DNA of 36,144 nt from a virus: positions 1 through 36,144 of IMG/VR virus record IMGVR_UViG_3300034071_000260; one strand, given 5' to 3'. Numbering within the stretch: the first letter of the stretch is position 1; each line of letters opens with the position of its first letter. Both the position numbers and the translations under genes were made by a program. The notes beneath the pieces are model-generated. The model was not told the DNA's origin, did no database searches, and saw only the letters and a program-made list of their open reading frames with translations. Of the stretch, positions 1 through 36,144 are shown in pieces.

Positions 1-127
1 AATCTTATATGCACTTTCTTTCCATCAACTAAGATTGTCACTTCTTTTACGTTTTTGTAATCATCCATTCAATAGATCCAGTTGTTTATTTAGCAGTTCT
101 ACCTCACTCATGCCAACAGACTGCTCA
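1..127. repeat. Terminal direct repeat, left copy
   Basis: These 127 bases are identical to 36018-36144. An odd-numbered exact overlap of 127 is the signature of a k=127 de Bruijn assembly of a circular or circularly permuted molecule, so it is more likely an assembly overlap than a biological terminal repeat. It carries the start of the small gene given in full at 35915-36085 (codons from 68 leftward) and the end of the Ref-like gene. Confidence 0.95.
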
Positions 128-348
128 AATGCTCTAATACCTGCATGGATAGCAACGCCATGACCACCCAGCCTGTGATGTGTAGGACACAAGCCAATAG
201 CTTTAGACCAATGTGACTTCTGACCTTTGCCAGTTCCAGTCCTAATATGGTGTATTTCACATGGACTGTGACCATACCCAGCAAGCAAGCAAACAATACA
301 ACCGCTGTCAGCAATTTTAGCATAATGATTGCGTTCATCTTTAGTCAT
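61..348 (-). CDS. Ref-like HNH/zinc endonuclease (RecA-dependent nuclease family)
   Basis: The 95-residue protein has the Cys/His layout of the P1 Ref family. It shows C17-x2-C20, then EIHH at 31-34, then LC-x2-HH around 53-58 and further histidines at 63 and 68, followed by a short helix ending in LLNKQLDLL. P1 Ref is a RecA-dependent nuclease that cuts at RecA-made D-loops; Ref-like proteins are common in phage recombination modules. The protein has no long N-terminal arm, so it is the catalytic core only. Its start overlaps the end of the LuxR-type gene by 8 bases, and its stop overlaps the next gene (68 = 36085) across the genome junction, so it belongs to the leftward operon. Family call is from the motif pattern; the RecA dependence is inferred from the family. 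Confidence 0.75.
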   Translation of the reverse strand: MTKDERNHYAKIADSGCIVCLLAGYGHSPCEIHHIRTGTGKGQKSHWSKAIGLCPTHHRLGGHGVAIHAGIRAFEQSVGMSEVELLNKQLDLLNG

Positions 349-562
349 TCTCCAGCTCTCTTATTCTATTGATCAATGTCATAAACTCTTTAGCCATCAG
401 CTCAACTCTATTCTTAACGCCACGTTTTTTGTAGATGCTACTAAGATGACGTTTAATTTGTGACTCTGATATTTCGTATATGTTTGACAACTGTTCTACG
501 CTGTACCCAAACATAGCATTCTCATATATTGACTGCTCAGTTTTTGTTAGCTTGATTGCCAT
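341..562 (-). CDS. Solo LuxR/GerE-type helix-turn-helix protein
   Basis: The 73-residue protein is almost nothing but a GerE-type DNA-binding domain: an opening LTKTEQSIYENAMFGYS like the LuxR LTxRE helix, then the turn and recognition helix ISESQIKRHLSSIYKKRGVK, then an NRVELM helix (compare NRVEAV in LuxR proteins). No receiver or ligand-binding domain is fused, which suggests a phage transcription factor acting as a simple DNA-binding dimer or an anti-regulator. The ribosome binding site AGGA lies 6 bases before the ATG. It sits between two unknown small genes in the leftward operon and overlaps both. The domain is well supported; the regulated promoter is unknown. Confidence 0.7.
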   Translation of the reverse strand: MAIKLTKTEQSIYENAMFGYSVEQLSNIYEISESQIKRHLSSIYKKRGVKNRVELMAKEFMTLINRIRELEND

Positions 563-734
563 GTAATATCCTATTGATCTCTGCTCTGCTCTCAGCTACC
601 GTTCTTACTTTAACCTTATCTATCGTTCCATCATCATTGATAACGCCATGATAAGACTGTTCGCCATTAGTAGCTCTAAAAATTCCAGTAAATCCTGCTG
701 CAGCTAAATTCTTAATAAACTCGTTTACCGACAT
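537..734 (-). CDS. Small protein of unknown function
   Basis: The 65-residue protein is preceded by GGGAAGAG just before the ATG and overlaps its neighbours on both sides (by 23 bases upstream and 26 bases downstream), which supports translation within the leftward operon. The N-terminal half reads like a small alpha/beta fold (an amphipathic helix FIKNLAAAGF then a strand turn GIFRATNGEQSYHG), and the C-terminus is polar. It resembles small accessory proteins seen in many phages, but no family is recognised. Confidence 0.55.
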   Translation of the reverse strand: MSVNEFIKNLAAAGFTGIFRATNGEQSYHGVINDDGTIDKVKVRTVAESRAEINRILHGNQANKN

Positions 735-906
735 TTACTCTTCCCATCCTCAAGTCTGAATGAAACTTATCGCCATCATACTTAAAGCATATAAGATAAA
801 GATGTGGCGCTCTTCTGTTATCTGCACAGTTCTTAATATAACGAGCTGGCTCTGAAACAATCTGCCTCATGCGATCAATGTTAAATACTGCGTGTATATT
901 TTCCAT
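712..906 (-). CDS. Small protein of unknown function
   Basis: The 64-residue, mildly basic protein has an ATG preceded by GGAGAAAGAAGC, a good ribosome binding site. Its start lies inside the end of the upstream 51-residue membrane protein (26-base overlap) and its end overlaps the next gene by 23 bases. The core LYLICFKYDGDKFHSDLR suggests a beta strand pair. No motif or family is recognised. Confidence 0.5.
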   Translation of the reverse strand: MENIHAVFNIDRMRQIVSEPARYIKNCADNRRAPHLYLICFKYDGDKFHSDLRMGRVNVGKRVY

Positions 907-1036
907 GCTTCTTTCTCCACATTGCAGTTTTGCTTGGTCTATGTCTTAGTGCAATGGCTAACAGCAACCCTGTCGCAACACCTAACGCGAATGCAGGCGA
1001 GTAGCACAGCATGTAATCTTTAACTGTTATTAGCAT
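881..1036 (-). CDS. Single-span small membrane protein
   Basis: This 51-residue gene is short enough to be missed by standard length cut-offs. The ATG follows GGAG at 6-8 bases and overlaps the stop of the upstream gene as TAATG. The protein has a hydrophobic segment from about residue 11 to 31 (SPAFALGVATGLLLAIAL) followed by a very basic tail (RHRPSK...WRKKHGK), so the tail should face the cytoplasm. It may be a small membrane effector; no family is recognised. Confidence 0.5.
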   Translation of the reverse strand: MLITVKDYMLCYSPAFALGVATGLLLAIALRHRPSKTAMWRKKHGKYTRSI

Positions 1037-1176
1037 TACGTTCTCCACTTATCTCGTCTCTTCATCCATCTAGCTAAAGCGCGAGTTCCCTTTGTGTTTC
1101 TTGATCTGATAACACGCATGCGCCCAGATAAGAATACATGCTTTGTAGGATGTTTGAAAGGTCTAAATACAATCAT
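1036..1176 (-). CDS. Basic 46-residue protein
   Basis: The product is strongly basic and Arg-rich (RMRVIRSRN, RALARWMKRRDKWR), which suggests nucleic-acid binding or simply a charged small phage protein. The start is joined to the upstream gene by an ATGA overlap and the stop is joined to the downstream gene by TAATG. No strong ribosome binding site is seen, so translation is probably coupled. Function unknown. Confidence 0.45.
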   Translation of the reverse strand: MIVFRPFKHPTKHVFLSGRMRVIRSRNTKGTRALARWMKRRDKWRT

Positions 1177-1316
1177 CTGCTGCCAACCATCACATGAACT
1201 TCATTGTCTTTAGAGTATGTCACAGTGCAGCCTCTATCCTTTGTAACCATAACTGCTGTATATGTGCCAGTAATAAAGCTAAATGCACAGCATAATAGAA
1301 TTAGTTTAAGCTCCAT
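1173..1316 (-). CDS. Small membrane-anchored or exported protein
   Basis: The 47-residue product begins MELKLILLCCAFSF, a hydrophobic segment of about 20 residues, then a polar tail with Cys33 and a short strand pattern (CTVTYSKDNEVHVMVG). It may be a signal-anchored periplasmic peptide; the Cys pair CC at 9-10 is not in a clear lipobox. AAAGGA lies just before the ATG, and the end overlaps the next gene as ATGA. No family recognised. Confidence 0.45.
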   Translation of the reverse strand: MELKLILLCCAFSFITGTYTAVMVTKDRGCTVTYSKDNEVHVMVGSR

Positions 1317-1533
1317 GATTCTTTTCCTTTAATGCTTGTTCAATTTGACTTAAAGTTTCAGCATCTACCCAGCTTGTAAAATAAATAAATTCTTCTTCCG
1401 TTAATCCTTGCCACGCTGGTTGTTCTAGTGCTTCTTTGCAAGCGTTTAATGTAACAATTTCATGGCTTTCTAAATCATCTCTATTATTAAAACAAATAAT
1501 AGCCATTTCTAATGCTGCATCTTTTTTACTCAT
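1306..1533 (-). CDS. Small acidic protein of unknown function
   Basis: The 75-residue protein is acidic and predicted mostly helical, with an ACKEALEQPAWQGLTEEE stretch. Related EQPAWQGLTEEE-type sequences recur in short phage proteins as a local motif without known role. The start overlaps the upstream stop as ATGA, and its own stop lies 11 bases inside the next gene. Function unknown; membership in the leftward operon is clear. Confidence 0.55.
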   Translation of the reverse strand: MSKKDAALEMAIICFNNRDDLESHEIVTLNACKEALEQPAWQGLTEEEFIYFTSWVDAETLSQIEQALKEKNHGA

Positions 1534-1667
1534 AGCAACGCTTCTCCGAATTTATCTAGCATCTCATCAAAAGTCAGCTTAGGCTCAACAACCTCAACTG
1601 TACCTTCTGCAGGATAGTCAAAGTATCTAACAGGCTGACCTTCATCGTCTAGCAGTACATATTTCAT
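1530..1667 (-). CDS. 45-residue acidic protein
   Basis: The product begins MKYVLLDDEGQPVRYFDYP and ends in an acidic helix. The ATG overlaps the stop of the upstream gene as ATGA, and its own stop overlaps the next start in the same way, which is the pattern of this operon. No recognisable domain. It is too short for most length filters but its position makes it likely real. Confidence 0.5.
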   Translation of the reverse strand: MKYVLLDDEGQPVRYFDYPAEGTVEVVEPKLTFDEMLDKFGEALL

Positions 1668-1852
1668 TTTAGTAGTTTTCTGCATTGCTCTTTAACTTGT
1701 TGCGGATAGTCCACACTGATCTCTGCTAGTCTGCAGTCATATGCAATTGTATTACGTTGTTTAGCTGGTGCATAAAAGCATATTGAAATAAATACTGCAA
1801 CGCCTAGTATTAACCAAGCTACAATCCAAAACTTTGCACATGATTCGCACAT
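1664..1852 (-). CDS. Small single-span membrane protein
   Basis: The protein has one membrane segment (WIVAWLILGVAVFISICF) preceded by a CESC pair and followed by a polar tail of about 30 residues with two more cysteines. I chose the ATG at 1852 because it forms TGATG with the NinB-like stop and has GGAG six bases upstream. An in-frame ATG at 1864 would add four residues but has no well-spaced ribosome binding site. The external Cys pattern hints at disulfides, but no family is recognised. Confidence 0.5.
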   Translation of the reverse strand: MCESCAKFWIVAWLILGVAVFISICFYAPAKQRNTIAYDCRLAEISVDYPQQVKEQCRKLLK

Positions 1853-2220
1853 CACCAACTCCATCCTAAGTTACTTGCCCATGCTTGTATCTTCTCTTGA
1901 TACTCGCCCATATCCTTAACCGATAGTTTAGTCGTACTCTGGACTTTTGTCACCTTTTCTCTGCCGATATTCTTTTCAATCAGCAAGAACTTATATCCCA
2001 TCAGGTCATGCATCTCTTCTGCCGTATAGCCCAGATAATTACCTACGCTGCCATATAGCTCCCATAATCTAGCATTCTGTTCTACGCTACGATCAGAAGA
2101 GCGCTCCTTGATCAGCACCTGCCAATTCCCCTCTGGATAACTCTCTAGCAGATCCTTTAACTTTGCTATCAGCACTGGTAAGTTTTGCGCTGTGATATTG
2201 AATGGCTTGTGCTTTAACAT
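1852..2220 (-). CDS. ninB: NinB/Orf-like recombination protein
   Basis: The 122-residue protein follows the lambda NinB (Orf) pattern: an N-terminal strand region, then the signature SSDRSVEQNARLWELYG (compare K-x-R-S-x2-QN-x2-W in NinB) and a C-terminal region with LGYTAEEMHDLMGYKFL and a Trp-rich end. Lambda Orf is a recombination mediator that binds SSB and single-stranded DNA and can replace RecFOR. The phage also has its own SSB and annealing protein, so the genes probably work in one pathway. A GGGGAGAG ribosome binding site precedes the ATG. It overlaps the end of another reading frame (2093-2398) by 128 bases. Confidence 0.8.
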   Translation of the reverse strand: MLKHKPFNITAQNLPVLIAKLKDLLESYPEGNWQVLIKERSSDRSVEQNARLWELYGSVGNYLGYTAEEMHDLMGYKFLLIEKNIGREKVTKVQSTTKLSVKDMGEYQEKIQAWASNLGWSW

Positions 2221-2398
2221 GCTTTAAACTCTCTCCCCGATATATGATCTTAGCGCTGTTATAAGGCAGCTCCCATAGCTCATAAATATCTTTATCATAA
2301 ACTGTTGATTTACTTATAGAATATCCAACTGACTGTGTTGCATTAATACGATTGCCAGTTGACTCCATATAATAGCTATTCTTTTGTGTCCAGATCAC
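2093..2398 (-). CDS. Unknown protein overlapping the NinB-like gene
   Basis: The 101-residue frame overlaps the NinB-like gene by 128 bases, which is long for this compact genome. The non-overlapping N-terminal 59 residues look like a real protein with a beta-rich core (DIYELWELPYNSAKIIYRG) and a short helix. The overlapping tail is of low confidence because NinB constrains the same DNA. The start is ATG (MIWTQKNSYY) and lies within the end of the upstream ribbon-helix-helix-like gene. Function unknown. Confidence 0.5.
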   Translation of the reverse strand: MIWTQKNSYYMESTGNRINATQSVGYSISKSTVYDKDIYELWELPYNSAKIIYRGESLKHVKAQAIQYHSAKLTSADSKVKGSARELSRGELAGADQGALF

Positions 2399-2555
2399 TC
2401 TGATTCTTCTCCCACATAAGCGTATCTAAGATTACGTTAAGCCACTGAGTACCTCCCAAGAACTTAAACATCTCTAAGCGATCAGGGCGCAGTCTTAATG
2501 ACGTTGTTTTAGCTCGCATATGTTCTGGGTATGCCTTCCTACCTTTTTTATTCAT
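2376..2555 (-). CDS. Small ribbon-helix-helix-like protein
   Basis: This 59-residue gene is short but has an excellent AGAGG site 6 bases before ATG. The middle reads TTSLRLRPDRLEMFKFLGGT then WLNVILDTL, like the strand-helix-helix of RHH (Arc/MetJ/BrnA-type) proteins, in which a strand of alternating polar residues inserts in the DNA groove. It could be a transcriptional repressor of an early operon. The resemblance is by pattern only and the basic N-terminus fits DNA binding. It overlaps both neighbours by a few bases. Confidence 0.5.
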   Translation of the reverse strand: MNKKGRKAYPEHMRAKTTSLRLRPDRLEMFKFLGGTQWLNVILDTLMWEKNQSDLDTKE

Positions 2556-3087
2556 TGGTTGCCTCTTCTAAAATATATTTCTTTGTGTAATAGTTTTTAA
2601 ATACATCGTTATATAACTCTTCATAAGTCAAAGAGTTTTTGTCTCTCTTAAACTCAATGGTAAACATATATCGATCACCCTCAAAATTAATAACGCTATG
2701 AGGTATCTGTGGATTAAATAGGTAATAACGATTAAGTTTGTATTGCATTGGGCATATGTCCTTAACCAAACTCTCTTCTTGGTCAGAGAACATTAAAAAG
2801 CTGTTTTTATGTGCCACCAGCATATTTATTGATACGCCACGATTTGTATCTGTATGCCAGTCATATTGACTAAATGGCTTTATCTTTAAGATTCCACCAA
2901 TGAACTCATACTTATCAGCAAGCCAGCTTAAAAATGGATCTTCAGTTAATACCTGCTCTGATACTGGCTTGGCATCAAATTCGTGGTACTTAATCCAAAC
3001 AGTATTGTCATTAATAATTGAATTAATATCATCAATAATTTTTGATTCAGCATCGACTTCTGCCATTAATAAATCTGTGCCATTCAT
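2548..3087 (-). CDS. 2OG-Fe(II) oxygenase-like protein
   Basis: The 179-residue protein has the double-stranded beta-helix signature of 2-oxoglutarate and Fe(II) dependent hydroxylases: WHTD at residues 77-80 gives the H78-x-D80 pair, the distal histidine is H130 in PQIPHSV, and R139 in GDRYMFTIEF would hold 2-oxoglutarate. This layout matches small aspartyl/prolyl-type hydroxylases common in aquatic phages. The substrate is unknown: a nucleobase, a protein residue or a small molecule are all possible. It starts with GGAGAAGATA then ATG, overlapping the upstream stop as TAATG, within the leftward early operon. Confidence 0.7.
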   Translation of the reverse strand: MNGTDLLMAEVDAESKIIDDINSIINDNTVWIKYHEFDAKPVSEQVLTEDPFLSWLADKYEFIGGILKIKPFSQYDWHTDTNRGVSINMLVAHKNSFLMFSDQEESLVKDICPMQYKLNRYYLFNPQIPHSVINFEGDRYMFTIEFKRDKNSLTYEELYNDVFKNYYTKKYILEEATNE

Positions 3088-3341
3088 TATCTTCTCCGTT
3101 CTTTTACTTCAAATACCCGCTCATGTAGCAAATCAAAGTTATAGTTACTCTCGATCTGCGGTAATAATACTTGTTGGTTAACAACAAATACGTTGACAGG
3201 AAGCTGCTGCGGTTTTATCAGCGTGTTGTACGTTTCAATTAACGTATTGCTATTATCACATACAATATCATTATTTGCAACACGACAATGTGCATTAGCT
3301 GCAGTTGACACTAAAAGTGTTAAATAAATTATGTACTTCAT
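3087..3341 (-). CDS. Small secreted (periplasmic) protein
   Basis: The 84-residue product has a clear Sec signal peptide: MKYIIYLTLLVSTAANA with an ANA-H cleavage site, so a mature protein of about 67 residues would be released to the periplasm. Two cysteines (CRV and VCD, residues about 19 and 28) could form a disulfide. Phages export few proteins, and candidates include superinfection exclusion or lysis-timing factors, but nothing specific is recognised. It starts within the stop of the replication gene (ATGA). Confidence 0.6.
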   Translation of the reverse strand: MKYIIYLTLLVSTAANAHCRVANNDIVCDNSNTLIETYNTLIKPQQLPVNVFVVNQQVLLPQIESNYNFDLLHERVFEVKERRR

Positions 3342-4117
3342 AGCGATGCCTTCTTCTTGTCAATTAAAGCAAGTATCTCGAACCTAGACTTACCAGACGT
3401 ATGTACGCCTAGCTGTGCTGCGATCTTCATGATCTGTGTGTCATCATTACGCCATCCGAATGACTCTTTGATCTTAGGCTCTTCTGGTTTAATCCAGTCT
3501 GCTTTAAATCCTACCCACCCACGCTCACAACAAATCTTAATTGCCTGCTCTGTGGATAAGTTTGCAGCCTTAGCTTCTCTCTCTATTCCCTCGAATGCAG
3601 TCTTCGTTAAGTCACCAGCCTTTTTAGCCTTCCTAACTTTTAGATAATCCGATAACAATTCTGAAGGAATTGGTGGTATATATTCTATTCTTTTCTTATC
3701 TAATCTTATCTTATCTGGCATGACATAGTCATGACGGTGACATGACGCACTCTCATCTGATTGTTTTTGTTTAACATTTTGAATTAATGCCCTCATCTGT
3801 GGGTTACTTGTAGCAGAAGTCATCAATCGTTTAGCAACCTTCAAGCATGTCACTGATCCGTTGTTGTCTTCAAACAATCCTAGCTTTACAAACTTACGCA
3901 TCATCTCTTCAACCTTCTGGGGTGTTGATCCAGTGTTACGCGCAATAATTCGAGCGTCATGCTTTAGCTCAAAGGTTATGTTGTCCTGCGATATGCGCCC
4001 AACGATAAGCTCTAGGCAGTACCAGTACAGACCATAACCCTCAAGTCCATAGTCAAGTAGCACCTCTTGCAGCTTCTCATCTAGATTCGCATTGGAATCA
4101 TGTTTAAACCAATCCAT
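3338..4117 (-). CDS. Replication protein, DUF4373/DnaD-like
   Basis: The N-terminal 100 residues begin MDWFKHDSNANLDEKLQEV and continue with a GLEGYGLYWYCLELI helix and a wHTH-like segment, the DUF4373 (Lin1244/Lin1753-type) pattern of phage replisome organisers. A variable middle and a C-terminal stretch ending LIDKKKASL follow, with IEREAKAANLSTEQAIKICCERGWVGFKADWI resembling the C-terminal DnaD/replication-protein helix. Such proteins recruit host helicase to an origin. With no phage polymerase or helicase seen, it is the main replication candidate. The gene follows a 54-residue gene by a TAATG overlap under the strong leftward promoter at 4313-4340. Confidence 0.65.
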   Translation of the reverse strand: MDWFKHDSNANLDEKLQEVLLDYGLEGYGLYWYCLELIVGRISQDNITFELKHDARIIARNTGSTPQKVEEMMRKFVKLGLFEDNNGSVTCLKVAKRLMTSATSNPQMRALIQNVKQKQSDESASCHRHDYVMPDKIRLDKKRIEYIPPIPSELLSDYLKVRKAKKAGDLTKTAFEGIEREAKAANLSTEQAIKICCERGWVGFKADWIKPEEPKIKESFGWRNDDTQIMKIAAQLGVHTSGKSRFEILALIDKKKASL

Positions 4118-4281
4118 TACTCTTCTCCTTTGTAAACCTTTGCACCCATAGCGATACCAATATCAATGGCTTGCTGCTTTGTATCCCACTCTGTTACTTC
4201 TCCACCACATGGAGCTTTAGATTGATTAACTCTCAATAACCATGAACCATTCTCTTGCTGTTCTATATGCGCCCACATCAT
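4117..4281 (-). CDS. Small DUF2188-like protein
   Basis: The 54-residue product reads like a short beta-beta-alpha protein: a strand with GSWLLRVNQ, then a Gly-Glu turn, then DTKQQAIDIGIAMGAK. This matches the DUF2188 pattern (W-x-V, then TKxxAIxxAxxLA). The function of that family is unknown. I chose the first of two adjacent ATG codons because GGAG lies six bases before it. It is the first gene of the leftward transcript from the promoter at 4313-4340. Confidence 0.5.
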   Translation of the reverse strand: MMWAHIEQQENGSWLLRVNQSKAPCGGEVTEWDTKQQAIDIGIAMGAKVYKGEE

Positions 4282-4312
4282 TTTCTTCTCCGATTGCGTT
4301 GTTGATGTAGTG

Positions 4313-4340
4313 ATTATACATACCTATTTATTAAATGCAA
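4313..4340 (-). promoter_or_regulatory. Leftward early promoter, sigma70-like
   Basis: On the minus strand TTGCAT (4340-4335) is followed after 16 bases by a perfect TATAAT (4318-4313), then CACTACATC. It lies just downstream of the DUF1064 gene's stop and 32 bases before the start of the 54-residue gene. TTGCA, the 16-base spacing and the TATARTYACTAC stretch match the rightward promoter at 9017-9044, so these promoters likely use the same host polymerase form. Confidence 0.75.
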
Positions 4341-4345
4341 CACAT

Positions 4346-4684
4346 TTATGTAAGTTTTATATCAATATTGTAAATTTGTTTCATTAGCCTATACTTAATC
4401 TTAAAGATGTCTGTAATCATCCCCTTTACATCTTCAACAATTTCTTTATTATTTACCGTGTCTATATATACAAAGTCTGCCACATACTTAATAGCACGTT
4501 CGGTCTTACCATTGATTACCAGTTTAGGTATCAGCTCGTACGAAACTTGCAGCCTAAGATCCTTAATTAATCCACCTTTTTCGTACAGTTTTAGCTGAGA
4601 ATAACGCACAGATTCTTTGCGCGAATGGAACTTAATGCCATCTAACTCCGTGATTTTATTATTGTATTTATTTTTCTTATACAT
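4346..4684 (-). CDS. DUF1064 family nuclease-like protein
   Basis: The 112-residue protein follows the DUF1064 pattern almost throughout: DGIKFHSRKES with E24, then SYELIPKLVINGKTERAIKY, then VADFVYID with D70, and VEDVKG with D85-V-K87. This D-x13/14-(E/D)xK arrangement is the PD-(D/E)xK nuclease core, and DUF1064 proteins are grouped with phage endonuclease I-like Holliday-junction enzymes. Likely role: processing branched or replicating phage DNA. It is the first leftward gene, just before the divergent promoter region; the predicted leader has no good ribosome binding site. Confidence 0.7.
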   Translation of the reverse strand: MYKKNKYNNKITELDGIKFHSRKESVRYSQLKLYEKGGLIKDLRLQVSYELIPKLVINGKTERAIKYVADFVYIDTVNNKEIVEDVKGMITDIFKIKYRLMKQIYNIDIKLT

Positions 4685-4708
4685 ATTTGCCTGCCAATTT
4701 AAATAATT

Positions 4709-4737
4709 GTTAAAATTCTGGTAAATAATTGTTGCAA
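4709..4737 (-). promoter_or_regulatory. Leftward promoter of the DUF1064 gene
   Basis: TTGCAA (4737-4732) is self-complementary, so the same six bases serve as the -35 of this leftward promoter and of the rightward one. Seventeen bases further left is TTTAAC (4714-4709), a four-of-six match to TATAAT. The start site would leave a short AT-rich leader before ATG at 4684. This is weaker than the rightward partner. Confidence 0.4.
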
Positions 4738-4759
4738 TACTTTTTTATAAGAGTATAGT
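4732..4759 (+). promoter_or_regulatory. Rightward early promoter
   Basis: TTGCAA (4732-4737), a 16-base spacer and TATAGT (4754-4759) precede the rightward block. The stretch ATAAGAGTATAGTTA is identical in the promoter at 9017-9044. A GGAG ribosome site and ATG follow at 4798. Confidence 0.7.
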
Positions 4760-4797
4760 TATACCTAACGCAACACATATTAACACAGGAGAACGAG

Positions 4798-4971
4798 ATG
4801 GCATATGCAGATTTAACACCAGCAGAACAACAAGAGATCAAAGATTACTGGGATTTGTATTACGCACTAGGCGCTTTGTTAAGAGAAGAAGAATTATACG
4901 GTTTAGATCAAGATGACAAATTAAAACTTGCAGATATGATTACAGAGATGAAGGAGAGATTTGATGAGTAA
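4798..4971 (+). CDS. Small acidic helical protein
   Basis: The 57-residue product begins MAYADLTPAEQQEIKDYWDL and is rich in Glu and Asp. It is predicted wholly helical, and no domain is recognised. CAGGAGAACGAG provides a good ribosome site. It is the first gene of the rightward operon and overlaps the next gene by 8 bases. Position suggests an immediate-early host-takeover protein, but that is inference. Confidence 0.55.
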   Translation: MAYADLTPAEQQEIKDYWDLYYALGALLREEELYGLDQDDKLKLADMITEMKERFDE

Positions 4972-5056
4972 CATTGACTGGGCAAAAGTAGCAGAATTAC
5001 TTAAACAACTTAACGAAGAACTTAAAGAAGATAACGACAAGGCGGAGGCAAAGTAA
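4964..5056 (+). CDS. 30-residue helical peptide
   Basis: A short product starting MSNIDWAKVAELLKQLNEE, followed by acidic and lysine residues, is preceded by AAGGAGAG five bases before ATG and ends in a stop that overlaps the next start (TAATG). The ribosome site and coupling on both sides argue it is translated. Function unknown. Confidence 0.4.
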   Translation: MSNIDWAKVAELLKQLNEELKEDNDKAEAK

Positions 5057-5151
5057 TGGAAAACTTATTGATCTTTGTAGTTGGATTAATTATTTTTATT
5101 GCTTTATTACTTGTAGGCGAGTTACTTGCAAAATTTTTTGATTGGAAATAA
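5056..5151 (+). CDS. 31-residue single-span membrane peptide
   Basis: The product is essentially one transmembrane helix (LLIFVVGLIIFIALLLVGEL) with a short C-terminal tail. GGAGG lies just upstream and the start forms TAATG with the previous stop. Candidate roles include membrane targeting or inhibition of a host membrane protein; nothing specific can be said. Confidence 0.45.
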   Translation: MENLLIFVVGLIIFIALLLVGELLAKFFDWK

Positions 5152-5152
5152 T

Positions 5153-5374
5153 ATGTGCGAACAACAATACCAAGCAGAATTTGATCTAGAGCGTTTCATT
5201 GATTCTATTAATTGGGATGCAATGGAAGACAAATACAGCGATCAGTTTTGGGATCATATGTTAAGCAATGAACCTAAAGCGCATAATGAAGAGTGGATGC
5301 TAGAAAACTTTGGTGACAACTTTACAGAATGGGTTGTAGAAAACTTTGACAATAAAGATATTATTTTTAACTAG
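5153..5374 (+). CDS. Acidic small protein of unknown function
   Basis: The 73-residue protein is strongly acidic and Trp/Phe/Asn rich (SINWDAMEDKYSDQFWDHML, then ENFGDNFTEWVVENF), similar in style to DNA-mimic or other host-binding phage proteins, though no match is claimed. I chose the ATG at 5153, directly after the previous stop, over an upstream in-frame alternative start at 5126 that would overlap the membrane peptide gene. Confidence 0.5.
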   Translation: MCEQQYQAEFDLERFIDSINWDAMEDKYSDQFWDHMLSNEPKAHNEEWMLENFGDNFTEWVVENFDNKDIIFN

Positions 5375-5382
5375 GAGAAGAG

Positions 5383-5991
5383 ATGAGTAACTTTAAAGAA
5401 CTAAGCAAAATCAACGTAAACCAGCATACAGAAAAGAAAAACGGTTTAACGTATCTATCATGGGCATGGGCAGTAGATCAGTTATTACAAAATGATCCAG
5501 AAGCAACATGGCATTACAATGAGCCAGCTAAGTTTGGTGATACGCTAATGGTGTTTTGTACAGTATTTGCATTTGGTAAAACAATGACTGCACAGTTGCC
5601 AGTCCTTGACTTTCGTAACAAGGCAATCCCTAACCCAGATGCAATGGCAGTAAACACTGCAATGCAGCGCTGCCTAGCTAAAGCAATTGCACTACATGGT
5701 ATTGGTTTATACATCTATGCTGGTGAAGATTTGCCAGAAGAAGACAAGGTTCAAGCGCCACAAAAAGTTACACCACTAGCAGGAGCAATGGAGAGTTTAG
5801 ATGAAGAATCACAACAGTTTGTTAGAGATCTTGCAATTGATATTATTGGTGATGTTGTTGGTGGACACATGGAAGATGCTCACGGGAAGACATCATCGCT
5901 ACTCAGCGAAGAGAAGATTGCTTTATGGAGCTTACTGGACAGCAAGACACGCAGCTCACTTAAAAAATATGCTGAAACATTGAAAGGATAA
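5383..5991 (+). CDS. Rad52-like single-strand annealing protein (DUF1071/Sak)
   Basis: The 202-residue protein carries the DUF1071 signature: NGLTYLSWAWAVDQLLQNDP near residues 20-40, a FGDTLMVFCTVFAFGKTMTAQLPVLD strand region, and NTAMQRCLAKAIALHGIGLYIYAGEDLPEE near 90-120. DUF1071 belongs to the Rad52-like single-strand annealing proteins (Sak type) that anneal complementary DNA at recombination ends. An acidic C-terminal arm follows (from about residue 125), perhaps an SSB-contact tail. AGGAGAAGAG precedes ATG. It lies near the SSB and in the same genome as NinB, Ref and a DUF1064 nuclease. Confidence 0.8.
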   Translation: MSNFKELSKINVNQHTEKKNGLTYLSWAWAVDQLLQNDPEATWHYNEPAKFGDTLMVFCTVFAFGKTMTAQLPVLDFRNKAIPNPDAMAVNTAMQRCLAKAIALHGIGLYIYAGEDLPEEDKVQAPQKVTPLAGAMESLDEESQQFVRDLAIDIIGDVVGGHMEDAHGKTSSLLSEEKIALWSLLDSKTRSSLKKYAETLKG

Positions 5992-5993
5992 TC

Positions 5994-6284
5994 ATGATTA
6001 ATAAATGGACTAAAGAAAACTTTGAAGAGTATGACAAAAAACATCCAGACATCTATGAGTTGTTTAAACAGTTTGCCCTTCAGATCGCCAGACGTAAAAA
6101 ATCATACTCAGCAAAAAGTATATTTCACCGCGTTAGATGGGAGACTGATATTGGTGACGTAGGTGGTGACTACAAAATTGATGATGGTTGGATCAGTCAC
6201 TACGCAAGAAAGTTTGCTAAAGAATTTCCGCAGCACGAAGACTTCTTTAAGTTTCGCGTAAGAAAAAATAGCTATCATTTATAG
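5994..6284 (+). CDS. Conserved phage protein of unknown function
   Basis: The 96-residue basic protein has the pattern of a common phage family: IYELFKQFALQIARRKKSYSAKSIF, then RVRWETD, then KIDDGWISHYARKFAKEFP and a C-terminal FFKFR motif. The family is widespread in phages, often near recombination and replication genes, and its function is not known. It starts two bases after the annealing-protein stop with GGATAATC before ATG. Confidence 0.6.
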   Translation: MINKWTKENFEEYDKKHPDIYELFKQFALQIARRKKSYSAKSIFHRVRWETDIGDVGGDYKIDDGWISHYARKFAKEFPQHEDFFKFRVRKNSYHL

Positions 6285-6293
6285 GAGATTATT

Positions 6294-6437
6294 ATGTTTG
6301 AAAAACTAATTGACTTCAGAAAAATTTCACCACCACCAGCAGAGGCTGTGACAAAGCGTGACCAGATGATAGAAGAATTAAAAAGACAGTTAGGACACAA
6401 ATATTTGTTGTCAAAACCTATGCCAAGAGTACAATAA
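6294..6437 (+). CDS. 47-residue protein
   Basis: A short basic product beginning MFEKLIDFRKI, with PPP and a helix RDQMIEELKRQL, sits between two clearly coding genes with AGGAGATT before the ATG. The middle helix and the conserved neighbour spacing favour translation. No function recognised. Confidence 0.45.
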   Translation: MFEKLIDFRKISPPPAEAVTKRDQMIEELKRQLGHKYLLSKPMPRVQ

Positions 6438-6459
6438 CGGTTCAATAACGGAGACATAA

Positions 6460-6855
6460 ATGAATAACTTAAACTTTACAGGTAACTTAGGAAGCGATGC
6501 AGAGGTACGTTACACTGCAGATCAAAAACCAATTACATCATGGTCTGTGGCGCTACGCTCTGGCTTTGGTAAATCAGAAAAAACTAGCTGGGTTCGCTGC
6601 ACATTGTTTGGTGATCGTGGCGTTAAACTAGCTGAGTATTTAAAAAAGGGTACGCAAGTTGCGGTATCTGGCGAGCTATCACTGAATGAATACACAAACA
6701 AACAGGGCGAGAATAAAGCAAGCCTTGAATGCAACGTAAACAATTTAACGCTTATCGGTAAACGTGATACGTTAAGCGAACCAAAAGAGCCAGCTAAGGC
6801 GAATGCATATCAGAATCAACCTCTAGATGAGATTGAATCAGATATCCCATTTTAA
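6460..6855 (+). CDS. ssb: Single-stranded DNA-binding protein
   Basis: The 131-residue protein is a typical SSB: MNNLNFTGNLGSDAEVRY at the N-terminus, SWVRCTLFGDRG and KLAEYLKKGTQVAVSGEL in the OB-fold, and the acidic tip ending DIPF that binds partner proteins. It coats single-stranded phage DNA and recruits recombination and replication enzymes; NinB/Orf-like proteins bind such tips. GGAG precedes ATG after a short gap. Confidence 0.9.
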   Translation: MNNLNFTGNLGSDAEVRYTADQKPITSWSVALRSGFGKSEKTSWVRCTLFGDRGVKLAEYLKKGTQVAVSGELSLNEYTNKQGENKASLECNVNNLTLIGKRDTLSEPKEPAKANAYQNQPLDEIESDIPF

Positions 6856-6999
6856 CGAATTGGCGAAAGCATGCAGGGGGTGTGTGAGTAGCCAACCATT
6901 TATGGGGGAAAGCATATTAGTCTGTAGCCCAGACCTCAATATCTTGTGATTATTTTATTGAACCAGTGAGTACCCCACCATTTTTTTAGGAGAAGAGAA
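6856..6999 (+). other. Gap with small hairpins and a repeated GT-rich stretch
   Basis: A 144-base gap between ssb and the SPFH gene contains no supported gene. It has a GTCTG-TAGCC-CAGAC hairpin, CCAT-TT-ATGG, and GGGGTGTGTGAGTAG, which matches GGGGTGTGTTATTAG near 8690 in 13 of 15 positions. No clear -35/-10 pair is seen; it may be a leader RNA. Confidence 0.35.
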
Positions 7000-7932
7000 A
7001 TGATTGAAATTATTATTGGATTAGTTTTTGCGTTTGGCGCTGCATTATTTTTTGAGATGCAAAATGGCGAAGCGTGGACAAGAAAAGAATATAACAAAAG
7101 GTATGAAAGTGAAAAACAAGGCGTTCCATATAAAGACGTTCCGTATAAATTTAATCTAGCAAGAATTACAGGCTTGTCTTTTGCAGGCGGATTGATTGGT
7201 TTCTTGTTTGCATCATTTACAATCATATCGGCAGGTCATCAGGGTGTGCAGGTCACACTTGGTGAGGTTAGCATGCAGACACTTGGTGAAGGCTTTCACT
7301 TTATTAATCCGATCTCAAGCGTACACACGGTTGACGTAAGGGTTACTAAGGCTGATCTTAAAAACGCTAACGCCAGCACAAGAGATATGCAGTCAGTTCA
7401 TACGGACATTGTTGTCAACTACAGACTTGATGGCGCTAAGGTAGCCCATGTGTATAAAGAGTTTGGATTACAACTAGAAGACAAGATTCTATTGCCTGCA
7501 GTTAACGAGACTTTTAAGGCAGTGACAGCACGTTATGATTCTGAAGAGTTGATTACAAAGCGGTCAGAGGTTTCAAACGCTATCCATGAAACTATTCAAG
7601 AGAAAGTCTCTAAATACGGATTGATCATTAATGAAACATCGCTTGTTAACTTTGGATTTTCAGCACAATACGAGGCTGCAATTGAGCAAAAGGTTATTGC
7701 TACACAACAAAAGCTAAAGGCAGAGCAAGATCTTGAGCGTATTAAGGTTGAGTCTGATCAGCGCATTGCTAAGGCAAAGGGTGAGGCAGAGTCTATCCGT
7801 ATTCAAGCGCAAGCGATCCAGCAACAAGGCGGTAAAGAGTACGTTGAGCTTAAACGTATTGAGAAGTGGAACGGTGAGTTACCAAAAACAGTAATGGGTA
7901 ATGCTGTACCTATGTTCAACCTTAAAGATTAA
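7000..7932 (+). CDS. SPFH/prohibitin-like membrane protein
   Basis: The 310-residue protein has a hydrophobic N-terminus (IIIGLVFAFGAALFF) and a second hydrophobic segment at about 56-78, then an SPFH (band 7) domain: SAGHQGVQVTLGEVSMQTLG EGFHFINP, VDVRV, NYRLD, ITKRSEVSNAI and SKYGL. The rest is a coiled coil (QKLKAEQDLERIKVES, AKGEAESIRIQAQA) as in prohibitin and HflK/C. Host SPFH proteins form membrane microdomain cages and control FtsH; phage homologues may counter FtsH or stabilise the membrane. GGAGAAGAG precedes the ATG. Role here is inferred from family. Confidence 0.8.
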   Translation: MIEIIIGLVFAFGAALFFEMQNGEAWTRKEYNKRYESEKQGVPYKDVPYKFNLARITGLSFAGGLIGFLFASFTIISAGHQGVQVTLGEVSMQTLGEGFHFINPISSVHTVDVRVTKADLKNANASTRDMQSVHTDIVVNYRLDGAKVAHVYKEFGLQLEDKILLPAVNETFKAVTARYDSEELITKRSEVSNAIHETIQEKVSKYGLIINETSLVNFGFSAQYEAAIEQKVIATQQKLKAEQDLERIKVESDQRIAKAKGEAESIRIQAQAIQQQGGKEYVELKRIEKWNGELPKTVMGNAVPMFNLKD

Positions 7933-7936
7933 TATC

Positions 7937-8398
7937 ATGTCAAAAATTGTACAGAGAACTTATAGCGCCATTAACAATAGACATAAGATCTATCGTGCAG
8001 TTTTTGGCAAGTGGTTGACTAAAGAAGAGATTAGCGAACTCACTGGGATTGGAACTCCAAGCTCAGTGCGTAGCATGTGTGATCACCTTATATTAAACGG
8101 TTATTTAAAGAAGGTTGACTCATACAACAAAGTTATAAAGAGATGGGCTGTCAAGTATAGCGCTGTAATAGAGAAGCCATTTATTTATAAGTCATACGAG
8201 CAGCTTCTTGAAGAGTATTACAAGGCAAAGGATGCTGGCAACTTTCATAAAGAAAAGGGTATCTATGATGATCTTATTGCAAGCAACCCTAATTTGCGCG
8301 TAATAAGACAGACTGATACAAAGGTTCAAGCAAGCTGGAGAAGGAAGCCTACTAGCTATTACAGAGGCATTGCAAGCACATTAAACACGGGAGATTAA
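7937..8398 (+). CDS. Small winged-helix-like protein
   Basis: The 153-residue protein reads in its first half as a winged-helix domain: RHKIYRAVFGKWLTKEEISELTGI then PSSVRSMCDHLILNGYLKKV, a typical helix-turn-helix and wing that suits DNA binding. The second half (YEQLLEEYYKAKDAGNF) is helical. I prefer ATG at 7937 to an in-frame start at 7901, because the latter lies inside the SPFH gene. A regulator of early genes is plausible but not shown. Confidence 0.5.
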   Translation: MSKIVQRTYSAINNRHKIYRAVFGKWLTKEEISELTGIGTPSSVRSMCDHLILNGYLKKVDSYNKVIKRWAVKYSAVIEKPFIYKSYEQLLEEYYKAKDAGNFHKEKGIYDDLIASNPNLRVIRQTDTKVQASWRRKPTSYYRGIASTLNTGD

Positions 8399-8399
8399 C

Positions 8400-8642
8400 A
8401 TGGCAACAACAAATCCAATTACAGGCGATCCAATTGCTACAAGATTTGGCAGTAAAGAGGCACAAGAAAAATTCGATCAGTCGTTTGATACAATTTTTGG
8501 TGCTAAGAAAAAAACTAACGGAGGCTGGACTCCACCACCACTACCATTGAACGAATATCCAGAGACAAGTTGGGATGATGGAGAGCAGCGTATAGAAAAT
8601 ATAGGTCGTAATTCTAATGAAGGATTACATTACAAAAAATAA
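8400..8642 (+). CDS. Small protein of unknown function
   Basis: The 80-residue product is hydrophilic with a proline-rich WTPPPLPLNEYP stretch and looks partly disordered. The start follows the previous stop by one base, with GGGAGA upstream of ATG, and it is the last gene of the rightward block. Downstream is the structured region before pqqA. No family recognised. Confidence 0.5.
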   Translation: MATTNPITGDPIATRFGSKEAQEKFDQSFDTIFGAKKKTNGGWTPPPLPLNEYPETSWDDGEQRIENIGRNSNEGLHYKK

Positions 8643-8694
8643 CCCCACAAGGTTGCGCTTATCTCAGTGTTAGCAGTCTAGAGGCGTGTGGGGT
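8642..8694 (-). terminator. Long stem-loop followed by T-run, minus strand
   Basis: ACCCCACA (8642-8649 on the plus strand) and TGTGGGGT (8687-8694) form a perfect 8-base-pair stem with a 37-base loop. On the minus strand the stem is followed by TATTTTTTG, as in an intrinsic terminator, so leftward transcripts such as pqqA could end near 8632. The loop also contains a CGC/GCG pair. No T-run follows on the plus strand, so termination of the rightward operon here is not supported. Confidence 0.5.
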
Positions 8695-8702
8695 GTGTTA
8701 TT

Positions 8703-8777
8703 AGTGAAAGCTGTCTTTGAGCATCCGACATATTTGTCTGCCCCTTTGACGTTATCTCTTTGGGCGCAGCTTTCATT
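8703..8777 (-). ncRNA. Predicted structured RNA, 3' of pqqA (orientation uncertain)
   Basis: An 11-base-pair outer stem (8703-8713 with 8767-8777, one G-T pair) encloses two hairpins: GACA-TATT-TGTC (8727-8738 on the plus strand) and GCCC/GGGC (8740-8743 with 8762-8765). On the minus strand the loops are purine-rich (AAAGAGATAACGTCAAA), typical of folded RNA, and the element sits directly after pqqA. The shape resembles a three-way junction; no known family is recognised. Confidence 0.4.
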
Positions 8778-8790
8778 TAAAACTATACCA

Positions 8791-8862
8791 CTATTTATTC
8801 ATAATGTACATTGTTACTTCAAAGCCGAAACGCATTTCAGTTGCTGATGGTTTTGTCCACAT
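8791..8862 (-). CDS. pqqA: PqqA, pyrroloquinoline quinone precursor peptide
   Basis: This 23-residue gene is below usual length limits but is preceded by a perfect AAGGAG six bases before ATG. The peptide begins MWTKPS, and residues 11-20 read RFGFEVTMYI. This aligns without gaps to 23-residue PqqA such as Klebsiella (MWKKP..., RLGLEVTLYI), with W2, K4, P5, R11, G13, E15, V16, T17, Y19, I20 and N22 identical. E15 and Y19 are the residues crosslinked by PqqE to form PQQ, the cofactor of methanol dehydrogenases. No other pqq gene is present, so the peptide would feed the host PqqB-E pathway. It is transcribed opposite to both rightward blocks. The assignment rests on alignment from memory, but the motif is highly specific. 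Confidence 0.9.
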   Translation of the reverse strand: MWTKPSATEMRFGFEVTMYIMNK

Positions 8863-8885
8863 AATAAGCTCCTTAGTTTAAAAAA

Positions 8886-8903
8886 TAGCTGAGATCTCAA
8901 CTA
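8886..8903 (-). promoter_or_regulatory. Palindrome in the pqqA leader, possible operator or attenuator
   Basis: TAGCTGAGATCTCAACTA is an 18-base palindrome with one mismatch in the pqqA leader. On the minus strand it is followed by TTTTTT, so the mRNA could form a 7-base-pair hairpin with a GATC loop and a U-run, like a weak attenuator. It could equally be a repressor site. Confidence 0.45.
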
Positions 8904-8942
8904 TTAGTTTACAGTTTGAACCTATTTTAAACAGTACGCATC

Positions 8943-8969
8943 AGTATAATCATTAATAAAACATATCAA
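8943..8969 (-). promoter_or_regulatory. Leftward promoter of pqqA
   Basis: TTGATA (8969-8964) and TATACT (8948-8943) are separated by 15 bases on the minus strand, with TG just before the -10 region. The start would lie about 70 bases before the pqqA ATG, leaving the palindrome at 8886-8903 in the leader. Spacing is slightly short; moderate support. Confidence 0.45.
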
Positions 8970-8985
8970 TAAACATTGATTGATA
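8965..8985. promoter_or_regulatory. Dyad cluster between divergent promoters
   Basis: ATCAAT-AAAC-ATTGAT (8965-8980) is a perfect inverted repeat that overlaps the -35 box of the pqqA promoter, and TTGATA follows immediately (8980-8985). The whole 8900-9016 stretch is A+T-rich. A repressor site is the simplest reading; an origin cannot be ruled out. Confidence 0.4.
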
Positions 8986-9016
8986 AAAATATTTGTGTAT
9001 TTTATTTAAAAAAGTG

Positions 9017-9044
9017 TTGCACTAATTAAAAATAAGAGTATAGT
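9017..9044 (+). promoter_or_regulatory. Rightward promoter of the ArdC operon
   Basis: TTGCAC (9017-9022), 16 bases, then TATAGT (9039-9044) and TACTACATC. ATAAGAGTATAGTTA is identical to that of the promoter at 4732-4759, and TATAxTxACTACATC matches the leftward promoter at 4313-4340. A leader of about 60 bases precedes ATG at 9111. Confidence 0.75.
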
Positions 9045-9110
9045 TACTACATCGGTGATTTACATCTACTTGCTACCGATCAATAAATTAAACGCTAAAG
9101 GAGAAGTAAC

Positions 9111-9878
9111 ATGACAACAAATAACATTCAATGGTCTGAGTACCTAACAGAGATCGTAGAACAAGAAGGCATTATTAGTTCTTGCTACAGATTATTTCAT
9201 GAGTATAGCGTTGGTAATCAACTGCTTGCTTATCATCAACTAAAAGATCGTGGTCTTACATTATCACCAATTGCGTCATATAAAAAATGGCAGTCACTTG
9301 GTCGTAACGTAAAGCGTGGCGAAAAAGCAATATCATTGCTATTGCCTATTACTATCAAACAAAAAGATGATGCTGGCGAAGAGACTGGTAAAGTATTCCG
9401 TATCTTTAAAGAAAAAGCAAACTGGTTTAGCCTTGAGCAAACAGAAGGTGAAGAGTTTGTTGCTCCAGAGATACAAGAGTGGAATGCTGAATTAGCACTT
9501 AAAAACCTTGACATTAAACAAGTTAAGTATGAGTACGCTAATGGCAACTGTCAGGGTTATGCTAAAGATCGCGAGATTGCAATTAACCCAGTAGCTCAGT
9601 ATCCACACAAAACACGCTTCCATGAGCTTGCGCACATTGTGCTAGGACATACTCAAGAAGGTTTGTTTGCTGACTCAGAATTAACACCACGCGACATTAA
9701 AGAGGTAGAAGCTGAGTCTGTTGCATACATTTTATGCAAAACACTTAACTTGGCTGGTGATAAAGAGTCTCGTGGCTATGTACAAAGCTGGCTACAAGAT
9801 GGCGAAATCAGCGACAAATCAGCACAACGTATTTTTAGTGCTGCAGACAAAATTCTAAAAGCAGGTAAAGGAGAATAA
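9111..9878 (+). CDS. ArdC-like antirestriction protein
   Basis: The 255-residue protein has the two ArdC parts. The N-terminal single-stranded-DNA-binding domain (about 1-110) shows YSVGNQLLAYHQL, PIASYKKWQSLGRNVKRGEKAI and LLPITIK. The C-terminal metallopeptidase-like part has HELAH at 171-175 and a third acidic ligand E202 in AESVAY, i.e. an HExxH zincin site. ArdC proteins protect incoming DNA from type I restriction and bind single strands. It is the first gene after its own early promoter, with AAAGGAGAAGTAAC before ATG, which fits expression soon after DNA entry. Confidence 0.8.
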   Translation: MTTNNIQWSEYLTEIVEQEGIISSCYRLFHEYSVGNQLLAYHQLKDRGLTLSPIASYKKWQSLGRNVKRGEKAISLLLPITIKQKDDAGEETGKVFRIFKEKANWFSLEQTEGEEFVAPEIQEWNAELALKNLDIKQVKYEYANGNCQGYAKDREIAINPVAQYPHKTRFHELAHIVLGHTQEGLFADSELTPRDIKEVEAESVAYILCKTLNLAGDKESRGYVQSWLQDGEISDKSAQRIFSAADKILKAGKGE

Positions 9879-9879
9879 C

Positions 9880-10206
9880 ATGGGACAATATCACACACTA
9901 TATAACGTAGATAAAAAACAAAAAGTAGATGGTTTAAGTGGATACAAGCTACTTGAGCAAGTTGGTTATCCTAGATCAACAGCAACTGCATTATTCTTGC
10001 TTGTTGCTAATAGCAATGGTCGCGGAGGCGGTGACGCTTACGAGCATCCATTGATTGGATCATGGGCTGGCGATAGGATTGTGCTGCAAGGTGACTATGC
10101 AGAAGAAGGCGATCAAGGATATATTTCAAACATTGATGACTATGAAGACATTACAAGTAAAGTAAACGAGTTACTAAATGTAGCTCTGAAAGGAGTGTAT
10201 GACTGA
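9880..10206 (+). CDS. Protein of unknown function
   Basis: The 108-residue acidic protein begins MGQYHTLYNVDKKQKVDG and contains NSNGRGGGDAYEHPLIGSWAGDRIVLQGDYAEEGD, a Gly-rich, aspartate-rich stretch that suggests an all-beta core. It starts one base after the ArdC-like stop with AAAGGAGAATAAC upstream. Similar short proteins appear in phage and plasmid antirestriction operons, but no function is recognised. Confidence 0.55.
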   Translation: MGQYHTLYNVDKKQKVDGLSGYKLLEQVGYPRSTATALFLLVANSNGRGGGDAYEHPLIGSWAGDRIVLQGDYAEEGDQGYISNIDDYEDITSKVNELLNVALKGVYD

Positions 10207-10363
10207 TAATTTTGAATATAAAGAGCCAAACTTAACTGAAGAACATATTAAACAAATAGCAAGATTCTCTGGCGTTGAATATAAAAAAGGAGAGTATGAA
10301 AAGTGGAATAAGTTCGCTCAGTTTAAATGGTGGCATAAACAGCAGCAAGATAAAGGGGGGTAA
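10199..10363 (+). CDS. 54-residue basic/aromatic protein
   Basis: The product begins MTDNFEYKEPNLTEEHIKQI and has an aromatic-rich C-terminal half (WNKFAQFKWWHKQQQ). The ATG follows AAGGAG and overlaps the end of the previous gene by 8 bases. Its stop codon lies inside the terminator hairpin. Function unknown; the ribosome site supports translation. Confidence 0.5.
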   Translation: MTDNFEYKEPNLTEEHIKQIARFSGVEYKKGEYEKWNKFAQFKWWHKQQQDKGG

Positions 10364-10376
10364 TCCCCCTTTTTTA
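10352..10376. terminator. Bidirectional intrinsic terminator
   Basis: AAAGGGGG and CCCCCTTT form an 8-base-pair stem around a GTAAT loop, with TTTTTT downstream on the plus strand and a weaker T-run on the minus strand. It separates the rightward early operon from the convergent late operon, and the last early gene ends in the loop. Confidence 0.9.
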
Positions 10377-11960
10377 TTTCTGTTCTTGTGTTGGCATTAC
10401 AGGAATTGCAAGAAGGCTCAATAGGCTCATATCACCAGACTTAAGTTTCTTGATCATCTCTTCTTTAGTCATGCCAAGTTTTTTAGCTTTAACAGTCAAT
10501 TGATCCATGAATGTATCAGCGATTGATTTTGACTCACCTTGAATGCCAGCTCCTGCAGTTTTAACACCAAACACATTGCCTTGTTTTTGAGCCATATCAC
10601 GATAGCCTGTCCATACGTTGGCGCTAAAGTCTCGTGGTGACATGCCTTCTTTTTTAGCTTGTGCTGCGACAATTTTCTCAAGATCTGAGTATTGCTTACC
10701 AGATGGGAATACGCCCTTTTCAATACCAGTAAAAATATTTTCTGCTGGCTTCTCTGATAAATTAGCCCAGTGACGGTCAAATACCATTGCGTTTGGATCA
10801 CCCATTAATGCCTGCCCCATGCTGCGAACTTTTTCTTTACTTAGGTCTTTAATGCGACCTTCGCTTGCAGCAATAAGATTTTTCTTTCTACCAGTTTCCA
10901 TAGGCATCATATTGCCAACAGTCTCAAAAACTGAGGTCTCTGGCATTCTAAACTCAGGCTGAATAATAGGCTCTCCAGCTAACTGTCTACGCATATATTC
11001 AGACGCAATACGAGTATTTCGTGGAACGTCAGATACAGGTGAAGTTGCAGCTAAATAGCCTGCAATATTAGGAATATTTTCAGCGCCATAAATCTCCTCA
11101 ATAGGAGTTCCGCGTAGATCCCACCAGTTTACTGTTGGGTGTTGAGCCAAGTATTCTGTGCCTGTTTTATTTAATTCTGTTAAGCGTTTTGCGTATTCTG
11201 GGCTTCGTACAAAATCATTCCAATTCCCTACATTAAATGATTCTCCCTTACCAACATTATAGCCAGCAAGTTGACCTGTACGCTCACCAAATTTAACAGC
11301 CTTGCGTAACTCTTTAGGATCAAATCGTTTTGAAACGTCAAGATATGTCATCTTGTCTTCTGGATTAAACCATGTGCCAAAATATACGTCTTCATTAGCT
11401 AACTGTTTAGCATTCATTGCAGCCTGCTTTTCAACGTCAGACTTTTTAAGCAATCCCTCAACTACTGTGTTGCGTGGATCTGTATTTTTATACATCCCCA
11501 TCATTAAACCTTCTTCTGGAATTGCGCCAGTAGGCAAGTTTACTGAATAACCACCACCAGCCTTAGTTTGATTTACAATGCGAGCTGGGGTTGTTGTTGG
11601 GAATCGACCAATTAAATCATCAACTGTAGAGGTTGCTGCCTTGCTTGCCGTTTTTGCTTTACCCATTGGGGCAACAGCTAGTGCTGCTCCTAAGTAGGCA
11701 GGGTTGATGCCTCCAGTCTGAAGGTTTCCGCCATACGTTGTTGGTTCGCCATAACTCATAGCGTTTAAGCCGCGCTGGATGTCACCAAACAGAAAGTTTC
11801 CAACAGCATTATTTGTTACAGGCTGCAACAAGTCTGCATATGTACCACTTACAACGCCTCTAGGGGTTGAGGTAACACTTGGTTGATTAGACTGAAACGC
11901 ACGACTAACCACTGATTGTTTACCTAAAATTTTGTCTATGTCTTCGCGTGTAAGTGCCAT
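10374..11960 (-). CDS. Large late protein, likely internal virion protein, with DUF7178-like region
   Basis: The 528-residue protein has no signal. The N-terminal 100 residues are Ala/Gly/Thr-rich like other internal podovirus proteins. From about 290 to 460 it shows GYLAATSPVSDVPRNTRIAS, ALMGDPNAMVFDRHWA and KEGMSPRDFSANVWTGYRD, a helical pattern reminiscent of the DUF7178 phage domain. It ends LLSLLAIPVMPTQEQK. It is the last gene of the leftward late operon, just before the terminator. Being beyond the lysis genes and Ala-rich, it may be a capsid-internal or ejected protein. A domain search would settle the family. Confidence 0.5.
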   Translation of the reverse strand: MALTREDIDKILGKQSVVSRAFQSNQPSVTSTPRGVVSGTYADLLQPVTNNAVGNFLFGDIQRGLNAMSYGEPTTYGGNLQTGGINPAYLGAALAVAPMGKAKTASKAATSTVDDLIGRFPTTTPARIVNQTKAGGGYSVNLPTGAIPEEGLMMGMYKNTDPRNTVVEGLLKKSDVEKQAAMNAKQLANEDVYFGTWFNPEDKMTYLDVSKRFDPKELRKAVKFGERTGQLAGYNVGKGESFNVGNWNDFVRSPEYAKRLTELNKTGTEYLAQHPTVNWWDLRGTPIEEIYGAENIPNIAGYLAATSPVSDVPRNTRIASEYMRRQLAGEPIIQPEFRMPETSVFETVGNMMPMETGRKKNLIAASEGRIKDLSKEKVRSMGQALMGDPNAMVFDRHWANLSEKPAENIFTGIEKGVFPSGKQYSDLEKIVAAQAKKEGMSPRDFSANVWTGYRDMAQKQGNVFGVKTAGAGIQGESKSIADTFMDQLTVKAKKLGMTKEEMIKKLKSGDMSLLSLLAIPVMPTQEQK

Positions 11961-11968
11961 ATGCGCCT

Positions 11969-12745
11969 CTAATAGTTATATCGTTCTTTTAAAAATTTAA
12001 TGCTTACTGCCATCTCATCGAATGCGCCGTCATGTACATCATGCAGGACATAAAATCCACGCCAATGTTGATTGCCTTGTGCGCCTAAGTATGATTCTTC
12101 GTGTTCATAAAATGATCCTGCAATTATTGCAGTCATCTCCCGACCATCCGCTCTTCTACCGTATGATATTTGTCTACCTTGCTGGTGTCCTGCAAAACAG
12201 CTCATGTGCTTTTTAGTGAGCAATGCTGCAGCAGTAGTAATTGGTCTACCCATCACGCCTGACGTAAAATAGTGCGAGTACGCTATTCCGTCTATGGTAA
12301 CCACCTCTAGGAACGGTATTACTTCCCAGTCCTGATAAGGCAAATCATCGGTAGTAATAAGACCGTCAAGTTTACGATCTTCATTAATTGCTCTATCAAT
12401 TCGATGTTCATGGTTACCTAGTGTTAAAACCATGCGTGGCTTGTATTGTTTCTCTTTGTTACGTTTGGCTTTGGCATTAAACTGATATAAAGGTGTCAGC
12501 AATGCATCCATAGCCTCACGAGCAGCCCATAAATCTTTGTTGTAGCTTCTACCCTCAAAAGATTTTAAGCCCCTGTCATAAGTCGATAACGATTCCATGT
12601 CTGCGAAATCGCCTATACAAATTATTGTGTCTGGCTTCTTTTGTACTATAAAGTTACCTAAGCACTTTAGGTATGTAAAATCGTTTCCTTCTTTAGCTTG
12701 CACATCTGGTATCACCAAGTGGGTGATAGGTTTTTTCGTTTCCAT
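11969..12745 (-). CDS. Calcineurin-like metallophosphoesterase
   Basis: The 258-residue protein shows the metallophosphoesterase motifs in order: D14 in PDVQ (the usual DxH is here DxQ), GDFAD with D46, GNHEHR with N111 and H112, H158 in SHYF, and H187 in AGHQ. This family cleaves phosphate esters with two metal ions; phage members may act on nucleotides or phospholipids. GAGAGGTC precedes ATG. It lies in the late operon next to spanin genes. The change of the first-motif His to Gln may alter metal use. Confidence 0.8.
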   Translation of the reverse strand: METKKPITHLVIPDVQAKEGNDFTYLKCLGNFIVQKKPDTIICIGDFADMESLSTYDRGLKSFEGRSYNKDLWAAREAMDALLTPLYQFNAKAKRNKEKQYKPRMVLTLGNHEHRIDRAINEDRKLDGLITTDDLPYQDWEVIPFLEVVTIDGIAYSHYFTSGVMGRPITTAAALLTKKHMSCFAGHQQGRQISYGRRADGREMTAIIAGSFYEHEESYLGAQGNQHWRGFYVLHDVHDGAFDEMAVSIKFLKERYNY

Positions 12746-12754
12746 GACCTCTCG

Positions 12755-13210
12755 CTATTGAATTAATAATTGATCTTCTATCCATTTTTGAAGGTACAAC
12801 AACTGTAAAACATCTGAAGCGCAATCTAGGGTAGTATCTCTTGCGGTATCAGGTAAATTGCTTTCGGTTTTTGCATCAACTGCTGTGGCGGAGTCGACAT
12901 TTTTGGACACTCGACTGCTTGCGGAACGGTTGAGCATGCGCTTAGTGTTAGCAGCATAGTGATCATTAAGTTTCTTGATAGCATCTTCGTACCCTTTTGC
13001 AATATTTTCACTTACTTTTTGCTGTTTTATTGCCAATTCTGCGTTCTTTTGGCGTTGTACTTTTGCATTTGCCTCTATTTGCGCTTTAAACGCGTCAAAT
13101 TCACGTTTTTGTGATGAGTAGCCCTTGTAGTATCCAAACGCAAAAATAATGGCTAATGTCAACGCTATTGCAGCCTGTTTCCAGTACATCTTTAAAAAAG
13201 TTAGTATCAC
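12755..13210 (-). CDS. i-spanin (Rz-like)
   Basis: The 151-residue protein has an N-terminal membrane anchor (QAAIALTLAIIFAFGYY) followed by a long periplasmic coiled coil rich in Lys, Gln and Ala (KVQRQKNAELAIKQQKV), then a soluble C-terminus. This is the layout of inner-membrane spanins that, with an outer-membrane lipoprotein, fuse the membranes at lysis. Its start is GTG, overlapping the holin stop as GTGA. A second reading frame inside it encodes the o-spanin, as in lambda Rz/Rz1. Neighbours are holin and endolysin. Confidence 0.75.
   Translation of the reverse strand: MILTFLKMYWKQAAIALTLAIIFAFGYYKGYSSQKREFDAFKAQIEANAKVQRQKNAELAIKQQKVSENIAKGYEDAIKKLNDHYAANTKRMLNRSASSRVSKNVDSATAVDAKTESNLPDTARDTTLDCASDVLQLLYLQKWIEDQLLIQ
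12826..12984 (-). CDS. o-spanin (Rz1-like lipoprotein), embedded in the i-spanin gene
   Basis: This frame lies wholly inside the i-spanin gene in another frame. The 52-residue product has a lipoprotein signal: MLSRNLMITMLLTLSAC with a LSAC lipobox, so Cys17 would be lipidated and the rest sits on the outer membrane. The mature part is proline-rich (STPPQQLMQKP) like Rz1. I chose ATG at 12984 because AAGGG lies seven bases upstream; an in-frame GTG at 13011 is a weaker start. Confidence 0.75.
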   Translation of the reverse strand: MLSRNLMITMLLTLSACSTVPQAVECPKMSTPPQQLMQKPKAIYLIPQEILP

Positions 13211-13398
13211 TTCTCTAATCCGTTAGTTGATATAAATCTAAGCACTACATTTACGCCAGCAACGATAGCAATTAATGTCAAAAAAGTAATAGGACTAAAG
13301 TATCCCTCTATTAATGACAATGATGCCTCAACTGCTGCGCCTATTGCAACAAGCACATTAAACCATAAGGTCTTAGATTTATACCATTTTTTTCTCAA
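13207..13398 (-). CDS. Holin-like membrane protein
   Basis: The 63-residue protein has two hydrophobic segments (LWFNVLVAIGAAVEASLSL and FLTLIAIVAGVNVVLRF) separated by a short loop with Pro, and a basic N-terminus (MRKKWYKSK), the layout of a small class II-like holin. The start is TTG, overlapping the endolysin stop as TTGA, and AGGGAAG provides the ribosome site. Placed between endolysin and spanin genes. Confidence 0.7.
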   Translation of the reverse strand: MRKKWYKSKTLWFNVLVAIGAAVEASLSLIEGYFSPITFLTLIAIVAGVNVVLRFISTNGLEK

Positions 13399-13808
13399 AT
13401 TGTCTTCCCTACCTGAAAGTCTGCTAATTTTAATCCATTAGTATATTGACAATGTGCAAGCTCTTTAAACTTAACCCAGCGACCTGCCCACTCGAGTCCA
13501 ACTGATTCAGCAATCTCGCCACACTTATTAAATGTAGCTACATCAGACCATTGAGCTTTGCCATTAACGATAGGCACAAAATCAAAAGCGACGCGCCAAT
13601 TATGATAAGACTGTCCACCTCGTGCATTTGTGACAATCTTGCCAGCAGTAGTCCTGCCCTGTGCATACAAAGCGTTTTGACTTTCAGCATCGCGGTATGT
13701 GCTAGTGATAAGCACGTCAATATCTTTGCTCTTACACTTTTCGATAAATTTTTCACACAATACCTTTACTTTAGGATGTAAGTCTTCTAGCTTTCTACTA
13801 TTAATCAT
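13395..13808 (-). CDS. Endolysin, peptidase M15 (VanY-like L-Ala-D-Glu peptidase)
   Basis: The 137-residue protein shows the M15C/T5-endolysin-type zinc site: S67-x-H69-x6-D76 in SYHNWRVAFDF, and E116-x2-H119 in ELAHCQY. The enzyme likely cuts the L-alanyl-D-glutamate bond of peptidoglycan stem peptides. It has no signal peptide, so holin must release it. It overlaps the holin start and the preceding small gene and is in the expected place in the cassette. Length matches the family. Confidence 0.85.
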   Translation of the reverse strand: MINSRKLEDLHPKVKVLCEKFIEKCKSKDIDVLITSTYRDAESQNALYAQGRTTAGKIVTNARGGQSYHNWRVAFDFVPIVNGKAQWSDVATFNKCGEIAESVGLEWAGRWVKFKELAHCQYTNGLKLADFQVGKTI

Positions 13809-13992
13809 CTAGCTCAGGTCTTTCATTGATCTGCATTGCCATTGCGTCATCTTGTGACCATAAGCATACTTCGTCGCCGTTGTCTAAAAAGATAACAAGC
13901 TCTCCATCAAATATACCCACAGCCTCAATTGTTTTTCCTGCCATACGCTCAAAATATTCTTGAGCCTTGCCCCTAATATTAGTCACTGACAT
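13801..13992 (-). CDS. Small protein of unknown function in lysis cassette
   Basis: The 63-residue acidic product has a beta-rich core (TIEAVGIFDGELVIFLDNGDEVCLW) that fits a small barrel. It overlaps both neighbouring genes by a few bases. It occurs next to the endolysin but no lysis motif is seen. Function unknown. Confidence 0.55.
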   Translation of the reverse strand: MSVTNIRGKAQEYFERMAGKTIEAVGIFDGELVIFLDNGDEVCLWSQDDAMAMQINERPELDD

Positions 13993-14152
13993 AGTTGTAT
14001 TCTTTCAAAACACCTTCATCAATAAGTTGACTGTTTAACTCTTTCTCTGCCAAACAGCTATCGCAGGTTACTTCATCGCCCTCAATGTTCATAGTGAAAG
14101 CATGTCCACAGTGATCACATAAAGCAATTTTATTAATTAGAGATTGTTTCAC
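13979..14152 (-). CDS. Small zinc-ribbon protein, GTG start
   Basis: The 57-residue product has CDHCGH at the N-terminus and CDSC in the middle, a C-x2-C pair on each side of a short strand stretch, which would hold one zinc ion. The start is GTG overlapping the previous stop as GTGA, with GGAAC upstream. Small zinc ribbons in phages are typically protein- or nucleic-acid-binding; the role here is unknown. Confidence 0.5.
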   Translation of the reverse strand: MKQSLINKIALCDHCGHAFTMNIEGDEVTCDSCLAEKELNSQLIDEGVLKEYNYVSD

Positions 14153-14328
14153 AATTTAATGTTCCATCCGTGTGATGCAGCCCATAAGTAAACAAGTACA
14201 GCCAATCCCATTGCAGATAAGCCTTTAAGTGTCCATTTACCTAGACTAATAAATTGTTTGTCTAGCCATTCTGATATAGCTTCTTTGATCGCTTCTTTAT
14301 GAAGTTCTTTTTGTTCGTCTGGTGTCAT
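14149..14328 (-). CDS. Small membrane protein, possible second holin or holin partner
   Basis: The 59-residue product has an amphipathic charged N-terminal helix (MTPDEQKELHKEAIKEAISE) and one hydrophobic helix (LSAMGLAVLVYLWAA) with an HGW end. Short proteins of this design lie by lysis genes in many phages, but their function is not established. GAGGGG precedes ATG and it starts one base into the previous stop region. Confidence 0.5.
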   Translation of the reverse strand: MTPDEQKELHKEAIKEAISEWLDKQFISLGKWTLKGLSAMGLAVLVYLWAASHGWNIKL

Positions 14329-15378
14329 TTATTTCCCCTCATAAAATCTAGGTGCTAGCAAACTTAAATTATATACATCGGCTTCTGTTAGGTTTGGCAA
14401 TTGGTTATACAACTGACCAGCCTTGTTAGCATAGCGACTGCCAACACCAACACCGTAGCCTAAATTAGCTTCTAATCTAGGAGATACGAGAGATGGGAAA
14501 GTTCTTGGGTTCTTTAATACGTCAACAAAAGTCTTACCGCTAGGTAACCAAGTGGCTTCTTGACCTGCCTTGAATGCTTGAGTAAATCCTAAGTTTTGTG
14601 GACTTACTTGCAAGTTTTCTGGAAGGACAAGCGTTGCGTCTTTAGGTAAAGACCAATTAGAGCGTGGGCTGATCTGTGCTATCTTAACATCAGCTTCTTG
14701 AGCTTTCTTAGCTACATCCCACACACCACCAGCCTGCTTAGACATATCCTTTGCCTTAGCAATGTCGGACACGTTTGACTCTGGAAAGAATGCTCTGAAG
14801 TAGTTACCAATGGCGCTCATGCCTTTTTCGTCAGCAGAAAGACCAGCAGCCTTGCCTTGTCTCCATGCAGATGCTAGGTTCTTGTCACCACCCTTACCAA
14901 TTTGGTATGCCTTCTTAACAAAGTCTGATGCTGTCTCGCTAACGATTTGACCAGCAGCCTTAAATGGAGCTGACGCAACTGTAGACGCAACATTAGCAAT
15001 CTTTCCTGCACCGCTTGTAATTGCTCGTGCTGGTGCTGATCCTGCCATCGTTGCTGCTGCAGATGTGTTGAATGCGCCCATCAAAGGGCTAACCTCTGGA
15101 GCTAGTCCAGCAAGTTTGCTTTCATCATACAATTTGCCAACACCCTCTAACATCTTGCTTGTCATTGACTGTGGATTTGCTTGATTGTAAGCCCGTTGTG
15201 CTTCAGCGCTTTGCTGCAATGCCATCTGAGTTGGGATCTGTGGATCAAATTGCGCCCCAGTTTGTGGATCAATTGTAACCGCGTTTGCAGGATTAAACGT
15301 ACCAGCCTCAACTGGCGCTGCCTGATAAACCATGACAGCGTTGCTTGGGTTGAATACTAACTTTTTGTTATCAGCCAT
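14329..15378 (-). CDS. Putative internal virion (ejection) protein
   Basis: The 349-residue, Ala/Gly/Ser-rich protein has no recognised domain. The first 30 residues contain NPSNAVMVY and NPANAVTID, an imperfect internal repeat, and a helical, alanine-rich middle (APARAITSGAGKIANVAST) follows. Composition and its place directly after the fibre/tail genes fit the ejected internal proteins of podoviruses that form a channel through the cell envelope. GCGGAG precedes ATG. Confidence 0.45.
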   Translation of the reverse strand: MADNKKLVFNPSNAVMVYQAAPVEAGTFNPANAVTIDPQTGAQFDPQIPTQMALQQSAEAQRAYNQANPQSMTSKMLEGVGKLYDESKLAGLAPEVSPLMGAFNTSAAATMAGSAPARAITSGAGKIANVASTVASAPFKAAGQIVSETASDFVKKAYQIGKGGDKNLASAWRQGKAAGLSADEKGMSAIGNYFRAFFPESNVSDIAKAKDMSKQAGGVWDVAKKAQEADVKIAQISPRSNWSLPKDATLVLPENLQVSPQNLGFTQAFKAGQEATWLPSGKTFVDVLKNPRTFPSLVSPRLEANLGYGVGVGSRYANKAGQLYNQLPNLTEADVYNLSLLAPRFYEGK

Positions 15379-15381
15379 AGT

Positions 15382-17064
15382 TTACTCCGCTACAATTCTG
15401 TATTGTTTAGTATTTTTAGGGTTTACATAAGCCTTAACATTAGTTGTTGGATCTACCTGCAATACCCAGCCTTTTTCGTTTGGCTTATCGCTAGTTGCAG
15501 GCAGTTTTGTTGATACGATAGGCTGCGGAGCTACCTGAGTAGACGGAGCTGGTGACGCATCGTTTGTATCTGCAGCAGGAGGCAATAGCTTGCTTGTTCT
15601 AGGGCTTAGGCGTTGTCTAAACTCAGAAGAGCCGCGATTTGTGCCAGTAACGAATTGAAGTTCCAAGCTCTGCAATTGACCAGCCATTAATTTTTTGTAG
15701 TAATTGATTTGATCTAGTAACTGTGCTGGAGAGTTTGCCGCCATAATGCTTGCTTGAACCTCTTCACGGTCACCAAGAGCGCCTGCAGATCCAGTTGTCG
15801 CTTTAACAATTTCACCAGCAACAATCTTTTTAACGCCATCAAAGGTTACTGGCGCTGCTACACCGATCTCTTTATTGATCTTGTTGCCAATTGAGTTAAA
15901 CAAACGAACATTGCCATTGTTAAGCGCGTCAGCAGCCTCTTCAAGTGTAAACAAGTGATCAGTTGCAGTGTTCATTGCGCGAACTGATCGACCTTCAATA
16001 CCACCTGAGAATGATTTAAGTGTTTGCTGTTCTGCTGCACGATTTTGCTTATTGCCTACAATGCTTGAAACGATTTGATCGTCAGTCATCTTGCCTTTTT
16101 GTAGCTGGAATACCATGTTATAGATATTAGCTCTCATTAATGCAGCATTCTTGCCGCTGCCAATTGGAGGCATCTGACCTGTTTGCATGTATATTTTAGC
16201 AAGTCCTAGCTGTGCTTGTGGCGTTAAGAAGTCAATAGACTCTTGACCAGTGCCAGAATTTACAGCACTCTTACCAATAATTTTCCAGTTGTTATTGCCT
16301 TGATATTCGCGTGTGATCTTAGATCCACCGCTTTCAAATTCTTGAATATCACCAACCTTAAATGTAGGTTTTTCTGGCGCTAGTGTACCTTGAACTAAAT
16401 CAATCTTGCCTGTGTCAATGTCACGTTGATATTTTTGACCACGATCTGTAGGAAGCTCAAAGCCTTCTGTCTTTAATTGCTCAATCTCTTTGTTAGATAA
16501 TAACTGTGTGCCTTGTTTTTTCTTAGCAGCAAGCGTCATGTAATCTTTAAGATCAATTGCGCCTGTAGCCAATGCTTGTTGTAGCATTACATTAGGATCG
16601 TAATAGCTCTCTTGTGTTACCGTTGGCGCTGTTGGTTGCGTTGCGAATGATGGAGCTACTGCACCAGCTTCTGTAGGCACAGGCTCTTGTGTACCACTAG
16701 GAGTCACAATTTGACGGGTTGCGTTTGGCTGACCAATGCTTGAGATGAATGCGTCTTTTCTTGCTTGCATCTCTTTAGCACGATTCATTTCATCCAGCTT
16801 TTGCTGCATCATGTAATCTTGCGTTGCCTGATCGTATACCCCTTGAGCGCCTTGTTGACCAGCCATAAGTGTGTTGCCTAGAATTGTGCCAATCCCTAAG
16901 CCTTGATTTTTTGGAGTTGCTAGATAACCGACAAGTGCATTAAACACGCCTGTAGTTCCAGCTCTTTTGCGTAGCTCTTCTACGCCTTGTTGACCAACTA
17001 AACCACCAAGATATTCTGGAGGTGTAGCGCCAAAACTTAATACGTTGTCTAATAAACTAGCCAT
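15382..17064 (-). CDS. Putative internal virion (ejection) protein, large
   Basis: The 560-residue protein is rich in Ala, Gly, Gln and Thr, with a long helical region near residues 60-110 (YDQATQDYMMQQKLDEMNRAK) that looks like a coiled coil, and a proline-rich tail. No enzymatic motif is seen; in particular no lysozyme Glu pattern. It has the length and place of a large ejected internal protein. TAGGATAAATC precedes ATG. Confidence 0.5.
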   Translation of the reverse strand: MASLLDNVLSFGATPPEYLGGLVGQQGVEELRKRAGTTGVFNALVGYLATPKNQGLGIGTILGNTLMAGQQGAQGVYDQATQDYMMQQKLDEMNRAKEMQARKDAFISSIGQPNATRQIVTPSGTQEPVPTEAGAVAPSFATQPTAPTVTQESYYDPNVMLQQALATGAIDLKDYMTLAAKKKQGTQLLSNKEIEQLKTEGFELPTDRGQKYQRDIDTGKIDLVQGTLAPEKPTFKVGDIQEFESGGSKITREYQGNNNWKIIGKSAVNSGTGQESIDFLTPQAQLGLAKIYMQTGQMPPIGSGKNAALMRANIYNMVFQLQKGKMTDDQIVSSIVGNKQNRAAEQQTLKSFSGGIEGRSVRAMNTATDHLFTLEEAADALNNGNVRLFNSIGNKINKEIGVAAPVTFDGVKKIVAGEIVKATTGSAGALGDREEVQASIMAANSPAQLLDQINYYKKLMAGQLQSLELQFVTGTNRGSSEFRQRLSPRTSKLLPPAADTNDASPAPSTQVAPQPIVSTKLPATSDKPNEKGWVLQVDPTTNVKAYVNPKNTKQYRIVAE

Positions 17065-17067
17065 GAT

Positions 17068-17793
17068 TTATCCTACCAATAATGAGATGCGTTTTTTTGG
17101 TTGAGGTTTGCTTAACCCAAGTAATTCATTAACAGGAGTTACTGCTGGAGGGTTGCCTTGCTTAATAGTACCTGATGGTGCTTGTGGTAATTGAGGTCTT
17201 TGCATGTATTGTTTTGCTACGTTTGCGCCACCAATAATGTTACCTACGTTTTTAGAATTTAGCTCTGGGAGCATGTCTTTAATTTCATCTACAGTATAGC
17301 CAAGTTGTTGCAGCATTGGAACTGATGTAGCAGCAGCATTTAAGCCACCTTGACTAGCGGCAGACATAATAGCAGGTGAGTAGTTTGATACCACGCCTGA
17401 TAAGTTTGCAGGATTTGTAATTGCGCTCTCACCGATCTTGTTAATTAATCCCATGTTAGGTGCAATGCTACCTAAACCAGATACGCTTGCTGGAGCGCTT
17501 CCTACAATGTTTGCGCCAGTGTTGAATGTATTTGCCATGCCAATTTCTGGTGTCCATGCAGGCAATGTAGCTCCACCACCCTGAGCAATAGTGCCTAGTG
17601 ATGATGCCTTAGTAGTCTCACCAAGAAAAGGAAAAGCGCCTTCCATAAAGCTGCCGCCCTTCATCGCACTTGTTGCACCACCATATCCAGCGCCTAAAGT
17701 GCCGCCGATAGCAGCACCTTTTAATGGATCTTTACCCATAAGCGCAGATCCTACTGCGCCTACACCTGCCCCGATTAAGACTGCTTGACCCAT
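17068..17793 (-). CDS. Gly-rich internal virion-like protein
   Basis: The 241-residue protein begins with a glycine-zipper-like segment (VLIGAGVGAVGSALMG then GAAIGGTLGAGYGG), typical of phage proteins that insert in the envelope during DNA ejection. The middle is Ser/Asn-rich and the C-terminus proline-rich and basic. AAAGGGGG precedes ATG. It stands between the other ejection candidates. Confidence 0.55.
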   Translation of the reverse strand: MGQAVLIGAGVGAVGSALMGKDPLKGAAIGGTLGAGYGGATSAMKGGSFMEGAFPFLGETTKASSLGTIAQGGGATLPAWTPEIGMANTFNTGANIVGSAPASVSGLGSIAPNMGLINKIGESAITNPANLSGVVSNYSPAIMSAASQGGLNAAATSVPMLQQLGYTVDEIKDMLPELNSKNVGNIIGGANVAKQYMQRPQLPQAPSGTIKQGNPPAVTPVNELLGLSKPQPKKRISLLVG

Positions 17794-17794
17794 G

Positions 17795-19225
17795 TTAAGC
17801 CCCCTTTACCTTGCCTACTGTATAGCAGACAGGTTCAATAACTGCACGATAGATACGACCTAACAAGTCTCGCTTCTTACCACGCATCTGTTTATAGATG
17901 TCTGCAGTACGATGTTTAGCAACATGCTCAAGCACTTTACGAACCACTTTATTAAAGAAGCCGTCTTTCTTAGCGAATGCAACCAATGGTAAGAATAGTG
18001 TGTGATAACCTTTTTCGTATACCTTAGCGTTTGGCATAGATGCTGAATGAGCAAGCCATACACGGTTACGGAAAGAACCAATACCATAAAACTCGTTCAT
18101 CATTGTGCATACAATCTTACCGCCGCCAGAGCTTTGTGTCTGAGTAACTGTGCCACTAGGTGCGCCATATGCTGCAGATAGGTAGTTAGAAAGTTTTGCG
18201 TATGGTAAGTTTTGTTGGAAGTTAAACTGATTAATGTCAGCTTCAAGTGCGCGTTGTTGATAGTCTTCCATGCCTTGACCAACTTGCAACAATTGATTGA
18301 TGTCAGTGTAGTCAGCATTAGCAAGTGCTGGAGCAGCTTGACTAGCAGCAAGTTGACGATTCAAGTCTGCAGCAGAGTTTGCAGAAAGACCGCCAGCAGC
18401 AGATAATCGATTTGCAAGTGCTTGTTGTCCAGTTGCTGAAAGTTGTTGAGCGCCAGACAATTGATTTTGAATATCTTGTCCTGATAGATTTCCAAGTCTG
18501 CCCATAGCAGCTTCTTGCAATCCACGTTCTGCAGAATATTGATTGTAAGCCAATTCGCCAGCTTTATTAGTCAATGCATTGGCAAGTGTAGTACCTGCAC
18601 GATTAAACAAATTAGATTGCACGTTTGAGCCTAAACGACCTGCCTGCGACGCACCTGATTGAGCTTGATTAATAGCATCAAAATATTGTTGCGTAGCAGC
18701 TTGACCAGCACCAGCTAACGCTTGATTAAAATAAGGGTTAGATCCTAAATAGCCACCACTTGCACTAAATTGAGTGAGAGGGTTAGCCGCATTAGAGATT
18801 TGACCACTAGCCAATCCAGAATAAACATCTTGAGCTAATTGTGGGCTAGTTTGTGCGTTTCTATATATACTTGCATATAATGGATTAGAAATATTCGTAG
18901 CGCTCTGCAAATTCATTAAGTTTTGTTGAGCTGCAGGAAGCAATGGATTCCCAGCCACTGCACGATTTTGAGCAGCCTCAAATCCAGCCTGTGTCTGTGC
19001 AGATGGTGATATATATGTTTGATTTGGGTAATATTGAGGCGTTTCAGATTGATACAGCTTTTGAGCCTCACCTAAACCATATGTAATATATGGCTTAACT
19101 GCAGGATCAATACCCTGAGTTGATGTAGACGATCCCTTTGAGCCACCACCGCCCTCAAGCGTCATACGTTTACCTACTGGTGAAAATGCCTTTTCTGGCA
19201 ACATATCTAGATGGTTATATCTCAT
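17795..19225 (-). CDS. Internal virion/tail protein with conserved C-terminal motif
   Basis: The 476-residue protein has a long Gln/Ala-rich, probably helical central region and a C-terminal ~100-residue part beginning KIVCTMMNEFYGIGSFRNRVWL, followed by basic residues. The CTxMxxxYGxGxFRxxxWL pattern is one I recall at the ends of short-tailed phage internal proteins, of unknown function. I chose ATG at 19225, which overlaps the previous stop as ATGA and has GGAAG upstream; a further upstream ATG (19240) would overlap more. Confidence 0.5.
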   Translation of the reverse strand: MRYNHLDMLPEKAFSPVGKRMTLEGGGGSKGSSTSTQGIDPAVKPYITYGLGEAQKLYQSETPQYYPNQTYISPSAQTQAGFEAAQNRAVAGNPLLPAAQQNLMNLQSATNISNPLYASIYRNAQTSPQLAQDVYSGLASGQISNAANPLTQFSASGGYLGSNPYFNQALAGAGQAATQQYFDAINQAQSGASQAGRLGSNVQSNLFNRAGTTLANALTNKAGELAYNQYSAERGLQEAAMGRLGNLSGQDIQNQLSGAQQLSATGQQALANRLSAAGGLSANSAADLNRQLAASQAAPALANADYTDINQLLQVGQGMEDYQQRALEADINQFNFQQNLPYAKLSNYLSAAYGAPSGTVTQTQSSGGGKIVCTMMNEFYGIGSFRNRVWLAHSASMPNAKVYEKGYHTLFLPLVAFAKKDGFFNKVVRKVLEHVAKHRTADIYKQMRGKKRDLLGRIYRAVIEPVCYTVGKVKGA

Positions 19226-19611
19226 AGTTCTACTTCCCATGTTGAAGGCTTTGCGCCTAATAATTTTGCTTTTCTAACCCATCCACTTCTGACAGATGAA
19301 AATGAAACTTTACTGCATCCACCATGTCGGGCTATCTCTTTTACTGTTTCCATGCCGCTTGCCAAATCTTTTGGATCTCTTGAATCTAACCATGCAGCCC
19401 AGATATGCATACTCTTGCCAATTGGTTGCAACACCATGAATCCGTCTTTCTTTTTCCTGATCCACAGCATTGCGCGTTGTTCAAAACAATCACAATAAAT
19501 GTCTTCAGAGATCCAGTCATCATGACCCTTATCTCTTACCTTCTCCAAGCCATCGCGAACCCAAGCCCACTCGCTTCTAATATTTGCTGGTGGAACGTAT
19601 ACGAAATCCAT
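19222..19611 (-). CDS. GNAT-like protein in the tail module
   Basis: The 129-residue protein contains MDFVYVPPANI at its start, DIYCDCFEQRAMLWI, then a strand LDSRDPKDLASGMETVKEIARHGGC and a C-terminal strand pair ending TWEVEL. This layout is that of small podovirus proteins of acetyltransferase (GNAT) fold that sit by tail genes; catalytic and CoA-binding residues are not obvious. Its start overlaps the preceding stop as TAATG. Whether it acetylates or is structural is unknown. Confidence 0.4.
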   Translation of the reverse strand: MDFVYVPPANIRSEWAWVRDGLEKVRDKGHDDWISEDIYCDCFEQRAMLWIRKKKDGFMVLQPIGKSMHIWAAWLDSRDPKDLASGMETVKEIARHGGCSKVSFSSVRSGWVRKAKLLGAKPSTWEVEL

Positions 19612-19931
19612 TATCCAACTATAATGTACATAAACGTACAAACGTGGGCATTAGAATCATGCTGAATAACTGCTTGACCTTGAGATCTTGTGCCAACATA
19701 TAGTTTAGCCATCTCTGAGGCTGCCTTGTCATCCATAGGAGTGAAAATAATTGCAGAATCAGCGCCAATACGTTCGTTATAAATAATTGTAGACGTTGTT
19801 GATGCAGTTGTACTAAAATATCCAGTATTGTTAGTCTTACCGTTCATGGCATTATTTACAACCTCAGAGATCTCTCTTGGGTTAGAGCCAGAAGGATTTA
19901 GAACCCTATACTGATTATTAACGACTGTCAT
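19611..19931 (-). CDS. Small conserved tail-associated protein
   Basis: The 106-residue protein begins with MTVVNNQYRV, has REISEVVNNAMNGKTNNTG near residue 20-38, and ends in YIIVG after a beta-rich region. This NGKTNNTG-containing pattern recurs in podovirus tail clusters between the tail hub and a GNAT-like gene. A structural role is likely. AAGGTACGCG and an ATGA overlap link it to the upstream gene. Confidence 0.5.
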   Translation of the reverse strand: MTVVNNQYRVLNPSGSNPREISEVVNNAMNGKTNNTGYFSTTASTTSTIIYNERIGADSAIIFTPMDDKAASEMAKLYVGTRSQGQAVIQHDSNAHVCTFMYIIVG

Positions 19932-21538
19932 CGCGTACCTTGTTGTACAATCTCAATGTCTACGCCTAGTGCATTAGACCATCGAGCGCCTGTTGGTTTG
20001 ATAGACAACGAATGATATTTTCCGTTGCTTCTCAATGATACTCTATTTTCGCTGGAAGCGTCAACATAGCTGCCATAATCTACCACTTGATTCAATAAGT
20101 TAACAGATTTTATTGCTACACTTGCAGATCCGCTATCAACTAATGGTCTAGCAAGCGTTACTGTTGAGTTATATTGGCTTCCAACATACCCAGTATCAAT
20201 ACGAGCATCTGACGGTTGTCCAGTAAATGTCACTACTTTACCACCCACAGCGCCAGCAAATAAAGTTTTTCCGCCAGTATATAAGTTTGAGTCAAGTGAC
20301 GTTGTCATTGTGTCAAGTGTAAATCCAGCAGCAGCTGCAGCAGCAAGATCAATTGCCTTGCCAGTTCCAGTTCCAGCGCCAGTAGCAGTAAATCTAACAC
20401 CAACCGTGTTTGCAAAAGCTCCGATTAATGTAAAATCTGTAGTTCCAATTTCAGTAATAGTATATTCTTTTGATGTTACAAAAGATCCAGCATTAATAAC
20501 GTAGTTAATGTCTAACCCTTCAAGAGTAGCACCAGCAGATGCGCTTGTGGCAATAACTTGGGCATCAGTTTCACCGTAAGACCATTTTTGCACTTGCCAG
20601 TTGTAGATTAATAGACCACGTTTAGCAAAAGTTGTCTCAAAGTTCCAGACAACAATTTTTCTAAATGAGTCTACAGTAGCCGACATTGTTGATAATTTAG
20701 CTGGGTTGACGTTAGACCAAAACCATCGATCAATCTTTTCGTTTCCAATAGGAGTTACTGTCTGACCATCACATGCATAAAAACCTTCTTCACCTAAAAA
20801 GTAGGTAACATTGCCATATTTGGTTACTGAGTTTCCTTCAATACAACCAAGTCCTTTGGCAATTGTGTCAAATTGGAAAAAATATGGAGAACCAATGTAT
20901 GTCATACGAACAATGGCGCGATCTAAAAGAACTAGACCAAATTCCCCACCTGTAATCCCATGAATATTGCCACCGTCTGCAATGATCTGATAGTCAGATT
21001 GTGAAGTAGCACCAGAAGTCCAATCTGATTCATCATTAATGTCAGACCATTGAACTTTATTTGCGTTAACGCCAGAGTCTAAATTTGCAGCAACAACAAA
21101 ATCTCGGACAACTGTTACATATTCTGCGACAGGGGCATTAGCTGCAAGGTCTGCAAATAATGTGCTTGATCCTAACGTAAATCCTTGTAACTTGTTGACA
21201 TTGTTTGCAGCTATAACTGTGTTTCCAAACTGTACAAAGTTCCATTTTTCAACTGCAGAGTAATTGCCAGACTTAGATACGTTATCCATACTTAAATCTG
21301 AAGAATCAAATTTAAATAGTTTAGTAGCGCCGCCAGCAAATACGTTTGTTGTTGAAGCAAAACGACCTGCAAATACGGAATTTAAGTTTTCACTTGCCGC
21401 AGCAGAATAATCTACAGCCAATGGGAACGGTGTATACCCAACTGCAGCAGGAACTACGTTGTATGCATATGATAAATTTTCAACAATGCTAGGTTGATCA
21501 GGAGTCCATTCTGTAAATGTTATGCTTTGAATAGCCAT
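19928..21538 (-). CDS. Tail hub / DNA stabilisation protein, P22 gp10-like
   Basis: The 536-residue protein has the beta-propeller-like repeats of podovirus tail hubs: GYTPFPLAVDYS, FVVAANLDSGVNANKVQWSD, DGGNIHGITGGEFGLVLLD, GSPYFFQFDTIAKGLG and YFLGEEGFYACDG. The TPWP-like N-terminus with later WSDINDESDW is known in P22 gp10-type packaged-DNA stabilisation proteins. It would sit under the adaptor and plug the DNA channel. AGGAATTT precedes ATG. The C-terminal ~180 residues (from about 355) look like an insertion, with GAGTGTGKA and beta repeats. Confidence 0.65.
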   Translation of the reverse strand: MAIQSITFTEWTPDQPSIVENLSYAYNVVPAAVGYTPFPLAVDYSAAASENLNSVFAGRFASTTNVFAGGATKLFKFDSSDLSMDNVSKSGNYSAVEKWNFVQFGNTVIAANNVNKLQGFTLGSSTLFADLAANAPVAEYVTVVRDFVVAANLDSGVNANKVQWSDINDESDWTSGATSQSDYQIIADGGNIHGITGGEFGLVLLDRAIVRMTYIGSPYFFQFDTIAKGLGCIEGNSVTKYGNVTYFLGEEGFYACDGQTVTPIGNEKIDRWFWSNVNPAKLSTMSATVDSFRKIVVWNFETTFAKRGLLIYNWQVQKWSYGETDAQVIATSASAGATLEGLDINYVINAGSFVTSKEYTITEIGTTDFTLIGAFANTVGVRFTATGAGTGTGKAIDLAAAAAAGFTLDTMTTSLDSNLYTGGKTLFAGAVGGKVVTFTGQPSDARIDTGYVGSQYNSTVTLARPLVDSGSASVAIKSVNLLNQVVDYGSYVDASSENRVSLRSNGKYHSLSIKPTGARWSNALGVDIEIVQQGTR

Positions 21539-21553
21539 TTAAATTCCTAAAGT

Positions 21554-22789
21554 TTATTCGTATATAACAGCAATTGCGCCATTATTAAATGTGTCAGATG
21601 TAACAATAGCAACTCTATCTAAAGAGCCAGAAACTGAAACAAAAGAACTCCCAGTTGTTAATTTGTTTGTATGAAGAGCAATATTTCCAGTCATAGACCA
21701 GCTTGAAGAATCAAATTTTGTTATTACAATAGCTCCATATATTTTATATGAAGGGTCATAATTGTCTGAAATTGAAAATCCTGATGAATTTTGTACAGTG
21801 CCAGAACCAAATCCATATCCGTTTACGCCAACATATCCAGATGAAATTAATCCAGATGAATTGCCAACCCTAACTACTGGAACTGCAGAGCCGTTTGTAC
21901 TTACACCATTTAATAAAAATGTTATTCTCTTTGCTGTTGATGGAATTCCAGTAATAGTTACTGTATTCCCACTTGTTGTTGCTTGGCTTGATGTTAATGT
22001 TAGTGGCTGTTGAGGCGTTGCGCTAGTCCATGTAGTGCCATTAGATGTTAATACATTACCTGATGTACTAGGGGCAACAGTTTGTAAAGCTCCTGTACCG
22101 TTACCTAATAATACTGCATTAGCACTTAATGTAGAACTACCTGTGCCACCATCAGCTACAGCTAAGTCTGTGATTCCTGTAATAGAACCACCACTAATAG
22201 ATACGCTATTAGAGTTTTGTGTCGAGATTGATCCTAGTCCAAGATTAGATCGCGCTGTAGAAGCAGAAGCTAAATCTGAAAGATTGTTTGCACGATATGC
22301 ATATGTAGTATCAGATCCAGTAGCAGTTACACCTAAATTTGTTCTAGCGCCTGAAGCAGTAGATGATCCTGTACCGCCTGAAGCAACTGGAATTGCTACG
22401 TTAAATGTAGGAGTAGCATTTACTGTCAATGTGTCTGCGGAAGCATCACCAAGAGTTGTGTTTCCTGTAGATGACAAGGTTGTAAACGCACCTGTGCTTG
22501 GAGTTGTAGCTCCAACTGATCCATTGTGCGCGCCTGTAGTTGCCCCAGTAACACCTGCAGTTGCAACAACAGCTCCAGTCAATGTAGAAGTTCCATTAAC
22601 GGTTAAATTGCCACCAACTACTTGGCTATCACCGTCAGCACCTGTAATCATGTCTTTAACTTGAGCCATTAGCTCACGAATGCCGTTATTAATTCCAGAA
22701 GGGGCGCATCCTTCAGCAATATCAATGCCACCAACGTCTGTATTATTAGCAGCTACTGAACTCCATTCGCTTACTTTATTTTTTGCCAT
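21554..22789 (-). CDS. Tail fibre protein 1
   Basis: The 411-residue protein begins with a conserved anchor-like stretch (SEWSSVAANNTDVGGIDIAE, GINNGIRELMAQVKDM), followed by Gly/Thr/Ser-rich repeats (NLTVNGTSTLTGAVV, TTPSTGAFTTLSSTG), as expected for a trimeric fibre shaft. From about residue 265 it carries a tip domain (SSQATTSGNTVTITGIPSTA...GAIAVIYE) that is also found at the end of the 590-residue fibre. The in-frame upstream start at 22888 is ignored since ATG at 22789 has GAAGGA upstream. It likely binds the cell surface. Confidence 0.75.
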   Translation of the reverse strand: MAKNKVSEWSSVAANNTDVGGIDIAEGCAPSGINNGIRELMAQVKDMITGADGDSQVVGGNLTVNGTSTLTGAVVATAGVTGATTGAHNGSVGATTPSTGAFTTLSSTGNTTLGDASADTLTVNATPTFNVAIPVASGGTGSSTASGARTNLGVTATGSDTTYAYRANNLSDLASASTARSNLGLGSISTQNSNSVSISGGSITGITDLAVADGGTGSSTLSANAVLLGNGTGALQTVAPSTSGNVLTSNGTTWTSATPQQPLTLTSSQATTSGNTVTITGIPSTAKRITFLLNGVSTNGSAVPVVRVGNSSGLISSGYVGVNGYGFGSGTVQNSSGFSISDNYDPSYKIYGAIVITKFDSSSWSMTGNIALHTNKLTTGSSFVSVSGSLDRVAIVTSDTFNNGAIAVIYE

Positions 22790-22793
22790 TTTA

Positions 22794-23801
22794 CTATCCT
22801 TCGTCTGTCCATGTATTGCTATTAAATGCAACATCATCCCATGAATTAGATGACTCTGCAGGAACTGTCCATGCGTTTGAATTGCCACCTACATCAGTCC
22901 ATGTGTATGATGCCTCTGCTGTTTGATTCCATGTATAAGGCGTTTCAGCGCTTACATACCAGCCAACTAATCCGTATGACTCTGATAATGTCATGCTTTC
23001 TGTTAATGATGATACAAATTGCGCTGTTACGTTATTTATGTCAGTAATTACCACATTTTCACTAACTTCAGATAAAAATGCTAATTGAGATACATTAGTT
23101 TCTGATAAATTTACTGACTCAATTACAGTTCCAAAAAATGCAAATACTGCATTTTGTAAATCAGACAATGTAAATGTATCTGACAATTGCCCAACAAAAT
23201 TAGCTGATACGTTTTGAGTGTGTGTAAGTGTGTAACTTTCTGACCTATTACCTAAAAACTGAGCAGTAACATTATTTGTATCTGTTAATGTAACACTTTC
23301 TGATCTTGATGCGCTTGTATTATAATTGCCAGCTTGCAGGTCTGTTAAAGTAACTGATTCATCATTGTTCCCTACAAAATCATACTTAGATACATTATTT
23401 TCCGTTAATGTTATTGATTCTGTGTTATTCCCAACAAAACTGGCAATTACGTCTTCAGAATTTGTAATAGTCTGTAGTTCATCTACAAAAACTGGCATAT
23501 TGGCGCTGCCAACATTAGTGTCAGTTAAAGTCTGACTTTCATCTCTAGATGCCAAAAACGCTGCAACTACATTTTGCGCTTCATTAATAGATTGAGACTC
23601 ATTAATTGCTGCTGCAAATTGAGCTAATACATTTTCACTGGTTGTTAATGTTTGTGATTCGTTAGTAGCTACATTAAATTGAGCAGTTACATTTTGTGAA
23701 TGCGTGATAGTTACGCTTTCACTTACAGATACAGCAAATTGCTGACCGCCTTCTGGAAGTGAAGAAAATGCTAATTGTGCAAAGGCTGCTATACCAAACA
23801 T
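22794..23801 (-). CDS. Repeat-rich virion protein
   Basis: The 335-residue protein is built from about a dozen repeats of roughly 20 residues (consensus ESxTLTDxxNVxAxFxxxx), running from about residue 26 to 285. This is followed by a Trp-containing C-terminal part (PYTWNQTAEASYTW, SNAWTV, SNSWDD, SNTWTD). The N-terminal 25 residues are hydrophobic (FGIAAFAQLAFS) and may bury in the structure. Repeats of this sort form elongated beta fibres or adhesin-like spikes. AAGGA lies seven bases before ATG at 23801. It lies between the two fibre genes and is probably a fibre component. Confidence 0.65.
   Translation of the reverse strand: MFGIAAFAQLAFSSLPEGGQQFAVSVSESVTITHSQNVTAQFNVATNESQTLTTSENVLAQFAAAINESQSINEAQNVVAAFLASRDESQTLTDTNVGSANMPVFVDELQTITNSEDVIASFVGNNTESITLTENNVSKYDFVGNNDESVTLTDLQAGNYNTSASRSESVTLTDTNNVTAQFLGNRSESYTLTHTQNVSANFVGQLSDTFTLSDLQNAVFAFFGTVIESVNLSETNVSQLAFLSEVSENVVITDINNVTAQFVSSLTESMTLSESYGLVGWYVSAETPYTWNQTAEASYTWTDVGGNSNAWTVPAESSNSWDDVAFNSNTWTDEG
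22946..23726 (-). repeat. Tandem ~60-bp protein repeats
   Basis: About 12-13 degenerate repeats of near 60 bases encode a 20-residue unit with ES-x-TLT then NV-x-A-x-F. At the DNA level the copies are imperfect, so the repeat is old and kept by selection on the protein. Confidence 0.6.
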
Positions 23802-23811
23802 CAATTATTCC

Positions 23812-24102
23812 TTAATATTTAGGATAGCGTTGATTGATTTCATCAATTTTATCTTGCCAATCCTGTTGTGTTTTAGAACCACGTTGCCATTGAAAAAAAA
23901 TAGGATCTGATTCTTCTTTGTAAGCATAAGCTCTTAACTGTTTGTTTGCTTGATTTTCACGATTAGACTTTATCCACTCATCTCCATTCCAGTCATAAGT
24001 GTCATCAGGTCTTTGGATTGGCACTTCTAAAAGTGTGTCACTTACAGGAATATCATCTTGAATTTCAATGTAAACACCACTTGGTTTAATGTAATATTTC
24101 AT
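23812..24102 (-). CDS. Tail fibre assembly-like small protein
   Basis: The 96-residue protein has YDWNGDEWIKSNRENQANKQL and ends in YAYKEESDPIFFQWQRGS then QQDWQDKIDEINQRYP, a pattern seen in small proteins next to phage fibres that help assembly or attach to the fibre. I chose ATG at 24102 with AGGATTAAC upstream. The end DPIFFQWQRG is the most conserved part. Confidence 0.55.
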   Translation of the reverse strand: MKYYIKPSGVYIEIQDDIPVSDTLLEVPIQRPDDTYDWNGDEWIKSNRENQANKQLRAYAYKEESDPIFFQWQRGSKTQQDWQDKIDEINQRYPKY

Positions 24103-24109
24103 GTTAATC

Positions 24110-25882
24110 CTACTCGTAAAGAATGTTAATAGAACCTGCATCAAATGTATTTGTGCCAGCTACTGTGGTGAGTCGTAAACGGTCTAATGTTCCACCTAAA
24201 TTTATTATGGCACTACTAATAGTCATTTTGTTTTGATTTGTTTGACCAAAAGTGCCATTTATCACCCATTCGTTACCTGATCTTCTAGTAATATTAAATT
24301 GACCAATTACCAAATCAGCAGCTTGTTGACCATCAGATATGGTAGCTCCTGTTGTATTTGAAGCAACACTTCCGCCAAATGAATATCCAGACCTTGAAGT
24401 ATAACCTGATGAAACAATACCACCTGATGTTCCTAGCCTTAAAATTAATAAAGAAGTTCCATTAGTTGAAACTCCATTAAGAATTACATTAATTCTGTTA
24501 GCTGAACTAGGAATACCTGTAAAATTTATTTCAGTTCCACTTGTAGTAGCTTGTGATGTGCCTAAAGCTCCTGCATAAGTAGCATAGTTTACTGATTGTG
24601 AGCCAATGTTTCCAGAATGAATTAGCTGCCTCCATGTTTGCCAAGCACCATTCACTACCCTTCTAACGTAAAAATTATCATCCCAAAAATGTTGGGCAAA
24701 TTGGCATCCGTAATTATTATTTGATTGCCAAGCATCGCCCATCATATTCATCCAGTTGTACCATGCAACTGTAGGAGCGCCTGTTGCAGAATCTCCATAA
24801 TAATATCCAGTAGGATTTGCTAAATTGTTAAAACTGTTTGAATTTGTTGATTTAAATGCGCCATCTCCATAAACAATTCTATTTGCAGCGATGCCACCAA
24901 CTTGTGTTGAGTTTGTAGCGCTGCTTGCATTTCCATTGAAAGCAAATAACCCAGTGCCACGAGTATATTGAAAAGCACTTCCACCAGCAGGAGAATATAC
25001 TCCCCAAGCTGAAGCGTTATTAAACATATAAACATCGCTTTGGCCTGTAAATCTACATCCAATATTTCCTTCGCTACCAGTTTGCTGAGTAAAAAAACCG
25101 CTTCCTGCAGCGGCAGTTGCAGTTGCAGCATTACCAGAGCATGACGTTGATGCGCCTGTAACACTAATAGGCCAAGTTCCTGTAGGAGTTCCGCCCAAAG
25201 TAATGTTTCCTGAGCTTGTTACAGTTCCTGATAAACTTAACCCACCATAAGAGCCTGTTCCGCCAACACTTGTTACTGTTCCTACATTAATAGAACCACC
25301 TAAAGATGTAGATGTTCCATTGATTGTGATTGCTGAGTTTGTAAGGCTTGAGTTACCAATATTTGATAATGTATTTGATGCGCCACTAATTGTCTTATTA
25401 GTTAGTGTTTGAGAATCGGTAGTGCCAACTACAACACCTGCTGGAATTGCTTTTTGAGCAGCAGAGCCATCAATATTTCCACTAGAATTAGATAATACAA
25501 AGCTAGACGCAGCGATTCCTGACAATGTATTGTTGTCTGCGCTGATAGTCTTATTGGTTAAAGTCATTGCCGTATCTTGATCGACAGACTCTTCAGCAGG
25601 ATAAGTTACAAATACGTTTTTAGTGCCAGCACTAAAGTTTACAAGAGATCCACCATTAGATGACTCTAATACAGTATCACGGCTTAAAGTAGTGCCTGAG
25701 GCTGTATAAGTTCCAATACCAACTTCCCATTCAGTACCACCAACAATTGTATAGTAGGTAGTATTACCGTTGCCGATAACAGAAAAAGATTGAAAGCCAG
25801 TAGCAGCACCACCAAGCGTAATAGTACCAGTTCCAGTTGAACTGGTAGTCTCCATTACCCTGTCTTTTACAACATGAGCCAT
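24110..25882 (-). CDS. Tail fibre protein 2 with pyocin-knob-like region
   Basis: The 590-residue protein begins MAHVVKDRVMETTSSTGTGT, an attachment domain common in podovirus fibres, then long Gly/Ser/Thr repeats (QTLTNKTISGASNTLSNIG) that form a beta-helical shaft. Around 385-425 the stretch NNYGCQFAQHFWDDNFYVRR, then NGAWQTWRQLI, matches a pyocin-knob carbohydrate-binding fold. The end (from about 440, SQATTSGTEINFTGIPSS...ILYE) is the same tip domain as in the 411-residue fibre. GGAGAGCTTC precedes ATG. It is the main host-receptor candidate. Confidence 0.75.
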   Translation of the reverse strand: MAHVVKDRVMETTSSTGTGTITLGGAATGFQSFSVIGNGNTTYYTIVGGTEWEVGIGTYTASGTTLSRDTVLESSNGGSLVNFSAGTKNVFVTYPAEESVDQDTAMTLTNKTISADNNTLSGIAASSFVLSNSSGNIDGSAAQKAIPAGVVVGTTDSQTLTNKTISGASNTLSNIGNSSLTNSAITINGTSTSLGGSINVGTVTSVGGTGSYGGLSLSGTVTSSGNITLGGTPTGTWPISVTGASTSCSGNAATATAAAGSGFFTQQTGSEGNIGCRFTGQSDVYMFNNASAWGVYSPAGGSAFQYTRGTGLFAFNGNASSATNSTQVGGIAANRIVYGDGAFKSTNSNSFNNLANPTGYYYGDSATGAPTVAWYNWMNMMGDAWQSNNNYGCQFAQHFWDDNFYVRRVVNGAWQTWRQLIHSGNIGSQSVNYATYAGALGTSQATTSGTEINFTGIPSSANRINVILNGVSTNGTSLLILRLGTSGGIVSSGYTSRSGYSFGGSVASNTTGATISDGQQAADLVIGQFNITRRSGNEWVINGTFGQTNQNKMTISSAIINLGGTLDRLRLTTVAGTNTFDAGSINILYE

Positions 25883-25894
25883 GAAGCTCTCCTA

Positions 25895-26464
25895 TTAAGC
25901 AGCAGTTGCTGTGTATGTTACGCTTAGTGTATCGCCTGACGTTACAATCTTATTGCCAGCAGTAAAGTCACCAGCGCTAAATAATGTGCCAGTTGTATCA
26001 TCTTTGGTAGCAGAGCCGCCAATGTTAATAAAACAGCCAGCAATAGTGCCAGATCCTGTCATTGTAAATACAACGGCAGTTGAAGTTGCCTTTGCGCCTG
26101 CAGAAGCTGCAGAGAATGTAGGTGTTTGACGGCTTCCAGAATATGTAGGAGCGTTTGCACCACCAACCTCATCCCAACCTGCGTGTGATGCTTGTGTATC
26201 GCCTACAGCAGCAGTTCCAACTCCCTTTAAGCCCATCACAATAGCACCGCCAGCAGTGTTACCTAAGATTGTGTCCATTGTCTTATTCTTGCCAACTGTA
26301 GTGACAAGGTTATGGATGTCATCTGACCACTTTAAGCTGCCTTCTGCATCGTGACATTTAACTGTGTAGTAACCTGAGATGCTAGTTACTTCTTCTTTAG
26401 CTGCACCGCGAACAATTGACGCATCGCATGAGTCAGCCATATTAACTTTTTCTTTAAAGCTCAT
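25895..26464 (-). CDS. Structural virion protein of unknown role
   Basis: The 189-residue protein has IHNLVTTVGKNKTMDTIL near residue 50-67 and beta-rich repeats afterwards (AGDFTAGNKIVTSGDTLSVTYTA). Similar proteins lie between the fibres and the adaptor in short-tailed phages. AAAGGA precedes ATG at 26464. A decoration or tail protein is plausible but not proven. Confidence 0.5.
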   Translation of the reverse strand: MSFKEKVNMADSCDASIVRGAAKEEVTSISGYYTVKCHDAEGSLKWSDDIHNLVTTVGKNKTMDTILGNTAGGAIVMGLKGVGTAAVGDTQASHAGWDEVGGANAPTYSGSRQTPTFSAASAGAKATSTAVVFTMTGSGTIAGCFINIGGSATKDDTTGTLFSAGDFTAGNKIVTSGDTLSVTYTATAA

Positions 26465-26475
26465 AATATTTTCCT

Positions 26476-27096
26476 TTATCGTAATGATGTGGTAATAGCT
26501 AGTGGTGAGCCAGCATATTCACCTTGATCGTCTGAAACTGTAAGTGAAGCAAGGCCACGATCATATAGGTTAGCCCATGTTTGTAGTCTCGGATCATTCA
26601 TCAAGTAAGGTTCTGCCTCTGCTAGTGATGCATACAATAACAAGTCTGGGCATGTAACCAAGAATACGTTTGATGAATTTAGTGAACTTAGATATGGCGG
26701 AGCTGCATAATAAAGCATCTGTAGCGTCATTGCGCTGTCAGGTATAGGTGCTAACTGAAACTGATCAGATAGCAGCGTATATTGCTGAGGCACTCCATTT
26801 ATAATTGAGAAAGTGTTTCTATAAAAATTGCTTGGTGACTGATACTGTAAAACAGTGATAGGATTGTTATTAATATGCAAATCACGCATCTGCAAAAAGT
26901 CTGCAGGAATTTGTACTGTACTATCATTAGCCACAGTCGTTGTAGTGGCAACCTTTAACATAGGTCTAGTTCTGAGATCTCTGCGTAAGCGATTCTCTGC
27001 CAACTGTATAAATACAGGGATTTCGTTCGTTAAATCGCTACGAGCTAAGTAACTAGCTACAGCGTCTTTCAATCCAGAATAAGTAGATAAGTCCAT
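26476..27096 (-). CDS. Head-to-tail adaptor, P22 gp4-like
   Basis: The 206-residue protein opens MDLSTYSGLKDAVASYLARSDL, then IPVFIQLAENRLRRDLRTRPM, DFLQMRDLHINN and ends with DLLLYASLAEAEPYLMNDPRL. This matches podovirus adaptor proteins that form a ring under the portal and fix the tail. Overlap with the next gene is TAATG. Placement (portal, scaffold, capsid, small, adaptor) is standard. Confidence 0.75.
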   Translation of the reverse strand: MDLSTYSGLKDAVASYLARSDLTNEIPVFIQLAENRLRRDLRTRPMLKVATTTTVANDSTVQIPADFLQMRDLHINNNPITVLQYQSPSNFYRNTFSIINGVPQQYTLLSDQFQLAPIPDSAMTLQMLYYAAPPYLSSLNSSNVFLVTCPDLLLYASLAEAEPYLMNDPRLQTWANLYDRGLASLTVSDDQGEYAGSPLAITTSLR

Positions 27097-27413
27097 TAGA
27101 TTTTTCCTGCGCGAGTTCTAAATACCCTGTTATCAGGATCGTTTAGCCAATCTTTAAAGCGCTTCATGTCAATGACAGTCAAGCCCCTTGTAATTCCTTT
27201 TTTTTCTAGGTCAGTAAATACTGCTAGAGGGATACGAGCTACTCGGTTATTTAGAGTATCGCCCCAACCTGCTCTTGAGTCGGTTGCATTGTAGTCAGCC
27301 TTATTAGCCTCAAGAATATCTGTAATATTTTGTTCTTGTGTGACGATTAATTGATCACCATCGTCTTTAAAATCTGTGGTAGTAATACCGTTTGATATTT
27401 TTTTGTCTGTCAT
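27096..27413 (-). CDS. Small head/neck protein of unknown role
   Basis: The 105-residue product includes TDFKDDGDQLIVTQEQNITD and RAGWGDTLNNRVARIPLAVF. It lies between the capsid protein and the adaptor and probably belongs to the head. No ribosome site is seen between the capsid-gene terminator and this ATG, so translation may be low or coupled. Function unknown. Confidence 0.55.
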   Translation of the reverse strand: MTDKKISNGITTTDFKDDGDQLIVTQEQNITDILEANKADYNATDSRAGWGDTLNNRVARIPLAVFTDLEKKGITRGLTVIDMKRFKDWLNDPDNRVFRTRAGKI

Positions 27414-27416
27414 ATT

Positions 27417-27441
27417 AAAAAGAGGGAGATTTCTCCCCCTC
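27417..27441 (-). terminator. Intrinsic terminator after the major capsid gene
   Basis: On the minus strand GGGGGAGA-AA-TCTCCCTC forms a G+C-rich hairpin followed by TTTTTAAT. It lies right after the capsid stop and just before the next gene, so it likely acts as a partial terminator that keeps capsid mRNA abundant. Confidence 0.65.
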
Positions 27442-27454
27442 CTTTCCTTAACGA

Positions 27455-28402
27455 TTAAGTCAAGTCAGCGATAATGCCGTGTGCTGCTTCGTTGTTAACT
27501 TGCAATGTGTATTCCACAAGCAATTGAGTTTGCTCAGAGTCACCAACTTTAGCCAATTCGTTAGTTTGGAATGGGCGTAGGTATGAAACTGAAGCCATCT
27601 CTGTATCAACCAAGAAAGCTACGTCATCGTTGTCTGTGTTAGGGATGAAACGATCTGGAACGATTTGGATCACTCCGAAATCTGACACATAAACGTCCGC
27701 TGCACCGATGATTTGAGCTTGTTGTGAAGCTGGTACATCACGGTAACGAGTAGCAACGCCTGAGAATGTTGAAGCTACAACTTTTTGAGCTGGAGTTACA
27801 AACAACATTGTAGGTGAACCACCGTTTGTGAAGCATGATTGCATTGTGCTGTTCAAGATTGTTGATGTGAACGCACGATCTGTACCAGTTACACGAGCAG
27901 TTGTACCATCAGCACCTGCAGTACCGCCAGAACCACCGTTGTAGTTAGACTCTAACCATGTTTGCAAGCCGCCTAATACGCGAGCAGTTGTTGAGCCGTT
28001 ACCGTCAGCAGCAACTTGGTTTGACAAAAGAATTGCTTCCATGTCACGTTTCAATTCGCCTGATGCTTTAGCTAATTGGTATGCTTTTTCTGAACGACGG
28101 CCAGCTTTGTTAACTGTGTCCAAAGTACCAGAAATTTTAACAGTTTTTTGGCTGATCTGAGTACGGTTACCCAAACGAACTGTTGGAGTTAATGTAGCTG
28201 ATGATGCATCTGCACCCTCGATTGCTGCATTGCTTACGTTAACAGCAGCCAAGCTGTCAGTTTGCCATTCGTGTAGTCGTGCTGTGGCGTTAGTTTTGCC
28301 AATAGAGTTCATGAATGGTGTTTCAGTTGGAGAGATGTTGTAAATAACATCAATTAAGTCTTCACGTTGACCAATCGCTTGGTAGGTTTGATATGTAGCC
28401 AT
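27455..28402 (-). CDS. Major capsid protein, DUF5309 family
   Basis: The 315-residue protein matches the DUF5309 (SU10-type) major capsid pattern: TYQAIGQREDLIDVIYNIS near the start, ETPFMNSIGKT, HEWQTDSL, RLGNRTQISQKTVKISGT and KRDMEAILLSNQ, followed by the long P-domain-like region and the C-terminal YTLQVNNEAAHG. This HK97-fold capsid protein forms the icosahedral shell. It follows the scaffold gene and is ended by a terminator, as for highly expressed capsid genes. Confidence 0.85.
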   Translation of the reverse strand: MATYQTYQAIGQREDLIDVIYNISPTETPFMNSIGKTNATARLHEWQTDSLAAVNVSNAAIEGADASSATLTPTVRLGNRTQISQKTVKISGTLDTVNKAGRRSEKAYQLAKASGELKRDMEAILLSNQVAADGNGSTTARVLGGLQTWLESNYNGGSGGTAGADGTTARVTGTDRAFTSTILNSTMQSCFTNGGSPTMLFVTPAQKVVASTFSGVATRYRDVPASQQAQIIGAADVYVSDFGVIQIVPDRFIPNTDNDDVAFLVDTEMASVSYLRPFQTNELAKVGDSEQTQLLVEYTLQVNNEAAHGIIADLT

Positions 28403-28412
28403 GATTATTCCT

Positions 28413-29396
28413 TTATCCTAATAATTGTTCCCAGATCTTAGCAGCGTCTTTAACTCTGCCTGTTGCTCTGAGCTGTTGTTTGTTTCGCTTCATCTGATCT
28501 GTATTGGTAGATTTAACACCGTTACCAGATTTTAGCGTTCTTGGTGCTTCACTAACACGCTTTGTTACTTGCGGCTTAGATTGCTGTAATTTGTCGTATT
28601 GCATCGCCTTATACAATGTCAAAACGTGACGAGAGTCGATGACTTCAGCCAGCTCTTCATCAGAAAAACCTACTGTCTTAGCGAACCTACGCATATCACC
28701 GCGTAATTTTTCGCCTTTTTCTGGATCTGCATACTCAGGTAAAGCCTTAGCTAAAACTTCTGCCTGTTGAGATACAAACTGCTGTTTTTGCATAACCTGC
28801 TCCGCTTGTTGCTCTCTCGCAATTCGGTCACGTTCTGCCATTACCAGACTCATCTGTTTCTCTTGCTGCTGCATCTCTGCAACTCTTACTGCATATCCGA
28901 CAGGATCGTTTTCTTTCAGAGTCTCTAAGTCCTCTGGTTGATTTTGTGCAGACAGCACCTGCGCCAAAACCTGCAACCTCTCAGCATAGGCATCTCTCAT
29001 CTGCCTTGCCTCTAGCACAGCGTGAGCTTCTTGTTCTAAGATCTTACGTTGCTCTGCTAATTGTTGCGTCTTTTTGGTGTAGTCAACACCTTGTTGAGCA
29101 TAGTTGATTAATTCGTCTTCAGATAGCTCTAACTCTTCGCCATTAACTTTGATCTTAGCCAACTTCGGCTCATCTTGTTGTGGTTCTTCGTCAGAGTCTT
29201 CGTATGAATCATCTTCACTATAATCGTCAAGATCTTCTTCACCCTGTAGCTCTACTTCATCTCCTGATTCTGCTTCTGCTTGCCCTTGTTCGGGTGCTTC
29301 GTCATCACCTAGTAAGTTAAAGAAAGAACTTGCTGCTTCATTAATAGTGCCTAACGGCTGTTGATTTTCACTCCCAGAAGGGTTGGTGGTTTCCAT
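28413..29396 (-). CDS. Capsid scaffolding protein
   Basis: The 327-residue protein has a very acidic N-terminal third (GDEVELQGEEDLDDYSEDD), a long charged coiled coil through the middle (KKTQQLAEQRKILEQEAH and others) and a basic C-terminal end (RKNK-like MKRNKQQLRATG) that would bind capsid proteins. This arrangement is typical of internal scaffolds. It sits directly upstream of the capsid gene, with AAGGAAATAAATCG before ATG. Confidence 0.75.
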   Translation of the reverse strand: METTNPSGSENQQPLGTINEAASSFFNLLGDDEAPEQGQAEAESGDEVELQGEEDLDDYSEDDSYEDSDEEPQQDEPKLAKIKVNGEELELSEDELINYAQQGVDYTKKTQQLAEQRKILEQEAHAVLEARQMRDAYAERLQVLAQVLSAQNQPEDLETLKENDPVGYAVRVAEMQQQEKQMSLVMAERDRIAREQQAEQVMQKQQFVSQQAEVLAKALPEYADPEKGEKLRGDMRRFAKTVGFSDEELAEVIDSRHVLTLYKAMQYDKLQQSKPQVTKRVSEAPRTLKSGNGVKSTNTDQMKRNKQQLRATGRVKDAAKIWEQLLG

Positions 29397-29448
29397 CGAT
29401 TTATTTCCTTATTGCCAACTTCGCTTGGCTATACGTTTGATAAAATAT

Positions 29449-29679
29449 TTACCAAATCTTCCAGCGCTTCTCAATTATCTTCTTGTCAGCAGCCATAGCT
29501 TCTATACTTGAGTAGATTTGATTGTAAGCACTAATCATTTGGTAAGCATTCTCACGCTCACCTATATTTTCAGGAGTTGAGCTAACAATTTTGCTAACTT
29601 CAATCTCCTTCAGTTCGTTGAATAATTCTTTAAAATGCTCGCTATCAAGTAAGTTGATAGCCCACTCTGTTCTATTCAT
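29449..29679 (-). CDS. Small protein of unknown function in head region
   Basis: The 76-residue product is mostly helical, with WAINLLDSEHFKELFNELK near the start and a basic end. It overlaps the previous gene by 8 bases. It may assist portal or head assembly but no family is recognised. Confidence 0.5.
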   Translation of the reverse strand: MNRTEWAINLLDSEHFKELFNELKEIEVSKIVSSTPENIGERENAYQMISAYNQIYSSIEAMAADKKIIEKRWKIW

Positions 29680-30025
29680 TATTTGCGCCAGCGTTTCCTA
29701 ATAAACCTAAGAACCTACCAGCTCCAGCACTATTTGCTGGTGACATAGTAGATGAAAGTAGTGCAGACATTTGCTCTGGAGTAGATACCATAGGGAACAT
29801 CTCTTCTAGTGTTGGAGTTCCAACATTTTGATATGCCTGATTAGCCACTTGATTCATGATAGGAATCATAGAAAAGTCAGTAGTTCTTTGATCTTTACCA
29901 TTAACTTGCTTTCCAGTTAAGGCGTAATACATACCAGCCTGCGGATCAAAATATACATCTGGCTGTATATATGGAAACGGATTTGGCGTAGCAGGCGTTC
30001 TAGGGGTTTTTGCTTTTTTTCCCAT
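29672..30025 (-). CDS. Small head-region protein of unknown function
   Basis: The 117-residue product has a basic, proline-rich start (MGKKAKTPRTPATPNPFPY) and a Gly/Asn tail. AAGGA lies eight bases before ATG. It stands between portal and scaffold genes in the late operon. Function unknown. Confidence 0.55.
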   Translation of the reverse strand: MGKKAKTPRTPATPNPFPYIQPDVYFDPQAGMYYALTGKQVNGKDQRTTDFSMIPIMNQVANQAYQNVGTPTLEEMFPMVSTPEQMSALLSSTMSPANSAGAGRFLGLLGNAGANNE

Positions 30026-30038
30026 ATAAGTATTCCTT

Positions 30039-32129
30039 CTATTCTTCTGTATTTATATCATTATTTGCTATTTGCTGCAATGAAGTTAATGAGTTCATTA
30101 CAGAATCAAGTTGCATAGAGTCGTTAGATTGTTGAGCCTTAGCTGCATCAATCTGTAACTTCATCTGTTTGATAGCAATCTCGGCATTGTCTTTATAAGA
30201 TTTTTGCTCTAGCTCTAATTGTTTGCGAGCATTTTCAAGCTGCATCTTCTCGCGCTCTAATTCGTTCTTAGCGTTGTCAGTCTGTGCTTTAAGTTCTGCC
30301 TTAGCTCTTTCGATGTCAGCAAGCATCTGTGCAGCTTGTGCAGAAGGATCTTGTTGAGGCTGCGACGCTTGTTGCATGACTTGCATCTCTAACTCTGGCG
30401 TTATTGTGTTCAAGAATGAAGTTGTATCCTTAAAGCCAGCCATCTCCACCATGCGAGACAATGTTTTTTGATATTGACTGAGGCTTACCAATGGATTGTT
30501 AACGCCATACTGACTAATAATCTGTTCTTGTTTAGCCAAGATCATCTGTAGTGTCGCGATCTGCTCTTGACGGTTACCGTTGCCCAAGCCTACGTTAATT
30601 GTTACGTTGTATTGGTCTGACCACTCACGCGGATCAAAGTTAACCCACTCACCACGCAAGCGAACTGTCTGTTCACGATCTTGGTACTTGCATAATAGGT
30701 GCAATATACCTTTAAACAATGACTTAACACCAGTCTCAGCAAAAATACGAGCAATTAGCTCTAGCTTGCCAGTAGATTGTTGTGTCATCGCTGCAACTGC
30801 AGTCGCTGTAGTGTTTTGTAGGATAGATGGATCTAGACCTTGCTGCATGTCGCTAACGCCAGTGCGTTTGGCCTGTACAGAATCCAAGTACTCGAACATC
30901 GGGAAGGTTTGCGCTGCAGTATTCTGCACTGTTAGTTGTTGTACCGCGTTAATGTTTTTAGCGCGAATCACACCACCAGCAGTAGACGTTAATAAATCGT
31001 CATAGTTCACTTGACCTTCAACTGCAACAACGCGAGCATTGTTTGTTAGGTAAAGATTATCGAAAAGTTGACGTGTTAGTGTCGTTTTCTCAAGCTGGAT
31101 GTCCATTGTACGATCAGCAAGTGACTGACCAAAGAATTTGTGTGGGATAGGGATAGGGCATAGGCTGTGGAAAGGTACATAGTCGCACTCTTCCTGATCC
31201 AAGATGAACTCACCACCCATTACGATGCGATGTAATGAGTTGAAGCCTTCACCATTAAAGTCAGCCTTGATATAGCACTCAAAAATCTCAACTTCCTGCA
31301 TTGATGGATCATCAATTGGGATGTACTCTGGGATTTCACCGTTAGAATAACGAGCTAAACGCTCTGGTGCGTATGTTAAACGATCATATGCTGGGATTTG
31401 CTCAACAAGTTTGCGATCATAACCCATAGCAACTAGGTCTCCACGCGCTATAAAGCGTCTATGAGCGCAGAACTGTGCATCGTCAATGGTAGTAGCTCGC
31501 TTGTCGATAATAAACTCTTCTGGCGGCACTGTTTCAACGATAATACGGCTATAGTCTTCAGTTCTTTTGATCGTTACGTTGTAAGTATTGGCAACTGTGC
31601 CGTCATTTAATGTAATTTGGTTTACTTCTTGCTTGACAATCTCCCACTCACCGTCTGCGAGCATCATTGTTAGCTCGTCTTCGGTCAAATCTTTGTATGA
31701 TTCGCGTGTAGTGTCTTTATTTGACTGCCAGTAGGCTTTAACAATGCCCACTTTTTGCATTAATGCGTCTTTAAACCAGTTATGCAGGATCAAGAAGCCG
31801 TCATTTTGCTTATAGAACACCCAGTTTGCTAGTTCACTAGCCTGTTTTGCGAACTTTTCGTCACCATCTTTGACTGGCTCGAACTGTACAGCGTCTTCGT
31901 TGCTAGTAAATACACGAATAAGTTGAGGTAATGCACCATCAATGGCTTCTGCAACCTCACCAGTGACAATCTGAGACTTGCCATCAATCTCATTGCCGTA
32001 TGGATTACGCAAATAAGCATTTAATGCCTCTGCCCTAGCCTCAACTGTTTCTGTTTCAAGATAACCAATAGCGTTATCAATCTCCATTCGCAGTAGGACT
32101 TTAATTTCTTCTTCGCTTGTTCTTGCCAT
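30039..32129 (-). CDS. Portal protein
   Basis: The 696-residue protein is a podovirus-type portal: YLRNPYGNEIDGKSQIVTGE and VEDAL-like DGALPQLIRVFTSNEDAVQF in the first 90 residues, a central body with PPEEFIIDKRAT, and a C-terminal coiled coil (LKAQTDNAKNELEREKMQL). It makes the 12-mer at the packaging vertex. I chose ATG at 32129, which forms TAATG with the terminase stop; an upstream GTG at 32141 would add four residues. The Gln-rich end resembles P22-like portal barrels. Confidence 0.85.
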   Translation of the reverse strand: MARTSEEEIKVLLRMEIDNAIGYLETETVEARAEALNAYLRNPYGNEIDGKSQIVTGEVAEAIDGALPQLIRVFTSNEDAVQFEPVKDGDEKFAKQASELANWVFYKQNDGFLILHNWFKDALMQKVGIVKAYWQSNKDTTRESYKDLTEDELTMMLADGEWEIVKQEVNQITLNDGTVANTYNVTIKRTEDYSRIIVETVPPEEFIIDKRATTIDDAQFCAHRRFIARGDLVAMGYDRKLVEQIPAYDRLTYAPERLARYSNGEIPEYIPIDDPSMQEVEIFECYIKADFNGEGFNSLHRIVMGGEFILDQEECDYVPFHSLCPIPIPHKFFGQSLADRTMDIQLEKTTLTRQLFDNLYLTNNARVVAVEGQVNYDDLLTSTAGGVIRAKNINAVQQLTVQNTAAQTFPMFEYLDSVQAKRTGVSDMQQGLDPSILQNTTATAVAAMTQQSTGKLELIARIFAETGVKSLFKGILHLLCKYQDREQTVRLRGEWVNFDPREWSDQYNVTINVGLGNGNRQEQIATLQMILAKQEQIISQYGVNNPLVSLSQYQKTLSRMVEMAGFKDTTSFLNTITPELEMQVMQQASQPQQDPSAQAAQMLADIERAKAELKAQTDNAKNELEREKMQLENARKQLELEQKSYKDNAEIAIKQMKLQIDAAKAQQSNDSMQLDSVMNSLTSLQQIANNDINTEE

Positions 32130-33424
32130 TATATGATCCACTTAGTGTTAATGTTTAAGGGTTTGCTCCAAGAGTGGTCTGTCTCCACCAATCCTACAGC
32201 AAGGTATCTCATTGAGTCTGCTGCGTGTGAACACCAATCATGTAGCGGTCTGTCATAAAATACGTTACGCTTCTCATCATACTCTCTGCGATAGTTACGC
32301 AATGCAGAAAGCCCCTGTTTAGTTTTCTCTTGATCAAACCAGCATCTAGGTAGCAGTTTTCTTACTGCTTGAATACCGTCTGCAACTGATAATCTAGGTG
32401 CAACTGTAATCTCTAGCCCTGCGTCAATCAACATCTCTTTACGAGACTTGCCAGATCCTAGCTCTCTAACCTCAACGTCATGCGGAAGGATTTGCTCTGC
32501 ATCTGAGTAGCCTCGTTCGCGTAGCCAGCTAACATAGTAGTCTAGACCAACGCCATGATTCTCACAGAAGTCAATGAGCCTTACCTCTTTACCTATTAGT
32601 TGGGCAACCCAGATAGCAGTAGAGTCACTAATACCCAAATCCCAAGCGCATACAGTACGGGAGAGTGTCTCGTTAGGAATCTTTGTAATTCTCTCTTGCT
32701 CTTCGGCTTCATTTATTAGCCCACCGTAAAATGCGCCTTCAACTGGTGCATCAAAGCTACATTCATATTCTTGGCGATACTTGTCATCGCCCATCTCTTG
32801 TTTGGCTGCAGCAAGTTCTGATGCGTCTAAAATCTTGGTCTCACTAGCCTTAAACTCTAAGAACTGCCAGCCGTTACCTTCTTTACCACGCTCTTTAAAG
32901 TCAGCAAAGTGGTTGTTACCCTTTGGCGTACCAATGAATAAACACCAGCCCTTGCGATCAGTTAGTGCAGGTCTAATAATATCTGTCCAGATTTTAGGGT
33001 TCTGGTCACCAATCTCATCAAGTACCACGCCATCAAAGTATTGACCGCGCAATGACTCAGCATTCTCAGATCCGTACAGGCTGATACGTCTGCCTAAGAA
33101 GTCCACTCGCAGCTCGGCAATGTTTACCTTAGCTCCAAGTGGTCTCGTGTACTCAACCAAGTAATCCCAAGCAATACGTTTAGCCTGTGCATAAGTTGGT
33201 GCGATATAACCGTATCTTGGGTTAGGCATGTCGTTGTTTAATGCCCTGTCAACAAGCTCCATGATTGCGGATACAGTTTTACCCATACGACGATGGGCAA
33301 CAACTACAACAAACCTTGACTCCCTCATTGCTGCATGTATTCTGCTTTGAGGTTCTCGAGGTCTGTATCCTAAGTCAATCTCTTCCTGCTCTTCGTACTC
33401 TTCTACATCACTTAGGTCTGTCAT
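32129..33424 (-). CDS. terL: Terminase large subunit
   Basis: The 431-residue protein has the ATPase and nuclease motifs: Walker A AHRRMGKT at 43-50, Walker B VVLDE at 133-137, coupling motif FIGTP at 163-167, and the RNase H-like nuclease start CAWDLGISDS with D262. Later acidic residues are expected in the LHDWCSHAADSMRYL end. It packages DNA into the prohead. I chose ATG at 33424 with AGGGA upstream, overlapping the small-subunit gene by 17 bases, over a start at 33469 with weak site. Confidence 0.9.
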   Translation of the reverse strand: MTDLSDVEEYEEQEEIDLGYRPREPQSRIHAAMRESRFVVVVAHRRMGKTVSAIMELVDRALNNDMPNPRYGYIAPTYAQAKRIAWDYLVEYTRPLGAKVNIAELRVDFLGRRISLYGSENAESLRGQYFDGVVLDEIGDQNPKIWTDIIRPALTDRKGWCLFIGTPKGNNHFADFKERGKEGNGWQFLEFKASETKILDASELAAAKQEMGDDKYRQEYECSFDAPVEGAFYGGLINEAEEQERITKIPNETLSRTVCAWDLGISDSTAIWVAQLIGKEVRLIDFCENHGVGLDYYVSWLRERGYSDAEQILPHDVEVRELGSGKSRKEMLIDAGLEITVAPRLSVADGIQAVRKLLPRCWFDQEKTKQGLSALRNYRREYDEKRNVFYDRPLHDWCSHAADSMRYLAVGLVETDHSWSKPLNINTKWII

Positions 33425-33656
33425 TAGCAATCCCTGTGATGACTTTGAGTGCGACTGGGTTATCGTCATTGCCAGTAAGCTCTACTGATTGTAGATCTGG
33501 TATAGTTTTCTTGAGTAGTAACTCAATAGCCCTAATGCGACTGGCTGACAATTCAATATCGCCCATCGCGTGGCTTTCTAATAGTCCAATGAGTACGGAG
33601 GCTTGAATCCTTGCTCGTACTTCATCTTGATGTTTTGTTCTTATTCTAGCTGCCAT
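33408..33656 (-). CDS. terS: Terminase small subunit
   Basis: The 82-residue protein is short for a small terminase. It begins with a basic region (MAARIRTKHQDEVRARI), then IQASVLIGLLESHAMGDIELSASRIRAIELLLKKTIPDLQ, a helical segment commonly seen in small terminases of short-tailed phages, and then a variable end. It binds the packaging start site. The stop overlaps the large-subunit gene. The ribosome site lies inside a hairpin at 33660-33681. Confidence 0.75.
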   Translation of the reverse strand: MAARIRTKHQDEVRARIQASVLIGLLESHAMGDIELSASRIRAIELLLKKTIPDLQSVELTGNDDNPVALKVITGIANDRPK

Positions 33657-33659
33657 AAT

Positions 33660-33681
33660 ATCACTCCCGAAGGTTGGTGAT
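33660..33681 (-). promoter_or_regulatory. Hairpin hiding the terS ribosome site
   Basis: On the minus strand ATCAC pairs with GTGAT and CC pairs with GG around a TTCG tetraloop. The GGGAG Shine-Dalgarno of terS lies on the 3' arm of this hairpin, so folding could reduce terS translation. Confidence 0.45.
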
Positions 33682-33688
33682 CCTTTTG

Positions 33689-34390
33689 TTATTCAAAAAG
33701 TAAAACCTGTTCTTTTTTCTTTGGTTGTTGTAGTAATCCAAGATTAATATTTACTGGCATCGATCTTCCGAATGTCTCGCCAACAATATGCGCTGCCGCA
33801 AAAGGCTTAGACCAGTTCTTGTAATCTTCCATTTTCATCCCTTTAGGGAAGTCATAGGTGTCTGTAATAACAGTGTTGCCAGATGGATCTTGCTTGTAAA
33901 ACGATCTTCCTACCACGTTTGACATTGCTATAGCAGGATCAATAAAGTGTGAAGACATTGGAGTGTTACCAATGCCATATCCTTTGTACATTTTATCCAC
34001 AGGATAATCAAAGTATTGAACTGACGGTGACATATTTCTTACCGTTTGCTCTCTTTCAATTCCAGCCTTAACCATACTTGGCGCAAAAACAGATTTAACC
34101 ATCTTATCTTGAGGCATAGCTTCTATCTTTTTTAAGTAGTTAGCATATGTCTGATCTTGACTATTATCGAATGCTCTTTGCATTGCAGTCTCTGTTGCGC
34201 CCTTCATTGCTTTGCGCTCTGCAGCAGTAAAATCTTTTTCTGTAATCTCTTTTGGATTGAATATACTTTGCGCTAACATCCTTGCACTAGCAGGAACTGG
34301 CGCTTTTGGAATTGGCATAGGAATAAGTGATGGGACATTATATGCCCCAAGTTCCCATATGCTTTTAAAGTTATCCAGCAATCCAGCCAT
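33689..34390 (-). CDS. Late protein of unknown function
   Basis: The 233-residue protein begins MAGLLDNFKSIWELG and has a Pro-rich middle (LIPMPIPKAPVPASA) and an Arg/Lys-rich C-terminus (PKKKEQVLLFE). It contains no recognised enzyme motif. It lies directly upstream of the small terminase and is probably packaged or involved in assembly. Composition resembles the internal proteins at 10374-17793. Function unknown. Confidence 0.55.
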   Translation of the reverse strand: MAGLLDNFKSIWELGAYNVPSLIPMPIPKAPVPASARMLAQSIFNPKEITEKDFTAAERKAMKGATETAMQRAFDNSQDQTYANYLKKIEAMPQDKMVKSVFAPSMVKAGIEREQTVRNMSPSVQYFDYPVDKMYKGYGIGNTPMSSHFIDPAIAMSNVVGRSFYKQDPSGNTVITDTYDFPKGMKMEDYKNWSKPFAAAHIVGETFGRSMPVNINLGLLQQPKKKEQVLLFE

Positions 34391-34533
34391 TATTTTTTCT
34401 TTTGGAACTTGTCCATAGCTTCTGTAATTAACTTGTCTGTAGTCTGTGCAGGCTTAACAGGCTTCACTGGATGGAACTTGCCACCAGACCATAACTTGTC
34501 CATCTTTTCTGCAATCTTGTTGTAGTCACGCAT
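34390..34533 (-). CDS. 47-residue basic protein
   Basis: A Lys-rich product (KIAEKMDKLWSGG, then FHPVKPVKPAQ, ending DKFQKKK) overlaps its neighbours by TAATG on one side and a stop/start touch on the other. Too short for most cut-offs but coupling on both sides supports it. Function unknown. Confidence 0.5.
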   Translation of the reverse strand: MRDYNKIAEKMDKLWSGGKFHPVKPVKPAQTTDKLITEAMDKFQKKK

Positions 34534-34697
34534 TATTTTTTGCCTTTCTTAGCAACGCCTGCCTCTGATAAAGCAATTGCAATTGCCTGCTTCTTATTCT
34601 TTACAACTTTACCGCCTTTGCCAGAGTGCAAGCTCTTGTCTTTATATTCGCCCATTACCTTGCTGATCTTTTCAGCTACTTTATCCATGTTACGCAT
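34533..34697 (-). CDS. Small basic DUF6496-like protein
   Basis: The 54-residue protein has ISKVMGEYKDKSLHSGKGGK then VVKNKKQAIAIALSEAG, a pattern recurring in short phage proteins (DUF6496), with no known function. I chose ATG at 34697, where GGAG lies seven bases upstream, over a further in-frame start at 34715. The high Lys content suggests DNA contact. Confidence 0.6.
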   Translation of the reverse strand: MRNMDKVAEKISKVMGEYKDKSLHSGKGGKVVKNKKQAIAIALSEAGVAKKGKK

Positions 34698-35088
34698 AAT
34701 CACTCTCCATCTCATCTTCTGGGGTTTCGTATTCTTTCTCTTCCCATACGCTGCATACGCGAGAGTTATGGCAGATAAAGTCTAGCTTATGACAATAGCC
34801 ACGCTGTGCTTGACCGTCATATAGATCGTACTTGTTCAATGGAATCGCTTCCATCGCTTCTAGCATGCTTGGTGTGTTTTCGTAGTATTCGCAATTGCCG
34901 CAACGTCTGCGCTTTGCTTGATCTGGTGTGATGCGCCACATGTCAGCCATCTTTTTCCAGTAGGCTGTGTTAGGCAATGATGGGTTTTGTGGTGCTAATG
35001 CATAGTTCTTGATTGCATTCTCTGTATTCTTTGCAATCTCTTTGGCAGATGGGATTGTGGTTTTAGTATCTAGTAAGCCTTTAATCAT
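34690..35088 (-). CDS. Cys-rich, probable zinc-binding protein
   Basis: The 132-residue protein carries CGNCEYY (C-x2-C near residue 63) and then GYCHKLDFICHNSRVC, so four to five cysteines that could hold one or two zinc ions. The rest is helical. It occurs next to small unknown late genes; the pattern suggests nucleic-acid or protein binding. Overlap with the previous 31-residue gene is ATGA. Confidence 0.55.
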   Translation of the reverse strand: MIKGLLDTKTTIPSAKEIAKNTENAIKNYALAPQNPSLPNTAYWKKMADMWRITPDQAKRRRCGNCEYYENTPSMLEAMEAIPLNKYDLYDGQAQRGYCHKLDFICHNSRVCSVWEEKEYETPEDEMESDYA

Positions 35089-35180
35089 ATATCTGCCTCA
35101 GTTGAATTTAGGAGATTTTCATGGGCAAGCCATCTCGGAGCTTGGATGTATCTAGTATTCATCATAACGTAGGTGATCAT
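35085..35180 (-). CDS. 31-residue protein, coupled to next gene
   Basis: The product begins MITYVMMNTRYIQAPRWLAH and ends EADI. Its stop overlaps the next start as ATGA, which argues it is translated, although the ribosome site (GGGATAACGAGAG) is modest. No function recognised. Confidence 0.35.
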   Translation of the reverse strand: MITYVMMNTRYIQAPRWLAHENLLNSTEADI

Positions 35181-35218
35181 CTCTCGTTATCCCACGATTG
35201 CCGTTGCGGATCAGGCAA

Positions 35219-35305
35219 CTAGCAATATTCTAAAGTGATAGGCTTCATCGCGCTTGGTCGCATCCACCTATCGAAGTCCAAGTAAACTCGGAGAAGAGTT
35301 ACCAT
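35219..35305 (-). CDS. Possible 28-residue protein
   Basis: This short frame reads MVTLLRVYLDFDRWMRPSAM and ends LEYC. It follows directly after the candidate late promoter. No ribosome site is seen before its ATG, and a GATAGG/CCTATC hairpin overlaps it, so the sequence may instead be a structured leader. Reported with low confidence. Confidence 0.3.
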   Translation of the reverse strand: MVTLLRVYLDFDRWMRPSAMKPITLEYC

Positions 35306-35318
35306 TGCTGGTAAACCG

Positions 35319-35348
35319 AATATATCACAGACTCGTTCCGTCTGTCAA
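35319..35348 (-). promoter_or_regulatory. Candidate late promoter with embedded dyad
   Basis: On the minus strand TTGACA (35348-35343, consensus -35), 18 bases, then TATATT (35324-35319). The inverted repeat ACAGACTCGTTCCGTCTGT (35327-35345) fills the spacer, so a regulator bound there would block or bend the promoter. It lies in the end of the 129-residue gene and just before the late block. Confidence 0.6.
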
Positions 35349-35714
35349 TCTCTTGTCTATCAATGACGCGTATCCAGCAATATCATGCCAAGAGTCAGCA
35401 TAATTAGGATCTCCGTTAAGAATCCTAGCTATCTTGTGCTGAATCATGTCCAGAGCTTCTTTCTGATCATATGACAGGTCAAACCAGTTTTGCGTATTGT
35501 GCATATACTGCTTTAGCATCTGGGCAATCATTGCGTGATCTGCAAATTTACCATATCGACAGCCACGCTCGTTTAAAGTTTCATCAACTTGTTTTGTATT
35601 CTTAGGCACAGGCAAGCCAGCTTCTGCAAGCGCTGCATCTGTACGCTTAAAGAATGAGTCCCATTCTCTCTCTTCGTCTTCGTTCCACACTTGGTCAGTT
35701 GTGATTGGTTTCAT
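35325..35714 (-). CDS. DUF6378-like protein
   Basis: The 129-residue protein contains CRYGKFADHAMIAQMLKQYM, then YDQKEALDMIQHKIARILNG, then ADSWHDIAGYASLIDKRL, the signature of a phage family (DUF6378) that looks like a shortened MazG-like nucleotide pyrophosphatase fold; the acidic residues E and D on the helices agree with this. Function unproven. I chose ATG at 35714 with GGAAC upstream over an earlier start at 35789, since the latter overlaps the preceding gene. Confidence 0.65.
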   Translation of the reverse strand: MKPITTDQVWNEDEEREWDSFFKRTDAALAEAGLPVPKNTKQVDETLNERGCRYGKFADHAMIAQMLKQYMHNTQNWFDLSYDQKEALDMIQHKIARILNGDPNYADSWHDIAGYASLIDKRLTDGTSL

Positions 35715-35730
35715 TGGTAAGTTCCATAAG

Positions 35731-35922
35731 TTAATTGGATTTAATGTAAGGGTGTGCCATTGTATATGTTTGTGGTTTGTATTTTCCATGAACTGTATTA
35801 TCTATCTGTCCATAAGTTATTGTTCTACGTTCTCCACAATGGCAACAAGTTTCTGGTGATTGCGGTGGATTTGACGTTAATAAAGTTCCATTGTTATGCC
35901 AGCAATGATTACAATTATCCAT
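35731..35922 (-). CDS. Small zinc-ribbon phage protein
   Basis: The 63-residue protein has CNHCWHNNG at the start, then TSNPPQSPETCCHCGERR, so two C-x2-C pairs likely bind zinc. The WHNNGTLLTSNPP pattern recurs in short phage proteins. AGAGGTGTTAA precedes ATG and its start overlaps the preceding gene by 8 bases. Function unknown. Confidence 0.6.
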   Translation of the reverse strand: MDNCNHCWHNNGTLLTSNPPQSPETCCHCGERRTITYGQIDNTVHGKYKPQTYTMAHPYIKSN

Positions 35923-36085
35923 TTAACACCTCTAAAATATAATCCATAGATACTGATTTGCCTTTTGATGCTAGTGCTGGCATTGGATGCAAACCTTTTG
36001 TTTTGCTACAGTAAAATAATCTTATATGCACTTTCTTTCCATCAACTAAGATTGTCACTTCTTTTACGTTTTTGTAATCATCCAT
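35915..36085 (-). CDS. Small protein of unknown function, at the genome junction
   Basis: The 56-residue protein begins MDDYKNVKEVTILVDGKKVH and is a short beta-rich basic product. It is complete only at this end; its start repeats at 1-68. The Ref-like gene lies immediately upstream, overlapping by 8 bases, so the operon runs unbroken through the window ends. Confidence 0.55.
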   Translation of the reverse strand: MDDYKNVKEVTILVDGKKVHIRLFYCSKTKGLHPMPALASKGKSVSMDYILEVLNG

Positions 36086-36144
36086 TCAATAGATCCAGTT
36101 GTTTATTTAGCAGTTCTACCTCACTCATGCCAACAGACTGCTCA
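36018..36144. repeat. Terminal direct repeat, right copy
   Basis: Exact copy of 1-127. It includes the start of the 56-residue gene and the last codons of the Ref-like gene (36078-36144, minus strand, incomplete here). Removing one copy gives a circular genome of 36,017 bases. Confidence 0.95.

Follow-up and report, generated by a model that had tools for sequence, protein, structure and literature searches.

A stand-alone gene for the PQQ precursor peptide PqqA in a Methylophilaceae phage and its recurrence as a mobile mini-cassette in viruses

A gene of only 23 codons for PqqA, the peptide precursor of the methanol-oxidation cofactor PQQ, is carried at 8791..8862 (minus strand) of a 36,144-base stretch of DNA that is an entire IMG/VR virus record and is referred to here as the window. 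The gene is a genuine pqqA, and it belongs to an autonomous mini-cassette, or "moron", that has its own signals (the promoter itself being inferred), is free in its orientation and moves alone. It is likely to be an auxiliary metabolic gene that tops up the consumable precursor of PQQ and thereby sustains methanol oxidation.

The reading frame begins with an ATG at 8862, spans 23 codons and ends with a TAG at 8791, encoding MWTKPSATEMRFGFEVTMYIMNK. The peptide exceeded both PqqA models at about twice the curated cut-off, with 43.3 bits (3.2e-11; cut-off 21.1) against Pfam PF08042 and 40 bits (2.4e-10; cut-off 20) against the NCBIfam equivalog TIGR02107. PqqE, helped by PqqD, joins a Glu and a Tyr of PqqA, which in Methylorubrum are Glu16 and Tyr20 (PMC10906245), and Glu15 and Tyr19 of the window peptide keep the E-x3-Y spacing of this crosslinked pair within G-F-E-V-T-x-Y. 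The core motif G[FLM]EVTxY has a single occurrence in the six frames of the window, which is pqqA, and it appeared in none of 200 codon-block shuffles. The original prediction had described a minus-strand gene of 23 codons with a perfect AAGGAG, placed it in the PqqA family, pointed to E15 and Y19, and stated that it stands alone with no other pqq gene. All of this held, the last part in that tblastn found no pqqB-E homologues in the window and profile searches found no PqqE or PqqC. A further claim, that the peptide is identical to Klebsiella-type PqqA at about half of its positions, would amount to some 12/23 residues, far below its identity to the PqqA of cultured methylophages. The usual but not strict criterion for PqqA, a neighbouring pqqBCDE, is not met by the window gene, no relative of the peptide was found in the PDB, and no PHROGs family matches it.

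Portal, major head, virion and endolysin genes matched in PHROGs mark the window as genuine phage DNA, and it is a Venkman/P19250A-like methylophage with a host in the Methylophilaceae. Large-terminase identity is 68-69% with methylophage Venkman and a Manatee Spring phage, and falls to about 45% with HTVC010P-type pelagiphages. When 50,697 phage records were searched by tblastn (E<=10), the only true phages with PqqA were Venkman, P19250A, MEP301, MEP401, MEP402, the Manatee Spring phage and Melnitz (four isolates); the HTVC010P-type pelagiphages had no match in this search despite their terminase kinship. The window peptide is 82-96% identical to the PqqA of cultured methylophages. The two remaining matches, records named 'Acinetobacter phage MD-2021a' (CAKLQF020000010.1 and CAKLQH020000055.1), were dropped, the one inspected being a bacterial pqqABCDE contig; CAKLQF020000010.1 bears a bacterial ppk-pqqABCDE segment and therefore looks like bacterial chromosome. 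Annotations miss pqqA altogether in the small-genome isolates; for Melnitz and the Manatee Spring phage they place a 'hypothetical protein' at its position, on the other strand. PqqA also goes unmentioned in the publications on Venkman, Melnitz and MEP401/402. Nothing on MEP431-434 was found in the open-access literature searched, so the presence of pqqA in all cultured methylophages is not established.

The gene recurs in environmental virus records. Degenerate DNA patterns that impose MRFGFEVTMY or LRxGFEVTMY were used to scan IMG/VR, and yielded at least 120 stretches of the MRFGFEVTMY type, 88 of the LRxGFEVTMY type and 3 of an alpha type (L375-L377), the viral origin of the last being unproven. 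Each of at least 211 stretches has an ATG-started frame ending in the PqqA peptide. No pqqB-E was found in the DNA examined around these 211 genes, in a search for which bacterial loci served as positive controls, many of them matching, and in 40 long phage records searched whole neither PqqE nor PqqC reached the cut-off. Profile searches did find both PqqE and PqqC in OM43 LSUCC0665 and in a Methylopumilus genome. One virus record of 94,535 bases (G065) has two separate pqqA genes. The commonest phage form is the Methylophilaceae form MWT[TK]PAATEMRFGFEVTMYVMNK. Phages bearing MKWETPTYVDLRFGFEVTMYIYNR have a form close to the methanotroph type, for example MKWETPAYNDMRFGFEVTMYIYNR of Methylomonas, and a one-residue variant of the methanotroph-type form occurs in a 372-kb record (L335), where its neighbours are a homing endonuclease gene and a tail fibre gene. 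Such neighbours of methanotroph-type pqqA suggest methanotroph phages, large ones included, as carriers, and carriage by methanotroph phages is considered likely. Methanotroph-type pqqA genes beside tail-fibre or homing-endonuclease genes were observed in L335 (a record of 372,016 bases) and L346 (30,270 bases). A search for AmoC gave no match, and no positive control matched either.

The phage PqqA protein is under purifying selection. Because the search patterns impose the core motif, selection was also measured with 13 sequences retrieved independently of the motif pattern, which gave a pN/pS of 0.25 (95% bootstrap 0.16-0.33), and outside the searched motif with 173 unique sequences, which gave 0.36; Glu, Tyr, Trp and Pro are invariant in the motif-blind phage set. 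The possibility of a functionless passenger fragment of host DNA, or of a chance ORF, might be raised on the grounds that there are only 69 coding bases and that the gene is patchy, but it is all but excluded by the strong family match, the pN/pS of 0.25 and the recurrence in unrelated phages. The same data bear on a second rival, in which phage PqqA would act as a decoy or inhibitor, competing with host PqqA for PqqD/PqqE and blocking PQQ synthesis. Small phage proteins often block host enzymes, but loss of Glu or Tyr would be expected of a decoy, whereas every motif-blind member retains the two reactive residues and the phage sequence hardly differs from the host substrate, making this reading very unlikely.

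The claim that the gene sits in its own regulated island also held, on the basis of a dyad, the cassette and a conserved upstream block. The Shine-Dalgarno AAGGAG (8869..8874, minus strand) lies 6 nt before the ATG, and G-rich Shine-Dalgarno-like stretches are found upstream of the ATG in nearly all of more than 200 phage homologues. Next is the dyad ATAGTTGAGATCTCAGCTAT (8885..8904, minus strand), an operator or a 5' UTR hairpin, which is exactly repeated 5' of pqqA in the relatives G006 and G008 and in L309; upstream dyads occur in 35% in phages versus 8% in shuffles. A candidate promoter region, TTGATA-15-TATACT (8939..8969, minus strand), overlaps the conserved AATGATTATNCTGATG, and a block containing the latter aligned 5' of pqqA in six relatives, with the conserved promoter-region block present in 11 of 143 non-redundant upstream regions versus 0 in shuffles. 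The promoter at 8939-8969 remains an inference, because the consensus promoter scan does not list this site with its spacer of 15. On the other side of the gene, a convergent intergenic region (8641..8774) with the inverted repeats AACCCCACA/TGTGGGG and GAAAGCTG/CAGCTTTC is probably a bidirectional terminator. The predicted fold of 8640-8950 has a z of -2.4, and scans of the pqqA region found no classical terminator, Rfam family or tRNA. Downstream hairpins were found in 57% in phages versus 4% in shuffles, and in 90% in hosts.

Beyond this region lies a gene of unknown function for 80 residues (8400..8642, plus strand), convergent with pqqA and a constant neighbour, its homologue adjoining pqqA in 5/5 pqqA-bearing relatives. 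The gene on the upstream side (9111..9878, plus strand) is divergent from pqqA and encodes an ArdC N-terminal domain (PF08401, 36.5 bits) with a weak M78-peptidase-like domain; it is variable among relatives and is not beside pqqA there. This ArdC domain, adjoining the pqqA cassette, is of the anti-restriction type. In the phage early region, an SPFH/Band_7 (HflK-like) protein is encoded at 7000-7932 (plus strand), with a homologue located elsewhere in G008.

The exchangeable cassette itself comprises pqqA and about 100 bp upstream (8792..8960, minus strand). Its DNA is 95.9% identical to that of G008 across 169 bp, and across 8803-9034 the identity to G006 is 95.3%; despite this, the adjacent gene product is merely 55-57% identical between the window and these two relatives. 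In a near-identity search of 6 kb of Venkman against the Manatee Spring phage, the sole shared DNA was 85 bp consisting of pqqA and a few flanking bases. The phage pqqA loci fall into 25-49 gene-neighbourhood clusters, depending on the threshold, and the orientation of pqqA is arbitrary relative to its neighbours, whose strand arrangements were 60 ++, 58 --, 40 +- and 21 -+. The gene is present in 4/5 near-full records of the window type, the window itself not being counted and its relative G025 being without pqqA, in 5/7 long records of the Venkman type, and in 2/12 of the MEP401 type, several of which are fragmentary. Since carriage is patchy even inside one terminase lineage, pqqA is dispensable, and its high but patchy prevalence makes it look like an accessory gene that is gained and lost, not a core gene.

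The type of the phage peptide matches the type of the host. Among bacterial genomes the same motif is found mostly in Methylophilaceae, and also in Methylophaga, Methylomonas and a few others. All 120 sampled Methylophilaceae genomes have pqqA, with a mean of 4.2 copies (range 1-12) and two or more copies in 113. Published counts are 3-12 pqqA versus typically single copies of the remaining pqq genes (PMC4109929), and one PQQ producer has five pqqA copies, three of them separate (PMC9851590). As hosts carry many dispersed copies, off-operon pqqA is not special to phages, which share this habit with their hosts. Two Nitrosomonadales MAGs (L153 and L160) have a tandem pair of non-identical pqqA genes with a spacing of about 200 bp. 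The window gene is thus like the PqqA of Methylophilaceae (PF08042/TIGR02107) in length, E-x3-Y core and sequence, and the hosts too have several off-operon copies (PMC4109929), whereas it differs in residing in a virus, in a record without PqqE/PqqC, and in its own exchangeable cassette. The original prediction of a methylotroph host held, given the Venkman/P19250A-type relatives and the Methylophilaceae-type peptide, and a host without a PQQ pathway, which would have refuted its reading, is not what was found, with pqqA in 120/120 genomes and PqqE and PqqC in two.

Two requirements for an auxiliary metabolic gene are fulfilled, in that the DNA is genuinely that of a phage and the host owns the pathway being fed. 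In the proposed mechanism, the phage would transcribe pqqA from its own promoter, host PqqD would bind the phage peptide, host PqqE would crosslink it at Glu15-Tyr19, and a host protease with PqqB/PqqC would mature the crosslinked peptide to PQQ; the PQQ-dependent methanol dehydrogenases (XoxF/MxaF) would thus continue to receive their cofactor as host transcription fails. Only the precursor would be supplied by the phage because it is the sole pathway component consumed 1:1, and a parallel may be seen in the hosts, which amplify pqqA (1-12 copies), reportedly generally with single other pqq genes. That pqqA is expressed, that host enzymes process the peptide, that PQQ rises and that the phage benefits are all inferred, there being no expression, proteomic or PQQ data, and that extra PqqA sustains methanol oxidation in infection, as first predicted, is still an inference. 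Loaded methanol dehydrogenase binds its PQQ tightly, so it is not evident why a single lytic cycle should call for new PQQ. Acetobacter gained only 29% more PQQ from pqqAB alone, as against an eightfold rise from pqqABCDE (PMC7936290), and in view of this small effect the precursor may not limit PQQ everywhere.

Two further alternatives concern the fate of the PQQ. It could be used otherwise in infection, for redox protection or by a different PQQ dehydrogenase and not for methanol oxidation, and the substrate-supply step would then be identical to that of the best explanation. This is unlikely, as bacteria with the MRFGFEVTMY motif are mostly methylotrophs and one phage itself adds a XoxF-like methanol dehydrogenase. 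The latter, a 624-residue protein (L378:1084-2958, in the 72,356-base record G050), scores 608 bits with TIGR03075 and has XoxF 6oc5 as its best PDB match; its gene lies near a stand-alone pqqA in that record, which ties both together. The other alternative is superinfection exclusion, in which extra PQQ would be exported and plug an outer-membrane PQQ importer (PqqU-like) that serves as a phage receptor. A PqqU-dependent coliphage is indeed blocked by PQQ (PMC12124388), and larger Methylophilaceae have full-length PqqU-like proteins (37-38%). Against it, no PqqU-like match was found in the streamlined OM43 genomes LSUCC0665 and AG-390-L14, and only weak partial matches were found in Methylopumilus G038 and the OM43-like G043 (in this search G037 is a partial single-cell genome); the pqqA carriers are phages of OM43 and LD28-type hosts despite these PqqU-poor genomes, which leaves exclusion very improbable.

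Precursor supply, the preferred reading, is not a new idea, since it was reported from Lake Baikal, where VP_266, a Methylophilaceae phage encoding PqqA, was proposed to use it for the same purpose (Coutinho et al. 2020, PMC7678222). This one prior report answers the doubt expressed at the outset as to whether phage pqqA had been described. VP_266 is a T4-like population with a methanol dehydrogenase on the same contig, whereas the window phage is 36-kb, Venkman/P19250A-like and has PqqA only, and the breadth and autonomy of phage pqqA were not described in that report. Viral pqqA was also listed in passing in a 2026 reservoir survey (PMC13188868). What appears to be new is the recurrence of pqqA in cultured phages unrelated to one another and in over 200 viral sequences, although an earlier report outside open-licence papers is not excluded, together with the cassette behaviour, the selection, the systematic non-annotation, the likely carriage by methanotroph phages and the absence of PqqE/PqqC from the searched phage records.

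The psbA of cyanophages is a familiar auxiliary metabolic gene, and pmoC of methanotroph phages is another (PMC7674155). As with these, a single component supplied by the phage would keep the energy metabolism of the host running; however, psbA and pmoC encode enzyme or complex subunits, whereas phage pqqA encodes a substrate peptide that is consumed stoichiometrically. Supplying a consumed peptide in place of an enzyme is an unusual logic for a viral metabolic gene. A bolder reading, toward which the evidence leans only slightly, is that stand-alone pqqA is a common and mobile "consumable-substrate" gene, repeatedly acquired by phages of PQQ-dependent C1 bacteria, whose hosts would be Methylophilaceae, methanotrophs and perhaps Methylobacterium-like bacteria, and which would have been overlooked because gene calling seldom picks up genes for 23 residues and no PHROGs family matches. 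The influence of phages on the flow of methanol and methane carbon is judged from annotated genes, and as pqqA is unannotated in most of the cultured methylophages that carry it and unmentioned in three papers on the isolates, viruses probably influence methylotrophy more than such estimates suggest.
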